Origin: an uncultured Geobacter sp.
GTDB taxonomy: Bacteria; Desulfobacterota; Desulfuromonadia; Geobacterales; Geobacteraceae
Assembly (NCBI GenBank): GCA_903915655.1
Contig: CAIWTU010000158.1
Span: 1-64,000, forward strand
DNA length: 64,000 nt
Direction of reading: 5' to 3'
Every line of letters begins with the position of its first letter. Position 1 is the stretch's first letter. Of this stretch, positions 1-64,000 are shown one piece after another. The translations under genes and the position numbers were made by a program. Below the pieces are notes generated by a model, which worked only from the letters and a program-made list of their open reading frames with translations, was not told where the DNA came from and did not search any database.

Positions 1-1
1 A

Positions 2-307
2 ACAAAAGAGCTTTTCTCCCGTGCTTGCGCCGATTGCCATAGCAACGAAACAGTGTGGCCCTGGTACAGCAGTATCGCGCCGGTATCTTGGTTAATTCAA
101 AATGATGTCAATGAAGGTCGCAAGCATTTCAATATTTCCATCTGGGGAGTTCAGAAAACGAATAAGGGAAATGAAGCGGCAGAAGAAGTAAAAAGAGGCG
201 AAATGCCGCTTTGGTTCTATTTGATTCCCCATCCAGAAGCCAGATTGTCGGCCAATGAAAAAAGTGAATTGATAAATGGTCTTGTGGCAACATTTGAAAC
301 GAAATGA
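2..307 (+). CDS. Heme-binding domain protein, C-terminal part
   Basis: The frame is open from the left edge, so the true start lies outside the window; about 101 residues are visible. Near the start is CADCH, a c-type heme attachment motif (codons 26-40), followed by [18 protein letters not shown]. That order, CxxCH then a WPWYS-IAPVSW block, is the signature of the Haem_bd family (PF14376) of exported single-heme proteins. The remainder ([20 protein letters not shown]) matches the usual C-terminal helix of that family. It would sit in the periplasm or inner membrane as a small electron-transfer or heme-binding protein; its partner is unknown. A GTG at 53 could be mistaken for a start, but the heme motif lies upstream of it. 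Confidence 0.8.
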
Positions 308-558
308 GAAAAATAAGTTTGTAGGTCGGGGAGAACAAGAGGGAACCCGGCATGATGATTCCAACCATCGGCACGAACAAAAGTAACTGAGTCGGAGAAG
401 TTACTGCCATCAGCCATGGCTCGGACAACTCTTCATTTGCCTGGATTGTGTCACGGATTCAATACATTCCAAGTTAGAGTTCGCGCCGGCTTTTGCAGCG
501 GCAGCGCCGCCACTTTCCAACTGTCTACTTGACAGGGGAGCTTACTCTGTCTTCAGCT

Positions 559-792
559 TTAATCGGGTTTATTCAGATATTTTTTCGCGAGTTCTCTTTT
601 TGTTTCCGTATGCGAAAGCTCAAGCGACCAGTCAACAAAGTCCTCCAGCTCTTTCGACAGTTTCGCGGGTATCTGTTTTGTGCCGAGACAGAAGGCTTCC
701 ACTTCCTCGATATCAATATTGAGCATTTTTGACATACGTAAATTGTCGTAGCCGAGCAGTTCGCGCAGATGTATGAATCGTTTGCTATCCAT
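559..792 (-). CDS. Small helix-turn-helix-like protein
   Basis: 77 residues starting with ATG at 792, with AAGGAG 8-9 bases upstream, so the start is well supported. The sequence reads like a minimal helix-turn-helix: ELLGYDNLRMSKMLNIDIEEVEAFCLGTKQIPAKL, that is, a helix, a turn, a possible recognition helix and then a charged C-terminal helix. Such small proteins often act as Cro-like repressors or phage-type regulators. No partner gene is adjacent; the lipoprotein and its riboswitch downstream lie on the other strand. I do not recognise a named family. The 250 bases between this gene and the heme protein hold no supported gene. Confidence 0.5.
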   Translation of the reverse strand: MDSKRFIHLRELLGYDNLRMSKMLNIDIEEVEAFCLGTKQIPAKLSKELEDFVDWSLELSHTETKRELAKKYLNKPD

Positions 793-1023
793 TTTCCAGC
801 TCCTTTTTGTGTCGACGAGCGTAATCCCCGACCGATGGCCTTTTTAGAGTTAGTTAGTTTCCGGATGGAAAGTTATGGCTTGATGTAGCTGCGGCGCCAT
901 CTCCTGCGACACATTGTACACTATTTCTTTCACTCCAGGTCCGAAACATTCATTGCAATAAAGAGAGTGATGTGACGCTTCTGCCTGACCCTTCTGAAAC
1001 GAATTCACCCCGGATAATATCTC

Positions 1024-1052
1024 TTGACATCATCACTTTATTGGTGTTCTAG
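1024..1052 (+). promoter_or_regulatory. Probable promoter of riboswitch transcript
   Basis: A perfect -35 box TTGACA lies at 1024-1029. About 17 bases downstream is a weak -10 region (TTCTAG, 1047-1052). It lies directly before the cyclic dinucleotide aptamer, where the promoter of that leader would be expected. The -35 is seen; the -10 is an inference. Confidence 0.45.
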
Positions 1053-1135
1053 TTTAAACTAACAAAGTTAGACCACGAGCAATCGTGGGACGGAAAGCCG
1101 CGGGTTCCCATAGGGCAGCCGGGTTGCCCAATTAC
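1053..1135 (+). ncRNA. GEMM-I riboswitch (c-di-GMP type)
   Basis: The core matches the GEMM-I cyclic dinucleotide aptamer. Hairpin CCACGA-GCAA-TCGTGG (1073-1088) has a GNRA loop. It is followed by GGGACGGAAAGCC, the conserved joining segment, then a second hairpin GGGCA-GCCGGGT-TGCCC (1113-1129) that corresponds to the conserved receptor arm. In hand alignment to the Vibrio Vc2 aptamer and the Geobacter cGAMP aptamer, the base that sets specificity (G20 in Vc2, A in the cGAMP variant) is G at 1067. This predicts c-di-GMP rather than cGAMP. It controls the lipoprotein gene that starts at 1203, probably through the terminator at 1146-1175. Confidence 0.85.
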
Positions 1136-1145
1136 CGGATGATTT

Positions 1146-1175
1146 AGCCCGTGGCGATATGCTGTGGGCTTTTTT
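1146..1175 (+). terminator. Riboswitch expression platform, intrinsic terminator
   Basis: AGCCC (1146-1150) pairs with GGGCT (1166-1170), extended inward by imperfect GTGGC/GCTGT pairing, and is followed by a run of T (1170-1175). It sits between the aptamer and the ribosome binding site of the 1203 gene. That is the normal position for a transcription-terminating platform. Whether ligand turns it on or off cannot be read with certainty. Confidence 0.75.
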
Positions 1176-1202
1176 ATTCGCGAAATGACCGAGGAGGAAA
1201 TC

Positions 1203-3770
1203 ATGCTATCAACAATTATTTTTCAGCTTTTAAAATCGTCCAACTACAAACGTATTAATTCTGCTTTGATCGGTATCTGTTTTTTAATTTTGACAGCTTG
1301 TAGCGGAGATGGTGGTAGCGCGAATATTACCAAAGGCACTCTTGTTCTTCCAGCAACTGCCAAAGTTTCTAAGGGGAACTCGACGAGAATTCAGGTTGAA
1401 CTTGTCGGCAGTCAAGGAGTGACAAATCAGATAATTCGATTTAGCGTTTCGGATCCGGAGGTCGCTCAACTCTCACCCCCTCATTGCGTTGTCTCAAGTG
1501 GTGTTAATGCACGATGTTTTGTTACCATCAACGGGAAAAAGGAAGGATCGGTTACGCTTCGAGCTGAGGCTGATGGGTATGATCCTGTTTCAACGACAAC
1601 CACAGTCGGTACAAGTAATGGGGTCGGTACTTTGCAGCTCGGTTCAACGGTCGGAACGAGCTATTATCAAAATGCTGCAAATGCCAATTTCTCCGTCACA
1701 GTTAATTTTGAGCCTGCTATACATAGCAATATTGTAATAACTGACGCTGAGCCTCTGATCCTACAATTTAGCGATCCCTCTGGAGTTATTAATATGTGGC
1801 CGCCGCAGCAATGTAATGTGACAACAAAAAATCCAACATGCACTTTTTCGGGGAGCTGGAGTCCTGAGCAGCTTGGCTACTTACCTCCATATAATAATGG
1901 AGTTACAGTTCTTATCAAAGTGTTGGGGTATTGGCAGCAGCCTGGCAACGCTTTTGACTCTCAGAATTACACGCCTCTTCAAATCCAATTTACGCCAACA
2001 CAAAATCAAGTCCCAGGAACAATTTCTGTTGCTTCACAAAATGCCAGTAATCAGTTGTTCCCAGGAATGAAGGCTCCTTTATTTGTTGAGCTGAATGGAA
2101 GTACCTTGACGAAGGCAAACTATCAAGTTCAGTTGTCGATACCTCGATCCAGCCAGCAATACCTGGCTTTCTATGATTACCCATCGGGAACTAATACTGG
2201 TACTCCCACGCAAACTTTTACTAAAACATGTAATTTGAATTTTGATAATTCTCAGATAGGATCAATATCAGGAAACCTTAGTTGTGCTTACGGACTCGTA
2301 GGGCTGGCAAGCACTCCACAGAATCAGTTTGCTACTATTTCTGTCGCTGTGACACAGATTTCCGCAATTCCAGCTACATCAGTCCTGCCATCCTACAATT
2401 CAACTGTAAACCTGTTGATTGGAAATGCTCCTGCTCAAAAAGGACGGACCATCACCGTCACAAACAATTCCTCAAGAGCTGTTGTTATTGGCGCGAACTC
2501 TGGGACTGCTCAAGCCTATTCGGGACCTGGACTTTTAGCCGGCCCTGGTGTTACAACATGCGGCGCCACACAACAGTGCCCCATAGGATCGACATGCGTC
2601 CAAGGTGGCGCGAATCCTGGTGGATCGTATAACTGTTATTGGGACTCAGCTGCAATACCGACAACGCTAATAAAACCGCAAGGAAGCGCTCAAATCACCA
2701 TTTCCGGTTATTCGGGAATCACTTCCGGTAACCAGCAGATTCAATGGTCGGGCAATTACTATGCGTTGAATTGTCCTGACGGCACGGGGAACAATTGTCC
2801 AAGCGTTCCGGCAACACCTGGTACTGGTCCGAATAACAACGCCCAGACTATTGCCGAGGTGACTTACCAGCATAATACAATTGATTATTATGATGTATCG
2901 ATAATAAATGGCGTTAGTAACGCTCTCCAGTTCGGTCCTTATTCTTCATCAGGGAGATCATCGACGAGTGGGTCGACCCCTTATTATTGTGGTACTGCTG
3001 GCTCTACGGCCCAGCTACAAAATTCTAACTATACCCTGCCAGCGAGCAGCTGGAGTTTTAGCCCTGCTTTAAGCAATTTCCCCTCTGTATCAACCCCCCT
3101 CGACTCCCCCTCGTCTTACTTTGCTTTAGTTACACCCTCGTCACAGAGTAAAGATAAGCTGATGATGTGTTCGATGCAGTCAAAATGTTCTGGATCATTA
3201 TCGGGTGATACTGTATGTGGCTGGAATTTGCCGAATGTATTGAATGGTGGTAGTGGCGTAACGTTTGATCCCGAAACACGGGTATGTGGTGCATTTCAAG
3301 GCTGGGCAACAGCTGACCAGATTTGGGGATGGAACCAGGAAAACCAGACTCCGGCACCAATTCCAAATATGGCCCCCTTTGCGTTTGACACAACATTCGA
3401 TGCAATGCCGACGCAACTAACCGTGTCTGTTGGTAATCTGCAGCTTTGCAATAACAATACTTACAGTGCCTACCAAAATCCTACAGGCGCGACTGTAAAT
3501 ATGGCATGTGGTGGGACCAACTGGGGACCCCCGACAACCCCGACAACGATAACAACTCCTGCCTTGAATGTAACGACAGTTAACCCTAATTGGATAAGCT
3601 ATGTCCTCCCTACAATACTATGGCTCAAGCAGGCGTGCCCGACCTGTTACACCTACGCTTTTGATGATCAGTCGTCGACATTCACATGCGAAAAAGGTGT
3701 AAATAGCGCTGGAAACAACACGCTCGATTACAGCCTAACCATTGGCGACATTACGAATCTTTTCCAGTAA
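1203..3770 (+). CDS. Exported lipoprotein with Ig-like and thaumatin-like domains
   Basis: Start chosen at ATG 1203, preceded by GAGGAGGAA; an earlier in-frame GTG at 1164 lies inside the terminator hairpin. 855 residues. The N-terminus is a lipoprotein signal peptide ending LILTAC-SGDGG. Residues about 40-115 resemble a bacterial Ig-like fold. From about residue 412 the sequence begins GRTITVTNNSSRAVVIG and later shows TIAEVTYQHNTIDYYDVSI (about 549). Near the end it has ACPTCYTYAFDDQSSTFTC (about 811-830). These are the opening strand, acidic-cleft strand and final disulfide block of thaumatin-like proteins. The second half has many cysteines, as expected for that disulfide-rich fold. It is probably anchored to the outer membrane or secreted. 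Its role is unknown; thaumatin-like proteins often bind or cleave beta-glucans. The upstream aptamer places it under c-di-GMP control, consistent with a matrix or surface function. Confidence 0.75.
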   Translation: MLSTIIFQLLKSSNYKRINSALIGICFLILTACSGDGGSANITKGTLVLPATAKVSKGNSTRIQVELVGSQGVTNQIIRFSVSDPEVAQLSPPHCVVSSGVNARCFVTINGKKEGSVTLRAEADGYDPVSTTTTVGTSNGVGTLQLGSTVGTSYYQNAANANFSVTVNFEPAIHSNIVITDAEPLILQFSDPSGVINMWPPQQCNVTTKNPTCTFSGSWSPEQLGYLPPYNNGVTVLIKVLGYWQQPGNAFDSQNYTPLQIQFTPTQNQVPGTISVASQNASNQLFPGMKAPLFVELNGSTLTKANYQVQLSIPRSSQQYLAFYDYPSGTNTGTPTQTFTKTCNLNFDNSQIGSISGNLSCAYGLVGLASTPQNQFATISVAVTQISAIPATSVLPSYNSTVNLLIGNAPAQKGRTITVTNNSSRAVVIGANSGTAQAYSGPGLLAGPGVTTCGATQQCPIGSTCVQGGANPGGSYNCYWDSAAIPTTLIKPQGSAQITISGYSGITSGNQQIQWSGNYYALNCPDGTGNNCPSVPATPGTGPNNNAQTIAEVTYQHNTIDYYDVSIINGVSNALQFGPYSSSGRSSTSGSTPYYCGTAGSTAQLQNSNYTLPASSWSFSPALSNFPSVSTPLDSPSSYFALVTPSSQSKDKLMMCSMQSKCSGSLSGDTVCGWNLPNVLNGGSGVTFDPETRVCGAFQGWATADQIWGWNQENQTPAPIPNMAPFAFDTTFDAMPTQLTVSVGNLQLCNNNTYSAYQNPTGATVNMACGGTNWGPPTTPTTITTPALNVTTVNPNWISYVLPTILWLKQACPTCYTYAFDDQSSTFTCEKGVNSAGNNTLDYSLTIGDITNLFQ

Positions 3771-3849
3771 GTTGACGGCGGCTTTTACCTGTCGCGGAAC
3801 AGCGTTATCCGGTTAGGTTTTTGCTTAAGTCCCGTAAGGACAGAATGCT

Positions 3850-3959
3850 GGTAGCCGGGGAATTTATTCCCCGGAAATGATGGGCTGATTTCACCTCGTC
3901 ACGTACGTGACGAATGAATATTTGATGTTTTCAGCCGTGGGATAAATCCCACGGCTACC
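3850..3959. repeat. BIME-like pair of REP palindromes
   Basis: GGTAGCC leads into the palindrome CCGGGGAATTTATTCCCCGG (3855-3874). About 60 bases on, GCCGTGGGATAAATCCCACGGC (3933-3954) is followed by GGCTACC, the same unit in reverse orientation. Between them is a perfect 18-base palindrome (3896-3913). Two inverted REP units around a spacer form a BIME-like structure. It lies next to a REP-associated transposase, the usual association. Confidence 0.7.
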
Positions 3960-4004
3960 ATCGAGCTCCCCTGCAGGGCCTTAAATCATTGATGCAACTA
4001 TTGG

Positions 4005-4057
4005 CTATGGGGTCTGGCTATGGGGTCTGGCCTCCAAGTTGACAAGTTGTTTTATCA
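4005..4057. repeat. Left inverted repeat of the REP-transposase element
   Basis: A 13-base unit CTATGGGGTCTGG occurs twice in tandem (4005-4017, 4018-4030), then CCTCCAAGTTGACAAGTTG. The reverse complement of 5007-5040 reads ATGGGGTCTGGCCTTCAAGTTGACAAGTT, so the two ends form an imperfect inverted repeat of about 30 bases. The transposase stop codon (4018-4020) and last codons lie inside this repeat. Confidence 0.75.
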
Positions 4058-4986
4058 AGAGCAGCTTTCAGCAACAGCACCCGAGCTGCAACTTCAGTCG
4101 ATTCCTGCATACGTTCGATCAGACGTCGAACAGCGGAACTCATACTCCCCCCATCACGGTTGAGAAGCTTGCCTACTTCAGAAAGGGTGGCGCATTCAAA
4201 CTCCCGTACAAGCCACCCTGCCACAGCGCGCGCTTCGGATGCTTTCCGGTTTTGTGATGATGATTTTATAGCACTCTCGGCAAGTCCGTACTCACGGCAT
4301 ACCCCTTCGACTACATCGAGCACTGTCAGCCTCACTGCTGCACGAGGCAGGCGGAAAAGGCACCTGTCCAGAAAAGTGTCATCGCCAAGCAGGCGCGAGT
4401 CACCTTTTCCTTTTCCATGAAATTCCGGACGGTGTCCTTCCCTTAACCCATCCAACAGAAAGTTTCTGTATGCTAACCTGGCTTTTGCTCCTCTTTCCCC
4501 AAACTGCTCAAGCACCCAGTCGGTTGTCAAGCAGGGAACAATTTCTTTGCCAAGATAGGCGAGATGGCTGCTCCATGAATATTTTTCCAGGTTTTTTGTC
4601 ATGCCGGCCCGAACTGGATTCAGATGGATGTAGCGCACAAGTTCGAGAAGATAACTGTTTGCATCTATCATGACCGCTTTATAACGACCTTGAAAGAGAT
4701 GTCCGGTTCTTTTTTGCTGCCGGTTGATCCAGCGAGTATATCGGAATGAGAGATTCTGCATCCCTCGTGACAAAGGAATATCACCCACCTGCAAGGCCAG
4801 ATGAATATGGTTGGGCATCAGGCAAAAGGCGTGTATACGGTAACCGTATCGGCAGGAGACTTCCTGGAGTAAGAGATAAAAACGGTTTCTGTCGTCATCG
4901 CTCAGAAAGAGAGGCTGGCCGCCATTACCTCGGCAGATGACGTGATAGAGAGCGCCCGGAATATGTATTCGTGGTTTGCGTGCCAT
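4018..4986 (-). CDS. REP-associated tyrosine transposase (RAYT, Y1 family)
   Basis: Start chosen at ATG 4986, giving MARKPRIHIPGALYHVICRG, the standard beginning of this family. 322 residues. The HUH motif is in CLMPNHIHLALQ (about residue 60). The conserved block around YKAVMIDANSYLLELVRYIHLNPVRAGM carries the tyrosine-helix signature of IS200-like Y1 transposases. The C-terminal third (ARAVAGWLVREF...LSEVGKLLNRDGGSMSSAVRRL) is a DnaA-like helix-turn-helix, common in this family. The family nicks single-stranded DNA at REP hairpins through a 5'-phosphotyrosine link. Palindromes at 3850-3959 and inverted repeats at both ends fit this. No frameshift is seen, so it may be active. Confidence 0.9.
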   Translation of the reverse strand: MARKPRIHIPGALYHVICRGNGGQPLFLSDDDRNRFYLLLQEVSCRYGYRIHAFCLMPNHIHLALQVGDIPLSRGMQNLSFRYTRWINRQQKRTGHLFQGRYKAVMIDANSYLLELVRYIHLNPVRAGMTKNLEKYSWSSHLAYLGKEIVPCLTTDWVLEQFGERGAKARLAYRNFLLDGLREGHRPEFHGKGKGDSRLLGDDTFLDRCLFRLPRAAVRLTVLDVVEGVCREYGLAESAIKSSSQNRKASEARAVAGWLVREFECATLSEVGKLLNRDGGSMSSAVRRLIERMQESTEVAARVLLLKAALDKTTCQLGGQTP

Positions 4987-5002
4987 GCGGTGATGATAGA
5001 TC

Positions 5003-5048
5003 AATTTTGATAACTTGTCAACTTGAAGGCCAGACCCCATCAGCTTCC
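5003..5048. repeat. Right inverted repeat of the REP-transposase element
   Basis: AACTTGTCAACTTGAAGGCCAGACCCC mirrors the left end of the element. A diverged direct copy that includes the flanking GATAGATC..TTTTGA..AACTTGTCAACTTGAA lies at 7498-7605. The start codon of the transposase is just inside this end. Confidence 0.75.
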
Positions 5049-5316
5049 CAGCATGCGGGGCAAACCATATTTTGAACGCACTTATACTCTGAACATTGCG
5101 CCGATGAAAAAGGTTTTAAACGAAACCGGTGCAGCAGCTGTAACGGGCATTAAGCAGGCATTCCATTTATGCAGAGGCCATTTCCGCACTTACGACGAAA
5201 CCAGCAAAGGCATGTTCAGGCGATACAAGGGAACTTTCTGGGTTCCTGCGCATACGAGAGGCGATGAACAACTCGGTAAGATTGGGAAACAGTACACGAT
5301 TGGTGTTTCCGTATAA
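5041..5316 (+). pseudogene. C-terminal fragment of an unidentified protein
   Basis: An open frame runs from inside the right repeat to a stop at 5316. It contains AFHLCRGHFRTYDETSKGMF..YKGTFWVPAHTRG, with a compact His/Cys/Arg-rich pattern that looks like the conserved C-terminus of a real protein, possibly phage- or plasmid-related. The only start codon upstream is a TTG inside the transposon end, with no ribosome binding site. I read it as the remains of a gene cut by the element. The family is not identified. Confidence 0.4.
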
Positions 5317-5407
5317 CGTGATAAGGCACACCGGCTCGGCGGGGGGCATTTTCCAGCTGACCGGTGCTGCCGTTTGTTGAATATTTCTCTTGTCGTGATT
5401 TTCGAAC

Positions 5408-5436
5408 TTGACAAGGCGTATATTGTGCGCATAACA
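5408..5436 (+). promoter_or_regulatory. Promoter of toxin-antitoxin operon
   Basis: TTGACA at 5408-5413, a 17-base spacer, then ATAACA at 5431-5436. It lies 20 bases before the antitoxin start at 5457 and its AGGAGG ribosome binding site (5445-5450). Confidence 0.5.
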
Positions 5437-5456
5437 TGACATTCAGGAGGTGCGCT

Positions 5457-5711
5457 ATGCAAAAATCTAGAATCAATCTAACTCTTGACGCCGACTTAAT
5501 TGACTTTATCAAGGAATATGCTGAAACACAGAGAACAACGGTTTCTGAAGTCTTTACCCAATTCGCGTTAAAGCTGAAGCGGGCTAAAGAGAATGACCCT
5601 ACTGAAACAATTCTGGCAGACCCTGATTTTTCTGATTCGCTTTTAAGCACAATTGAGCGAGTTAAAGCAGGCACGGTCAGTTGGCTCAGTTATGATGAGG
5701 TCTTTAAATGA
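5457..5711 (+). CDS. Ribbon-helix-helix antitoxin (DUF6364-like)
   Basis: 84 residues from ATG 5457, chosen over an upstream start at 5436 because AGGAGG lies 6 bases before it. The N-terminus MQKSRINLTLDADLIDFIKEYAETQRTTVSEVF is a ribbon-helix-helix DNA-binding fold: one beta strand then two helices. The acidic C-terminal tail (DPDFSDSLLSTIERVKAGTVSWLSYDEVFK) is the usual toxin-wrapping part of a Phd- or RelB-like antitoxin. It overlaps the next gene by four bases (ATGA), so the two are translationally coupled. As in other RHH systems it probably represses its own promoter. Confidence 0.8.
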   Translation: MQKSRINLTLDADLIDFIKEYAETQRTTVSEVFTQFALKLKRAKENDPTETILADPDFSDSLLSTIERVKAGTVSWLSYDEVFK

Positions 5712-6013
5712 ATCTTGTTTTCAGTGACGAGTTTGCTGCGTCTCTAAAAAAGCACAGTGCAATCAAAGAGGCCGTCAGAAGAAAGTTGAATATGATCTGT
5801 GAAAGTCCTTTGACTCTGGGTGAGCCGCTCAAAGGAAATTTTCGTGGTTTCTACAGTTGTCCCGTCAAACGCAATTTCCTGATTATTTTCCTTTACTGCG
5901 CAACATGCCGAAAGAAGGGAGACGATACCATTGTCCTCTGTGCAGATTGTCCTGACTGCCTTGACGACACTATCAAATTTATTGCACTTGGTCCCCACGA
6001 TAAAGCTTATTAG
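5708..6013 (+). CDS. RelE/ParE-family toxin with cysteine-rich insert
   Basis: 101 residues starting in the ATGA overlap with the antitoxin. The fold markers of the RelE/ParE superfamily are present: FSDEFAASLKKHSAIKEAVRRKLNMI, then LKGNFRGFYSCPVKRNFLIIFLY, and the terminal strand TIKFIALGPHDKAY. The last is close to the C-terminal block of YafQ/RelE-type mRNA interferases. The likely role is inhibition of translation when the antitoxin is lost. Unusually, residues about 57-80 carry five cysteines (CATC, CADCPDC) inside the sheet, which could bind metal. Whether it is an mRNase or a ParE-like gyrase poison cannot be told from sequence alone. Confidence 0.75.
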   Translation: MNLVFSDEFAASLKKHSAIKEAVRRKLNMICESPLTLGEPLKGNFRGFYSCPVKRNFLIIFLYCATCRKKGDDTIVLCADCPDCLDDTIKFIALGPHDKAY

Positions 6014-6138
6014 GGGGTGACTTTTCTATGAAATTTCTAAAAACAAGGGAGCGTCCCTCTTTTACCCCCATGTCGTGACACTTTTGACAAACCGCGTCGG
6101 GCTCCAGGTATCCGTTTATCCTCAGGCCGCTACGAAAC

Positions 6139-6167
6139 CCGACCGGGCGGTTTTATCGCCCGGTCGG
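6139..6167. terminator. Perfect 11-bp hairpin after the toxin gene
   Basis: CCGACCGGGCG pairs exactly with CGCCCGGTCGG around a 7-base loop. There is no T run after it. It may be a bidirectional terminator or an RNA-stabilising hairpin closing the toxin-antitoxin transcript. The rest of the 300-base gap (6014-6317) holds only a repeat copy at 6240-6271. Confidence 0.5.
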
Positions 6168-6239
6168 TGTCCAACGCTGTTGCTGGGAACCTCATTTTCG
6201 AATTGTTCCACTTTCAAGGTCTGGCCCGCATCTTCATCT

Positions 6240-6271
6240 TATCAAGTTCTGAAGTCCTGACCCCATAGACT
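6240..6271. repeat. Dispersed copy of the transposon-end repeat
   Basis: ATCAAGTTCTGAAGTCCTGACCCCATAG resembles the reverse complement of the left end of the RAYT element (CCAGACCCCATAGCC) and a copy at 54515-54553. No transposase is adjacent, so it is probably a solo end. Confidence 0.45.
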
Positions 6272-6317
6272 TTCCTTTGTCGCCTGTTTGTCAAAATACA
6301 TTATGGAGGGCATTGCT

Positions 6318-6656
6318 ATGATTGGTTTGGTTATTAAAATACTATTCGCATCAATTGTAGCTATCATTTCATTTTCTATTCGTTGGTGGGCGCCTATCAT
6401 TATATTCCCTTTATCATTTTTTATATTGCCCAGTTTTGGTGGCGGCGATCCTGACAATACAAGCAAAATGGCTCTTGATTCGCGCAGATGGGTATTTTAC
6501 ATCTCATCTTCAATATTTATCGGGTTAATGACATATGCTTTTCAAAAAAATATCGGTTCTTGGTATGGGTGGGGTGTTGGCATGATTTTAGGCTGCCTCT
6601 GCTGTGGAAGCATTGCTGCCGATTTAGAAAAATATCTTTACTTCCGCACACGTTAG
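6318..6656 (+). CDS. Small integral membrane protein, unknown
   Basis: Start chosen at ATG 6318, with GGAGGG eight bases upstream; ATG 6303 is an alternative without a site. 112 residues. Hydrophobic segments at about 3-18, 22-38, 58-76 and 85-101 suggest three or four membrane helices, with a loop (GGGDPDNTSKMALDSRRW) between the second and third. No catalytic motif or named family is recognised. It stands alone between a toxin-antitoxin pair and small orphan genes. Confidence 0.55.
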   Translation: MIGLVIKILFASIVAIISFSIRWWAPIIIFPLSFFILPSFGGGDPDNTSKMALDSRRWVFYISSSIFIGLMTYAFQKNIGSWYGWGVGMILGCLCCGSIAADLEKYLYFRTR

Positions 6657-6807
6657 TTCAATTTTTCAACTGGCTAACACTTAACCGAGCGGATGGAAAA
6701 AAGGTCTGTGCAAAATTGAAAACAATACAAATTGCGGTGGCAGGTTGAATCGTCGTTTCACTGCTGATTGTCATTATCAGTTGCATTACTGAGGGTTTGG
6801 AGTCGAT

Positions 6808-7026
6808 ATGTGGCATAAGTATGTTGCCTGTCTCAACTGCGGGGCGACTGAACGTCCTCACAGAAGCAAAGGCTACTGCAACAAATGTTACGGACCCGCG
6901 ACGCAACTTGCAGAGGTTCGCCGTTGGGATCAGTCTAGACCGGAGACACTCCGGCTGTACCCTGGTTATCCACTACTGGACAGCGACAATGATTTCGAGT
7001 CGCTGAGAGATGGATTCGCGTCCTAA
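6808..7026 (+). CDS. Small zinc-ribbon protein
   Basis: 72 residues with two CxxC pairs, CLNC at 8-11 and CNKC at 24-27, a typical treble-clef or zinc-ribbon spacing. The rest (AEVRRWDQSRPETLRLYPGYPLLDSDNDFESLRDG) is polar. A weak GGAG lies 10 bases before the ATG. The family is not identified; small proteins of this kind are often phage-derived or regulatory. Confidence 0.5.
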   Translation: MWHKYVACLNCGATERPHRSKGYCNKCYGPATQLAEVRRWDQSRPETLRLYPGYPLLDSDNDFESLRDGFAS

Positions 7027-7061
7027 TTGCAAAGGCGTCTGGACACGCTGAATATTGGGAG

Positions 7062-7304
7062 TTGACCCGAGATGCGCCAGCAGACGGGCTCAGCATTGAA
7101 AATCAGCTCAACTGGATCGCTAGCTTTTCGGGGGCAAAGAGGCAAAACCTTTTTCATGGCTCTGCGAATTACATAGAATGGAAACTTGGACCGGAGGAAC
7201 GAAAAGTGGTGCGTGAGTTACTCCGTGAAATAGAGAAAGATAGGCCATGGCGTGGGGTGAGCTTAGGCCGCGTCTTCGAATATAGGTGGAAACATCGAAA
7301 GTAA
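7062..7304 (+). CDS. Hypothetical small protein, start uncertain
   Basis: The frame is open from 6993 to 7304 with no ATG; TTG at 7062 is the first usable codon and lacks a clear ribosome binding site. The C-terminal part (SANYIEWKLGPEERKVVRELLREIEKDRPWRGVSLGRVFEYRW) looks like genuine protein. It overlaps the end of the zinc-ribbon gene in another frame. It may be a truncated or frameshifted gene. No family recognised. Confidence 0.3.
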   Translation: MTRDAPADGLSIENQLNWIASFSGAKRQNLFHGSANYIEWKLGPEERKVVRELLREIEKDRPWRGVSLGRVFEYRWKHRK

Positions 7305-7497
7305 ATATTTGAGATTCACTTTGGTCCAATGGGCCAGATAATAGGGCGGCTGATAACAAAAACGGTTAGGAGGGTCAACTAAACGGCGTTGTGTGGGTCA
7401 ATACATTACCGGTGGTGGCGCTCCGGATATCAGGTCTTGCCTTGCCACGCCTGCTCGACCTCCTCTCCACGGCCATATAGCTGGTTCGCTGTTCGCT

Positions 7498-7605
7498 ATG
7501 ATAGATCTATTTTGACAACTTGTCAACTTGAAAGCCTGACCCCGTCACTGACCCCGTCAGCTTCCCTGACCCCATCAGCTTCCATCAGACTGTGACCCCA
7601 TCAGA
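7498..7605. repeat. Remnant of transposon end plus TGACCCC array
   Basis: ATGATAGATCTATTTTGACAAC.. (7499-7545) is a diverged direct copy of 4990-5036, the right end of the RAYT element. It runs into four degenerate copies of TGACCCCRTCAG (7537-7605). The array stops 11 bases before the stop codon of the radical SAM gene. Positions 7305-7497 hold no supported gene. Confidence 0.6.
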
Positions 7606-7615
7606 CCGGGCGCTT

Positions 7616-8992
7616 TCAGAAAACCGTCTTCTCCTTCTCGAAGGCGTCCGGCCGTTCACTCTTGATGGTGACATAGAGCTCGAGGCTCCGCCGGACGGCG
7701 CGCCGCTGGTCCTCGCACAACGAGAGAAAGGTCTCCTCGTCGAGTCGGCCACGTCCGACCTGCGCGAAGCACTTGTTACAGAGCCTGTGGGCAAAGCAGG
7801 GTGGGCAGTGTCGGGAAACGAACTCGTGGTACCTGCTCGCCATCTCCTCGGCCCGTTCCGGTCGGCAGAGCTCCTCGCCGACCTCCCCGAGCTGGAAATG
7901 CTCCGTGCGTTCACAGGCGGTCACCCTGCCGCCGGCATCGATGAAGAGCTCGTTCAGACCGGGGTAACAGCAGGCGTTGAGAGGTATCGTGGATGGGGGG
8001 GGAATAGGACGTTGATCGATGGCGAGCATCTTCTGGAGGTGGAGCCCGTCGTCGAACGGCAGCCCCCTCCCGTAGTTCCGCGGATAGCTGCGGCGGAGGA
8101 GCTCCCACTCAGCGTTCTGGCGAGACTTCTCCCCCTCCAGCTCTTCCTTCGACCCGAGGGCACCCGCAGGATCGAAGACCCAGCTCGAGACGATGACCTT
8201 CCCGGCGAAGAGCTCGTCGCTGTTGAAGAACTCGGCGGTCTCGAGGAGGCGCGTGAACGGGGTGACCGTGGCAACGAATCCGACGCTCTCCGAGTAGTAG
8301 TCTGGATGCGCCTGGCGAATCGTGCCGAGGACTTTCAGGAGCCTTGCCAGCGTCCCCTCTCCCGACGGCGTCACGCGCATCCGGTCGTGCCCCGGACCGT
8401 CCAGGCTGACGTTGAGTAGGACCCGGTGGGCCACCAGGAACGACAGCCGGTCCGGGTCGTCGAGCAGGAGGCCGTTCGTCGCCATAGCGAACCGCTCGGC
8501 CCCTCCCGGCAGGTCGAAGGTCTCGACGAAGAAGCGTAGTACGTCCCAGTTCAGGAGCGGCTCCCCGCCGTAGAAGATCACGCTGCGGGGAACCTGGCTG
8601 CGGGCCCGCAGCTGCTCCAGAACGCGGCGTGCCGTCTCCAGGCTCATGGCAGCCTGCTCGTGGGTCCGCTCGCCAGGGACCGACCCGCCGTAGATACAGT
8701 ACCGGCACCGGAGGTTGCACTGATGGGTCAGTCCAAGAACGAGTTTGCTGAGGCCCAACCCCGACAGCTCCATACTCTGCCTCAGGTCTTCGGGCGAGTC
8801 GATACCCGGTTCGCCGTCCCGGAGACCGGCCTGGATGCACGCCATGCGGACGACGGGGTCCATGATCCCGCTCACCAGGCCCGACGCTCGCGTCAGCTCT
8901 CCGTGCAGGGTTTCCGACACGGCGAGGATCCGGTTGGTGAAGGAATCGTAGAGAAACGGTTCTCCGGAAAGAGAATGGAAAGGAAGGATCAT
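7616..8992 (-). CDS. Radical SAM/SPASM peptide maturase (Nif11-associated)
   Basis: 458 residues, ATG 8992 with GGAG upstream. The radical SAM cluster motif CNLRCRYC (Cys 92, 96, 99) binds the [4Fe-4S] that cleaves S-adenosylmethionine. Typical following motifs are present: FYGGEPLLN and MATNGLLL. The C-terminal SPASM domain (about 340-425) has the usual cysteine set: CCYPGLNELFIDAGGRVTAC, then CPPCFAHRLCNKC, then a last Cys. Residues 1-80 form an N-terminal region like the precursor-binding RRE-like part of peptide maturases. The precursor gene lies 100 bases upstream on the same strand. The likely reaction is radical thioether or C-C bond formation on the core peptide. GC content is far above the neighbours, a sign of transfer. 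No transporter or protease gene is adjacent. Confidence 0.88.
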   Translation of the reverse strand: MILPFHSLSGEPFLYDSFTNRILAVSETLHGELTRASGLVSGIMDPVVRMACIQAGLRDGEPGIDSPEDLRQSMELSGLGLSKLVLGLTHQCNLRCRYCIYGGSVPGERTHEQAAMSLETARRVLEQLRARSQVPRSVIFYGGEPLLNWDVLRFFVETFDLPGGAERFAMATNGLLLDDPDRLSFLVAHRVLLNVSLDGPGHDRMRVTPSGEGTLARLLKVLGTIRQAHPDYYSESVGFVATVTPFTRLLETAEFFNSDELFAGKVIVSSWVFDPAGALGSKEELEGEKSRQNAEWELLRRSYPRNYGRGLPFDDGLHLQKMLAIDQRPIPPPSTIPLNACCYPGLNELFIDAGGRVTACERTEHFQLGEVGEELCRPERAEEMASRYHEFVSRHCPPCFAHRLCNKCFAQVGRGRLDEETFLSLCEDQRRAVRRSLELYVTIKSERPDAFEKEKTVF

Positions 8993-9092
8993 CGGCCCGC
9001 TCCGATCGGTTTGACCCGTCCCGATCCCGGCACGCAGATCCAGGCGATCTGTCGAATCAGCGGAGCGGTGCCCGGTCGGGTCCCCCCGGCTG

Positions 9093-9359
9093 CTATGGCA
9101 TGCTGGTCACGAGCATAGTTGTACTGAGGAGGCACATTGGGCACGATTTCTTGGATTGTCCCCCGACCACCCCCTCAAGCTCACGTGTAGAGAGTTCATG
9201 TGGCAACGCTGATTCTAACTCGGCCGAGGTGAAGTCGAAACCTTGCTCCGCGATGAAGGCCCATGCCTGCTCTTCCGTCTTCACCGCCTCCGCAGCTGTG
9301 GCAAATCCCTTGTCGGTCTTCAGTCTTTCTACGTATGCTTTCGCGCTCTCAATCGACAT
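9093..9359 (-). CDS. Nif11-type RiPP precursor peptide
   Basis: 88 residues, ATG 9359 with AGGAG 8 bases upstream. Residues 1-67 are a Nif11-like leader: SIESAKAYVERLKTDKGFA.., then EEQAWAFIAEQGFDFTSAEL, ending ELEGVVGG. The double glycine is the classic leader cleavage site. The core is the last 21 residues and carries CPMC (Cys 73 and 76), followed by a stretch rich in Leu, Ser, Thr and Met. Nif11 leaders are known to guide several modification enzymes; here the partner is the radical SAM/SPASM protein 100 bases downstream. Cysteine-to-alpha-carbon or beta/gamma-carbon thioethers are the most likely modification. The C39-type peptidase needed to cut after GG is not in the window. Confidence 0.88.
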   Translation of the reverse strand: MSIESAKAYVERLKTDKGFATAAEAVKTEEQAWAFIAEQGFDFTSAELESALPHELSTRELEGVVGGQSKKSCPMCLLSTTMLVTSMP

Positions 9360-9658
9360 AATATGCTCCTATCGTTCATATTAAAGGATAAGAATTTACT
9401 TTTTAGCGGTACCACACAAAATGGACCGCCGTCAACACTATTTAACCAGACCCCTCAAGACCCTATTACCTGTAAAGGCGCCCCCCCAACCCCGCGCATC
9501 TCCAAAAGCAGTTTGTTAGGAGAATAAATAGCCACCGTGTGTGACGCCACTACCGTAGCCCTTTTGCAAGCCGGCATGGCAATAGTCGAATCAGAGTTTA
9601 AAGGGATTGAAGTCGGGAGAGAAGTTGTTTTTTCCAGAGCCTGTATTACACTTTTCTT

Positions 9659-9916
9659 CTGCTTGCGTCTGCTTATGTCCCGTATGATGCCGATAAAGAG
9701 GCGCCTCTCCTTCAGCTTCAGCTCGTTCAGGGCCAGTTCCAGCGGAAAGGTGGAGCCATCCTTGCGAGCACCCACGACTTCCCTGCCGATGCCGATGATC
9801 TTCGGGGGGCCCGAGGCTAGGTATTTCCCGACATATTCGTCGTGGGCGTGACTGAATGGCTCCGGCATCAGGATCTTCACGTTCTCTCCCAGCGCCTCGG
9901 CTTCAGTTCCGCAGAG
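9659..9916 (-). pseudogene. PAS-domain sensor fragment
   Basis: About 85 residues read EALGENVKILMPEPFSHAHDEY, IGREVVGARKDGSTFPLEL and RRLFIGIIRDISRRK. These are the second half of a FixL-type PAS domain, the redox or oxygen sensor part of histidine kinases and diguanylate cyclases. A stop codon lies 5 codons upstream of the fragment, and the downstream frame loses all similarity. It has neither start nor output domain, so it is a gene remnant, between the peptide locus and the next gene. Confidence 0.65.
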
Positions 9917-10003
9917 ACTCTAGACCTTATCTCCGAATGGTCTGGTAGACGCAAGAGGGGTCGGGAATGGAGCTCCAAGTTGACCCCATGCCCCTTTGAA
10001 CGA

Positions 10004-11425
10004 TCACCATTTCTGCTTTCGTTCGAATGCCAGAATCTCCGGCAGGTGCCTCATAAAGGTCATAATACTGTGGGGAGATTTCCAAAACATCTTTGCGTAT
10101 CCGATCTGGATACGGGTGCGGTGATAGAAGCTGCGGATAAACTCGTTATACAGCTCTTCCAGTTCTGGCCTGGTCATCCCGTGCGGAACAAAAACAAAAT
10201 TCATGCAGTTCATCAGATCCCAGTTTTCATCGAATTCCCCCTGCTCCCTGATTGTACGGTAAATCGGCGCGCCGGGAAACGGGGTGAACTTGGTGACATT
10301 GATCTCGTCCAGAGGAAGTGACAGGGCATAATCAATGGTACGGCGGATAGCTGTCTCGTTTTCACCCGGCAGCCCTACCATAAACAGCCCTTTTACCCGG
10401 ATACCTGCGGCTCTGACCATCCGCAGCTTCCGTCCGACCTCGTCCAGTTCAAAAAATTTACGATGCCGTTTCAGAATCTCCGGATCGCCCGACTCGATAC
10501 CGAAATTAACCTGCCAACAACCGGATCGCTTGAGAAGTATCAAGAGCTCCGGATCCACATGTTCCAAACGGGCGATGCAGTTGTAGGTTATCTTCAATCC
10601 CTTGCGCGCCTTTATTTCGCAAAATTCGGCAACCCGTTTTCGATCAAAGGTAAAGAGGTCGTCATAAAAAAATACGTGACGGATACCGAAGTCGCGGTTA
10701 AGCATCGAAATATGCTCGACAATATAGTCGGGAGAGTTAAACCTGAAGCCGAGGCTGAATACTGAGCGGTCGCAGTAGGAGCAGGAATAGGGACATCCCC
10801 TGCTGGAAATGATACTGGTATTGGGGGCCGAGGGGTAACTGAAGAGCGGCAGGTTGTAGCGTCGGGGGAATTGGGGGAGTTTGTGGTATGCGGGGAAAGG
10901 GAGATCGTCCAGGTTCTTGATCAGTTCACGCGGCGCTGAAGATACGGCAGCTCCGGTTCCATCCCGGTAGGCCACGCCGGGAACCTGCCCGATCCCCTTG
11001 AAGCCGGCTTGAGCAAGTTGCAGCATGGTATTTTCGCCTTCGCCGATCGCCAGGCAATCAATGGCCGGAAATGAATCGAGAAGTGATGCGCCTATGGTGC
11101 AGGCATGGGCTCCGCCGAACAGTGTGAAGATATCTGGAGCTTTTTCCTTTACGGCCGCGACGATTCGGTAACCCTCGTTGAATGAGGATGTTGTCGTGGA
11201 TACTCCCAGGCAGTCGGGAGCTCGCCGAACGATCTCTTCTACCAGTTCTGCGAACGGTTTTGGTGTCGCGTAGCAGTCGATTATTTCGACATCGATCCCC
11301 GCCCGTTCGAGTACCGCCGCAACAGACATCATCCCCAACGGTGGCATCAGGTTGAACACCGTACTTATGTCTTTCATTCCACTAAGCCAGTTGCTGCCAT
11401 AGGGGTGCAGGAGAAGAATTTTCAC
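10004..11425 (-). CDS. B12-binding-domain radical SAM protein
   Basis: 473 residues. The N-terminus (MKILLLHPYGSNWL..PPLGMMSVAAVLERAGIDVEIID) through about residue 140 (LFGGAHACTIGASLLDSFPAIDCLAIGEGE) is a cobalamin-binding Rossmann domain of the BchE type. The radical SAM motif is in SSRGCPYSCSYC (about 205-215), with a normal TIM-barrel follow-up (IESGDPEILKRHRK, GLFMVGLPGE). Family members are methyltransferases, cyclases or C-C forming enzymes acting on tetrapyrroles, hopanoids, phosphonates or peptides. The substrate cannot be read here. It faces the same way as the Nif11 locus, but GC content and the intervening PAS debris argue against a shared operon. Confidence 0.8.
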   Translation of the reverse strand: MKILLLHPYGSNWLSGMKDISTVFNLMPPLGMMSVAAVLERAGIDVEIIDCYATPKPFAELVEEIVRRAPDCLGVSTTTSSFNEGYRIVAAVKEKAPDIFTLFGGAHACTIGASLLDSFPAIDCLAIGEGENTMLQLAQAGFKGIGQVPGVAYRDGTGAAVSSAPRELIKNLDDLPFPAYHKLPQFPRRYNLPLFSYPSAPNTSIISSRGCPYSCSYCDRSVFSLGFRFNSPDYIVEHISMLNRDFGIRHVFFYDDLFTFDRKRVAEFCEIKARKGLKITYNCIARLEHVDPELLILLKRSGCWQVNFGIESGDPEILKRHRKFFELDEVGRKLRMVRAAGIRVKGLFMVGLPGENETAIRRTIDYALSLPLDEINVTKFTPFPGAPIYRTIREQGEFDENWDLMNCMNFVFVPHGMTRPELEELYNEFIRSFYHRTRIQIGYAKMFWKSPHSIMTFMRHLPEILAFERKQKW

Positions 11426-11504
11426 TGAGATACTCCGCAGAGAGATATATTTACAGCTTCCAATAAGGTTGCAAGTGAGGCGTGATTATCTATAGCACAG
11501 AGTC

Positions 11505-11542
11505 ATAAAAAAAGGGAGGGCCGCTCTGAATGAGCGCCCTCC
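11505..11542 (-). terminator. Intrinsic terminator of repeat-protein gene
   Basis: On the minus strand GGAGGGC/GCCCTCC plus GAGC/GCTC form a strong stem. It is followed by a T run, seen as the A run at 11505-11513 on the plus strand. It lies about 145 bases past the stop of the 11688 gene. Confidence 0.7.
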
Positions 11543-11687
11543 ACGAACGGAATATCCGTTTCTATTTTTTCAGAAAATCGGGTGCACTGCTCCGGAGCTG
11601 TCACCTGTTGCGCTGATCCACATTTCCATGGGGCGCCTGTTGGCTCTGTGCAGACTGTTGAGCCTGTTGCCTCGGCTGAGCGCCCGG

Positions 11688-13004
11688 TTAACGGCCAGGC
11701 CGTCCGCCCTGTTGATGGTCAGGCTGAGCGCCCTGTTGACGGTCAGGCTGGGCAGCCGGTTGACGGTCAGGCTTAGCAGCCGGTTGACGACTGGGCTGGG
11801 CAGCCGGTTGCCGACCCGGCTGGGCAGTCGGTTGACGACCCGGCTGGGCTGCCGGTTGACGGCCAGGCTGGGCAGCCGGTTGACGACCCGGCTGGGCAGC
11901 CGGTTGACGGCCAGGCTGGGCAGTCGGTTGACGACCCGGCTGGGCAGTCGGTTGACGACTGGGCTGGGCAGTCGGTTGACGGCCAGGCTGGGCTCCAGGT
12001 TGACGGCCAGGCTGGACACCCGGTTGATGGCCACTCTGCGCTCCAGGTTGCCGACCAGGCTGGACACCCGGTTGATGGCCAGGCTGCGTTCCAGGTTGAC
12101 GGCCAGGCTGGACACCCGGTTGATGGCCACTCTGCGCTCCAGGTTGCCGACCAGGCTGGACACCCGGTTGATGACCAGGCTGCGCTCCAGGTTGACGGCC
12201 AGGCTGGACACCCGGTTGATGACCAGGCTGCGCTCCAGGTTGCCGGCCAGGCTGAACACCCGGTTGATGGCCACTCTGCGCTCCAGGTTGCCGGCCAGGC
12301 TGAACACCCGGTTGATGGCCACTCTGCGCTCCAGGTTGCCGGCCAGGCTGGTGGCCAAGCGTGCGGTCAGGCTTCGGGAAATAGCCTTTTTCGCCAGGCC
12401 GGTGGCTCACAAATCCCTGCGGCCGGTGACGTTCGTCGCGCCCCCAACTCTGCCGCTGCCGGTCTATGTTATGCATCCTTTCCCGCCGGATATCAGACCT
12501 CATTTCATGTCTGTACCAGCTTTGTCCGCGCCAGTGGTGGTTGCGGTCCCAATACCGCCAGTTCCGGTGAAAATCGCCGTAGCGGATCCGATGATACCCG
12601 ATGGGGAGGATTACAGGGTATTCGGGCGGAATTCCCATAATGGCCAGCGGGACCAGTCCAACGGCGATGGGAAACCATGGTTCGTTATAGACGCCTGCCC
12701 GGTACCAGCCACCGTTATAGAAGCGAAACCAGGAGTTGTTGAAGAAGTAGACACCAAAGGTATTCGGGATGACGTAGACAGAACTATTGCCGCTCGGGAC
12801 AACCGCCATCTCCGGCGGCTGGGCGAACTCCAGCTGAGGGGGCGCCTCATCGATATAAGCTCCTTCCTGCGGCGCGTACCCCTCCACCACCGGTGCGAGG
12901 GGAAGAGGAATATCGACATTGATATTTACCTGTGCAGATACACCTCTGATTGGTGCGAATGCCGTCACAAGAAGACAGACAATTACAGAGAGAGCCTTTC
13001 GCAT
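11688..13004 (-). CDS. Exported protein with Gln-Pro-Gly tandem repeats
   Basis: 438 residues. A clear signal peptide (MRKALSVIVCLLVTAFAPIRGVSA) is followed by a folded part (about 25-205) with aromatic blocks such as FFNNSWFRFYNGGWYRAG. From about 212 to the end the protein is a tandem array. It has about six 16-residue units of the type QPGRQPGAQSGHQPGV, then 8-residue units of the type QPGRQPTA. The array makes up about half the gene and is rich in Arg, Gln, Pro and Gly, so it is very basic and probably unfolded. This suggests a cell-surface or polysaccharide/DNA-binding protein. No known family is assigned. Long open frames on the opposite strand here are products of the repeats. Confidence 0.75.
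   Translation of the reverse strand: MRKALSVIVCLLVTAFAPIRGVSAQVNINVDIPLPLAPVVEGYAPQEGAYIDEAPPQLEFAQPPEMAVVPSGNSSVYVIPNTFGVYFFNNSWFRFYNGGWYRAGVYNEPWFPIAVGLVPLAIMGIPPEYPVILPIGYHRIRYGDFHRNWRYWDRNHHWRGQSWYRHEMRSDIRRERMHNIDRQRQSWGRDERHRPQGFVSHRPGEKGYFPKPDRTLGHQPGRQPGAQSGHQPGVQPGRQPGAQSGHQPGVQPGRQPGAQPGHQPGVQPGRQPGAQPGHQPGVQPGRQPGAQSGHQPGVQPGRQPGTQPGHQPGVQPGRQPGAQSGHQPGVQPGRQPGAQPGRQPTAQPSRQPTAQPGRQPTAQPGRQPAAQPGRQPAAQPGRQPAAQPGRQPTAQPGRQPAAQPSRQPAAKPDRQPAAQPDRQQGAQPDHQQGGRPGR
11690..12355. repeat. Tandem 24/48-bp coding repeats
   Basis: The coding array of the repeat protein consists of 48-bp units (12000-12355) and 24-bp units (11690-12000) with few substitutions. Copies are very similar at DNA level, so length is likely to vary among strains. 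No spacers are present, so it is not a CRISPR array. Confidence 0.8.
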
Positions 13005-13085
13005 AACCTTGAACCTCCTTTAAGAAATTTGTTTCCGCCTCTTCCATATTCAAGAAGCAGACTGCCGGTATAGACAACCTGTCGA

Positions 13086-13754
13086 TTATTGGCTGCGTGT
13101 CTCCCAATACTTACTTTCATACACCCACTCGTTCTTCCGATATTCCACGAGACTTTGCATCCGGGCTTTGAAAGCGTTCCTGTATGCATCCTGTTCAGGG
13201 AAATGCCTTTTTTCCTGTACGGAGAGGCAAAGCTCTCGCCCCAATTCATTTGCCTTGGCAAAAAGGGTCGCCTCTTCCGGGAAGGTTCGGAACCCGGCCA
13301 TGCCGGAACCAATCCCTCCTGCGGACTGGGCCCCAACCGTGTTGATGAATCGCTCCATGTATCTAACAACCGCCTCGTCGTCACCGCTCCCGGAGGTTTC
13401 CACCACTGCACCGTATTTCCCTTCCAGTTCAACCAAGTGAATGATGCCAACAGAGCGATCAAATAACGCCTTCATCTGGGCGGTAACACTATGGATATAG
13501 TTCGGGCTGGCCAGGATAAAGCCGTCACAGGCCAGAAGTTTGCATTTTATCATTTCGAAGTTGTCATCCGTGGGGCAGCTACCTGTATTATGGCAGATAT
13601 CGCAACTTTTACAAGGCTCCACCCTCATTTCTGGAATAGAAATAACTTCAATCTCTCCGCCACCTTGCTCTACTCCGGTCAATACCTCTTCGAGCAAGCG
13701 GCCGGTATTTCCCGCCATTCCGTGGGGGCTTCCAATAATAGCAACTATTTTCAT
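13086..13754 (-). CDS. Flavodoxin-fold NAD(P)H-type FMN reductase / iron-sulfur flavoprotein
   Basis: 222 residues, AAGGAG before the ATG. IIGSPHGMAGNTGRLLEEVL is the FMN phosphate-binding loop of the flavodoxin-like fold. CKSCDICHNTGSCPTDDNFEMI matches the compact cysteine block of archaeal-type iron-sulfur flavoproteins (Isf), and SPNYIHSVTAQMKALFDRS is the conserved flavin-stacking segment. It should be a cytoplasmic electron-transfer or reductase protein with FMN and possibly a [4Fe-4S]. The start is 12 bases after the stop of the nicotinamidase gene, and the ribosome binding site overlaps that stop, so the two are co-transcribed. Confidence 0.8.
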   Translation of the reverse strand: MKIVAIIGSPHGMAGNTGRLLEEVLTGVEQGGGEIEVISIPEMRVEPCKSCDICHNTGSCPTDDNFEMIKCKLLACDGFILASPNYIHSVTAQMKALFDRSVGIIHLVELEGKYGAVVETSGSGDDEAVVRYMERFINTVGAQSAGGIGSGMAGFRTFPEEATLFAKANELGRELCLSVQEKRHFPEQDAYRNAFKARMQSLVEYRKNEWVYESKYWETRSQ

Positions 13755-13765
13755 CAGATTCTCCT

Positions 13766-14350
13766 TTAGTGCAACTCCTCAACGGTGGCCAGTTGCGCAC
13801 CGGCGTTTTCCATTTCCTCGACAGCAGAGGGCAATTCCCCGGCAACGATATCCAGAGCGGCCACGGCATCGGTCAGAACGGTAACATCGAACCCGTTACG
13901 CAATGCTTCAATTGTTGTGTATAGAACACAATAATCGGTAGCCAGGCCGCTGATATAGAGCTTTTGCACCCCCAGATCGCGTAGCAGATCAGCCAGCATT
14001 CTGCCGTCGGCAGCTACCCCCTCGAAGGCCGAGTAACCGTTCTCAGACAGATTCATCCCCTTGGAGAGAAGCGTCGTTCCTTCCGGGAGGCGAAGTGCTG
14101 GATGAAATGCGGCGCCATCGGTACCCTGGACGCAATGAACCGGCCAGACACCTCCGAAATCTCGAAAATGGCTGGTAAACGGCGGGTGCCAATCACGGCT
14201 CGCCAGTACCGGCAGGCCGGCTTTGACAAAATAGTCGACTGCGCGGTTGATCGGATCTATCACGCGGTCACCATCCGGCACCTCCAGTCTGCCGCCGGGG
14301 CAGAAATCGTTCTGTACGTCCACTATCAGTAATGCCGCTCTATATCCCAT
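13766..14350 (-). CDS. pncA: Nicotinamidase
   Basis: 194 residues, AGGAG at the start. The catalytic triad of nicotinamidases is visible: Asp11 in LIVDVQNDF, Lys97 in LLSKGMN, Cys141 in GLATDYCV. The metal ligands Asp53, His55 and His61 are in SRDWHPPFTSH. It hydrolyses nicotinamide to nicotinate and ammonia in the cytoplasm, the first step of NAD salvage. Length is normal for the family. The gene leads a two-gene unit with the flavoprotein. Confidence 0.92.
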   Translation of the reverse strand: MGYRAALLIVDVQNDFCPGGRLEVPDGDRVIDPINRAVDYFVKAGLPVLASRDWHPPFTSHFRDFGGVWPVHCVQGTDGAAFHPALRLPEGTTLLSKGMNLSENGYSAFEGVAADGRMLADLLRDLGVQKLYISGLATDYCVLYTTIEALRNGFDVTVLTDAVAALDIVAGELPSAVEEMENAGAQLATVEELH

Positions 14351-14522
14351 GACTCCTGCCCTGCTCTCCTTTGTCCCGCTTGCGCATCCTCACCTTATAA
14401 TCATCTCTATCCCCCAACCCTGTCAAGCAAATCTTCAAAATAGACCCTTAGCCTCTCTATACCCCCCCAAAAAGCTCTGATTTCAATAATATTTATATTG
14501 CCAACCGCTAATCAGGGGTGAT

Positions 14523-14822
14523 ATGCGCGCTTTTTTTCGCTCGAGGACGGAGACCGACCTCCGTGCAGCGGATCTTCTTGGGAGACGGGTAACAGAGGTC
14601 TGTCCCGGGATAGGAAAGAGGGAGATCGTCGAGATCTACGGGAAGGTAGCGCTCATCGGCGAACCGCCCTCTTTCGAGCAGAGGTGCGAAGGGGATGGGC
14701 GCTACTACCAGATCAACGCCTGTGAGGTAGAGAAAGTGCGGTTTGCCGTAACCTTTGAGGTTAGGACGGAGTGGAGGGAGGCAACTCTCCAGAGCAGGGG
14801 GTCCTCCCCGTTGGTAAGTTAG
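14523..14822 (+). CDS. Hypothetical small protein
   Basis: 99 residues from ATG 14523, with AGGGG seven bases upstream. It is charged, with KREIVEIYGKVALIGEP and YYQINACEVEKVRFAVTFEVRTEW suggesting a small mixed sheet. No signal peptide, membrane segment or known motif. A long hairpin follows immediately. It could be an orphan gene. Confidence 0.4.
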   Translation: MRAFFRSRTETDLRAADLLGRRVTEVCPGIGKREIVEIYGKVALIGEPPSFEQRCEGDGRYYQINACEVEKVRFAVTFEVRTEWREATLQSRGSSPLVS

Positions 14823-14870
14823 AAGTTATTTTCTGCGATTTCAAGGCAGAAAATAACTTCGTAAACTTAC
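14814..14870. terminator. Long near-perfect hairpin between convergent genes
   Basis: GTAAGTT..GAAGTTATTTTCTGC pairs with GCAGAAAATAACTTC..AACTTAC: a perfect 15-bp inner stem (14822-14836 with 14846-14860) plus a 7-bp outer stem. It lies between a plus-strand gene ending at 14822 and a minus-strand gene ending at 14889. It fits a bidirectional terminator. Confidence 0.6.
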
Positions 14871-14888
14871 TTGTCCCGTTTATCGGGG

Positions 14889-15272
14889 TTAGGCATAAAA
14901 TGCAATGCGCGTAGGCTCTTCTTTCAGCTTTTCTGCAGCTCTCAGCATAAAGCTGAGTTGCGAGACGTGTTGAACCAATTGAACCCTCTCACCGGCATCG
15001 TTGACACCGATAAACGTTACGAGACTAGGCATGGAAAACCCTATCTTCTCCGGCCGAAAATCTACTTCGTTTCCAAACGACGCAAGGCTTATCGCAATCT
15101 CATGGCTGTTGTCCAGTACAGCTTCGAATTGATCGAAATATTCTCGAATAGCCTTGTAGACTTCCTTTTCGGACTTGATCCTCCCCCCTGCAGTTTCACC
15201 CTTTTCAGGCTCTATTTTGTAAAGGTAATCAAAATTCGGGATAGTCGGGCCTGCAACACTGTATTCGCTCAT
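14889..15272 (-). CDS. DUF6173 family protein
   Basis: 127 residues. The sequence holds the pattern of this small family: an N-terminal hydrophilic part, then YFDQFEAVLDNSHEIAISLASFGNEVDFRPEKIGFSMPSLVTFIGV and VQLVQHVSQLSFMLRAAEKLKEEPTRIAF. The LxQHVSQLSF block and the closing RI-F strand are distinctive. Function is unknown; the proteins are cytoplasmic and often encoded near mobile or regulatory genes. The gene is monocistronic here. Confidence 0.65.
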   Translation of the reverse strand: MSEYSVAGPTIPNFDYLYKIEPEKGETAGGRIKSEKEVYKAIREYFDQFEAVLDNSHEIAISLASFGNEVDFRPEKIGFSMPSLVTFIGVNDAGERVQLVQHVSQLSFMLRAAEKLKEEPTRIAFYA

Positions 15273-15605
15273 GATTCTTTCTCCTTTGGCATTACATTCA
15301 AAAACGGTTGCACATGCACGCCTTTTTTGCTACATAGCAGAATCGATCAGCAAGGGCAAATATTTTTATCTGCAAAACAAGCCTTGTCACGAGAAGAAAG
15401 ATGAGTTTAGCGTAACAATATGTAATCATTGAAATTATTAAGGATTCAGGATAATAGTCCAAAGTCTGCAAAAAAACTGAAAAGAGATAATTGTGTAATA
15501 AAGGAGTATAAATCAACTCAACAGTGCGGTTTTTATCAAGGTCACCTCAACGATAAAATTACATTGACAAAAGTTCATACAGTGTGCTATTTATCAAAGT
15601 TAACT
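15273..15605. other. AT-rich intergenic region, no gene seen
   Basis: 330 bases, markedly AT-rich. It should contain the promoter of the DUF6173 gene. On the plus strand TTGACA (15564-15569) is followed by a possible TATTTA, but only the antisense side of the 5'-nucleotidase gene lies downstream. The short plus-strand open frame here has no coding character. Confidence 0.4.
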
Positions 15606-17501
15606 TCAGTTTTGCCCTACCTCCCATCTATATTTATCATCCGTCACTCTGTACTGATTTTCTCGGATCTCCCTGATTTCATTGAGCTGAAAAATTGTCT
15701 CAAACGAGAAAAGGGGCCGTAGGTGGCAGCTGTCACCGGCATATGATATCAGCTGCGACAACGACTGCGTCGGTTGCGTCCGCACGGTCACCCGCTTTTC
15801 GGCACGATTATGCACTCGCCCGAGCTTCTTCAGATAGTCGCGTAACGCATCGCTGTCAATGATACCGGTATCGGTCCGAAACCCTTTCGCATTTTTTATG
15901 CTGGTGAATCCGTCACCCCCCCCCGCCACAAAAGAGTTGACCACTGTCCGGTATACTTTCAACGGGTCAACAGGACGGTAGAGGCCAGCGGCATCTTTTG
16001 CAGCCAGAGCACTCACCCTGCCGCCGACCGCGGCGCCGGGCGAGAGCGTGAAGCTTACCCCTGACACGTAGGGGGGTACCAGCAGCGACTGACCATATTT
16101 GGTTATCAGAAAATCGATGTCCTCTTCCAGGGCATTTTTCAGCTCCGCGCCGGTCAGATCGACCAGCACCAGGGTATTGGCAAACGGCATCACCTCCAGC
16201 AGGTCACCCACCGAGATCGGTCCGGCAGGCAACCCCCTCCGGACACCACCAAAATTGAGAATCGCCACCCGGGCTTTTGGTACGGCAGCCAGCATGGAAT
16301 CGGCGGCCAGCGGTCCAGGCCCGCTGTTGACCCCTGGGATAAGATCCTCTGCCGCAGTCGCCACTACTGTTTTACGAAAATTCACTAACTGTGCCGAATA
16401 GGGGGTCAGGGCAGCTGCCGTTGCAGGATCTTCGCTGGCGATCCGTACCGTACCGGTAAGGTTAAAGGTCTGGATGATCTCAAGGTAGGATTGGCTGGCG
16501 AAAGGGACGGCGACACCGTTGCGCGTGAAGCTGTCGGCCACCGGGATTACTGCAGCCGACCTGTAGCTGGTAATTTTCCCGAAATGATCGAAATCCAGAT
16601 CAAGCCGCCCGAGGAGATCCCCCCATTGCCAGGCCTGCAGCACCAGGGATCTGCCGCCATCGGGCGATCTGACCTCGGTCGGATAGTTACCAGCGGGGGT
16701 CATGCCGAGGGGAAAGAGGCGTAGCGGCTCCCCCAGCAGGGAATGGGAGTGGCCGCCGACGATAATGTCGATACCGCTCACCGCTGCCGCAAGCTTCAGA
16801 TCTTCGGCGTACCCGAGGTGCGAGAGGACGATAATCTTGTTAATCCCGACATCTTCCAGCGCCGCTACCTCACGCCGTGCGCAGTTCTGGGGATCAAGGA
16901 ACTTCGCCTTGCCGACATCCATGGTGCTCTGCGGAGTTGTTTCGGTCGTCAATCCGATGATGGCGATCCGTTCACCATTGACCTCTCTGACGATCCGGGT
17001 CGGCACCAGCGGCGCAATAGCGGGCTCGCCGGAAAAATCGATATTTGCGGAAAGTATCGGGAAGGTGGCCCGGTGGAGATAGGACGGAATAGCCGCTGTT
17101 CCCCGGTCGAATTCGTGGTTACCAAAGGTCATCGCATCGACTCCCAGACGATTCAGAAAGTCGAACTCGACCTGGCCGTTGAACAGTGTGAAGTAGAGGG
17201 TCCCCTGCACGGCATCACCGGCATGCAAAAGGAGGAAGTTTTTGCTGGTCGCCCGCATTTCATTTACCAATGTCTGGAGACGGGCAAAACCACCTGCCCG
17301 GACGACCGTCTTCAGGCCACCAATGGTCATGACGACAGGCAGAGGCTCCATCTGGGAATGAGTATCGTTCAAGTGGGCGATGGTAAGTCTATAGAAACCC
17401 CCTGCGTCACCGCTGCTGCAGGAGTGCAGAAATAGGGCGGCAGAGAAGAGGAGTGCAGCAACGGTCTTGTGAAAAGAGGGCAAACTGTAACGAATTTTCA
17501 C
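15606..17501 (-). CDS. 5'-nucleotidase/UshA-type lipoprotein
   Basis: Start chosen at GTG 17501, which gives a lipoprotein signal ending ALFLHSC-SSGDAGG; the frame extends upstream into the hydrolase gene but without sense. 631 residues. Motifs of the two-metal calcineurin-like phosphoesterase domain are in order: IAHLNDTHSQ, LLHAGDAVQG, MTFGNHEFDRG, VLSHLGYAED and GGHSH. The C-terminal UshA substrate domain follows (PFANTLVLVDLTGAELKNALEE, VVNSFVAGGGDGFTSI). It acts in the periplasm on nucleoside monophosphates, possibly also on UDP-sugars. It is the last gene of an operon that also has an adenosine/adenine deaminase, which suggests salvage of external nucleotides. Confidence 0.88.
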   Translation of the reverse strand: MKIRYSLPSFHKTVAALLFSAALFLHSCSSGDAGGFYRLTIAHLNDTHSQMEPLPVVMTIGGLKTVVRAGGFARLQTLVNEMRATSKNFLLLHAGDAVQGTLYFTLFNGQVEFDFLNRLGVDAMTFGNHEFDRGTAAIPSYLHRATFPILSANIDFSGEPAIAPLVPTRIVREVNGERIAIIGLTTETTPQSTMDVGKAKFLDPQNCARREVAALEDVGINKIIVLSHLGYAEDLKLAAAVSGIDIIVGGHSHSLLGEPLRLFPLGMTPAGNYPTEVRSPDGGRSLVLQAWQWGDLLGRLDLDFDHFGKITSYRSAAVIPVADSFTRNGVAVPFASQSYLEIIQTFNLTGTVRIASEDPATAAALTPYSAQLVNFRKTVVATAAEDLIPGVNSGPGPLAADSMLAAVPKARVAILNFGGVRRGLPAGPISVGDLLEVMPFANTLVLVDLTGAELKNALEEDIDFLITKYGQSLLVPPYVSGVSFTLSPGAAVGGRVSALAAKDAAGLYRPVDPLKVYRTVVNSFVAGGGDGFTSIKNAKGFRTDTGIIDSDALRDYLKKLGRVHNRAEKRVTVRTQPTQSLSQLISYAGDSCHLRPLFSFETIFQLNEIREIRENQYRVTDDKYRWEVGQN

Positions 17502-18322
17502 GGCGCCACCCAGGAATAGCTCGGACGGGCAGACCGGAGTCTGCAATTTGTTATCTCTTGATAAACTCACGGATTGCCCTAGAAAATGCTTCAGGCTGTT
17601 CAAGATGTATGGAGTGTGCTGCCCTCTCAAAGACTATCGAACGGGCCCCGTTGATCGATTTAAGCCTCCTGACACTTTCCTCAGAGGGAAAGAGCCGGTC
17701 TTCGCGCCCATGAATGATCAGAGTCGGGAGCTTTATTGTCGCAATCTCCCCGGTACAGTCAAATCCGGCAATCGCCTCGACCTGCTTCCGGAAAGCCTCC
17801 GCAGACTGGGGATAAGGATAATCGACTGAATAGCTGACTGCGGCATCCAGAGCCTCGGCATCCGGCAGGAAAGAGGGGGTAAAGATCCAGGGGAAAAGAC
17901 CCCGGAACCAATCTCCCCTATCCGCTCCGGCAGTCAGATCAGAGGCCCAGGCCCGGAACAGCTGGTTGTTTTCCGGGGAGTTGCGGGGGGCGGAACCCGC
18001 AATAAGCAGACCGGACAATCTGTCCGGATATCGGAGGGCGCAGTCGAGAGCTACAAATCCGCCCATGGAGTGGCCGAGTATCTCTGCTGAAGCTATTCCG
18101 AGATAATCAAGAAGTGCGATGCAGTCATCGCCCATTCCTGAGATGCTGATATCGACGCCGTTCTGTGTCGACCTCCCGACTCCACGGTTATCGGGTGTGA
18201 TAACCAGGAAATCACGAGCAAGGTCCTGAACAACCCCCCCCCAGCTCTGCGAATCGCTCGCAAGGCCTGCGATCAGAAGGATCGGAGAACCTTTGCCATG
18301 GGTCTCAAAATAGAGAGAGGCG

Positions 18323-20412
<2,090 letters not shown>

Positions 20413-21465
20413 TCAGGAAGTGCGGTAATGCTGGCCAAAAAACTCTACTCCGCTGTTTGCAAGACAGGTCTCCACGGCAGCCATGCAGCATCCGGCCTCC
20501 TCTTCGAAAAGCCTGCGCCATTGCGCTCTGGTCATATGATATTCGGTACGCTCACCACGTGGCTGCGTCAGAAGCGATACCACCTCGGCAAGGAGGAAGA
20601 GGTCGACGCACCCAAGCGCGACATCGAGCGGGGCGTCATGGGCAAAAATGGCGTCGATTATCCCACCGTACGCCTGGTAAACCGAAAGGGAGATTTCGGG
20701 TGAGCCAAGCGCGGAAGTATCATGGTTCGCGTCCATCTCGAAGAGAAGTATTTCACTGCTTCGCTTTGCAAGCTCCTTTACAAGAGAGCTCTTGACCTCC
20801 CACGGCATATGGTGGATAGAAAGGGAACAGAGGGTGATATCCAGTCCATCCGGGAGTCTCAATGCAACATCCTGCGATTTACCAAGTATTTGCGTCACCT
20901 TGACACCCGGAAAAACCGTCTCCGCAGAGAGCCTGGCGATTTCGAGCATTGCGGGAAAAGGGTCTACAAGGACAATTTCCTCGATTGCGAGGATAACACC
21001 GAGTTCTTTCAGAGAGAGGAGCAATTCCACCCCCATTGTTCCGTTTCCGCACCCCACATCCATGAATCTCACGGGGCGGTCGAAGGAAGGGAGGGTCCTG
21101 GCTGCAAATCTGTGGAATCTGCGCCGCATACCGTCAATTGATGGGACCGTGGTGAAATGGATGTATGGCCGGGGATCTTCGAACACGGTAGTCGGCATTG
21201 AAAAGGCGCCATGCCTCTGGAGAAAACCTGCCATGTATGCGCAAGCCATGTTTTCCTTCTCTTCAAGCGCACCGGCTGCCAGCCATGCCTGTGCGGATTT
21301 AACATCACCGGCAGCGGCAATGGCCGCGGCAATATGAAAACGGAGGAACGGGCGGAGCGCGGGGCGAATTTCCAGCAGTTCGACCTCAGGTGAGAGATTT
21401 CCGGAGAGCGCCTTTACGGTAAGGTCAATCGATTTCCCAAACTCATTTCTCGTCAGATGCATCAT
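20413..21465 (-). CDS. Class I SAM-dependent methyltransferase
   Basis: 350 residues. The SAM-binding glycine motif is in FMDVGCGNGTMGVELL (about 136-150), followed by the acidic ribose-binding end of strand 2 (EIVLVDPFPAMLEIARL) and ITLCSLSIHHMPWE as post-motif. The first 120 residues form a helical N-terminal domain that may bind substrate; it may be a small-molecule or natural-product methyltransferase. It precedes the deaminase by 60 bases, so it probably opens the operon. Substrate unknown. Confidence 0.75.
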   Translation of the reverse strand: MMHLTRNEFGKSIDLTVKALSGNLSPEVELLEIRPALRPFLRFHIAAAIAAAGDVKSAQAWLAAGALEEKENMACAYMAGFLQRHGAFSMPTTVFEDPRPYIHFTTVPSIDGMRRRFHRFAARTLPSFDRPVRFMDVGCGNGTMGVELLLSLKELGVILAIEEIVLVDPFPAMLEIARLSAETVFPGVKVTQILGKSQDVALRLPDGLDITLCSLSIHHMPWEVKSSLVKELAKRSSEILLFEMDANHDTSALGSPEISLSVYQAYGGIIDAIFAHDAPLDVALGCVDLFLLAEVVSLLTQPRGERTEYHMTRAQWRRLFEEEAGCCMAAVETCLANSGVEFFGQHYRTS

Positions 21466-21518
21466 GACTTTCTCCTTTTACCCGGAATTATAGCTGACTG
21501 CAATCAAAAGAACTGTCT

Positions 21519-21541
21519 GGCCCGGATATCTCTCCCGGGCC
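21519..21541 (-). terminator. Terminator after amino acid transporter
   Basis: GGCCCGG (21519-21525) and CCGGGCC (21535-21541) form a 7-bp GC stem with a 9-base loop. On the minus strand it is followed by AGACAGTTCTTTTG, a poor T tract. It lies 43 bases past the transporter stop. Confidence 0.5.
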
Positions 21542-21583
21542 GGACCGGGGGTCCTCCGACAGCAGCTGGGGCGCGGCTTAACA

Positions 21584-22795
21584 CTACTTCCAGTACTCGG
21601 CATCGGGCAATAACTTCAGCAGACCGAACTCCTGCGCGGCCTCAAGCGCGAAGAAAATGCCGAACAACAGCAGCATTGCTACTCCGAGCAGCATCTCTGT
21701 GCGCGTCCGCGCCTTGCGGATTGCGATGATGCTCGGGAGGATTCCGAATAGGGTCACGATGCCGAAACCTCCGGCAAAATCTATTGCCTTAAGGAAGATA
21801 TCCGGATAGACCAGCGCAATAACCAATGGAGGGCCAAATGCAAGAACGCGGCTGACTGTCGGGCTGGTCCTGCCGAGATGATGCGATGAGAGATCATCCA
21901 TGAAGCCGATCAATCCCATGCCGTTGGCCAGGTAGGCGGTGGTAATCGCGATCATGGCAAAAAACATGGCAAAGATGAGGAAGCTCTGGGAGCCTATGGC
22001 CTGAGCCAGCGGAATAGTGGCCGGCAGGTTTTTCAGAAAGGCGTGCAGCAGACCGATCGGACTGTTGTCAAGGGGGAGCACGCCGATCCCGATGAGGAGC
22101 CAGGTGGCGTTCATCAGGAAACCGAGGGTCATGTCGATCAGCATGGTGCGGCTGATCACCTTCTGATTCCATTTCAGGGTCTCGCAGACGGCCGGGATGA
22201 TATTGTGAAAGTGGAAGGCCGTCACAAGGATCGGAATGCCGCAGGTAAATAGCGGCCAGTTGATGTGGCTCAGGTTCTGAACTTTGATATGTCCGGCGGC
22301 CATCCAGGCAATCACCACAAATGCCACGCATTTTACCGCCACCAGCACTGCGATATATTTCTGAATAACGGCCACCTTTGCCAGTGAAATCAGGGTAACA
22401 ACGACAAAGAAGGCGAGCATCAGCCAGACCGGCGGGATGGAAAGGTCAAAGAGGTTGCCGATAATGGAGGTGATTCCGGTCAGATAAGCGGTCAAGAGGC
22501 CGTAGAGGATGATCAGATTGGCCACCACCGCTACCCATTTCCCTCCTGTGCCAAGATAGGCCTGGTAGAGGCTGGGATAGTTGAAGTTGGTTTCCTGTCT
22601 CCCCACCGCCTCCCTGCTCAATATGATGGCAGAGTAATACATGGCGCTGCTTGTCACAAAGAGCCCCAGCAACGATGGGATAAATCCGGCCAGGCCGGTG
22701 TTGATCGGCAGGGCCAGTATCCCGGCGCCGATAAGGTTTCCAACAATAAGAAAACCTATGCTGATAATCTGCAGTGGTGACACCTTGTTCTCCAT
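21584..22795 (-). CDS. Aromatic/serine-type amino acid transporter (HAAAP/APC)
   Basis: 403 residues, almost all hydrophobic, with 11 apparent membrane helices. The opening GFLIVGNLIGAGILALPI is the unwound helix 1 typical of the hydroxy/aromatic amino acid permease family (TyrP, SdaC, Mtr). ITTAYLANGMGLIGFMDDL is a helix 8 segment. It should import one amino acid with a proton or sodium. It lies 12 bases downstream of the L-serine ammonia-lyase gene, which suggests serine as substrate. Confidence 0.8.
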   Translation of the reverse strand: MENKVSPLQIISIGFLIVGNLIGAGILALPINTGLAGFIPSLLGLFVTSSAMYYSAIILSREAVGRQETNFNYPSLYQAYLGTGGKWVAVVANLIILYGLLTAYLTGITSIIGNLFDLSIPPVWLMLAFFVVVTLISLAKVAVIQKYIAVLVAVKCVAFVVIAWMAAGHIKVQNLSHINWPLFTCGIPILVTAFHFHNIIPAVCETLKWNQKVISRTMLIDMTLGFLMNATWLLIGIGVLPLDNSPIGLLHAFLKNLPATIPLAQAIGSQSFLIFAMFFAMIAITTAYLANGMGLIGFMDDLSSHHLGRTSPTVSRVLAFGPPLVIALVYPDIFLKAIDFAGGFGIVTLFGILPSIIAIRKARTRTEMLLGVAMLLLFGIFFALEAAQEFGLLKLLPDAEYWK

Positions 22796-22807
22796 GAAAT
22801 GCTCCTC

Positions 22808-24163
<1,356 letters not shown>

Positions 24164-24198
24164 CTGAACCTCCCTGGATGCTATATAGCGCTCTAATT

Positions 24199-24902
24199 CT
24201 AACTCGAACAGCTCCTGCAACTGCCTAGATGGCTGGTATCTTCGCTCAGATATAATCCGGTCAATGCCGTTGAAAACGACCCATAACCGGTCGAATCTAT
24301 TTGCGCCAAAGGGAGGGATGTAAAGGTGGCGGTGACCGATTTGTACGGGTCCATGGTGATGTTGCAGGGGTTTGTAACGCAGGCGCCGCTCCAGCCGGTG
24401 AATGTTGAGTTGCTGTCCGGCGTCTGGGACAGCAGTACCTCTGTTCCGGAACCGAATGCTGACTGGCAGGTATTACCTGTGCAGGCGATCCCCGCTGGAG
24501 AGCTGTTGACACTCCCGCCGCCTGTGCCGGCCAGGGTTACGGAAAGCTGATACTGCTTCAGATTAAAGGTGGCCATTACAGACTTGGCCCCGCCCAAGCT
24601 GCTGAAACTGCAGGTTGCCGCTACGTCAGTGCCGCCTGCAATGCCACCATTTTCAGCGCAATAACTCCAGCTTGCTGTTGAGCCGGTATCGGTCGTGGCG
24701 CACCGCTGATCGAGGTGAATTCGCCGATGATCACTACCCGGCAATCAGGAAGGGGGGTTATCTTTGTAACGGTTCCGGGCGTTGATAGGACCGGGGCATA
24801 GCTTTCATCCAGGGTTGTCGCGGCGCACGCGATTCCCGTGGTGAAACAGCTCAACAGTAGCATCAAGGCCGGTAACAGCTGCATAATACTTCGTTTATAC
24901 AT
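24199..24902 (-). pseudogene. Broken secreted-protein gene (delta-60/InlB-B repeats)
   Basis: The 5' part starts at ATG 24902 with AGGAGG upstream and encodes a signal peptide (PALMLLLSCFTTGIACA). A piece of a delta-60 beta-propeller repeat (GTVTKITPLPDCRVVIIGEFTSISGAPR) follows, then the frame is lost near 24690. In another frame downstream are SYCAENGG..VAATCSFSSLGGAKSVMATFNLKQY and GTGGGSVNSSPAGIACTG..TFTGWSGAC..NITMDPYKSVTATF, two divergent InlB B-repeats. The original gene was long and exported; a deletion plus frameshift has left the two ends. Confidence 0.65.
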
Positions 24903-25299
24903 TGGTTCACCTCCTGCTATCGATCGTCTGTCTCACACTGAACGTTGCGCAGATAAACGGCGATTTGCTCGAAAGGGGTGACCGGCCAGCGCTTGCTTTC
25001 GGATCAGGCGTCTGTTCCCGTCACGGAAGTGGCTGGTCTCCTGGCCAGGGGCGCTGCGCAAATACGCCAGCATGCCAGGCTATTGACCACAGGTTGCTGG
25101 AATCAATACTGCTTACGGTATCATAAAATACCGTTTGTCACAATCGTTCTGATAAGTGTTCGGCGAAACAGGATGATTTCGAGGGTGAAGTTGGTCAGAG
25201 ACGCCCTTCTATCTGGACGACACAGCCAGAAAAAACGGCATTCGAAATAAGCAACATGACAATTTTCCTTTGACCAGACATAATGAGACCGTTGTATAT
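24903..25299. other. Intergenic region, no gene seen
   Basis: About 400 bases between the broken delta-60 gene and the collagen-like remnant. Short open frames on both strands lack ribosome binding sites and recognisable motifs. It should contain the promoter of the broken minus-strand gene. Confidence 0.4.
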
Positions 25300-25690
25300 T
25301 TGGTCGGTTTTTGCTTGCCGAAATCGGTCCGCAGGGGCCGGCTGGCGCTACTGGCGCTACTGGTCCAAAAGGGGACTCGGGAACCACAAACGGAATTACC
25401 AAAGCGGTTCACGGAACATTTGGTCCAGACGGAGCTTTCACACCAGGAAACGGCTTACCGGTACCGGCGCTTATGTCGTTTCATTTACAACCCCTTTTAC
25501 CTCTGCGCCAAATTGCACGATAACTCCCTTGGGACATGTCCAGGATAGATTCGGTTATGCCGCCTGTGAATTGTCAAATCTAGCAACTACCACAGCCATC
25601 AACGTCACCTGCTGGCAATATATTCCGGGGTCGGGTTCTTATACATATCAGGCCATAGACACGCCGCTCACATTTATCTGTTTACAGTAG
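25300..25690 (+). pseudogene. Collagen-like tail-fibre remnant, frameshifted
   Basis: One frame reads LLAEIGPQGPAGATGATGPKGDSG and AVHGTFGPDGAFTPGNG (Gly-X-Y repeats). Near 25455 the sense continues in another frame as TGTGAYVVSFTTPFTSAPNCTITPLG and ends SYTYQAIDTPLTFIC. Together they form the collagen stalk and globular head of a surface or tail-fibre-like protein. The start is missing and one frameshift is present. Confidence 0.65.
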
Positions 25691-25820
25691 AGCCTCTTGC
25701 AAAAGTCGGAATAATTGTCATTCCGGCAGGTTTCTATCCGGAATCCGGATTTTCACTGAGTGAAAAGACCGGATCCCCGATAGAGGCATTCGGGGATGAC
25801 AATCATTTTGCAAGAGCCTC
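25690..25820. repeat. 131-bp MITE-like element
   Basis: The ends GAGCCTCTTGCAAAA (25690-25704) and TTTTGCAAGAGCCTC (25806-25820) are inverted, matching at 13 of 15 positions. Inside them, ATTGTCATTCCG and GGGGATGACAAT are also inverted. It has no open frame. It looks like a miniature inverted-repeat element; it lies directly after the stop of the collagen-like remnant. Confidence 0.6.
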
Positions 25821-25885
25821 GGTAGAATCCAATACTTTTCGGAAAGCGACCTGCAAAACCATAAACCTTTATCTGGCGGCTACTC

Positions 25886-27059
25886 TCACTGCTTCAGGAT
25901 GATGTTAAGGGCGTAAAAACCACCGTCCCGTGTTTTGGTAGCGATAGCTACATCCTTGTTAAATGAGGCCTGTCCGTGCATATCTTGATTGCCTGATTCG
26001 GTTATTGTCCCGGTCGGGCCTAGCGTAAGGGCTTGTATCTCAGCCGAAGGGGTTGTGTTGCCCATCCTATTTATAGAGGCCACGTGGGTTTGGTCTCCTG
26101 CGCTGTTGATATAACTTAGATCGTACATCCAGATCGCTGAACTTGAGCTGCTCGCAAGGCCGTGAGAACGCCATGTTCCGACCATATCTGACGGGGAGAA
26201 TGTCTGTCCGGTAAGCTGGATGATCCTGAGTCCATAGACGTTGCTCCCTTGGGTTTCGGTAACGAATATCGTCTTCTTGTCCGGCGTCATCACCCCTAGG
26301 GAGGTTGCATTGTCGGTTGCCGTCTTGACCCCCTCACTGGATAGAGAGAGGGTGCTGAAATTCGCCGGCGGCAGCTCCCCGGAACTCGATGAGGTAAGGG
26401 TGGCTTGACGAGAACGATTGACCGTCCCTGCCCCATATTTCCACCCATCGGAGCTACCGCTGTTTAACATGTGGAAAACAAATGAAGCCAGACCGGTCAG
26501 GTCAGCATTGGAGAAAGTCGCGACCCCCTGTTTGACGGAGATAGAGATGACACGGGTTGTGCCAATGTTCCCGTTGCCGACGACAATCTGCTTGTAGAAT
26601 AATAGAGGTTGTAAGAGGTTGCGCCCGAGACCTAGCTCCAGGATATGGCAGCCTGTCCGTTCGCCGAAATCGCCGAAAGAGCAGTGGGAGCAGCAGGTGC
26701 GGACTGAATCGGGGTGACGATGACCTGGTTCGACTCTACACTCTCGCCGTTGGCGCTGACAGCGGTCACCACCAGGTAATAGGGGGTGCCATTGGTGAGG
26801 TCGGTGACGGTTAGCGACGTACTGGACGTACCGGTCACCTTTGTCCCGGTTCCCCTGGTAACCCGGGTAGCAGTTGAGTAGTATACATTGTATGAAGTGG
26901 CCCCGAGAACAGTACTACAGGACAAACCGACCTGGCCATTCCCCGGTGTTGCAATCAGATTGGAAGGGGCTGCTGTTGGCGACGGTACTGATTGTCCTAT
27001 GGCAAGGTTCTCCACGGTCAAGCTGCCGCTACAAAGAATAACAGGGAAGTCAAGAAGAC
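25886..27059 (-). pseudogene. Fibronectin III exported-protein remnant
   Basis: A fragment at 26632-27021 encodes one fibronectin type III domain (APSNLIATPGNGQVGLSC..ATSYNVYYS..TVTDLTNGTPYYLVVTAVSANGES) and the start of a second. The frame then breaks near 26630. A second open stretch (25886-26550) continues in another frame with VISISVKQGVATFSNADLTGLASF and YGLRIIQLTGQTFSPSDMVGTWRSHGL. No start codon with a ribosome binding site exists, and the gene abuts the stop of the export protein at 27060. It is a decayed surface protein. Confidence 0.6.
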
Positions 27060-29954
27060 TTATTTAAGCCCTACCAGCACCATACCGGCAGTAAGGGCAA
27101 TTTGGGAGATTATGGTCGTGATGTCCTTTATTTCCCTGAGCCAGGCGATCCGCTCAATCTTCTTCGGTACGACCAGGGTGTCACCCGGCTCGACAGAGGT
27201 GGCCATAAAGCCGCCGAAGTTCCACTGTTGCCCCTCCTCATCCCAGCGGATCCCGAAAGATGACTGCTCTCTGCTCATCACGGTACCGTCCGCCTTTATC
27301 ACGTAAATCTGGCTTTCATCCGCATCCCTGGTCGGGCCGCCGGCCTTTTGCAGGTAGTAGGCAACTTTTTTATCCGGCATATGGATCAGGGTGGTTGTGT
27401 TGTAGACATCTCCCATGACATTGACGACATTCGGGGTGACGGGGATTTCGAGGATATCGCCACCCATCAGTTCGATATCGTAGGGGGTACGTTTAAACTC
27501 ATCCAGAGAAGCGAGGTGAATAACCACCCTCCCCTCGGCTTTGCCTGCCTTCAGTTTCTCCAGGCTCTTCAACAGGCTTTCCAGGGATGCACGGGTGGCT
27601 TCAAGCTCTTCCTTCGACGCCGCCAGGCTGGAAAGTGCCGCCTGCTTATTCAGAATATCCTTCTCGGACTTTGCTATTATCTCATCCATTCTCTTCTGCT
27701 GGCTCTCCTGGACCGACCTGCGTGTAAACTTTGCGCCATGCAGATAGGACTTATTCGTGAAGCCTCCGGCCCTGGTGATGACCGAGCTGAATTTCTCCCC
27801 CTTCATGATGGAATAGATCCCCGGAAAGGTCACCTCTCCCTTGAGTGTTACAAAGCGATTATTGGCCTCGAGCCAGTTGGAGATTCCCCGGACAATGAGT
27901 GAGTCGTTCGGTTGCAGGATGAGGTTATGCAGCGGATCGCCAGCCAGCGCGGATGGCAGGTTAATCTCCATCCTTATGGAACTTGCCACCCCCCCTTTCG
28001 TCAGAATTCTTGTCAGTTCGGCTCTTTCCAGATAGGCATTCATCTTGAGGCTGCCGGCGTCTGTTATAAGGTCCCTGACACGTAAATTGTCGTAAAAATC
28101 ATAGAAACCTGGATGCAGAACCTCGCCACTGATTGAAACGAAGGGCTTTTCCACCGCGTCCATCCGTGAATAGACTATAACCGTGTCCTGTTCCTGAAGA
28201 AGAATATTCTCGTTCAGGTCGCCGGCAAGGGCTTTGGCAAGGTTGCACGATAACGCTTCCTTGTGAAAATCAGGAAGTGCAAGACGAATAAGCTTGACGG
28301 AACCGAGATAGGTTTCGGGTTGAAGCGCCTCATAATTGGGAATCAGATCAAGCAATCGCATTCCCTCTTTAAATTGATATTCTCCCGGCCTCGCCACGCT
28401 CCCCTTAACTGTTACGACCCGCCTTAAGGCCCTGTTTACCGGAAATATTTTTACCATGTCCCGGTCCTGTATTTCCACAGTTGATAATTTATCGTCAGTC
28501 GGGCCGCTTTCCGGCACATAATCAAGCGCGATTCTGGCGCTGTTCCCCTCGAACCTTTCCACCTGAATCCTGCCGGTATAACCTGACGCCGTAATCCCCC
28601 CGGCCGCCTTAAGAAGCCGCTTCAGCGTTGTTTTTCCTTTCAACTCATAGATGGCGGGTCGTTTCACTTCTCCAGCCACAGCGACCACCGGACCTATCAC
28701 CGGGACGAAAATGGTGTCTCCATTTTCCAGTCGGGCATCCTTGCTCCTGTCTCCGGAGAGGAGCATATCGTACAGGTCGATCATCTCGACAACTTTACCC
28801 TTTTTCAGGAGCTTGATAGTGCGGAGGCTACCGGTCTTTGACGGCCCCCCCGCAAGTGATAGCGCATTGATCAAGGTTCCCAGCGAACTGATCGTATAGG
28901 TACCCGGGGCCTTAACATCGCCGACAACGTAAACCTGGATTGTCCGAAGCCTGCCCAAGGTAACATTGAGTCCATATCCTTTGAAATATTTGGAGATAGC
29001 CCTGTTGATGACTTCTTTTGCCTGGCTGTAGGAGACTCCCCACAGTTTTACAGTCCCTACCTTCGGTATGGTGATTTCCCCGTTTCGGTCAACCTGCAGT
29101 TCGCTACGTGAATTTATGGAACCCCATACATCGATATGAACAGAGTCGCCGGGACCCAGGATGTACTCTTCACCTACGGGAAGGTTTTCAGATGCAGACC
29201 CGATTAAAAGCGAGTTTTGAAAAAAATCATAACCGAACTGCCTGAGTTTCCTCTTAAAAGGGTCTGCTTCCAACTTGTCCTGCAATGTGGTGGTGTTTGC
29301 GGCATATGACCTTTCCAGCAGGGAACCTGCTTCTTCGTCGGGCAAAGGAATGACGCTTACTTCGTTCGAGAAAATGCTCAAGGTGTTATCCGAAGTATAC
29401 CCCTGTATCTTGATAAAATATATTTGGTTGTTTTTCAGTTCGCGAAGCTTGAACTCCGTGGCAGTGCCAATCTCCAATTTTTTGTCGTATCTCCCTGATT
29501 CAAGGCCGTAAAACAGGGTGAATTTAAAGGGTGTACTCTCGGGTTTCAATTTAAGCCCGGTTGTTGTCCATGTTAGAGAAACAATGCCGTCTTCCGGCAC
29601 AGCCTTGAGCGTTATCCGTTCTTTCTTTCCGGAGATCCCGAATTTAAATCCGTCTTTTCCGTTGTTTTCGGTTCCCCTGTTTTCTGTTCCCCTGTTTTCG
29701 GTTCCCTTGTTTGTGGTTCCCTTATCATCCCGCTCCAGTTTATCCGAAGGTATTCGCATTTTTCCCAGGGGGATTCCGGATTGCGTGTAAGCCCCCCCCG
29801 TCTTCCCGGTTTCCGTGCCGACAGCTGTTCTGGCTCCCCAGAGATAAACACCTTCGTCTTCAGGATAGAGCTTGTCGTCCTGCGAATAGGCCGTTACAGT
29901 CAGAAAGGAGTGAATTATCAGAACACCTGTCAACAACCTCAGCCAATTTTTCAT
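27060..29954 (-). CDS. SLBB-domain polysaccharide export protein
   Basis: 964 residues from ATG 29954 (GGGAG upstream). A signal peptide is followed by a low-complexity GTENR tandem (about 75-95), a fibronectin-like segment (about 110-205), then the Poly_export domain (YILGPGDSVHIDVWGSINSRSELQVDRNGEITIPKVGTVKLWG, about 265-350). After it come about six SLBB domains (VYVVGDVKAPGTYTI, VAVAGEVKRPAIYEL, VTVKGSVARPGEYQF, VSISGEVLHPGFYDF, VTLKGEVTFPGIYSI, VNVMGDVYNTTTLIH). A coiled coil interrupts the last ones (about 735-800). The C-terminus has a hydrophobic segment (TTIISQIALTAGMVLVGL). It is a Wza/BexD-like outer-membrane export channel, larger than Wza. Last gene of the exopolysaccharide cluster. 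Confidence 0.9.
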   Translation of the reverse strand: MKNWLRLLTGVLIIHSFLTVTAYSQDDKLYPEDEGVYLWGARTAVGTETGKTGGAYTQSGIPLGKMRIPSDKLERDDKGTTNKGTENRGTENRGTENNGKDGFKFGISGKKERITLKAVPEDGIVSLTWTTTGLKLKPESTPFKFTLFYGLESGRYDKKLEIGTATEFKLRELKNNQIYFIKIQGYTSDNTLSIFSNEVSVIPLPDEEAGSLLERSYAANTTTLQDKLEADPFKRKLRQFGYDFFQNSLLIGSASENLPVGEEYILGPGDSVHIDVWGSINSRSELQVDRNGEITIPKVGTVKLWGVSYSQAKEVINRAISKYFKGYGLNVTLGRLRTIQVYVVGDVKAPGTYTISSLGTLINALSLAGGPSKTGSLRTIKLLKKGKVVEMIDLYDMLLSGDRSKDARLENGDTIFVPVIGPVVAVAGEVKRPAIYELKGKTTLKRLLKAAGGITASGYTGRIQVERFEGNSARIALDYVPESGPTDDKLSTVEIQDRDMVKIFPVNRALRRVVTVKGSVARPGEYQFKEGMRLLDLIPNYEALQPETYLGSVKLIRLALPDFHKEALSCNLAKALAGDLNENILLQEQDTVIVYSRMDAVEKPFVSISGEVLHPGFYDFYDNLRVRDLITDAGSLKMNAYLERAELTRILTKGGVASSIRMEINLPSALAGDPLHNLILQPNDSLIVRGISNWLEANNRFVTLKGEVTFPGIYSIMKGEKFSSVITRAGGFTNKSYLHGAKFTRRSVQESQQKRMDEIIAKSEKDILNKQAALSSLAASKEELEATRASLESLLKSLEKLKAGKAEGRVVIHLASLDEFKRTPYDIELMGGDILEIPVTPNVVNVMGDVYNTTTLIHMPDKKVAYYLQKAGGPTRDADESQIYVIKADGTVMSREQSSFGIRWDEEGQQWNFGGFMATSVEPGDTLVVPKKIERIAWLREIKDITTIISQIALTAGMVLVGLK

Positions 29955-29977
29955 CTTATTTACTCCCTGTGCCTGAA

Positions 29978-31666
29978 TCAATAGCGATAAAGCAGATCAA
30001 TCTTAACTAGCTGGTTGGTTCTATTTCTCCCGCTGACGAGGTCAAAATTATGGATCCGTTCCCAGCCATACATCAGATTCATATCGAAATCCCCGAACAG
30101 CGGAAGATTCCAGATAGCTCGCAGCGCGTCCTTTCTCTCAACCGCTTGAAAAATTCCATTGGGATCGGACCTCCCACCGGGACCTACCTTCACTCTTCCC
30201 TCATTCCCCCGCTCAGTATGAAAATATTCCAGCGCCAGGTTATTCCTCTCAGAAAACCAGTGGCTGTAACGCGTAAAAAATTCTATGGTTCCTCCACCTT
30301 GCGAATGTCCGACCGGTATTTGGTGATAGACATATCCTGCCGGAAATTTAAAATCGGTATACAGCATGGGGTTGCCGTAGAAAAATTCGAAGCGGAAATC
30401 GTCCCTCCCTGATGGAGTGAGGCATGGGATATAGATCCCTGCCACGTAGCTCTCCACGAAGGGCCAGAAACCGGCTGAATCTTCCCCGGCGTACTCACCG
30501 TAAATCATGCTGTTTCTCAACCAGGGAATACGAAAAAGAAGTTCAATACCTGCGATTGAATTACTCCTGTTAGTATTGCCACCGCCAAAAATAAAGTCAG
30601 CAATAGTGGTATCTGCGGACAATCCGGGGCCCCCTTCCTGGCGGACGAAATTTCCCCCTATCTCGAACCATGGTTTCGGCTTGAGGCTGAGTTTCATGGC
30701 TAAAAAATAGGGTCGTCGCAGGGTGTCACCCTTACCTGTTTCGTCAAAACGGGATAATATGAAGGCGTATTTGAAGTCGCCAAGATACTCCTTCACCCAG
30801 CCAACATCGAGAGGTTCCGGGCTGGAGAGCTTGACCATGTCGAAGTTTCTGGCATTTGAGGCCAGGGTAAGCGCTCCGCGATAGCCGGGACCAAACCAGT
30901 TGACGTCGCGCCCAACCTCCAGTTCCAGCCCACCGCCGCCTATCTTTATGTACCCCTTCTGGAGTGTCAGCTGGTCATCTTTAGGTGTGTGCAGGAGAAG
31001 CGGTTCGACCAGGAGAGAAACCTTACTCGTCACAAAACCTTCCATGGACCAGGAGAGTTCGGCATTCTGTCCACGTCGGTAAATTACCCCTTGATTGTTT
31101 TCGAGGAGCGGCGTCCCCTCAGACCCTGACTGATGGGCGATCCCCGCATCACTATCCGGACGCAGTTTGCCGCCAATGAAACCGAAAGCAGACTGGCCGC
31201 CACGGACATATATATCGCGATTGTAGCTCCGGGCGATACCATCCAGATAGACATACCTCAATCTGGCGGAGGAGATGGGATTATAATCAAAAAAAGGTCC
31301 GCCAGCAGGCTTCTTTTTTCGTAATGAAATTTCGCGGGGAATCAGTTTGCAGACTCTATTAAGGATATCTTCAGCAAAAGTGCGGGACTCCCCGGACAAT
31401 AGCTCCAGATTCTGCTGCGCCTCAAGCGCGAGTCTAGCCGCTTCGGCCTTGGAATATGGCTTAATCCCGATCACATCCGTACTTATCAGCCCCAATCCCG
31501 CCAGTTTCTCCAGATAACTATATACAGAACTGTCAAGGGGAATATTATTTGAGGCAAACGACCACGACTTAACTGGAAGAACCGAAAACATAATCACAGC
31601 AACTGCAACTGCAACAGAAATTGATACTCGGGAAAATATCATCTCTTTAGAACGATCCTTTTCCAT
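29978..31666 (-). CDS. wzi: Wzi-like capsule assembly outer-membrane protein
   Basis: About 562 residues; ATG 31666 chosen, with ATG 31642 as alternative, either giving a signal peptide (VSISVAVAVAVIMFSVLPVKSWSFA). An N-terminal helical part with SSVYSYLEKLAGLGLIS..KPYSKAEAARLALEA precedes a beta-barrel of alternating polar/hydrophobic strands. VGRDVNWFGPGYRGALTLASNARNFDMV and the strand blocks after it are hallmark Wzi segments. The family is an 18-stranded outer-membrane barrel that holds capsular or extracellular polysaccharide at the surface. It overlaps the glycosylphosphotransferase gene by 20 bases. Confidence 0.85.
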   Translation of the reverse strand: MEKDRSKEMIFSRVSISVAVAVAVIMFSVLPVKSWSFASNNIPLDSSVYSYLEKLAGLGLISTDVIGIKPYSKAEAARLALEAQQNLELLSGESRTFAEDILNRVCKLIPREISLRKKKPAGGPFFDYNPISSARLRYVYLDGIARSYNRDIYVRGGQSAFGFIGGKLRPDSDAGIAHQSGSEGTPLLENNQGVIYRRGQNAELSWSMEGFVTSKVSLLVEPLLLHTPKDDQLTLQKGYIKIGGGGLELEVGRDVNWFGPGYRGALTLASNARNFDMVKLSSPEPLDVGWVKEYLGDFKYAFILSRFDETGKGDTLRRPYFLAMKLSLKPKPWFEIGGNFVRQEGGPGLSADTTIADFIFGGGNTNRSNSIAGIELLFRIPWLRNSMIYGEYAGEDSAGFWPFVESYVAGIYIPCLTPSGRDDFRFEFFYGNPMLYTDFKFPAGYVYHQIPVGHSQGGGTIEFFTRYSHWFSERNNLALEYFHTERGNEGRVKVGPGGRSDPNGIFQAVERKDALRAIWNLPLFGDFDMNLMYGWERIHNFDLVSGRNRTNQLVKIDLLYRY

Positions 31667-33086
31667 TTGCAACGATTCGTATCGTTTTGAAGAGAATTTT
31701 AATATCGAGCCAAAAATCGCATCTATCTATGTATGCCAGATCCAAACGGACTATTTCATCGAAATCCAGGAGTTCATTCCGCCCACTTACCTGCCATAGT
31801 CCGGTAATGCCGGGTTTAATGGAAATGCGACGATGATGCCAATTGTCATAATTTTTAACTTCCTCAAGAGTCGGCGGACGTGTGCCGACCAGGCTCATTT
31901 CTCCCTTCAGAACGTTCCAAAACTGAGGGAGTTCATCAATACTAGTTTTACGCAGTATTCTGCCTACCCCGGTGATGCGCGGATCATCCTTTATCTTGAA
32001 GATCGCCCCCTTCATCTCATTCATATTTAAGAGCTCACTCCTCCGTTTTTCTGCATCTGTATGCATAGAACGGAACTTCCAGCATCTAAACACCCGACCA
32101 TTCACTCCAACTCTTTCCTGGCTGAAAAAGACGGGACCCTTGGAATCCAATTTGATGGCAATAGCAACTAAAGGCAGAATAATTGCCGTAGCAAACAAAC
32201 CGACGGAAGCGCCTGCAAGGTCAATACATCGTTTCAAGAAGAGTTGACTATCGTCAAAGACGTTTGGATAATAGGTCAGTATCGGAATTTCTCCACGGAA
32301 CAGACTTAACTCACTCCTGTGCATACGCAGATCATACAGATCAAGAACCATCCGCACGACGACACCCAACTCCTGGATGTCTGCAATAAGTTCTTTCATG
32401 TTGTTCTGAGGGTATTTCAATGTATAAAAAACCACTTCATCAACCGGATTGTTCTTACAAATCTCCACTATTTGATCTGTGTTGCCCAATACCTTGTATC
32501 CGTCAAATTCCAGTAGTTGAGAATCATCCTTCGATTGTACGAACCCGAGAACTTTCAATCCCCAATACAGATGGTGTTCAAGTAATCGAACAAATTCAAG
32601 GGCTTTGGCTTCCGTACCGACAATGAGAATATTGCGATAGTTAAAGCCCTTTCTACGCAAATTACCTAGGGTCATCTTTACAGCAATTCTTTCAATAGCG
32701 AGAGAAAAGCAGGATATTGTCAAAAACAATCCGAATAGCACGCGACTGAACTCTCCCTCATATAACAAATAAATCAATGAGGAAACAGCTATCCCGCCAA
32801 TTAAATGAACTTTCAGTATTGACATTAAAATATTCCAGACGGAAAGGGTTCTGAGTGATACATACAATCTGAAATATTTCATTAGGAAATGCCAGATAAA
32901 AAGTATTGCTAAAATCACCCAAAGGTAATTGTCGATAGTTACGGAAATATTCCGTCTTTGGCAAATCTTGCAGGCAACAATAAAAGCCGCCAAAACAACA
33001 CAAAGGTCGACCAGTATATTTAATGACTTGAATATTTTGGCCTGCTGCTTTAGCACATTTTCCCTTTCGATCCGGAGTTCGAGCAT
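31647..33086 (-). CDS. Polyprenyl glycosylphosphotransferase (WbaP/WcaJ type)
   Basis: 479 residues. Four N-terminal membrane helices (about 22-130), a CoA-binding-like Rossmann part (NILIVGTEAKALEFVRLLEHH), then a fifth helix with KRCIDLAGASVGLFATAIILPL. The catalytic domain has GPVFFSQERVGVNGRVFRCWKFRSMHTDAE, LRKTSIDELPQFWNVLKGEMSLVGTRPP and PGITGLWQVSGRN, the Bac_transf motifs. It moves the first sugar-1-phosphate from a nucleotide sugar to undecaprenyl phosphate in the inner membrane and so starts the repeat unit. Confidence 0.92.
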   Translation of the reverse strand: MLELRIERENVLKQQAKIFKSLNILVDLCVVLAAFIVACKICQRRNISVTIDNYLWVILAILFIWHFLMKYFRLYVSLRTLSVWNILMSILKVHLIGGIAVSSLIYLLYEGEFSRVLFGLFLTISCFSLAIERIAVKMTLGNLRRKGFNYRNILIVGTEAKALEFVRLLEHHLYWGLKVLGFVQSKDDSQLLEFDGYKVLGNTDQIVEICKNNPVDEVVFYTLKYPQNNMKELIADIQELGVVVRMVLDLYDLRMHRSELSLFRGEIPILTYYPNVFDDSQLFLKRCIDLAGASVGLFATAIILPLVAIAIKLDSKGPVFFSQERVGVNGRVFRCWKFRSMHTDAEKRRSELLNMNEMKGAIFKIKDDPRITGVGRILRKTSIDELPQFWNVLKGEMSLVGTRPPTLEEVKNYDNWHHRRISIKPGITGLWQVSGRNELLDFDEIVRLDLAYIDRCDFWLDIKILFKTIRIVANGKGSF

Positions 33087-33093
33087 CCTGATT

Positions 33094-33846
33094 TTAGTGT
33101 CTGGATTTTATCAGATATATGAAAAAATAGAGCAAAAATCTCGGGTTGTTTACAAGATACCGTTCTGCTAACCTTTGTGGTTCAGAACTGAGGCGGTATA
33201 ACCATTCCAGACCTGTAGTCCCCATCCATTTGGGAGCCCGCCGCTTTGTCCCTGCAATGAAGTCAAACGCAGCACCCACCCCTAACTGTACCATATGTAG
33301 AGACTTTTTGTGTTCCGCCATCCATTGTTCCTGTTTTGGACAGCCGAGACCGACAAAGAGTAAAGATGCTCCGGATGCGTTAAGCTCTTTCACCACCCTG
33401 TCATCCTCCTCTTCCGTCAAAGGGCGAAAAGGGGGTGAGTAAGAATACGCAATATTGAGTTCGGGAAAGCGCTTCCTCACCGCAATAATGAGTTTTTCGA
33501 GCACTTCCTGGCTTCCGCCGTAAAAGCCGACCGGCACACCTTCCTCTTCGGAACGTTCAAGAAGTCTCATTGTGAGGTCCGGGCCGCAAACCTTCCCCTG
33601 TTTTCCTGCACCCAAAAGCCTTAATCCCCAGGCCAGCGGCATCCCGTCAGGGGTTACCAGATCGGCAGAATTCACAGCTTGGCGGAATTCAGCCGAATCG
33701 TGTGCTTCCATAACCATATGCACATTGGCGGCGCATATATAACGGCGCGATCCATTTCTCACCCATTCCATTATGATATAAACGGCTTTCTCATAATTGA
33801 CGGCATCTACCCTTATATCGAGGATATAGAGGCTTTCGGGCTGCAT
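33094..33846 (-). CDS. WecG/TagA/CpsF glycosyltransferase
   Basis: 250 residues from ATG 33846, which fits the family start (ILDIRVDAVNYEKAV); an ATG at 33921 overlapping the upstream stop is possible. Diagnostic motifs: ANVHMVMEAHDSAEF, DLVTPDGMPLAWGLRLLG, VGFYGGSQEVLEKL, LLFVGLGCPKQEQWM and GVGAAFDFIAGTKRRAPKWM. It is a cytoplasmic-face GT26 enzyme that adds a hexosamine-type sugar (ManNAcA, ManNAc or glucose in known cases) to a lipid-linked acceptor. It lies between the first-sugar transferase and the pyruvyltransferase. Confidence 0.88.
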   Translation of the reverse strand: MQPESLYILDIRVDAVNYEKAVYIIMEWVRNGSRRYICAANVHMVMEAHDSAEFRQAVNSADLVTPDGMPLAWGLRLLGAGKQGKVCGPDLTMRLLERSEEEGVPVGFYGGSQEVLEKLIIAVRKRFPELNIAYSYSPPFRPLTEEEDDRVVKELNASGASLLFVGLGCPKQEQWMAEHKKSLHMVQLGVGAAFDFIAGTKRRAPKWMGTTGLEWLYRLSSEPQRLAERYLVNNPRFLLYFFIYLIKSRH

Positions 33847-33920
33847 CGTACCCTTTTGATCGCAAGGCTTTGTATTAACCGATTTTTTCAAAATGTTTCC
33901 TGACAAATGATCCGGCCCCA

Positions 33921-35201
33921 TCAAACAAGGAACGGCTTGATCAAAGCATCGAACTCTCTTTCCACTGCGTTACGGGCGCTTCCGGCAGCTTTTGAAAAGC
34001 GTACGCCAAGCTGCTTGCGCCTATGCAGCATTTCATTGATTATTGACAATAACTCTTCCATGGAAAAATCATGTACATCAAGCACGAACTCATTTAATCC
34101 AAGAAGGGCAAATGTGCCTTTTGTCTTGGGCTGATAAGATAATCCTACAGTCGGGACCCCTTGGATCATGGCAAGTATGTTGGAATGGAGCCGGGTGCCA
34201 ACAACTAAATCCATGGCTTTGTAAAGATGGTAAAGGTCAGATGGCGTCAGAATGTCATGCACCAGCAACACCTCGGCAAGGTTACCGTCGATAAGCAATT
34301 GCAGACGCTGAGAAACTTCCAGGTCATCATCGCGGTAATCAGTTTTTACCTGAACGAAGATGGATACCCTCACTCGATGAAGACTCCCGGACTCCTTTAA
34401 GGCCTCGGCAATTTTACAGAGATAACTTGATAGATAATCTTTAGATTTGAGCGCACCTGGAACCGCCCATCGCCAATCCATGACCGTCACCCCGATGTTG
34501 AGACAATTCCGATCGAGCTTTTCCAGATAAGATTTTGCCAAAGGAGATGGCGCCTTGATGAAATTACCAAGAAAAGCCGTGTCCGGCACCACGCTGTATG
34601 GTATCGCGAATTTATCAAGCAGTGTTGCTGATAGCGGCTCGCGAACCATGACCAGATCCATCTTACGCAGAACAGCCGCCACCGCATAGCTATCGATAGC
34701 TTTGGTGAAGGGGCCGATTGACTGGGGGGCGATCACAACCGGCTTACCAAAGAGCTTTGCCATCCAGAGGTTGAACAAGTGCTGGTATAACCCCAGGTAA
34801 AAGGCATATCGATTCGAGGAAAAAAGGGTGCCGCCTCCTGCATCTATTATCAGCGTTGCATCCTGGTAAAGGTCCAACACCGGAAAGAGTCCTTTCCCTT
34901 TGCTGCCCAGCTTCAAACGGAGGACAGCGATGAGGAGTGAAGCGAGCGAGCGGAGTGCTAAAATCCCTCTCCGCAGCTTGTTGTCGTCCATCGGAATATC
35001 CCAGAGGGGCGGCAGTGAGCGGCAACCCAGCTTCCCATAAAACTCGCTATTCTCTTCCCAGTATTGAGAAAGGAGATAAATGCGTGCCCTTGGCGCAACC
35101 GACCGGACGTAGCCGACTATGGCCTCGATGATCGAGTGGTCACCGAGCTCCCGGTACGAATAAACATTGTTGACCAGAACTACCGGTTCATGTTGGGGCA
35201 T
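33921..35201 (-). CDS. Polysaccharide pyruvyl transferase family protein
   Basis: 426 residues. VVLVNNVYSYRELGDHSIIEAIVGYV opens the fold. LIIDAGGGTLFSSNRYAFYLGLYQHLF, GKPVVIAPQSIGPF and DLVVGTRLHSNILAMIQGVPTVGLSYQPKTKGTFALLGL match PS_pyruv_trans (PF04230), including the conserved GTRLHS. The family adds ketal pyruvate from phosphoenolpyruvate onto a sugar, giving the polymer acid charge. It is cytoplasmic. Confidence 0.88.
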   Translation of the reverse strand: MPQHEPVVLVNNVYSYRELGDHSIIEAIVGYVRSVAPRARIYLLSQYWEENSEFYGKLGCRSLPPLWDIPMDDNKLRRGILALRSLASLLIAVLRLKLGSKGKGLFPVLDLYQDATLIIDAGGGTLFSSNRYAFYLGLYQHLFNLWMAKLFGKPVVIAPQSIGPFTKAIDSYAVAAVLRKMDLVMVREPLSATLLDKFAIPYSVVPDTAFLGNFIKAPSPLAKSYLEKLDRNCLNIGVTVMDWRWAVPGALKSKDYLSSYLCKIAEALKESGSLHRVRVSIFVQVKTDYRDDDLEVSQRLQLLIDGNLAEVLLVHDILTPSDLYHLYKAMDLVVGTRLHSNILAMIQGVPTVGLSYQPKTKGTFALLGLNEFVLDVHDFSMEELLSIINEMLHRRKQLGVRFSKAAGSARNAVEREFDALIKPFLV

Positions 35202-35257
35202 CGTCTCTCCAAACTCTTTTCACGCAGGCATCCCTACTGGAACAGTAACAAAAGGTA

Positions 35258-36445
35258 TCAGGTCGGCCAAGCGCCATGGCATTTACCTGGAATTTCGGCG
35301 ATTGCCTCATGATAGATCTCCATAAGCCGCCGATAGTTGACTTCGGGCGAGTACTTTTCCCGACTCTGCAGGAGCGCGGTTTCCCCGAACTTCTCCATGG
35401 CGTCCGGGTGCGCCACTGCCCAGCGGATCTTGGCTGCAAGATCCTCGGGGTTGCCCGCTTCAAAGGTTATCCCTGTCTCACCATCTCTAACTATCTCGGC
35501 CAGGCTTCCAATCCTGGCCGCAATGACCGGGAGACCGTAGGCGAAAGCCTCGACCAGCACCATCGGGAACCCCTCATAGCACTCCGACGGCAACACCAGG
35601 AATGAAGCCCTCTGCATCGCGGTCATAACTTCCTGCCGTGTTCTATGTCCTTCATATGTAACGTTGAAGAGTCCTGAGTCCCTGACTTCGTCAACCATCG
35701 GTCCATCTCCAATGATCCGGATAGGAGTATCCAAATGTCGCCAAGCGGTAAGAAGGGTGAGGATTCCCTTCTCTTGACTCAGCCGTCCTACAAAGAGTGC
35801 GCCGGATCTGGATGAGAATGATTCAAACAAGGCAGATTCACGTTCGAAATTGGGTTTTACGGCGATCCTCTCTTCAGGAAAACCGGCTTTGACGAACCTG
35901 GATTTGGCAAATTCAGTCAGGGCTATGAAACGATTAATCTTGGAGTGCCAGGTTCCCAGCCTGTGGTGCATCGACACCATGCGTGCAACGACCAGAGAGG
36001 CAATTCGCGACCCCCTGTAGCAGCCATACCATGCAGCCCTGTAGAAGCTCCCATCAAGGCACTTTTCGCAAACCTCTCCATCACGCTCCAGAAAAGCGCC
36101 GGGGCAGATTAATCGGTAATTGTGAAGAGTTTGCACCACCTGAACTCCGGCATCGCGGCAGGCATCGTAAATTGATGGAGTCAAAAGGGGAAAGAAATTG
36201 TGGACATGAACCAAATCCGGCTTGACAGCTCCGAGCTCTGCAGCAAACCGCTTCCGTGAACTTTGGGAATAGGAGCTGTTCCAGGCAATGCTCAGTTTTT
36301 CTCCAACCCCCTTGATGGCATGGTTTGAAACGGAATAACAGAAGACCTGATGGCCATGGGCCTTCAGCAGTTCACGCTCCGCTGCGACGACCACATCCTC
36401 CCCTCCCGAACGCTGGTAAAGATTATGAACCTGGAGTATTTTCAT
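35258..36445 (-). CDS. Glycosyltransferase family 4
   Basis: 395 residues. N-terminal MKILQVHNLYQRSGGEDVVVAAERELL and a Cys-containing loop (CEKCLDGSFYRAAWYGCYRG) are typical of a GT4 subfamily. The C-terminal Rossmann domain has FVGRLSQEKGILTLLTAW, GDGPMVDEV and LPSECYEGFPMVLVEAFAYGLPVIAARIGSLAEIV, with the E-x7-E type catalytic block. It adds one sugar to the growing repeat unit on the cytoplasmic side. Donor and acceptor are unknown. Confidence 0.9.
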   Translation of the reverse strand: MKILQVHNLYQRSGGEDVVVAAERELLKAHGHQVFCYSVSNHAIKGVGEKLSIAWNSSYSQSSRKRFAAELGAVKPDLVHVHNFFPLLTPSIYDACRDAGVQVVQTLHNYRLICPGAFLERDGEVCEKCLDGSFYRAAWYGCYRGSRIASLVVARMVSMHHRLGTWHSKINRFIALTEFAKSRFVKAGFPEERIAVKPNFERESALFESFSSRSGALFVGRLSQEKGILTLLTAWRHLDTPIRIIGDGPMVDEVRDSGLFNVTYEGHRTRQEVMTAMQRASFLVLPSECYEGFPMVLVEAFAYGLPVIAARIGSLAEIVRDGETGITFEAGNPEDLAAKIRWAVAHPDAMEKFGETALLQSREKYSPEVNYRRLMEIYHEAIAEIPGKCHGAWPT

Positions 36446-36490
36446 TCCATCTCGTCATAAACAGCCTTCATCTGAAAGTTTCAGTCATGC

Positions 36491-37591
36491 CTAGCTGTTG
36501 CCAACTGCTGCGGCCAGCGCAGCCCGGACTATCCCTGCTGCGGCATTCTCGTATGAGTATTCGGCGCTAATCTCTCTCGCACGGTTACTGAACCTGGCAT
36601 ACAGATCGTCTCCCTCGAGAAGCAAAACCAATCGCTCCACCCACAGTTCTGCAATAGGTTCGCAGACGTAGCCGTTTTCTCCGTCACGCACCAATTCACC
36701 CGCCACCCCGGCATATGGAGTTGTCACGACCGGAAGACCTGCTGCGCAGGCCTCGTTCGCTACGACTCCCCAGGGATCGTCGTAAGTAGGGAACAGAAAA
36801 ACCCGGGCCGAAGCATAAAGTGAGGGGAGTTCTTGCTGGGATGCAAAGCCGTGGAAGTTATAATTCGATAGCCTGTATTTCTCGACGAGAGCCCGCATTT
36901 CACTCTCCATCGGCCCCTTCCCGACAAAGAGAATCGAGATATCCCTGCCAAGCCTGTTCTGAAGGGCAGCCGCAACCTCGACTGCAAAGAGAGGGTTTTT
37001 CCGCTCTACGAACCTCCCGCAAAAAATCAGATCAAAACGCTTCGCGGCGGTTACTGCCATAAAACGGCTATTGTCCGCACAAAGGTGGGATTGGAATAAA
37101 AGCCCGGCACTTAATCCGTATGACTCATAGAGTCTCTTTGTCTTCAGACTTGCACCAATGAAGACCGCTGAAAACCGGTAAACGAAACTTCTCACCCAGC
37201 GGTGGAGGAATGAAAATTTTGCCTCTGACACAACGGTCCCATCGCTGAAAGGAACGTGCTTTCGCCTGTTTACAAGAGTATAGCAAAATGCATACAGAGC
37301 CGTCGGATTAAAACTGGTCGTTATCACTACGTCCGGGTTTAATCTTTTAAGCTGGCCGAATATATCAGGATTATTGTGAATGACCTCTTCGGTACTGCCG
37401 GACTTTTTATAGAACCGTTCCTTCAGGAAGACAGCTTCAAACGCGATTGCATCGTAGTCCCAACTGCTCCAGGGGTATCTCTCGGCACAGAAGATGACAC
37501 TAAAATATATCTCTTTACTTTTCGCAATGAGATTAAATACAGGAACACGGTAAGGTGGAGGTACGTTTGTAACCAATACAACTTTAAGCAT
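36491..37591 (-). CDS. Glycosyltransferase family 4 (GT-B)
   Basis: 366 residues. VVLVTNVPPPYRVPVFNLIAK opens the N-terminal domain. The C-terminal domain shows LIFCGRFVERKNPLFAVEVAAAL, FVGKGPMESEMRAL, FHGFASQQELPSLYASARVFLFPTYDDPWGVVANEACAAGLPVVTTPYAGV, a textbook GT4 ending with E-x7-E like residues. It shares little with the neighbouring GT4 beyond fold, so it adds a different linkage. It lies 45 bases upstream of that gene. Confidence 0.9.
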   Translation of the reverse strand: MLKVVLVTNVPPPYRVPVFNLIAKSKEIYFSVIFCAERYPWSSWDYDAIAFEAVFLKERFYKKSGSTEEVIHNNPDIFGQLKRLNPDVVITTSFNPTALYAFCYTLVNRRKHVPFSDGTVVSEAKFSFLHRWVRSFVYRFSAVFIGASLKTKRLYESYGLSAGLLFQSHLCADNSRFMAVTAAKRFDLIFCGRFVERKNPLFAVEVAAALQNRLGRDISILFVGKGPMESEMRALVEKYRLSNYNFHGFASQQELPSLYASARVFLFPTYDDPWGVVANEACAAGLPVVTTPYAGVAGELVRDGENGYVCEPIAELWVERLVLLLEGDDLYARFSNRAREISAEYSYENAAAGIVRAALAAAVGNS

Positions 37592-37677
37592 ATTTTTCAG
37601 TTCCAGATTTCACCTTGTAATAATATCAAAGACCGGCGCCTGATTTCTTTTTATGCATTTTCTTAGAACATGGCTGC

Positions 37678-38880
37678 TCATGTCATATCAACCATCCACT
37701 TTCTGAAACTTCGATACTTCTCCAGCTGTATCGAAGCGATATGAGCCAGATGGTCAATCCGTGTGCCGATGGGGATATACTGGTAGGTATGGGAAGCCAT
37801 GCGGCTGTCCTTCACTTGATAGAGGATATCCTGCACCATATTCCCCCAACGGGTAATCGGCATCAGGTCTAGCGTAAGGCCGGCATGGGCGGACGGCAGC
37901 AGCATATTCGATCCATGCACCCCTATAACCTGTCGGCTTTCGGCATATATTTCGCACAATTTCTTCTCTGTATTCTCATCAAACCCGCGGACACGCTGGT
38001 CATCGATCCATGACGGAAATTTTGTCGTGGTTCCGAGTCCTGCCACAGTGTAGATGGCATGGGGAAATTTATGCCTCATGAGGGAGAACAATCTCCTTAC
38101 CCTCCGATTCTGCAGCACAAGAAAAGGTCGAGCTATCCCCAATTTTGAAACAATCTTAGGCAGATACCAGCCGTCAAGCCAGGGACGGTCCTCACGCCAG
38201 ACAAAGGTTATGCGGAAAACTCCTTTATCGAAGTTGTGTTTTTCTACACCGGTAAAACGCTCAATAGTAAAATCCTTCGGATGGGAATGGGCTCTGCCCA
38301 GGAAAATCGTTTCGAACCTCTCGCATTCCCTTGTGAGCAGTTGGTTAAATTGAAGGTAGTAATTTCTCGCCTTTGCGAGAGGGATCTTTGCCGTCCAGAT
38401 TTCCGCAACACCAGAAGGAACCATCCAACGCAAAAAAGGTGGAATGAGCAGCACCAGTCCTAACTCCTTATTGCCATTCAAATATGCTTCCGCGTTAAGG
38501 AGTTTCAGGAGAGAATGGCCATAAAGAAAATCGATACAATCGAGTATCAGGACCTCCTTGCAGTCCCTGAATTTTTCAACCTTAAGCGTCAACCCCGGAT
38601 AGTCCCTTGGATTCTGCAGGGATTCCAGGAAGGGCTTGCCGAACCAGCGTCTTGAATACGAATTATTAATGAGCAGTTCGCCCGTTGTCATATTCACCCT
38701 ACAGGGGTCCATTTCAGCGTGTCCCACCTGGAAATCGTCGACAATTTCCGAGCGGCAAGCCGGACAGATGGAAACGGCGCACACATGAATCCCCTGCCAT
38801 AGAACCCTTTCCGGAGAAAGAACTGTACTGCAGGAAAGGCAGTACATTTCATGGTCAATATTCGGCTTGATCTGGATCAA
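37678..38880 (-). CDS. Putative GT61-like glycosyltransferase with N-terminal zinc-binding Cys
   Basis: 400 residues. The first 45 hold two CxxC pairs (CLSC at 14-17, CPAC at 39-42), likely a zinc knuckle. The middle has no known motif; toward the end GVHGSNMLLPSAHAGLTLDLMP resembles the GxHGAxL..FxxPG block of the GT61/EOGT-type fold, preceded by FDENTEKKLCEIYAESRQVI. It is cytoplasmic, with no signal peptide. It overlaps the upstream methyltransferase by ATGA. It probably builds the repeat unit, but family assignment is by one motif only. Confidence 0.5.
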   Translation of the reverse strand: MIQIKPNIDHEMYCLSCSTVLSPERVLWQGIHVCAVSICPACRSEIVDDFQVGHAEMDPCRVNMTTGELLINNSYSRRWFGKPFLESLQNPRDYPGLTLKVEKFRDCKEVLILDCIDFLYGHSLLKLLNAEAYLNGNKELGLVLLIPPFLRWMVPSGVAEIWTAKIPLAKARNYYLQFNQLLTRECERFETIFLGRAHSHPKDFTIERFTGVEKHNFDKGVFRITFVWREDRPWLDGWYLPKIVSKLGIARPFLVLQNRRVRRLFSLMRHKFPHAIYTVAGLGTTTKFPSWIDDQRVRGFDENTEKKLCEIYAESRQVIGVHGSNMLLPSAHAGLTLDLMPITRWGNMVQDILYQVKDSRMASHTYQYIPIGTRIDHLAHIASIQLEKYRSFRKWMVDMT

Positions 38881-39905
38881 GATTGTGAATCCTCGGTAAT
38901 TGACTGATTTTTCCTACTACCTACTAAATAATAATTTTCGGACAAATGCTCGATGTCCCATTTTTGCCAGACTACATCTCTATTGACATTTTTCCAATTG
39001 TCGAAATATTCAATGTTATTAACTTCACCAAAGCTATTCTTATAGGCAAGAAGAAATGTATCGAAATTTGCGACAAGCGGTAAAACGGCATTTCTCAAGT
39101 ATACAGGAATTTCGCTGATTGACCATGTAGCAACAAACATGGAATTACTCGACTCGAAATATTCCTTAATACACACCCCTAATTCCTGAAGATCCGATAT
39201 GCATAATACTCCAGTCTTTGCCTCCCTAAACGTATCTAAAGAGTGAACCTGAATGCCAATCGATTTCAGATAATAGCTTTGCAGTGCATTAAAAGCCGGA
39301 AAATCAAAGATGATGTATTTTCCTGAAAATCCCAAATTGAAGAACAACCTACACATACTGCCATAGCCACCACCGAATTCGAGGACATATTTCATATCAT
39401 GAACCTCTGAACCGGTCTTTTCTTCAAATTGAGCAAGATGGTATGCATGATGGATCAAATTGCCGCTGCTTGATTTGTAGAAGAGGTAAGGAACCGGATT
39501 CCCGATGGATGATTCTTTGATTGCCGCGCGCCAACGCGTGTTCCAGTTCGGGCAACTCTTGAGATACTTAAGCTCTGTAAAGATAAAGCGCGCAAAAACA
39601 ATAAACATTGTTTCAGCTACGGGACTCCACCGCAAAAACTCTCTCGGTTCTTGGTTCAAAACGAGTTGGCGCAGACGATTTAAATAATTTATCCAGACTG
39701 CTTCTGATGGAAGTAAATCAGTTTTTGTTATTACCGGTAATTCAAAGAAAGACGCACGAAACTCAGAAAGTAAATCCTTTTCATGGTTTGTCAGGACTGG
39801 CAGCGGTTTATTATATGCGATGCATAATAATTTATTAAGCAAATGTTTAATAAAAGGGTTTAATTCTATCATCGCCGACAGCCTTCTGACAAATTTTATA
39901 AACAA
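38877..39905 (-). CDS. Putative sugar O-methyltransferase
   Basis: 342 residues. MKYVLEFGGGYGSMCRLFFNLGFSGKYIIFDFPAFNALQSYYLKSIG is a variant SAM-binding motif with GGGYG, found in the putative sugar O-methyltransferases of polysaccharide loci; MFVATWSISEIP follows as strand 4. The N-terminal 100 residues are helical. It probably methylates a sugar of the repeat unit or a terminal residue. The gene ends in an ATGA overlap with the GT61-like gene. Start at 39905 or 39872. Confidence 0.7.
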   Translation of the reverse strand: MFIKFVRRLSAMIELNPFIKHLLNKLLCIAYNKPLPVLTNHEKDLLSEFRASFFELPVITKTDLLPSEAVWINYLNRLRQLVLNQEPREFLRWSPVAETMFIVFARFIFTELKYLKSCPNWNTRWRAAIKESSIGNPVPYLFYKSSSGNLIHHAYHLAQFEEKTGSEVHDMKYVLEFGGGYGSMCRLFFNLGFSGKYIIFDFPAFNALQSYYLKSIGIQVHSLDTFREAKTGVLCISDLQELGVCIKEYFESSNSMFVATWSISEIPVYLRNAVLPLVANFDTFLLAYKNSFGEVNNIEYFDNWKNVNRDVVWQKWDIEHLSENYYLVGSRKNQSITEDSQS

Positions 39906-39987
39906 TAATTACATTATGAAATAGTTTGTTATTCAACATGTTTAACGTAAACCCTGACTGAAACAGATAATTGATACGACTAACGCT

Positions 39988-41355
39988 TCAAAATCTGAAT
40001 TTCCAGGGGGTGAGAATAGCCTTGATCATTATAAACAAGTTTTTTCTAACCTCCGAATAGAAGATATCCATAAAAAATACCATGACAAAAAACGAAATTA
40101 TCATAGCCCATATTGCACCTATCGATGCATATTTCGGTATCAGGATATAGTTTAGGACTATATTGATTATTGAACCTGTAATGGCAGTCACCAGTGAATA
40201 TCGGAAAAGGTTTTCATTTGCAATGAAGAGGTTCTTTGCAACACCGAAGTTCGCAAAAAACAGCCTCACCGCAAACAGTGAAAGAAGAACACCGGCTGAC
40301 CGATACTCGTCACCGTAGAAAAGGATAACGATCTGATCTGCGAAGAGGTAAATCGGCAGAGCTGTGATCAGAAACAGGATGAACATCAGCCGATAGACCT
40401 TTAGAAGCCGATCATAGTAAAGCTTTTCGCTGCTCGCCTTTGCGCTTGTTATGGCAGGAGCAACCGAATTCATCACCACCATCGGAATAAATCCAAAAGC
40501 TTCTATAAGCCTCATTGCCGCGGAATATTGTCCAACCTCTTGGTCTCCGATCATATCACCAAGCATTACCTGGTCAATTCTTGCCTGGATATATATGGCG
40601 ACACCGGTAAAAATGAGCGGCCAGCTATTTTTGATCAGCTCCTTGGCCCGTTCCGGATTAACATGCCACTGCATGAGAAAGTGACCCTGCCGGTTGTAAA
40701 CAACGACGAGACAGGCCGCACCGATGATAATTTCCGCCAATCCGGCCCACGCGAAAGCTATTAGCGGAGCTTTGAGAAAAATGAGCAGAATCTTTCCCCC
40801 TGAGCCGAGAAGGAAGGCGGTATTTTTCGCGAAGACAATAAACTTCGACTGATACTGGGACCGGAACCAGAAGCTTATTGTGTCGAAGGCTTGAAAAAAG
40901 ATGCCAGCGGAGGTGAGTCCAACGAGCCAGATTGCCAGAGTGTCGGACGGACGCAACAGCCAGATAGCTGTCATTGTCATGACGAATGCAGCCGCCCCTC
41001 CAAGCATCTTCATTACAAAGGCAGAACCGAGAGTTACCGCAGTGCACGCGGGGTCGAGGACGATATCCCGCACGACAATGCTTTCCAGCCCCAGCGTGGC
41101 AATAGAAGAGAATATAGCGACAAACGCCACGGCATAATTGAAGATTCCGAACTGCTCAGGTCCCAGGTAGCGGGCCGTCAGGGCAGCGACAATAAGCCCG
41201 AGTCCCATGCGCAGGATGTTGTCCGCAACAAGCCAGCCCGAGTTGGCAACAATTTTTTGTAGAGTTTCACGCCCGGCCAACCTGCTTCTAATATGGGAAA
41301 TAAGCATCAGCAATTGTCTTAGCCCAGCCTTTATTTTGACGTTTGCACCTGGCAA
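39988..41355 (-). CDS. wzx: Wzx-type flippase
   Basis: 455 residues with about 12-14 hydrophobic helices. The N-terminal NSGWLVADNILRMGLGLIVAALTARYLGPEQFGIFNYAVAFVAIFSSIATLGLE is the MATE/Wzx signature of polysaccharide flippases. It flips the undecaprenyl-linked repeat unit to the periplasmic face. It overlaps the Wzy-like gene by about 25 bases. The pair with Wzy and Wzz marks a Wzx/Wzy-dependent pathway. Confidence 0.9.
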   Translation of the reverse strand: MPGANVKIKAGLRQLLMLISHIRSRLAGRETLQKIVANSGWLVADNILRMGLGLIVAALTARYLGPEQFGIFNYAVAFVAIFSSIATLGLESIVVRDIVLDPACTAVTLGSAFVMKMLGGAAAFVMTMTAIWLLRPSDTLAIWLVGLTSAGIFFQAFDTISFWFRSQYQSKFIVFAKNTAFLLGSGGKILLIFLKAPLIAFAWAGLAEIIIGAACLVVVYNRQGHFLMQWHVNPERAKELIKNSWPLIFTGVAIYIQARIDQVMLGDMIGDQEVGQYSAAMRLIEAFGFIPMVVMNSVAPAITSAKASSEKLYYDRLLKVYRLMFILFLITALPIYLFADQIVILFYGDEYRSAGVLLSLFAVRLFFANFGVAKNLFIANENLFRYSLVTAITGSIINIVLNYILIPKYASIGAIWAMIISFFVMVFFMDIFYSEVRKNLFIMIKAILTPWKFRF

Positions 41356-42527
41356 ACTGTCATGTCGCCGACATTCGAGGGATGTCTGTCCAATTCGGAG
41401 TTAATGTAAGTAATTCCGGCAAATATGTAAAACAGAAACATGAAGTCAAAATATATCGATACATTATCCGACAATAAAATTATGTTTACATATAACAGCA
41501 GAACAAACATCCCTGCACTCTTAGTGCACATTCTGTACAGGAAGTATATCCAAACAGTAAACATTATGACGCCGTACTCTATGTAATATTTAAGAACATC
41601 AGAATGCATATTGTCTATAACAGAATGCTGAGATCGCAAGAAACGTGTCACGGCGCCAAGACCTGAGCCAAAAAATTGCTTTTGTTTGAAAACATCGAGT
41701 ATGTTCGGAAACAATTCCTGTCGTCCCATGCTGAGAACATTCGAAGAGATGCCGGAGAGGGCTTCGATCATTTCATCGAAATCGCCAAAGGCGAATTTCA
41801 TAAGTAAAAAGACAAACAGGCAGTTGAGAGCAACCATGACAGCGGGCACAACTTTGCTATTCCTCAAATCAACTTTTTTAACCGCACAAAGGAGCAGGTA
41901 AAACGGTACATTGACGAGTATTGCAAAAAGAACTATCCTTTTAAACCCTAGGATAGCAAGCAACAGCGCAAAGAAGAAATATCTGTATTCCCTTGTTGTT
42001 AAATAATAAAGGGCAAATAATCCAAAATAGAAGGAAAAGGTACTTTCGGTCACCATTCTTGAAGTTCGAAGAGATTCCAGGAAGTTTATGTTTATCTTGG
42101 GCAGCACCGGGATTATTTCCATGAAATAGGCAAAGGCCATCCCCCAGAAAAGAATCTTTACATAGTATTGCAGATATTCTTGTCGATAGTATTTTGCGAA
42201 GATCATGAGGGATATGATCGGTGAAAGAATGAAATATGCTTCTTCGAAGTAACGTTGGTTCAAATCCTTCCTCATCAGCAAGACAATGCCGGTCAGGATA
42301 ACAAGTCCTATATATAACTTCAGAAAATACTTTACAGGTTTAGAAAACTCCTCAACTTCTTGCCGAACTGATGAAACGCTGATTGATACAATGATAAATG
42401 CAACAAATGGAAGGGCGTATTTCACGTAATGAAGAGAGGGAATGACGGTTGCGATGGAAAGGAATCCCAGGTATACAACCAGGATAAAGGTGAAGACTGA
42501 ACTGTTTTTTATTGCCAGTTCATACAT
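41331..42527 (-). CDS. wzy: Wzy-like polysaccharide polymerase
   Basis: 398 residues, roughly 10-11 membrane helices and a large periplasmic loop. The loop ends with FFGSGLGAVTRFLRSQHSVIDNMHSDVLKYYIEYGVIMF, the Wzy/WaaL-type motif containing a conserved His. Little else is conserved, as usual for polymerases. It would polymerise the repeat units outside the membrane. Position next to Wzx supports the call. Confidence 0.75.
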   Translation of the reverse strand: MYELAIKNSSVFTFILVVYLGFLSIATVIPSLHYVKYALPFVAFIIVSISVSSVRQEVEEFSKPVKYFLKLYIGLVILTGIVLLMRKDLNQRYFEEAYFILSPIISLMIFAKYYRQEYLQYYVKILFWGMAFAYFMEIIPVLPKININFLESLRTSRMVTESTFSFYFGLFALYYLTTREYRYFFFALLLAILGFKRIVLFAILVNVPFYLLLCAVKKVDLRNSKVVPAVMVALNCLFVFLLMKFAFGDFDEMIEALSGISSNVLSMGRQELFPNILDVFKQKQFFGSGLGAVTRFLRSQHSVIDNMHSDVLKYYIEYGVIMFTVWIYFLYRMCTKSAGMFVLLLYVNIILLSDNVSIYFDFMFLFYIFAGITYINSELDRHPSNVGDMTVCQVQTSK

Positions 42528-42611
42528 TGCGGGCTCGAAAAGTCGGGAATATTATAGATCTGCCGAAAAGGTCTGACTCTCTGCTTGTCATATGATTAGA
42601 GGCATGCATCA

Positions 42612-43787
42612 TTATCTGGCTGACTTGAAGTGCCTCGAAAGTTTTTTCCAGCCATCTTTCTCTATGTCAGGCATTTTCTCAAGATACTCAAAGACGAAAG
42701 CTGCAAAAACCGAGAGCAGAAATGCGGCAACGGTTGAAATAAGAACGATAAACGTCCGTTCTGGTTTGCTCTTCTTATCAGGTGTTCGAGCTTTTTGGAT
42801 TATCTGGATCGCTGAGAAATTCTTGGCCTCATTCATTTTTGCCATTTCGTAATTCTTCATAAGTAAATCAAAAAGGTTTTCCTGGATTTTGTATTCCCGC
42901 ATGAGCCTGGCATACTCCTCACCCAGCACGGGAACTTTGCCTGCCCCAAGTATTGAACTGCCCCCATCGTTTCCCTCCATACGGCTCACCTGCGATTTGA
43001 TGCCGGCTATGGAGCTTTTGACGCTTATAACTTCCTGGTTGGAATCCGTCTGGTAACTCCGCAGTGTAGCCAGTTGGACCTCCTGGGCAGCCAATTGAGC
43101 TTGCAGCCTGGCAATCCCTTCAATGGTAGCCTTTGTCTGTGCCGGCATATCTATGGTTTTGTTTTTCATTGAAAAATTTTTCAGCGCTTCCGCTGCTTTC
43201 AGCATGTCCGATTTTACCCTGACAAGCCTTTCCTCGAGGAATTTCCTGCCTAGCCCAGCACCGGAAGTATTCAAACTGATGAGAAGGTTCATAAGCTCTT
43301 CAGTAAAAGCGTTTGCAATGTCGGCAGCCCTTTTCGGGTCTTCATCCTCCACAGACAACGTGATAATACCGGACTTTTTAGACGCTTCAACGGTAAGGGT
43401 TTTGTTAAGTTTTTTATAGGCATCCACCCTGTATTTCGTTCCATAAAGTTCCATAAGCTTGAAACGATCAATAACCGGATCCTTGACGCTCTTACTTTCG
43501 AGCATTCCTGCATAAAGATCCGAGGGGGTTGGCTTGCCCAGAACGCTCCCTGCCAGGTTCGACAACCCTGAAGGAGGGGTAATCGTCAGGGTCTGATCCA
43601 GCTGTGAGGGTACAAGGAGGGTATCTGCTGTATACCTTACAGGCAGAAGTAAGCTTACTAGAATAGATGCGGCAAACGCGCCCGTTGTCAAAAAGAGAAT
43701 CATCCGCTTGTGCTTGAGGACCACCTCAAGATAGTCGGTAAGACGGCAGATCTCCATATTGTTTTCATCTATTGATTGCAATGTCAT
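42612..43787 (-). CDS. Wzz/GumC-type chain-length determinant
   Basis: 391 residues from ATG 43787 (GGAAG upstream). Two membrane helices (about 29-49 and 355-375) flank a long periplasmic coiled-coil domain (about 165-290). The Wzz start is ICRLTDYLEVVLKHKRMILFLTTGAF..PVRYTADTLLVPSQL and it ends DKKSKPERTFIVLISTVAAFLLSVFAAFVFEYLE. There is no C-terminal tyrosine-kinase domain and no kinase gene nearby. It sets polymer length in partnership with Wzy and the SLBB export channel. Confidence 0.88.
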   Translation of the reverse strand: MTLQSIDENNMEICRLTDYLEVVLKHKRMILFLTTGAFAASILVSLLLPVRYTADTLLVPSQLDQTLTITPPSGLSNLAGSVLGKPTPSDLYAGMLESKSVKDPVIDRFKLMELYGTKYRVDAYKKLNKTLTVEASKKSGIITLSVEDEDPKRAADIANAFTEELMNLLISLNTSGAGLGRKFLEERLVRVKSDMLKAAEALKNFSMKNKTIDMPAQTKATIEGIARLQAQLAAQEVQLATLRSYQTDSNQEVISVKSSIAGIKSQVSRMEGNDGGSSILGAGKVPVLGEEYARLMREYKIQENLFDLLMKNYEMAKMNEAKNFSAIQIIQKARTPDKKSKPERTFIVLISTVAAFLLSVFAAFVFEYLEKMPDIEKDGWKKLSRHFKSAR

Positions 43788-43804
43788 GTCTCTACTTCCA
43801 AATA

Positions 43805-44557
43805 TCAATACGCCACAATGGCAATTTCAGAAAACATTTCAGGCCACACTCTACCCATCATGAATTCGACACTCTTTATCTTCAAGTGCTCACAACCATA
43901 ACCACATTTCAATATTTGAGTAAAACCGCAATATTCTGTGAGCATTCTGTCAAGCGATCTGTAAGTGAAATAATGAAGATGACCATCATCATACATATCG
44001 ACCTGATTTTTTTCATAAGTTGTCAAACCTTCATTGGCAGATGCAGTGGAAGGGAATTGTCCCAAAAACAACTTAATTCTTCGTGTATATTTTGCAATAT
44101 TAGGAGTATCGATATATATGAATCCACCGGGCTTTAACAGCTTTCTGATTTTTTGCATTGCCCGCAAAGGATCAATGAGATGTTCGATAAGTGCAACCAT
44201 GACAATGGCATCAAATTGCTTTTCCCAGGATTCTGGTACTAGCTCGGCATTTATCTGATAGATTTCAAACCGACTATCAGTTAAGTTTTGCCGCAAGAAT
44301 GATGCGCCTTGCTCAGTAAACTCGCTTATATAATATGATTCTATATTATCATTATATTTCATCAGGCTGCGGGCTATACGACCGTCGCCCCCGCTTAACT
44401 CAAGAACTTTTCCCCCCTTGAATAATTTACTAAAATAATGGACGCAGCCTTCAAAACGCCCACAGGGGTATTGCCTCATGGGGATATATTCATTTGCATA
44501 TTTTGGATAGGCAGAAAGATATTTTTTATTGTAATGTCTTTCCAAATTGTCATGCAT
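43805..44557 (-). CDS. Class I SAM methyltransferase, polysaccharide-linked
   Basis: 250 residues. VLELSGGDGRIARSL is the SAM glycine motif, IVMVALIEHLIDPLRAMQKIRKLLKPGGFIYIDTPN is the Methyltransf_11/12 core. Its middle and C-terminal blocks (HLHYFTYRSLDRML) resemble methyltransferases of sugar-modifying type. It is the second gene of the exopolysaccharide cluster on the minus strand, and likely methylates a repeat-unit sugar or nucleotide sugar. Overlap to the chain-length gene is minimal. Confidence 0.75.
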   Translation of the reverse strand: MHDNLERHYNKKYLSAYPKYANEYIPMRQYPCGRFEGCVHYFSKLFKGGKVLELSGGDGRIARSLMKYNDNIESYYISEFTEQGASFLRQNLTDSRFEIYQINAELVPESWEKQFDAIVMVALIEHLIDPLRAMQKIRKLLKPGGFIYIDTPNIAKYTRRIKLFLGQFPSTASANEGLTTYEKNQVDMYDDGHLHYFTYRSLDRMLTEYCGFTQILKCGYGCEHLKIKSVEFMMGRVWPEMFSEIAIVAY

Positions 44558-44650
44558 TACATTACCCTTGTATCAAATAACGTCCAAGTTCTGCAACATT
44601 TCTTACTCATTGGGGTCGGACCAAGCTATTGTCAGATATAGCTGATACTG

Positions 44651-45631
44651 TCAAAAATACCGTATGATTTTTCTTGCCACTGCTTTTATTCTGGAATGAA
44701 CCGGGTCCGGAAGCAACCTGTGCAGTACGGACGATAATTTATTCGCCCATGACGGCGTGTAAATGAATTCTCTGAACTGCTTCTTGTCCGCTATTTTGTT
44801 CCTGCAGACGTAAGCGGGGTGGCGTAAAGGAAACTCCATGGCAAAGGTTTTCATGTTTGCAGCTGGTAAGGAGGCGCTGGTGAGATGGGTTCCGTCAGAT
44901 CCAAATCCGATGTTGGAAATGAGATTGACATTAGGCATTATATTCAGTCCTGAATTCAGCATCTTGGAAAAACCCCATTGGTAGTCCCACGTATCCATAT
45001 CGCCGGAATAAACTTTATCGTATACAGATAGCCTGAAACTGCCTTCCCGCTTGCTATCGCAAAAATCCGGATAAACATTATTTCTTCTGATCTCCGGCCA
45101 CAGCGTCATATCGACATCGTTATGCTGCCATGCCCTCCGCCAGGAAGCCCATCCCCAAATGGAGCCGAATTTTGAAAAGTAATAGCTGTGAACGCACTTT
45201 TGTTGGCGACTGAAAAAATTCGTTCCCGATATCTGCATTACCCTGGCATCATCCCTGTATCTACTGAGAAGCTCTTGGCAATATCGGAAAAAAGTCGGGT
45301 GGGGAAGGCAGTCGTCCTCAAGAATTATCCCTTCTTCTTCGTTCTCGAAGAACCAGTTCAAAGCAGAACTGACCGCTCTTTTACATCCGAGATTTCCTTC
45401 ATGGTACAGGGTTTTGACTTTGCACTCCCAGTCGATCCCCTCTATTATCTGTCGCACTGCCTGACACTTTTCTCTTTCACCCGCTTTATCCTCAGAAGGC
45501 CCATCTGCTGCGACATATAATCTGGCAGGCTTAGCATCACGCAAGGCATTAAAAACCTGCCTTGTCGCATCCGGTCGTTTATATACGATTAAGAGTACTG
45601 AAATGTCAAGAGGTTTACAGGTCATAGCCAT
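44651..45631 (-). CDS. Glycosyltransferase, GT-A fold (GNT-I/GT2 like)
   Basis: 326 residues. ISVLLIVYKRPDATRQVFNAL opens a GT-A fold. GNLGCKRAVSSALNWFFENEEEGIILEDDCLPHPTFFRYCQELL contains the EDD metal and donor motif of the sugar-transferase group related to N-acetylglucosaminyltransferase I. GSIWGWASWRRAW is the common acceptor segment of this group. It is the first gene in the cluster by transcription order and the most distal from the export genes. Donor sugar unknown. Confidence 0.82.
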   Translation of the reverse strand: MAMTCKPLDISVLLIVYKRPDATRQVFNALRDAKPARLYVAADGPSEDKAGEREKCQAVRQIIEGIDWECKVKTLYHEGNLGCKRAVSSALNWFFENEEEGIILEDDCLPHPTFFRYCQELLSRYRDDARVMQISGTNFFSRQQKCVHSYYFSKFGSIWGWASWRRAWQHNDVDMTLWPEIRRNNVYPDFCDSKREGSFRLSVYDKVYSGDMDTWDYQWGFSKMLNSGLNIMPNVNLISNIGFGSDGTHLTSASLPAANMKTFAMEFPLRHPAYVCRNKIADKKQFREFIYTPSWANKLSSVLHRLLPDPVHSRIKAVARKIIRYF

Positions 45632-45673
45632 CTGTCATAAGGGTAGTTAGTCAATCGGTATTTTCCCGGAAAC

Positions 45674-45708
45674 AAATAAAAAGGTGACTGAAATAACTTC
45701 AGCCACCT
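45674..45708 (-). terminator. Terminator between surface-protein gene and EPS cluster
   Basis: On the minus strand GGTGGCTGAA pairs with TTCAGTCACC and is followed by a T run (plus-strand A run at 45674-45681). It sits just after the stop at 45737 and before the first exopolysaccharide gene, so that gene must have its own promoter downstream. Confidence 0.7.
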
Positions 45709-45736
45709 CCTGATCTGCGTGAGTGTTCAGAGTTGG

Positions 45737-46600
45737 TTAATAGAGAGCCCTCCAACCTGCTGCGGTACCGTCAGATGCACAGATTTCGAGCAGATCCTTG
45801 GCGCTTCCCGCGCCCTGGGTAAACCATAAGGTACCCCTGTTAGCATCGGTGCAGGTGGGCTTCGTGTGATTGTCAACACCGTTGACTCCGAGGGTGTACG
45901 AAGGGTTGATGCGTAAGCCACCGCTTACATCGAGTGTTGCCTGAGGAGCATTGGTATTTATACCAACTGTAGCGCTTGAGGTTATCCTCAATCTTTCAAT
46001 TCTATTAAGACTCCCCGCTGGTGCGGTCTCGAAAGCAAAAGCAGATGGCATGCTCTTCGCCGTCGCCGTCTGTGCGCCCGCATCGTATGTAATAGTGAAG
46101 TCACCCTCGGCTTTCGCAGCTATCCCGGCGCCGTTGAGAGGGATATATTTGCCAAATTGATCCAGAAAAGGAGAGAGACTTCCGAAATAGAAATAGCCAA
46201 GCCGGTCTCCATTCAGGGGCAGTCCATTATTTGAGCCCAGTGTGGCTCTGTTATGATAACCGGTAAAGCCGCCGCCACCGGAATTGATATCTGCAATTAC
46301 CCTGGTATTGATTTGAGCATCGATAACAGCATCTTTAACCACGCTTATAGCGCTGTTGGGGGTACTCGTTCCTAATCCGATAAAACCGAGGTCCGTCACC
46401 GTAAATCTGGCAGTCGTCCCGTCTGGAGCATTTGTGGTCAGGATGGAACCCGAATCCCCCACAACAAATTTAGGCGTCGTCCCGTCAGGTCCGTTTACAA
46501 TCAGCTTGCTCGCCGCAGAAGCATGAATGGGTGCAAGCACCACAAGCCCGATAGCCCCAGCAAGGACTAAATTCTTGAAAAATTGGCATGTTCTCTTCAT
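45737..46600 (-). CDS. Exported surface protein, tail-spike-like
   Basis: 287 residues from ATG 46600, with GGAGGGAGGT just upstream; an open frame above it is noise. The signal peptide is FKNLVLAGAIGLVVLAPIHASA. The body has DGTTPKFVVGDSGSILTTNAPDGTTARFTVTDLGFIGLGTSTPNSAISV, typical of bacterial tail-fibre-like or S74-peptidase-associated stalk proteins, with GINTNAPQATLDVSGGL as a second repeat. It ends RGTLWFTQGAGSAKDLLEICASDGTAAGWRALY, the usual head. It is exported and probably trimeric, at the cell surface. It is not part of the polysaccharide operon because a terminator separates them. Confidence 0.7.
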   Translation of the reverse strand: MKRTCQFFKNLVLAGAIGLVVLAPIHASAASKLIVNGPDGTTPKFVVGDSGSILTTNAPDGTTARFTVTDLGFIGLGTSTPNSAISVVKDAVIDAQINTRVIADINSGGGGFTGYHNRATLGSNNGLPLNGDRLGYFYFGSLSPFLDQFGKYIPLNGAGIAAKAEGDFTITYDAGAQTATAKSMPSAFAFETAPAGSLNRIERLRITSSATVGINTNAPQATLDVSGGLRINPSYTLGVNGVDNHTKPTCTDANRGTLWFTQGAGSAKDLLEICASDGTAAGWRALY

Positions 46601-46901
46601 ACCTCCCTCCTTTAACCAGTTGGCTTTGTGCAACAATCCACTTACCAAAGCTACGTTGACACTTATGTCTATATAGCGCGCTGATTCATATCTGAATTGG
46701 TCTGTAGATTTTACACGCCATTGCATATAAATACAATAAAAAGATTATAAAATTTCAATTTTCGCAGTTTATTGGCACCTAAAGCACGAGCTTTTTCAGT
46801 TGACGACAAGGAACAAAACCGGGCCTCCTCCAAGCGTACAATAGATACTCTGCTTATCACGTCATTTTTTTGGAAATTGGACTTGCCTTAACTATTTCTT
46901 A

Positions 46902-46925
46902 ATCCACCTTTATATAAAGGTGGAT
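46902..46925. promoter_or_regulatory. Perfect 24-bp palindrome before a surface gene
   Basis: ATCCACCTTTAT is followed directly by its exact reverse complement, 31 bases before the ATG at 46956. It could be a dimeric repressor operator or an mRNA hairpin that guards the ribosome binding site. The rest of the divergent gap (46601-46955) is AT-rich and shows no gene. Confidence 0.5.
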
Positions 46926-46955
46926 ACGAAGCTCACAAAGGAAAAGGAGGGTGTT

Positions 46956-47189
46956 ATGAAGAAATTTTTTATTGGATTGACACTGGTGTTGTTATCGATT
47001 GGACCTCTGTTTGCGGCAACTAATGATGCGATAGTGTTCGAAGGCGGCGATGTAAGGATAATCGGGAGCGGTAACGGCTTGGTATTTCCGGACGGCAGTA
47101 TTCAGGATAAAGCAACTGTAAAGGGACCGGTAGGCATCAGGGAGCGAAAGCCCCCTCGGACCTCAGCTCCTTTCTGCCTTGGGCCATGA
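46956..47189 (+). pseudogene. Truncated exported collagen-like surface protein
   Basis: ATG 46956 with AAGGAGGG upstream. Signal peptide KKFFIGLTLVLLSIGPLFA, then NDAIVFEGGDVRIIGSGNGLVFPDGSIQDKATVKGPVG (to about 47135), the head of a family that continues into Gly-X-Y collagen repeats. Similarity stops at 47135; a further 18 nonsense codons lead to a stop at 47189. The DUF4338 gene follows, so an insertion probably removed the rest. It resembles the neighbouring gene at 45737 in general plan. Confidence 0.6.
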
Positions 47190-47248
47190 GTGACAACCGC
47201 AAACAACAGCTCGCCCTACCACCGCCCAGCCAGCGTAACACTTCATGA
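47186..47248 (+). CDS. 20-residue ORF coupled to the DUF4338 gene
   Basis: ATG 47186 to stop 47246-47248 encodes MSDNRKQQLALPPPSQRNTS. It overlaps the DUF4338 start (ATG 47245) by four bases as ATGA. The larger gene has no clear ribosome binding site, so translation coupling from this short frame is plausible. The small ORF itself also lacks a clear site. Confidence 0.25.
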   Translation: MSDNRKQQLALPPPSQRNTS

Positions 47249-48099
47249 GCAAGTACTCTGGACGTTCCTTCAGCACCACGGAAATCAGTCAGATTCGGCA
47301 GTTAATTGCCGATCATCCAAAGCTCAATCGGGCCGAACTGTCCCGCCACGTCTGCCGGATGATGGGCTGGTACAAGGCCGACGGCGGACTCAAGCAAATG
47401 TCTTGCCGTGTGGCCATGCTGCGCATGCATGCTGACGGCTTGATTCGTCTGCCCGCGCCCGCACGGACCAAACCGGCCTTGCGCCCCATCAGCTTCACCG
47501 CCAGGACTGATCCTCGAACCCCCATCAGCCAACCGGTCCATCTTCTGGGGCCAGTACGCTTGTCCCTGATCGAACGGCCCGATTCAGCTCTGTGGAATGA
47601 GTATATTCAACGCTACCATTACTTGGGTTATACGCCCTTGCCTGGAGCTCAACTGAGATATTTTGTCCGGGTGGAGCACCAGATCGTCGCCTTGTTGGGC
47701 TTTGGCGCCGCCGCTTGGCATGCCGCGCCACGGAATCACTATATCGGCTGGGACCATGAGCACCGCCAACGCAATTTACCGTTGCTTGTCAACAATGCCC
47801 GCTTTCTCATCTTACCCTGGGTGCAAGTAAAAAATCTGGCCTCGAAAATTTTTGCCATGGCGGTAAAGCAACTCCCACAAGACTGGCAGCAGCAGTACCA
47901 CATCAAACCCTTGTTGATGGAAACTTTTGTCGAGACCGAACGCTTTGCTGGAACCTGCTATAAGGCCGCTAACTGGGTCAAGGTCGGAGCCACGAAAGGT
48001 CGGGGTAAACTCGGCCCCTCTGTCAAAATCAGCGTTCCCATCAAAGATATCCGGCTTTATCCCTTAGATGCTGACTTTAGGAAGAAATTATCCTCATAA
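47245..48099 (+). CDS. DUF4338 / DruA-like protein
   Basis: 284 residues. An N-terminal helix-turn-helix-like part (TEISQIRQLIADHPKLNRAELSRHVCRMMGWYKADGGLKQMSCRVAMLRMHADGLIRLP) precedes the DUF4338 domain. Its hallmarks are WNEYIQRYHYLGYTPLPGAQLRYFV, IALLGFGAAAWHAAPRNHYIGWD-like and FVETERFAGTCYKAANWVKVGATKGRGK, ending VPIKDIRLYPL. DUF4338 is the DruA component of Druantia anti-phage systems, but no druB/C/D/E helicase gene is nearby. Standalone copies are common and behave like mobile genes. It lies directly after a truncated surface gene. Confidence 0.8.
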   Translation: MSKYSGRSFSTTEISQIRQLIADHPKLNRAELSRHVCRMMGWYKADGGLKQMSCRVAMLRMHADGLIRLPAPARTKPALRPISFTARTDPRTPISQPVHLLGPVRLSLIERPDSALWNEYIQRYHYLGYTPLPGAQLRYFVRVEHQIVALLGFGAAAWHAAPRNHYIGWDHEHRQRNLPLLVNNARFLILPWVQVKNLASKIFAMAVKQLPQDWQQQYHIKPLLMETFVETERFAGTCYKAANWVKVGATKGRGKLGPSVKISVPIKDIRLYPLDADFRKKLSS

Positions 48100-48159
48100 G
48101 TTGTCCTACGTGATGGACGAATATTTACTAACAGACAACTAATCAGAATAAAAAGTGGA

Positions 48160-48188
48160 TTGATATATATGGTTCATAGTGTTATAGT
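48160..48188 (+). promoter_or_regulatory. Promoter of HigBA-like operon
   Basis: TTGATA (48160-48165), a 17-base spacer, then TATAGT (48183-48188), a near-consensus sigma-70 promoter. It is 24 bases upstream of the GTG at 48212. Confidence 0.65.
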
Positions 48189-48211
48189 TTCTGTGTAACT
48201 TTGGAGAGGAT

Positions 48212-48595
48212 GTGCGGATATTCAAAACAAAGTGGTTTGTCCGGTATATACGACAAGAGCAGATTAGCGATCATGGTTTGCATGATGCTATTGAACGTGC
48301 CGAGCGTGGTCTTATCGATGCTGACTTAGGCGGAGGAGTCATCAAGCAGCGGGTGTCGCGGACGGGGCAAGGGCGCTCCAGTGGCTATAGGATGTTGATT
48401 GCTTACCGCTCCGGCAATAGAGCTGTTTTCATCTACAGCATTGCTGAAAATGATAGGGGTAATATTAACGAGGACGAATTGACGACGTTGCGAGAGATCG
48501 GGGCGGCGTGGCCGGCGGCACAACCGGAAGAGCTAGACCATGCCATTAAAGAGGGTATTTTGGAGGAAATGAACGATGACAACAAAAACAAATAA
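48212..48595 (+). CDS. higB: HigB/RelE-type toxin
   Basis: 127 residues from GTG 48212 with GGAGAGGA just upstream. MRIFKTKWFVRYIRQEQISDHGLHDAIERAERGLIDADLGGGVIKQRVSR and GRSSGYRMLIAYRSGNRAVFIYSIAENDRGNINEDELTTLREIG match the RelE-like toxin group in which the toxin gene precedes an XRE antitoxin. It would cleave mRNA on ribosomes. It overlaps the antitoxin by 20 bases. Confidence 0.82.
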   Translation: MRIFKTKWFVRYIRQEQISDHGLHDAIERAERGLIDADLGGGVIKQRVSRTGQGRSSGYRMLIAYRSGNRAVFIYSIAENDRGNINEDELTTLREIGAAWPAAQPEELDHAIKEGILEEMNDDNKNK

Positions 48596-48911
48596 AAACA
48601 GCCCGTTGACACAAGCACTGCTTGAAACTGCTAACGACATGCACAGTGTAGGAATTATGGGAAACGATGCTTATGAAAAAATAACTATGCGGCACTTGGG
48701 AGCAAAGAAACCAGAGATTGAACCGCTGTCAGCTGAGGAAATCCGCAAGATTCGGGAACAAGCTCACATGAGCCAATCAGTATTTGCTCACTGTCTCAAT
48801 GTAACGGTGGGGTACATATCGCAATTGGAACGTGGGGCCAAGCGCCCGACAGGTGCAGCGCTCATGTTATTGAATGTCATTCACCGCAAGGGGATTGAAG
48901 CGATTCTGTAA
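48576..48911 (+). CDS. higA: HigA-type antitoxin, XRE family
   Basis: 111 residues. The helix-turn-helix of the XRE type is IRKIREQAHMSQSVFAHCLNVTVGYISQLERGAKRPTGAALMLLNVI (about 60-106). The N-terminal part (about 1-50) should bind the toxin. It overlaps the toxin gene, toxin first, which is the HigBA order. It probably represses the promoter at 48160-48188. Confidence 0.82.
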   Translation: MTTKTNKNSPLTQALLETANDMHSVGIMGNDAYEKITMRHLGAKKPEIEPLSAEEIRKIREQAHMSQSVFAHCLNVTVGYISQLERGAKRPTGAALMLLNVIHRKGIEAIL

Positions 48912-49266
48912 CACTCACACTTACAAACTGTTTATTGCGTCCACCCGTTTCTTCGCTGACCCCCTGTGTCAGGATAGTTGCCCCTGTCCACGCTATTGTT
49001 TCATGTCACTCAGCGGTTGCTGTATACCAAATGGCGCGATCCCGCTGAGTTCCGTGCACTACCCTTTCAGGGCTGTACAGGGCTGATTTCTAACCTGCCT
49101 TTCAGACCGAAGGTCAAACGCGGATTGGTTGGTGTTGCCCCGAAGGGGCAATGGAAATCAGCCGGGGGGATTTCCCCCCGGATCAGGGGAGAAATCCCCC
49201 CGGAAATGAAAAAGCAACAAAATGTGATCGCCCTGAAAGGGCGAAGGAATATTCCGGAAATAGATA
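48912..49266. repeat. Palindrome-rich repeat block
   Basis: The 350 bases contain a chain of hairpins. TTGCCCC-GAA-GGGGCAA (about 49133-49151), perfect CCGGGGGGATTTCCCCCCGG (49162-49181), GGGGAGAAATCCCCCC (about 49187-49202) and CGCCCTGAAAGGGCG (about 49230-49245). The second resembles the REP units at 3855-3874. A 138-codon frame across it contains RDPAEFRALPFQG but is likely a by-product of the repeats. Confidence 0.55.
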
Positions 49267-49386
49267 ATGGCCAAACCCCCAACGAAAATAACGGTCGAAA
49301 GCCTCAATCACGTGGACGCGACGGTGGCCACTTTGATCGGGTTCAGTCCCAAACAGGTCTTTCAATTAGAGAGTTGGCCGCCCTGA
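49267..49386 (+). CDS. Possible 39-residue ORF
   Basis: ATG 49267 to TGA 49386 encodes MAKPPTKITVESLNHVDATV..GFSPKQVFQLESWPP. The composition is protein-like and the frame is clean, but there is no clear ribosome binding site. It could be a fragment. The remaining gap to 49516 holds no further gene. Confidence 0.25.
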   Translation: MAKPPTKITVESLNHVDATVATLIGFSPKQVFQLESWPP

Positions 49387-49516
49387 CAACCTAACTTCAA
49401 GTCATGAATACAGCCACGGATAGCTGTAACGGTAATCAATTATTTGGGGGATGAGGTTATGAAGGTTTTTCGGGTGTGATGAATTGCATAAATTCTACTG
49501 ATATAAGGAATGAACT

Positions 49517-51262
49517 ATGATCACAAAACTCACTCTGCGTAATTTCAAGAGTGTGGACGAACAGGTCTACGACTTTACCGAGTTTGACCTTCTGGTTGGC
49601 CGGAATAACAGTGGTAAAAGCAGTGTGCTTCAGTCTCTTGCGATCTGGCAGTTCTGCGTTGATGAATTTCACAGATCAAAGCGTACCAGTTCCAAAGGTA
49701 TACAAGTTGTACTGCCAAACTTCACAGCCTTGCCAGTGCCGGAGTTCAATCTTTTGTGGAAGGATAGAACGGATCGTCACTGGCCCTTGATCAACGGAAG
49801 CAAGAAACTGGAATATATTCTGATCAGCATTCGTGTTGAATGGAAACGTGCGACAGGCCAAATCGACTCTTTTGGCGTGGAATTACGATACCATTCACCA
49901 CAAACCATTTACGCTATTCCTGCTGATGGATGGTCTAAATTCCGCGACTTCGAGCAACAGGGTGATTTGCCAATAATTGCTTATGTGCCCCCTTTTTCGG
50001 GTTTAGAGCCAACAGAAAAATCGCTGGATGTTTCCCCAATTTGCCAGCAGGTTGGCAAAGGTCAGCCAGGTCGTGTGCTGCGCAACTTATTGCTGCGTGT
50101 TTGCCCCACTCCTGCAAGGGGGCCGGATGGTCGTATCATTAAAATCTCACAGCCACAAGACTGGAAAGAGTTGTCTGGCATTATTGAACGCTGGTTTTCG
50201 GTAAAGATTCGTGAACCTAAATACGATTCGGACAAAGACGTCTATATCACAGTCGAGTACCGTCAAAACGGCAAGGATTATGACATCATTGCCGGAGGAA
50301 GCGGTTTTCACCAGACATTGACATTACTTGCTTTCCTGTATGGTTACAAGCCGACAACTATTCTGCTTGATGAACCGGATGCTCATCTTCACGTCAATCT
50401 ACAAAGGGAGATTCTGGATTACTTCAAGAAGAAATCTTTTGAAAGAAACATACAATTTCTGATTGCCACACATGCAGAAGAATTTGCACGCGGGGTGGAT
50501 GCCAGCCAGATTGTTTCTTTGTTAAGCCAAGTACCCAGACGTATCAAGTCAACACCAGAAGTGCTTAGAGCAATGGCAGAAGTATCAAATGAAGAGATTA
50601 CCCGTATGATGGCATCGCCATATATCCTCTACGTAGAGGGAGAAAGCGACGAGCGAATTTTACGTGCTTGGGCCGATCAATGCGGTGCTCTGACTGCTAT
50701 AGACAAAGTGTGTTTCAAGGCAATGGGTGGCGGTGGTAAAGATAATATGAAGAAGGCCGCAGACGAGCATTTTGCCGCACTACAACAGATAATTCCTGAG
50801 GTATCCAGGCTGATGCTTTTTGATTATGACAGCAGCGACAATGCATTTTACCCACCGCATGACAATCCTACGCTGGCAGAGTGGAAGCGCAAGAATATCG
50901 AAAACTACCTGCTGGTTCCCGATGTCTGGAAACGGGCAATATTTAGGTTGATGGAATGTGGTGATGACAATCTATTTGCTCAGCCGGTTTTAACGGCCAT
51001 TGACGACTTCTTTGTCGGTCAAAACCTTACCTTGCCTCCGGGAAAGAACTGGCGAAATGTAACGGCAAACATTTTTAGCATGGTAGATGGGAAACGTATT
51101 TTATTTGAGAACAATGATTCTCTCTTCCACCAACTTCGAAAGGGCTCCCCGTCTTTACATCTCCTGCGAGAGCTGGTTGCGCTGAACATGACTGCTGATG
51201 AAATTCATGATGATGTGCATCATTTCATTGGCAAACTTGTTTCTATGACTGGTGCTGATTGA
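49517..51262 (+). CDS. OLD-type ATPase with TOPRIM nuclease domain
   Basis: 581 residues. Walker A GRNNSGKSS (28-36), a SMC-like signature IIAGGSGFHQTLTLLAFL (about 258-275) and Walker B TTILLDEPDAHLHV (about 282-295) form an ABC/SMC-type ATPase. The second half begins YILYVEGESDERILRAWA (about 371), the TOPRIM Glu. LFDYDSSDN (about 433) is its DxD, as in OLD nucleases and GajA. No second gene (GajB helicase) is adjacent, so it is a solitary class of OLD protein. Known relatives act on phage or host DNA ends. It lies after a toxin-antitoxin pair and DUF4338 gene. Confidence 0.8.
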   Translation: MITKLTLRNFKSVDEQVYDFTEFDLLVGRNNSGKSSVLQSLAIWQFCVDEFHRSKRTSSKGIQVVLPNFTALPVPEFNLLWKDRTDRHWPLINGSKKLEYILISIRVEWKRATGQIDSFGVELRYHSPQTIYAIPADGWSKFRDFEQQGDLPIIAYVPPFSGLEPTEKSLDVSPICQQVGKGQPGRVLRNLLLRVCPTPARGPDGRIIKISQPQDWKELSGIIERWFSVKIREPKYDSDKDVYITVEYRQNGKDYDIIAGGSGFHQTLTLLAFLYGYKPTTILLDEPDAHLHVNLQREILDYFKKKSFERNIQFLIATHAEEFARGVDASQIVSLLSQVPRRIKSTPEVLRAMAEVSNEEITRMMASPYILYVEGESDERILRAWADQCGALTAIDKVCFKAMGGGGKDNMKKAADEHFAALQQIIPEVSRLMLFDYDSSDNAFYPPHDNPTLAEWKRKNIENYLLVPDVWKRAIFRLMECGDDNLFAQPVLTAIDDFFVGQNLTLPPGKNWRNVTANIFSMVDGKRILFENNDSLFHQLRKGSPSLHLLRELVALNMTADEIHDDVHHFIGKLVSMTGAD

Positions 51263-51493
51263 TGAACTTTCTAATCGCCGATACCTTCGGAACCTTCGGA
51301 ACCTTCGAGTCCAGACCTACGCATTTGACAAACCAGATAAACAAGCGGCGAGAACACCGAATATTCAACTAAAGGCAGCACCGGTCGGCGGGAAAAAGCC
51401 CCCGCCGGTCTGCATTTACACGTTGGCCACAATGACAAAGGTTCCGTCTTGGTGGGGAATGGAATTTCTCGGAGCTATTTAAAGGAGGAGAAA

Positions 51494-52168
51494 ATGAGAA
51501 AAGTGGTTTACATCATTACTGTATGCTTCGGGTTGATACTCTCTTCTATCGTTTTGGCTGGTGAGCTACCGGCGAGCATCGAGAGCCCGTATGCATATGG
51601 AACGGCAGTGATCGCTGCCCTCGGCCAGGTCAAGCGCGGGACCGATCTGATGCCGGACAACGGGCCGCAGGACGCCGCCGAGGTCGTGGCGATCCTGGAA
51701 AAAACCCGGGACGACTTTGCCTCTGCCTGTACGGCCGTGAAGCCCTTCGCTCGCAGCACTGCTCCGGAGATCAGGAACGCGGCGCACGACCTCGACGCGA
51801 GTTGCGGCGCACTTCGGAACACAACCGCTGCGATGTCGGTGGCACTCAAGGCGCAGGCGGCCGGTAAAGCGGGGGCTAACGAGAGGATGAATCGGGCGAT
51901 CCAGGAAAAGGACCTGGCTTGGGGCAAGTTCCTCGTCGCCGCGGCGCAGTCCATAGGCGTGCTTGTCGAGCTTCGCGATGACCGACCCACGGGGGTGCTG
52001 CGGGTAACGAAGGTAGAGCGGAAGGCGCTCCGTTCGAAACTGGAGAAGACTTTCGGAAAGGCCGTCGAGAAGGGGCAGACCGACGAACAGGACCCGCTCG
52101 CAAGGGTCGTCGCTGGCTGGAACGGGATACTGGCCAACCCGGCGTACAGAGGGAGCGACGAACTGTAG
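51494..52168 (+). CDS. Exported protein of unknown function
   Basis: 224 residues from ATG 51494, with AAAGGAGGAG upstream. A signal peptide (RKVVYIITVCFGLILSSIVLAGE) is followed by an all-helical body rich in Ala, Arg and Asp (AVKPFARSTAPEIRNAAHDLDASCGALRNTTAAMSVALKAQAAG, KVERKALRSKLEKTFGKAVEKGQTDEQ). No known family is recognised. The coding part is much richer in GC than its neighbours, while the signal peptide region is not. It could be a periplasmic helical-bundle protein. Confidence 0.6.
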   Translation: MRKVVYIITVCFGLILSSIVLAGELPASIESPYAYGTAVIAALGQVKRGTDLMPDNGPQDAAEVVAILEKTRDDFASACTAVKPFARSTAPEIRNAAHDLDASCGALRNTTAAMSVALKAQAAGKAGANERMNRAIQEKDLAWGKFLVAAAQSIGVLVELRDDRPTGVLRVTKVERKALRSKLEKTFGKAVEKGQTDEQDPLARVVAGWNGILANPAYRGSDEL

Positions 52169-52225
52169 TGGCGTCTTGCCTCGTAGAATCATAAGGTCGC
52201 GTCTCAACTTCTCTACAGTTGATTA

Positions 52226-52254
52226 TTGAAACTTCACTGTTATTAAAGTAGAAT
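52226..52254 (+). promoter_or_regulatory. Strong sigma-70-like promoter of PI-PLC-like gene
   Basis: TTGAAA (52226-52231), a 17-base spacer, then TAGAAT (52249-52254). The predicted start of transcription is only about 10 bases before the ATG at 52271, so the leader would be very short. Confidence 0.6.
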
Positions 52255-52270
52255 ACTATTGGGGTGCAAG

Positions 52271-53680
52271 ATGCTCAGAAAAAAATATCTTTTAAAAACC
52301 GTCTTATGTTTTTTTGCTTTCTTCTTTTCTCTGCTCATTCTGTCGCCGAACGCATCAGCCACAAAGAGCTGGAAATACACGATAACCAATCACACCGGTT
52401 ACGATATCGTTGTGTCCCATGAGGATTGCAACAGTGCTGATTGGCATGGCGGAAGGAACAAGTCCCCATGTTCAAATTTCAACGATGTAAAGATATCAAG
52501 CAAGACATCCGCTTCGAGGAATCAAACTGCGACCGATAAGGGTAAAAAAAAGGGGCATATTAAACCCGTTTTCAAGGCCTACAAAAAGGGGACGTCGAGC
52601 TTGTCGTTTACATATACCGTCGATAGCTTTGAGGCTTCAGATAAGGCGCTCCATAGTTCGTACTATGTTCAGGAGCTGTCCGGCCGCGCCGGTAATTGGG
52701 TTCCGCTAAAGAGCATCTGGGTGCGCACAAACGGTGAATCGTTCCTTAATATATATTCTTGGGAACCCGGTTTCGAAAAGGAAAACTGGATGTCTCGCGT
52801 TGATGCCAGCAAGACCATTGCCCAAATTGCAATACCCGGCACTCATGACAGCGGGGCTTTCAGCTCCAGCGTTGCATGCGAATGTCAAAAGAACTCCCCA
52901 GGACAACAGCTTGACAGTGGTGTAAGATCGTTCGATTTCAGGCTGGAGTGCCATAAGAATGAATTATATTTAACGCATGGTTCATGCACATTCGATTACG
53001 AACATAAGGTCAGGAGTAATTTGGATTATTTCAGGTGGTATCTACAGCAGCACCCTTCTGAAACGATCATGATCCATGTTAAAGAGGAAAATAAAGCCAA
53101 ACAATGTAACGAAAGCGACACAGGCAAGGTGTTCAAGGCCCTTCTGGAACAGCAGGAGGCTCTGGGCCTTAAGATAATGAAAGATTACAATGGTGTATTT
53201 CCTCCCCTTGGAGAGGTCCGTGGAAAGATGATGCTATTTAATGAAGGTAGCGCCATAGGTAACTGTTGTGACTTCCCAATTAGTATCTCCTGGCCCGACA
53301 AAACAACCGGGTGGGAGCATTCTTGGGGCAAGACTGCCAGCTTCTACATCCAAGATGCGTATAAGGCAACATCCGCTAATAAGTGGGACATCGTGCGCCC
53401 CATCCTTGAAGCCGCCTCCGCAAACAGCAATCCACAAAAGATGTATTACAACTATACAAGCTGTTATGCCCCTGGCGCGCCAAACCCGGCGGCCCAAGCC
53501 TCCGATATAAATGAATGGCTGGCTGTGTGGTTAAGCAGGAACCCGGGCAAGACCCCTGCCGGCGTGATCATTACCGATTATATCAACTGCACGAAATTTG
53601 CGGGCATCGTCGTGACACAGTACTGCAGTGCAGGCGGATCCGGCATTCTGCCGTTTATGATATATTCCACCAACTATTAG
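52271..53680 (+). CDS. Exported phosphatidylinositol-phospholipase-C-like enzyme
   Basis: 469 residues, start at ATG 52271 after GGGGTG. A signal peptide (KTVLCFFAFFFSLLILSPNASA) precedes an N-terminal domain with TITNHTGYDIVVS. The PI-PLC X barrel has WMSRVDASKTIAQIAIPGTHDSGAF (first catalytic His about 190), QQLDSGVRSFDFRLE and LYLTHGSCTFDYEH (second His about 234), then YLQQHPSETIMIHVKEE. It is a secreted or periplasmic lipase of the bacterial Ca-independent type. Two cysteine pairs (CEC, NCC) suggest disulfides. It is convergent with the small lipoprotein, sharing four bases at the stops. Confidence 0.85.
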   Translation: MLRKKYLLKTVLCFFAFFFSLLILSPNASATKSWKYTITNHTGYDIVVSHEDCNSADWHGGRNKSPCSNFNDVKISSKTSASRNQTATDKGKKKGHIKPVFKAYKKGTSSLSFTYTVDSFEASDKALHSSYYVQELSGRAGNWVPLKSIWVRTNGESFLNIYSWEPGFEKENWMSRVDASKTIAQIAIPGTHDSGAFSSSVACECQKNSPGQQLDSGVRSFDFRLECHKNELYLTHGSCTFDYEHKVRSNLDYFRWYLQQHPSETIMIHVKEENKAKQCNESDTGKVFKALLEQQEALGLKIMKDYNGVFPPLGEVRGKMMLFNEGSAIGNCCDFPISISWPDKTTGWEHSWGKTASFYIQDAYKATSANKWDIVRPILEAASANSNPQKMYYNYTSCYAPGAPNPAAQASDINEWLAVWLSRNPGKTPAGVIITDYINCTKFAGIVVTQYCSAGGSGILPFMIYSTNY

Positions 53681-54168
53681 GATTCAAAATGGCATTCACA
53701 TCTCTCCTTTTCATCATCCGGCTCAAACAGCTCGCACGCAACGGTTACGCCCCTGCATGTACCGACTATGGTCCCGGCACAATACGGCTTAAAGGCAAGG
53801 TTCGAAGTCGTCACATCTGTGCATTCGCCAAACATAGAAAAGGTACCGTTGTTCGTATCTCCTGAAACAGTAACGCTACCATTAAAATTATTATTTGATG
53901 AGTCTTTGCAATTACCGCTCGCCAATGATTCGGGAATAACACTTACGATCTCGCCTCCGCCAGGGCAGGAACAGCTACCGGTATCTTGCATACAGGAAGA
54001 AATCGAATCATCTGCGACCAGCGCCTGCAACGCTGTAGCGGATCTGGACATCGCGGATTTGGACACCGTATCCAGTTCAGAATTACCAGAATCCGAGCAT
54101 CTGCACAAAAAGAGAAGGCTAAAAGCGACGACGATGATGGCGAATAGTACCGATAACATTTTTTTCAT
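53677..54168 (-). CDS. Small cysteine-rich lipoprotein
   Basis: 163 residues from ATG 54168. The signal peptide ends LLFLCRC-SDSG, with a lipobox-like Cys. The mature part has about 12 cysteines in a polar background (SCMQDTGSCSCPGG, CTDVTTSNLAFKPYCAGTIVGTCRGVTVACELFE, CECHFES). No family recognised. It is convergent with the PI-PLC gene, so a functional link is only suggested by position. Confidence 0.55.
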   Translation of the reverse strand: MKKMLSVLFAIIVVAFSLLFLCRCSDSGNSELDTVSKSAMSRSATALQALVADDSISSCMQDTGSCSCPGGGEIVSVIPESLASGNCKDSSNNNFNGSVTVSGDTNNGTFSMFGECTDVTTSNLAFKPYCAGTIVGTCRGVTVACELFEPDDEKERCECHFES

Positions 54169-54568
54169 AGGAACATACCCCCACATATTTTACTTCTTCA
54201 CTATATCTCTTTCCTTGTCACGTTACAAATAAATTGGTTTTTGGCTGAATAGGGAGGAATACGGGGGTCAGCAGAATACGGCGTCAGGGTTGAATTTTGT
54301 CCAAATAGAAGCCGGAGAAATTCGGTTGCCTGTAATATATGCAAAAAGTACGATTGATACTATCCCCGGTTATATCCTCAAGGCACTGAAAGAGGAGATG
54401 GAACATGCCACTCGATGAAAAAGAACTGCTCGCCGCCTGATACAACTAATATCGCCCCAGACATATGCATGCGTGGTTTCCGAGCCATATTTAGAGGATA
54501 AGATCACTTATCTAATCATCAAGTCCTGACCCCATAGCCCGACCTCATAGCCATACAAACACCCCTTT
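54169..54568. other. Intergenic region with repeat copy, no gene seen
   Basis: 400 bases. The left half should carry the promoter of the minus-strand lipoprotein. At 54515-54553 ATCAAGTCCTGACCCCATAGCCCGACCTCATAGCC matches the tandem left end of the RAYT element in reverse. Short frames (around 54340-54440) look protein-like in pieces but have no start or length. Confidence 0.5.
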
Positions 54569-55930
54569 TTAATAAGCATTCACACAATCAATCAGATCCT
54601 GCTGCACCATTTTTCCGATGCCGCACCAGTAGACCGGCCAGTTGGTGCTCGTGATCGGATTTGAGGCGTTGTGTCCGGAATAATAGCTGTTTTGATACAT
54701 GGTTTGCTTTGTCGTATTCGTGGCGAGGGCAGGAAAAAGATTTTGCAATGCGGCATCCAAATAACCTTGGGTCGAATAGGAGGTCGAAAAGATATAAGAG
54801 TTGTGAAACTCTGTCGGGTTGGTCGAGAGGTCGTAATACCAGGATGCATAATTGGTGGGTTCAAAGGAGGCGTTCTTATAGGTGATGATCTTAAAGGCCG
54901 GATTGTTGCCGCTGCGCGGACTGATGGAAGGGGTAATTTCAAGGGGATCAGATGATACGATCCGGTATTCGTCCATGTGGGTATGTCCGGCAAGTTCCAG
55001 TTTGATAATGTCCGAATAGTTCGCAAGGATTTGCAGCAAGCTCGCCTGATAGTTCGACTGCATGTGCATCGTGGCGGTAGTCAGTTGACCGCGTTCATCC
55101 ACCTGCCCCCCCGTGGCGTGGATGTCCGCGCCAGGTGGGACGTGCAAAAGGAGCCACACTTTTTTCCCGGAGGTTCTGGCAGAGGCAAGGGTTGACTCGA
55201 GCCAGGAGAGTTCCGTACTGATGGCGGCTTCAATACCGCTTTCGGCCCGAGTGGACATAAAGACGGTATTAAGTCCGATCACCACCATGCCGGTTCCGAG
55301 CGGCTCGGCGGCGTAGTATCCCCCTGCTTGGAAGCTTGCAAGGAATGCCTGATGGTCGGCCATACCATTCAGAGAATCCGTGTAAAAAAGCTCCGCCGTG
55401 TCGGATAAAAACTGGCTATTGGGTGCAATTTTATAATCCCCTTCGTAGGAATCGTTATTCCCCAAAACGAACATGACGGGAACGCCGCCGGCATAGGCCC
55501 TCACCTGCCCCACAAAAAATTTCATCGTCTTTAAGGTGAAGGCCTTCATGGCGGTCTGGTCCTCGCTCCCGTACTGCTCATAAAACGTCTCAGCAAAATG
55601 ATGGGAGATAAAATCGCCGGTATTAATTACGAGCCGGCTCGTTCTCAAATTCTGCCGCATGCTTTGCAGTGCGAGTTTAAAAATCGGATAGTTGGTATCA
55701 CTTCCCCACGTCGCCGGGTCTCGGAGGGGCGAGGTCTCAAAGATACCCTCCCACTCACTTGCATCCGCCGCGAGGAGCCGAGGGAAAAGGGAGGTGTCGT
55801 AATAGGGATTGAAATGGACATCCGAAATAACGACGACGCTGGAGATACTGTCCGTACCAGCGGAGCAGCCACAGGTCAGACAAAGCGTGATGAGTGCCAG
55901 AAAAATAATTCCACGGGATTTATTGAACAT
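54569..55930 (-). CDS. Acid-sphingomyelinase-like metallophosphoesterase lipoprotein
   Basis: 453 residues. Lipoprotein signal (FLALITLCLTCGCSAG). The two-metal phosphoesterase motifs are in order: VVVISDVHFNPYYD, LVINTGDFISHHF, MFVLGNNDSYEGDY, LLLHVPPGAD and LELAGHTHMDEYRI. The HFNPYYD and GNNDSYEGDY variants are those of the acid sphingomyelinase/Ppn1 branch. It would act in the periplasm or outside on phosphodiesters or polyphosphate. The family includes enzymes on sphingomyelin, nucleotides and polyphosphate; the real substrate is unknown. Confidence 0.85.
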   Translation of the reverse strand: MFNKSRGIIFLALITLCLTCGCSAGTDSISSVVVISDVHFNPYYDTSLFPRLLAADASEWEGIFETSPLRDPATWGSDTNYPIFKLALQSMRQNLRTSRLVINTGDFISHHFAETFYEQYGSEDQTAMKAFTLKTMKFFVGQVRAYAGGVPVMFVLGNNDSYEGDYKIAPNSQFLSDTAELFYTDSLNGMADHQAFLASFQAGGYYAAEPLGTGMVVIGLNTVFMSTRAESGIEAAISTELSWLESTLASARTSGKKVWLLLHVPPGADIHATGGQVDERGQLTTATMHMQSNYQASLLQILANYSDIIKLELAGHTHMDEYRIVSSDPLEITPSISPRSGNNPAFKIITYKNASFEPTNYASWYYDLSTNPTEFHNSYIFSTSYSTQGYLDAALQNLFPALATNTTKQTMYQNSYYSGHNASNPITSTNWPVYWCGIGKMVQQDLIDCVNAY

Positions 55931-56168
55931 AAAATCTCCTTTTGTCGGGCAGTAATTTCGGTCGGATTGGAATTTGCTTTTTCAGCTACGGCAGGTTACC
56001 ATTCCTGATTTGCGTTTGTCCAATGAAACTTCCGGCATCGCTTCCTGTAATCGGGCTCCTCCTAAAATATGCCTCCAGGGACGTAACGGCCATCCCAGCG
56101 GCCGCTGGTCCGCGCAAGGCAACGTCATCGTGTTCGACGGAAGCCTCAAGGCATGGGACGGGGGAGCG

Positions 56169-58286
56169 TCACTGCTTTCCTGCCTGACGGATGATCCAGG
56201 GGGGCACGTCCGCTTCCGACTGGATCCCCTTGTTGCTGATCGACACGTCCGGGATGGCCACCGGAACGTCCAGGTTCGACGTGCAGATGTCGAAGAACCG
56301 GATGGGCTCGAAAAAGTAATTGTCGATGTACGTGAGATGCCCACGCGGGACGCATCCGCCCATCTCGGCCCCGTAGCTGACCTTCCAGGAGGTGACGGCG
56401 CAAAGTGCGTCGAAGCTGTCCAGCACGGCGATGATCCAGCGGGTGAACTCGTTGTCCCCGTAGCGGCGCAGGATGATGTCGCTCCCGGGGCCTTCCCACG
56501 TCGATGGCGTCTTACACGACCCGAGATCGATGATGCCCACCGCGTTGTCGAGCGAGACGTTCCGGTCGAATGTGACGTATCGACTGCCGGCATCCGTGTA
56601 GAAGACGTTGCCGCCTGCTGACGGCCTCTTGTGATCCACCACGTTCAGCTGGAGCAGGAGGCCGTTCTCCGTGCCTGTCCCCTGCGAGCCGTTGATGTAG
56701 ACGGCGCCACCGTCCCACAGCTGCTCCAGGAAGTAGCTGATCCGGTTGCTGAGGAGGCGGTTGTCCCGGGCGACCGTCGGAGTCGTGAAGACGCCCCACT
56801 CGTTGTACTTGGCGTACGGCATGCCCGGGAAGCCACCCTCGTCAAGCAGACCCCATCCCCAGCCGATGGCGATCCCGCTCCACGGCGTGTGGCGAATGTT
56901 GTTGTTCTTGATCGTCGTCCCGGCTGCGAACATCACAAAGATCCCGGCGGTGTCGTAGTAGTCCCTTCCGGTGTACGAGATGTCGTTGTCGAGGATCTGG
57001 TTCCCTGAGGTGATCGAGTCGGCGTTGGCGCGGACGTTCACCTGGAGGTCGACGCCGCTCACCTGGATGGCCGCCGAGGAGATGTCCGTGAAGGTGTTGT
57101 TGATGACGAGGTTGTCCTGGCTGCCCGTCCCCAGCCAGATCCCCACGGCTCCAAGATGCGAGAAGACGTTGTTCTCGAAGGTGATACCGCGTGCATAGTT
57201 GAGCTGTACGTTCCCGGGCGTCGAGTAGACGATCTTCTGATGCCCGTTGAGATTGGGTAAATAGCCAGGTCCCTTCACGAAGTTGCCGCTCTGGTCGGAC
57301 ACGTAGCCGTCCCGGTTCGGGCCAAACCAGGTCGCATGGGAAAACTGTAACCCGCTGAAGCGGATGTTCCTCACCGGCGACCCGGGCCGTCCGACGAGGC
57401 TCATCAGGGACTCGAGGAGTGGAACGACGGCCCGGGAAGGTGTCGTTCCTCCGTAGGGCTTGTAGTGAAGGGTCTTAGACAGGGGATCCAGGAACCACAT
57501 CCCGGGCTGATCGAGGTACTCCGGCGCGTTCTCGATCCAGCTCAGGAGCTGGAAGTTCCACGGCGGCGGATAGCTGTTGGCGTTCCGCCAGCACTGCGGA
57601 TCCGGTGTCAGGGTCGTGGCCGGGGCTCCGGTGAGCGGGCACCGCATCATCTTCCACTGCGTGACGGTGACCACCTCGGCCCACTCGGGATGCTCGAGAC
57701 GAGGCGCCCAGCCCCCGAGCGGGACCTCGTAGCCCTTGTCGGTCCGCGCGTAGACGGGATTGGCCTCCTGGACGCTGACGGCCGGATCGTAGTTAGAGCG
57801 CGCCCGGATCGCCCGTACGTCATCGACGTAGAGCTGTCTTGCGATCTGTCCCGCAGGCCAACCGGGGACGGACGCCTTGCAACTGCCGGTGCTGCAGTCG
57901 AATCCTTCGACGACGATGCCACCCGAGATGACGACAGGCTGCGTGTTGCCCGGGGCCGCCCGGTAGACGACCTCATGCCGATCCGAGCCCGAGTCCCCGG
58001 GGTCAAACTGCAACGGGGACGCCAGCGAATAGGTGCCGCCCCGGATGTTGACATGAATCGTGCATTGACCCCTTGCCGGATCACTGCGGACGGCCTGCCT
58101 CGCCCGTTCGATCGTCTGGAAGGGCCTCGACTCTCTGCCATCGTTGCCGCCGTCGCTACCGGTAGGGGCAACCCAGTAGTCCTTGCTGCAATCGAGCGAA
58201 GCGCCGGGACCTTGTGAACATCCCACCGGGATGATCGCAAAAGAGAGGGCCAGCAATGCGCAGAATAGGTGAAGGGTCGGTTTCAT
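56169..58286 (-). CDS. Lipoprotein with right-handed parallel beta-helix
   Basis: 705 residues, GAGGAGG before the ATG. Lipoprotein signal ALSFAIIPVGCSQG. WVAPTGSDGGNDGRESRPFQTIERARQAVR is the DUF1565-type start common to secreted carbohydrate-active beta-helix proteins. From about 330 the coils read NIRFSGLQFSHATW, GITFENNVFSHLGAVGIWLG, NLVINNTFTDISSAAIQVS, GNQILDNDISYTGR, GTTIKNNNIRHTPWSGIAIG. The fold is shared by GH141-like hydrolases and polysaccharide lyases. GC content is much higher than in the neighbours. It could act on a polysaccharide at the surface. Confidence 0.78.
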   Translation of the reverse strand: MKPTLHLFCALLALSFAIIPVGCSQGPGASLDCSKDYWVAPTGSDGGNDGRESRPFQTIERARQAVRSDPARGQCTIHVNIRGGTYSLASPLQFDPGDSGSDRHEVVYRAAPGNTQPVVISGGIVVEGFDCSTGSCKASVPGWPAGQIARQLYVDDVRAIRARSNYDPAVSVQEANPVYARTDKGYEVPLGGWAPRLEHPEWAEVVTVTQWKMMRCPLTGAPATTLTPDPQCWRNANSYPPPWNFQLLSWIENAPEYLDQPGMWFLDPLSKTLHYKPYGGTTPSRAVVPLLESLMSLVGRPGSPVRNIRFSGLQFSHATWFGPNRDGYVSDQSGNFVKGPGYLPNLNGHQKIVYSTPGNVQLNYARGITFENNVFSHLGAVGIWLGTGSQDNLVINNTFTDISSAAIQVSGVDLQVNVRANADSITSGNQILDNDISYTGRDYYDTAGIFVMFAAGTTIKNNNIRHTPWSGIAIGWGWGLLDEGGFPGMPYAKYNEWGVFTTPTVARDNRLLSNRISYFLEQLWDGGAVYINGSQGTGTENGLLLQLNVVDHKRPSAGGNVFYTDAGSRYVTFDRNVSLDNAVGIIDLGSCKTPSTWEGPGSDIILRRYGDNEFTRWIIAVLDSFDALCAVTSWKVSYGAEMGGCVPRGHLTYIDNYFFEPIRFFDICTSNLDVPVAIPDVSISNKGIQSEADVPPWIIRQAGKQ

Positions 58287-58372
58287 GACTCAAACCTCCT
58301 CGAACAGGATCTCCAGCAATCAGAGTCAAAAGAGCTATTGTTATGCCTGTTACCTGGCAATGTTATTTTTAC

Positions 58373-61300
58373 TTAAAACTGCCACCGCAGGCCGATATTG
58401 ATATTCTGGACGGTGGAGCTCCCCCGGCCTACTTCAGCGTTGTAGTTAATTTGGGTCACCAGGTCTTTCGTTACCCCGACGGTAATATTGCCGCCTATTA
58501 AGGCATAATCCCGCTTGGCGGCGTCAGTCTGAAAACTGAAGGGGCTCCCCCCCTGGCTCAGGGTGGCGTTAAGGGAGCGGCTACCATTAGAAAATTCGTG
58601 TTGATAAAAGGCATAGAACTGGGGAATTACTTTCGCCGAACAAACCTTCAGGGGAAGAGTAATTTTACCGCCGATCCCGGTTTGGAGAGAATCTGCACTC
58701 TGCGAACCGACCTTCAAGTTGAGGACATCGGCGCCTTTTTCGTTAAATCCACCAACCCAGAGGGCGGAATAAGCCAGAGTGGCAGACGGAGTCAGGATGA
58801 TCCGACTAAGTTTTAAGTCATAACCAGTTTCACCATAGAGGTTGAATTGGTCTCCAGTCGTTGAACTAGAAGCCGTCCGGGCAATATCATCAAAATTTAT
58901 CCCTCTATTCAGGTCGTACATGTTGAGAGCGTAGCCTATAGAACCGTAGGCGTAGAGCGCCCCGGGGAAATAGGCGACATAGGCATTTAAGGGGACGGTA
59001 TTTGTGTCAACGCTCCCCCCGGAGCCGAAGAAACTGGAACTGGTGTTGCTGTAGCCCGTAGCCAAACCGAGTAATAAGTTATCCCTCAGTCGGAAATCGG
59101 CTCCGACAGTAAAGCCACCCAGGGTAAAATCATAACCAGTCTGGTTGGCCGTGGTATACTGTTTGCCGAAGCTGGCCCCACCATCCACAAAAAACCCCCA
59201 ACGGCTGTCAGAGAACTGCAACTCTTTGGAGCCGCTGAAGAGGTCGGAGACGCTGCCGCCGTTGTATGCCAGCATAATCATATCCAATTTAGAAGAGCTG
59301 AGACCAAAACGACCGCCATTCAGGCTGCTACCGCCAAATTCTCCCTGAAGAAAACGGAGGTTGGTGGTGCGGGTAGCCAGGTTGCGCATCTGGAAATTGG
59401 CGGCCAGAAACCCGATATCGGTTAAGGCTCCAGCCTTTTCCGGAGATAACTGGTTAAATGCATCTCGAACAGTGGCACTGTTCGGCAAGTAGTCAATGGC
59501 GTTTAAGACTCTGTCCATATCGCCGCTGGTAACGCCGGCAAACCCGTCCAGGAGTGAGCCCACCGCCTGTTGGTTACCGTTTAAATTCAAACCGGCATTG
59601 GTGTAGCTGCGGTTAACCCAAAGGTCAACACGGTCGGGGTTGTAACTCGTCTGCCAGGATAAGGTGGGAGTAAATTGCTGATTGGCAATGGCGCTGAAGG
59701 TACCGTTGATGCCGCCGGTGGCGGTTACGACTCCGGGGAAGAGCTGATTGCCACCGGGCTTAAAACCACCATACAATGTGGGAGCGATGGCTCCGGCCAG
59801 ATTAGCGGCACCGCCAGTTACGACAAGCTTATCGTAACTGGAAGCAGAGGCAACTTCGACGATATGAACGCCTGAGGCGCCCTGGGTAAAGCTTCCAGCT
59901 ACGGTCAAAACGCCGGGAGAATTGCCGGGATTAATCGTGCCCAAATTTGTAAGATTGCCAGTAATAATACCGGAGCCTGAAAGAGTACCGGTATTTATCA
60001 GGTCCGAACTAAAATTTCCGTTATGCACAAGATGTTGGTAACTCAAGGTGCCGCCACTGTTATTAAAGGAGCTTCCGGCGCCAATTTTGAGGGTCTCCAC
60101 CGTCAAACTTCCACCGCTGAGGTTGTAATTGCCTGTGCCCCCCCCCTGCGACTCCAAAGTCAATTGGCCATTTACCCTATTGATGCCGCCGGTCTGATTA
60201 AAGAGACCGGTATTGATGGTGAGGGTATTGCACTGCAACTGTCCGGACTGATTAAAAGTGGCGTAGGTCCCGCTTACCGGCTCACCTGCTGATGATATCA
60301 AACCGGAATTAACTACGATATTATTGCTGCCGCCGCTCAGGCGGATCGGAGCAGTGCCATCGGAGGCGCCCCTCAAAATTCCGCTGCTTTCATTGGTTAT
60401 AGATATCTGACCGGCACCGACTGTATCGCCTGTGACGGTGCTGACTGCATAAATAGCGCTTGAGCCGGCTCCCGAGACCTGAACAGTCCCGCTATTGTCG
60501 ACAGTAACAGTCTCTCCCGTGACTGGACCGCCTGGAGAGCCTGCGCTGCTCTGAGCAAAAATGCCGTGAGCGTAGGCTCCGGTCGTGGAGACGTCACCAC
60601 TATTTGTGACGGTGATATTGCCACCGCGCCCCGTCCCGCCGGCGCTGCCGGCATTACCGCTGGCCAGATTCAGGCCACCGCCTCCGCCGATGCTTTGAGC
60701 GACGATGGCGATGGCGCCGATACCGCCGGTAGAGATGGAGGCGGAGTTGCTAAGCAAGACATTACCGCCGATACCGCTACTGGTACCGTCACCCGACGGC
60801 ATCGTCAGGTTTATCCCATTAATGTCAACTCTTCCAGAATATCCGGCCAGCCCCCCCCCACCGCCGATACTTTGCGCTATAATGCCATACCCCCCGGTAG
60901 CGCTTGTACTGATCGAGCCTGTATTGGTGATATTTATCTGGCCACCGTCACCTCTAGTGTAGTCAGTTCCCCCAAGGCTGACATTGCTCGCCGAGTCCAA
61001 GGCCAGGAGACCCGTGTCGGCGCTTCCCAAACCGCCCCCCCCGCCGATGCTTTGGGCCAGGATGCCGTAAGCGCCAACAGCGCTAACCGATATATTCGAC
61101 GAGTTTTGGAGAGTGATCTGACCACCGTCGCCAGTAGTGTTGTTCCCCCCCAGAGTAAGGGTGGCGCTGTTCGTCTGCACGGAACCGGCGGCACTGATCC
61201 AGCCGATGCCACCACCCCCCCCGATGCTTTGGGCGACGATACCGGAAGATCGCTCGCCGGAGGTTACGATCTGGTTACCAGTTGCCACTACGGTTACATC

Positions 61301-64000
61301 GCCGCCGTCGCCACTTCCGGGCCCCGAAGCGCCCAGACTGACGTCCGTCGAGGCGCCGGCGCTAGGACCGTACAGATTAACCCCACCGAATCCGCCGCCG
61401 GCGCCGATACTCTGGGCCAGGATACCCGTCGAGTCATTGCCGAAGGTTTGGATGCTACTGCTGCTCGTCACCGTAATTGCCCCGCCGTTGCCGCTCGACC
61501 CTGCCTCACCTAAACTGACAGACAGCTCGGCAGCAGCGCCGAGACCGGCGCCGATACTGAAACCGCCATGACCACCGCCGCCGCCAATACTCTGGGCCTG
61601 AATTCCGGTGGAACGATCCCCGAATGTCAATATCTGCGCCCCGGTGTCAGCAATCGCCACGGCATCGGCGTTACTGGCGACGCCCCCCGTGGAACCGAAA
61701 CCTAACCCCAGACCTGCTCCCGGAGCCAGAGTACCGGCGATGCTGAAGCCGCCGTTACCCCCGCCACCACCAATGCTCTGGGCCAGGATGCCAGCGGAAT
61801 CATTCCCCAGGGTACTGATACCGGTAGTGGCGTCGGTATTAATCGTTACGGTACCGGCAGCGCCGCCGGAACCGCTCTTGCCGCCAAAGCTCAAGGCGAG
61901 TTTCGATGCAGAACCGCTGAGATCTCCGGCGACACTAAAGCCGCCATTGCCGCCACCACCGCCAAGGCTCTGTCCGAAGATACCCGCCGAACGGTCCCCC
62001 CGGGTTATGATTGCCACCCCGGTATTGTTGATCGTCACCCCGGAAGCGTCTCCGGCAGCGTCTCCGCTGCCGCCAAAGCTCTGGCTCGGCATATAGCCGC
62101 CACCCATAGTTATGTTACCCAAGACACTGAAACCGCCGTTACCCCCGCCACCACCAATGCTCTGGGCCAGGATGCCGGCGGAATCGTGGCCGTAAACGCG
62201 GCCCGGAGAGCCGGTGCTGATGCTGCTGCTGTTAGTAACGTTAACTGTTCCGGCATCGGCGCCAGAACCACCGCTACCGCCTAAGCTTAACGAGAACTGC
62301 TGCCCCTGACTGATTCCGGCAGCTATGCTGAAGCCGCCGTTGCCGCCGCCCCCCCCCACGCTTTGCGCCAAAATGCCTTGGGAACGGTCACCTACGGTTC
62401 TGATCGATCTTCCAGTGCTGCTAATTTCTACCGCCCCTGCCGTGTTCCCCTCCCCGCCCGATCCGCCGAAGGCTAGGGAAAGCCCATTTTGGACTGTACT
62501 TTGGCCGCCGAGATTGACGACGGCGCTAATACTGAAGCCGCCATTGCCGCCCCCTCCCCCCACGCTTTGCGCCGCAATTCCGGCGGCATCATTACCTGTA
62601 AGAAAGTTCCCGTTCGCCGTGTTCCCGGTGATGATGCTGCTATTGCTGATAACTTGCACAGCCCCGGCGCTGCCGCCGCCACCGCCATTACCGCCCATGG
62701 CCAAACTGAGAGAAGGTCCACCGGCGGACTCTCCGGACCCGACGCTGACGCTGCCACCGCCGTTGCCGCCGCCACCCCCCACGCTTTGACCCAAGATGGC
62801 TGCGGAGGAGTTGCCGTAGGTAATAATAGTGGAACTGGTGCTGGTAACGTTCACGGCATTGGCGTTACCCCCGCTGCCACCTTCTCCTCCCATGGACACC
62901 GACAGACCGGCCACCCCCATTTTACTGGTCTGAGTGGCATCGGTGACCCCGATAGCGATACCGCCGTTGCCGCCGCCACCGCCGACGCTCTGGGCGAAGA
63001 TACCATGGGAGTTATCTCCCGACGTCAAGATATTGCTCATACTGGTCACGGTTACAGCGCCGGCCGAACCGCCGGCGCCGCCTTGGCCGCCAAAGTTAAG
63101 CGCCAATGCAGGTAAAATCGATGGCCTGTTATTGAGGCTGGCTGATAAACTCCAGCCTCCCGTGCCACCGCCGCCGCCGACGCTCTGGGCTGAGACTCCG
63201 GCGGCATTCAAACCAGTGGTGGTAATATATTTGCTATTCTCCCCGGACCCTAAACTTTCGGTCACCGTTACCGCATCCGCATCTCCACCGCCGGAGCCGT
63301 TCACTCCCGAGGCTCCCAGGGAAGCCTTCATCCCCTCTCCGTTCACCGACAGGTTGCCTTTGATTCTAGTGCCCCCCGTGCCGCCGCCACCGCCAACGCT
63401 CTGGGCCAAGATCCCGGGGGACAAATCTCCGGTGGTAGAGATATTGCTGCTGTTTTCGACCAACACGGCTCCCGCTTTGCCGCCGCCTCCCCCCTGGCAA
63501 CCGAGGTACAGTTTGGGAACACCGGCAAAAGAGTAGGCGTCGGTGCCGGCTGCCAGGCTCAGGCTGATACTGCCGTTACCGCCGCCGCCGCCGACGCTCT
63601 GGGCCAGGATCCCTGCGGAATTAACCCCCGAGGTGGTGATCAAAAAACCGGTAGAGTTGACTTGGGCAGCCAAACCGTTGACGGCATCATTCAGACTGTC
63701 GCCGCCGTTCCCGCTATTGCCGCCGATGGAGAGACTGACGTTGGAGATCGGCACATTGGGAGATGGGGTGCTGGTGGCGGCGCTTACAGCCACAGCCATT
63801 GCGCCGTTACCGCCGCCGCCGCCGATACTCTGAGCTAAAATCCCCTGGGAGTCGTCCCCCTGGGTAGTGATATTACTGCTGCTGTTTACTACTACCAGTC
63901 TGCTGGAATTGCCTGTTCCCCCATTACCGCCCAGCGACACCGCCACCGACCCGTTCTTGCCAAAGGCCAGGGCGCCGCTTAAGCCGCCGTTGCCGCCCCC
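58373..64000 (-). CDS. Giant glycine-rich autotransporter, 5' end missing
   Basis: The frame is open to the right edge, so at least 1875 residues are encoded and the start lies outside. The passenger has 17 recognisable copies of (G/A)ILAQS(V/I)GGGGGNGG, spaced about 65-100 residues, each followed by a beta-rich stretch and NSS-I-T-GD-S-GI. A last degenerate copy reads GIFAQSSAGSPGG. Near the C-terminus is a pertactin-like part (GNLTNLGTINPGNSPGVLTVAGSFTQG) and then the autotransporter beta-barrel, ending NINIGLRWQF with the terminal Phe of outer-membrane proteins. The product is a type V adhesin or surface protein. No cleavage site is evident. It is monocistronic here. Confidence 0.9.
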   Translation of the reverse strand, partial: GGGNGGLSGALAFGKNGSVAVSLGGNGGTGNSSRLVVVNSSSNITTQGDDSQGILAQSIGGGGGNGAMAVAVSAATSTPSPNVPISNVSLSIGGNSGNGGDSLNDAVNGLAAQVNSTGFLITTSGVNSAGILAQSVGGGGGNGSISLSLAAGTDAYSFAGVPKLYLGCQGGGGGKAGAVLVENSSNISTTGDLSPGILAQSVGGGGGTGGTRIKGNLSVNGEGMKASLGASGVNGSGGGDADAVTVTESLGSGENSKYITTTGLNAAGVSAQSVGGGGGTGGWSLSASLNNRPSILPALALNFGGQGGAGGSAGAVTVTSMSNILTSGDNSHGIFAQSVGGGGGNGGIAIGVTDATQTSKMGVAGLSVSMGGEGGSGGNANAVNVTSTSSTIITYGNSSAAILGQSVGGGGGNGGGSVSVGSGESAGGPSLSLAMGGNGGGGGSAGAVQVISNSSIITGNTANGNFLTGNDAAGIAAQSVGGGGGNGGFSISAVVNLGGQSTVQNGLSLAFGGSGGEGNTAGAVEISSTGRSIRTVGDRSQGILAQSVGGGGGNGGFSIAAGISQGQQFSLSLGGSGGSGADAGTVNVTNSSSISTGSPGRVYGHDSAGILAQSIGGGGGNGGFSVLGNITMGGGYMPSQSFGGSGDAAGDASGVTINNTGVAIITRGDRSAGIFGQSLGGGGGNGGFSVAGDLSGSASKLALSFGGKSGSGGAAGTVTINTDATTGISTLGNDSAGILAQSIGGGGGNGGFSIAGTLAPGAGLGLGFGSTGGVASNADAVAIADTGAQILTFGDRSTGIQAQSIGGGGGHGGFSIGAGLGAAAELSVSLGEAGSSGNGGAITVTSSSSIQTFGNDSTGILAQSIGAGGGFGGVNLYGPSAGASTDVSLGASGPGSGDGGDVTVVATGNQIVTSGERSSGIVAQSIGGGGGIGWISAAGSVQTNSATLTLGGNNTTGDGGQITLQNSSNISVSAVGAYGILAQSIGGGGGLGSADTGLLALDSASNVSLGGTDYTRGDGGQINITNTGSISTSATGGYGIIAQSIGGGGGLAGYSGRVDINGINLTMPSGDGTSSGIGGNVLLSNSASISTGGIGAIAIVAQSIGGGGGLNLASGNAGSAGGTGRGGNITVTNSGDVSTTGAYAHGIFAQSSAGSPGGPVTGETVTVDNSGTVQVSGAGSSAIYAVSTVTGDTVGAGQISITNESSGILRGASDGTAPIRLSGGSNNIVVNSGLISSAGEPVSGTYATFNQSGQLQCNTLTINTGLFNQTGGINRVNGQLTLESQGGGTGNYNLSGGSLTVETLKIGAGSSFNNSGGTLSYQHLVHNGNFSSDLINTGTLSGSGIITGNLTNLGTINPGNSPGVLTVAGSFTQGASGVHIVEVASASSYDKLVVTGGAANLAGAIAPTLYGGFKPGGNQLFPGVVTATGGINGTFSAIANQQFTPTLSWQTSYNPDRVDLWVNRSYTNAGLNLNGNQQAVGSLLDGFAGVTSGDMDRVLNAIDYLPNSATVRDAFNQLSPEKAGALTDIGFLAANFQMRNLATRTTNLRFLQGEFGGSSLNGGRFGLSSSKLDMIMLAYNGGSVSDLFSGSKELQFSDSRWGFFVDGGASFGKQYTTANQTGYDFTLGGFTVGADFRLRDNLLLGLATGYSNTSSSFFGSGGSVDTNTVPLNAYVAYFPGALYAYGSIGYALNMYDLNRGINFDDIARTASSSTTGDQFNLYGETGYDLKLSRIILTPSATLAYSALWVGGFNEKGADVLNLKVGSQSADSLQTGIGGKITLPLKVCSAKVIPQFYAFYQHEFSNGSRSLNATLSQGGSPFSFQTDAAKRDYALIGGNITVGVTKDLVTQINYNAEVGRGSSTVQNINIGLRWQF

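Follow-up and report, generated by a model that had tools for sequence, protein, structure and literature searches.

N11P precursors have a published consensus of ELSDEELEAVAGG with a cleavage motif near residue 69, a leader of 69 and a core of 23 residues, and genes that are located apart from the export genes (PMC2887384). The enzyme partners described for them are LanM, cyclodehydratase and PlpX-type enzymes, and in the spliceotides, made by PlpX/PlpY, a Nif11-type leader and a SPASM enzyme go together with a Tyr-Gly splicing motif. Sactipeptides are defined by a bridge from Cys sulfur to an alpha-carbon. Two of them, thurincin H and ruminococcin C, carry three or four cysteines; those of thurincin H stand at positions 4, 7, 10 and 13, a CxxC spacing, and its inner bridges join Cys13 to Asn19 (+6) and Cys10 to Thr22 (+12) (PMC8172795). 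SCIFF ranthipeptides are marked by a SCIFF maturase and by six cysteines within some 45 residues. The precursors of the CcpM clade (TIGR04068) that we encountered combine short leaders with CxC/CxCxC- or CxxxC-type cores. Here we describe a gene pair, within a 64,000-nucleotide stretch of Geobacter DNA (the window), that joins a Nif11-leader precursor to a CcpM-like SPASM maturase, a partner of N11P that was not found elsewhere in our genome searches or in the literature surveyed. It is this pairing, and not the cysteine spacing of the core, that is new.

Both genes are intact and RiPP-like, and the profile matches of their products are beyond chance (Table 1). A sequence-only reading had described an 88-residue Nif11 precursor with a GG site and a 21-residue CPMC core, followed 100 nt downstream by a maturase, and had taken the two for a RiPP-type pair; the coordinates and the anatomy proved exact, and the classification holds. 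The precursor passes the TIGR03798 cut-off (57 against 32.3 bits) and matches Pfam Nif11 with 47 bits. Its leader, MSIESAKAYVERLKTDKGFATAAEAVKTEEQAWAFIAEQGFDFTSAELESALPHELSTRELEGVVGG, runs into the core QSKKSCPMCLLSTTMLVTSMP, with the end of the leader agreeing with the N11P consensus: an ELSxxELxxVxGG cleavage motif, with GG at residues 66-67, precedes a short variable core, and the lengths of 67 and 21 residues fit the published ones. Cys73 and Cys76 are the sole cysteines of the precursor, and the core lacks Tyr, Gly and aromatic residues. It therefore lacks the Tyr-Gly motif of spliceotides; moreover, the enzyme groups with CcpM-like maturases and has no separate RRE protein beside it. In contrast to SCIFF ranthipeptides, there are two cysteines and an enzyme outside the SCIFF clade. 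Exactly 100 nt separate the precursor stop from the maturase start, with both genes on the minus strand and the precursor upstream; folding of this gap resembles that of shuffled sequences (z -0.28), with no sign of an attenuator or other RNA structure.

Table 1. Coordinates of the precursor-maturase pair in the window, of the export genes in the same genome (G000) and of CxCxC peptides beside distant maturase relatives (L numbers denote loci).
Feature	Position	Strand	Basis
Nif11-leader RiPP precursor, 88 aa	9093..9359	-	TIGR03798, 57 bits, E 1.7e-15; Pfam Nif11, E 2.7e-12
Precursor ribosome-binding site (Shine-Dalgarno), AGGAG	9366..9370	-	sequence
Precursor leader, residues 1-67, ending in ELSTRELEGVVGG	9159..9359	-	translation
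Precursor core QSKKSCPMCLLSTTMLVTSMP, 21 residues	9096..9158	-	translation; cut after GG predicted from the N11P motif
CPMC, Cys73 and Cys76 of the precursor, putative thioether donors	9132..9143	-	sequence
Radical SAM/SPASM maturase, CcpM-like clade, 458 aa	7616..8992	-	profiles, alignment, trees
RRE-like N-terminal region of the maturase, presumed leader-binding	8819..8992	-	AlphaFold model; CteB structural match
CxxxCxxC [4Fe-4S]/SAM motif, C92-C96-C99	8696..8719	-	invariant in 24 relatives
SPASM-type region, C342, C360, C396, C399, C405, C408, C426	7715..7969	-	all seven invariant in 24 relatives
Complete NHLM trio	G000 contig C51:132771-138940 (L142:4772-10941)	minus in L142	profiles; near contig end
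CxCxC peptides, phylum of L022	L152:1231-1401, L153:1235-1402, L154:1216-1389, L156:454-648		
CxCxC peptides, phylum of L022 (rest)	L149:2067-2264, L151:1486-1674, L022:6504-6674		

The maturase matches the Pfam Radical_SAM model (E 6.4e-17); a match to the Pfam SPASM model was not reported. Its seven C-terminal cysteines fit the SPASM pattern and are kept in all 24 of the diverse relatives aligned, as are C92, C96 and C99, and the enzyme has both the CxxxCxxC motif and the auxiliary-cluster cysteines of a radical SAM/SPASM protein. The AlphaFold model (pLDDT 76.8, pTM 0.80) gives the N-terminus a strand-strand-strand-helix-helix arrangement of the RRE kind, and the closest solved structure is CteB (5wgg_A; TM 0.69/0.72 over the full length), an RRE-bearing thioether synthase. 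Because many of the alignment rows behind the model are SCIFF/CteB-type maturases, the match lends support without being independent evidence.

No NCBIfam equivalog cut-off is reached by the maturase, which therefore stands outside every named maturase family by curated thresholds, in keeping with the uncharacterised system that had been proposed. The best profile is CcpM (162 bits, cut-off 500), with which the enzyme shares clade, architecture and intact radical SAM and SPASM cysteines, and the second-best is RumMC (NF035951; 131.8 bits, cut-off 720), with QhpD (95 bits, cut-off 453) and PapB (90 bits, cut-off 340) also among the best. The profile for radical SAM maturases of nif11-like peptides (TIGR04064) scores 70.6 bits against a cut-off of 518.7, and that for geopeptide maturases (TIGR04280) 48.7 against 400. 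When 78 maturases were placed in one tree, the enzyme joined six CcpM-like proteins (support 100/95), and a SCIFF clade of 45 members stood apart; a second tree puts the enzyme on an isolated long branch within a 19-member CcpM-like clade (100/99) that includes a bona fide CcpM (L020; 615 bits, cut-off 500). Judged by profiles and trees, then, the maturase belongs to the CcpM-like clade of thioether-type maturases, alone on a long branch.

RumMC, QhpD and PapB all make Cys-to-carbon thioethers. Since these are the nearest characterised profile families, a thioether is the likeliest product of the maturase. The explanation that we favour, at somewhat better than even confidence, is a stand-alone two-gene cassette for a Nif11-guided thioether RiPP, which would be matured by the SPASM enzyme and exported in trans by an NHLM trio. 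The N-terminal RRE of the maturase would bind the Nif11 leader, and the radical SAM site would generate a substrate radical. Aided by the SPASM auxiliary clusters, the enzyme would then link the sulfur of Cys73 and/or Cys76 to downstream core residues. The modified precursor would then be cut after GG and exported by the sole C39 transporter of the genome, in the NHLM trio on another contig. By analogy with the +6/+12 rule of thurincin H, whose inner-cysteine acceptors are spaced in this way, we predict a nested hairpin with possible bridges Cys9-Met15 and Cys6-Thr18 (core numbering). The same comparison undoes one argument of the sequence-only reading, that a CxxC core is unlike those of sactipeptides, because thurincin H has precisely this spacing (PMC8172795). 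Differences from thurincin H and ruminococcin C lie elsewhere: two core cysteines instead of three or four, a 67-residue Nif11 leader and no cluster-encoded transporter. Counting against the favoured explanation, the pair lacks conservation across the genomes searched, and its two core cysteines are fewer than those of most CcpM-clade precursors.

Relatives of the maturase are sparse and distant. None was found in 58 near genomes, the genome of the window among them; 277 genomes of the class yielded one (L018, 29% identity) and 395 genomes of the phylum one (L003, 34% identity over the matched part), and identity did not exceed 34% among the matches listed. An alignment-guided scan of genome contigs recovered at least 80 further loci. 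Exact-peptide scans of genome and viral contigs returned no relatives, and in plasmids tblastn matched nothing but generic radical SAM proteins, with identities of about 30% at most. With the precursor as query, plasmids gave weak matches only, two of them annotated as Nif11-like. Homologous pairs, which had been expected if the two genes act together, were sought in vain: no Nif11 ORF lies next to a related maturase at any of the approximately 95 loci listed, and a search of 11 genomes with CcpM-like or other related maturases gave no Nif11 peptide at E values up to 0.001. Conversely, Nif11 peptides occur in 19 of the 395 phylum genomes (own included), and in the stretches read the others have neither a CPxC core nor an adjacent SPASM maturase of this clade. 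Therefore, the pairing is so far a single case, and the functional coupling of precursor and maturase is putative, not refuted.

The small ORFs beside related maturases encode peptides with short leaders and CxC/CxCxC-type or CxxxC-type cysteines (...LEAYCNCGTCACSKYCAGDC in L020, MFRKLEEDKIPVTTAAETPDGECVCACK... in L153, FCQVKCIATCGAACAADTV... in L021), none of them Nif11. Several relatives within the CcpM clade adjoin such Cys-containing ORFs, in which closely spaced cysteines are kept. In the class of the window, a Cys-rich precursor (L018:2119-2346; CNCAC ... CGCGCG) lies directly downstream of a CcpM-like maturase and weakly matches the CA_C0660 putative sactipeptide family. In another phylum, that of L022, 20 of 80 genomes have maturase relatives, and in at least seven loci read a peptide of 55-70 aa adjoins the maturase, starting with M[FY]xxL/V and carrying CxCxC without exception. 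Three of them were scanned against the NCBIfam models, with no match, and these peptides look like an undescribed RiPP family.

No exporter adjoins the pair, and the earlier suggestion that a C39 transporter might act in trans was borne out to the extent that a single C39 peptidase domain is encoded in the genome, on contig C51, away from the precursor. This sole C39 transporter is part of an NHLM export trio that passes all three cut-offs (TIGR03796, 1079 bits against 853; TIGR03797, 910 against 709; TIGR03794, 300 against 156) and beside which no precursor or modification enzyme was recognised. The TIGR03796 cut-off is passed by one of 55 genomes, the window's own, and by none of its 54 relatives; a Nif11 match above cut-off was found, besides the own genome, in one of 55 relatives, within a 694-codon frame. 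Nif11 peptides and NHLM export thus co-occur in this genome on different contigs and are nearly absent from the relatives searched. Export of the precursor in trans by the NHLM/C39 transporter is supported, if still indirectly, because the only C39 domain sits in a complete NHLM trio that is all but absent from relatives. In leader family, GG motif, leader length and possession of this trio, which often but not always accompanies N11P precursors, the system resembles N11P with NHLM export. The 3.36-Mb genome has only two Nif11 peptides. The second (contig C101:12245-12385; L012:1384-1641, minus) has 85 aa, no GG and the tail WQPRRQPYWWQFIPDE; after it comes a double-glycine peptide of 53 aa whose last residues are ELSDEELKDVSGGVAKNLGEAA, with no radical SAM gene seen nearby.

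An unlikely but serious alternative is that the two genes are neighbours by chance, the high-GC maturase being a recent orphan acquisition and the resident Nif11 precursor being left unmodified. As the sequence-only reading had noted, the composition of the enzyme gene is foreign: its GC3 is 0.83, while that of the neighbours is 0.4-0.73 and that of the precursor, which is no outlier, is 0.64, a value imprecise for a gene of 88 codons. The maturase gene looks recently acquired on this compositional ground, and, given the difference from the precursor, the two genes may have arrived separately. Around the pair there are a Y1 transposase and remnants of genes, and the other Nif11 peptide, on C101, belongs to the same genome. 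Nevertheless, the maturase is intact, a Nif11 match above cut-off occurs in just one of 55 relatives, and one of only two such peptides in 3.36 Mb is encoded on the strand of the maturase, exactly 100 nt upstream of it. The lack of a second example of the pair in any genome keeps this alternative in the reckoning. Direct signs of insertion were scant: flanking repeats are short direct repeats only, none clearly framing the cassette, and the upstream gene for a B12-binding radical SAM protein (10004-11425) is alone matched in six relatives, so synteny defines no empty site. The phylum of L025 (labelled Myxococcota) was rejected as donor, with no maturase relative in 341 genomes. Farther out from the pair lie genes for an FMN reductase and an isochorismatase.

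That the B12-binding enzyme could be a second tailoring enzyme of the pathway is scarcely credible. It is encoded on the same strand and its profile matches include RiPP enzymes such as ApyD, but it occurs in 18 of 23 genomes of the order searched, mostly at 67-74% identity, whereas the relatives searched lack the maturase, and we rejected it on this ground. A distinctly improbable alternative concerns the chemistry: the maturase might act on the core without thioethers, by a C-C or C-O cross-link or by epimerisation, and the two cysteines might form a disulfide after export. SPASM enzymes also form cyclophanes and other bonds, and Thr, Ser, Met and Lys of the core are possible sites. However, the YhhB, AmcB and FxsB cyclophane profiles match the maturase at 67 bits or less, far below CcpM and RumMC, the core has none of the aromatic residues on which cyclophanes are built, and closely spaced cysteines are kept in clade relatives.

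Several further features of the window were observed around the pair. The Y1 transposase (4018-5040, minus; IS200-like, RAYT-type) is fused to a DnaA-type HTH domain, and short GACCCC(G/A)TCAG repeats lie just downstream of the maturase (7545-7580). At 5436-6013, a gene for a ribbon-helix-helix protein is followed by a small ORF that overlaps it by 4 nt and has no Pfam match, probably a toxin-antitoxin pair. The gene at 11688-13004 (minus) encodes a protein of 438 aa that has a long tail of PGRQPGAQ-type repeats.

Returning to the thioether cassette, it is tempting to propose that here, for the first time, a thioether maturase of the CcpM-like clade has switched to a Nif11 leader, producing a two-bridge RiPP of 21 residues from a cassette and an NHLM exporter on separate contigs; we hold this fuller reading tentatively, at less than even confidence. 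If true, it would mean that the CcpM-like enzyme clade is open to recombination with a leader and export module. The distant relatives, in turn, suggest that another phylum has a family of CxCxC peptides that is still without a name. Should the maturase use the Nif11 leader, the modular Nif11/NHLM system would be within reach of a thioether clade whose leaders are usually short and idiosyncratic; this would be an instance of natural RiPP pathway mixing and would also offer a compact two-cysteine substrate for studying acceptor choice by SPASM maturases.
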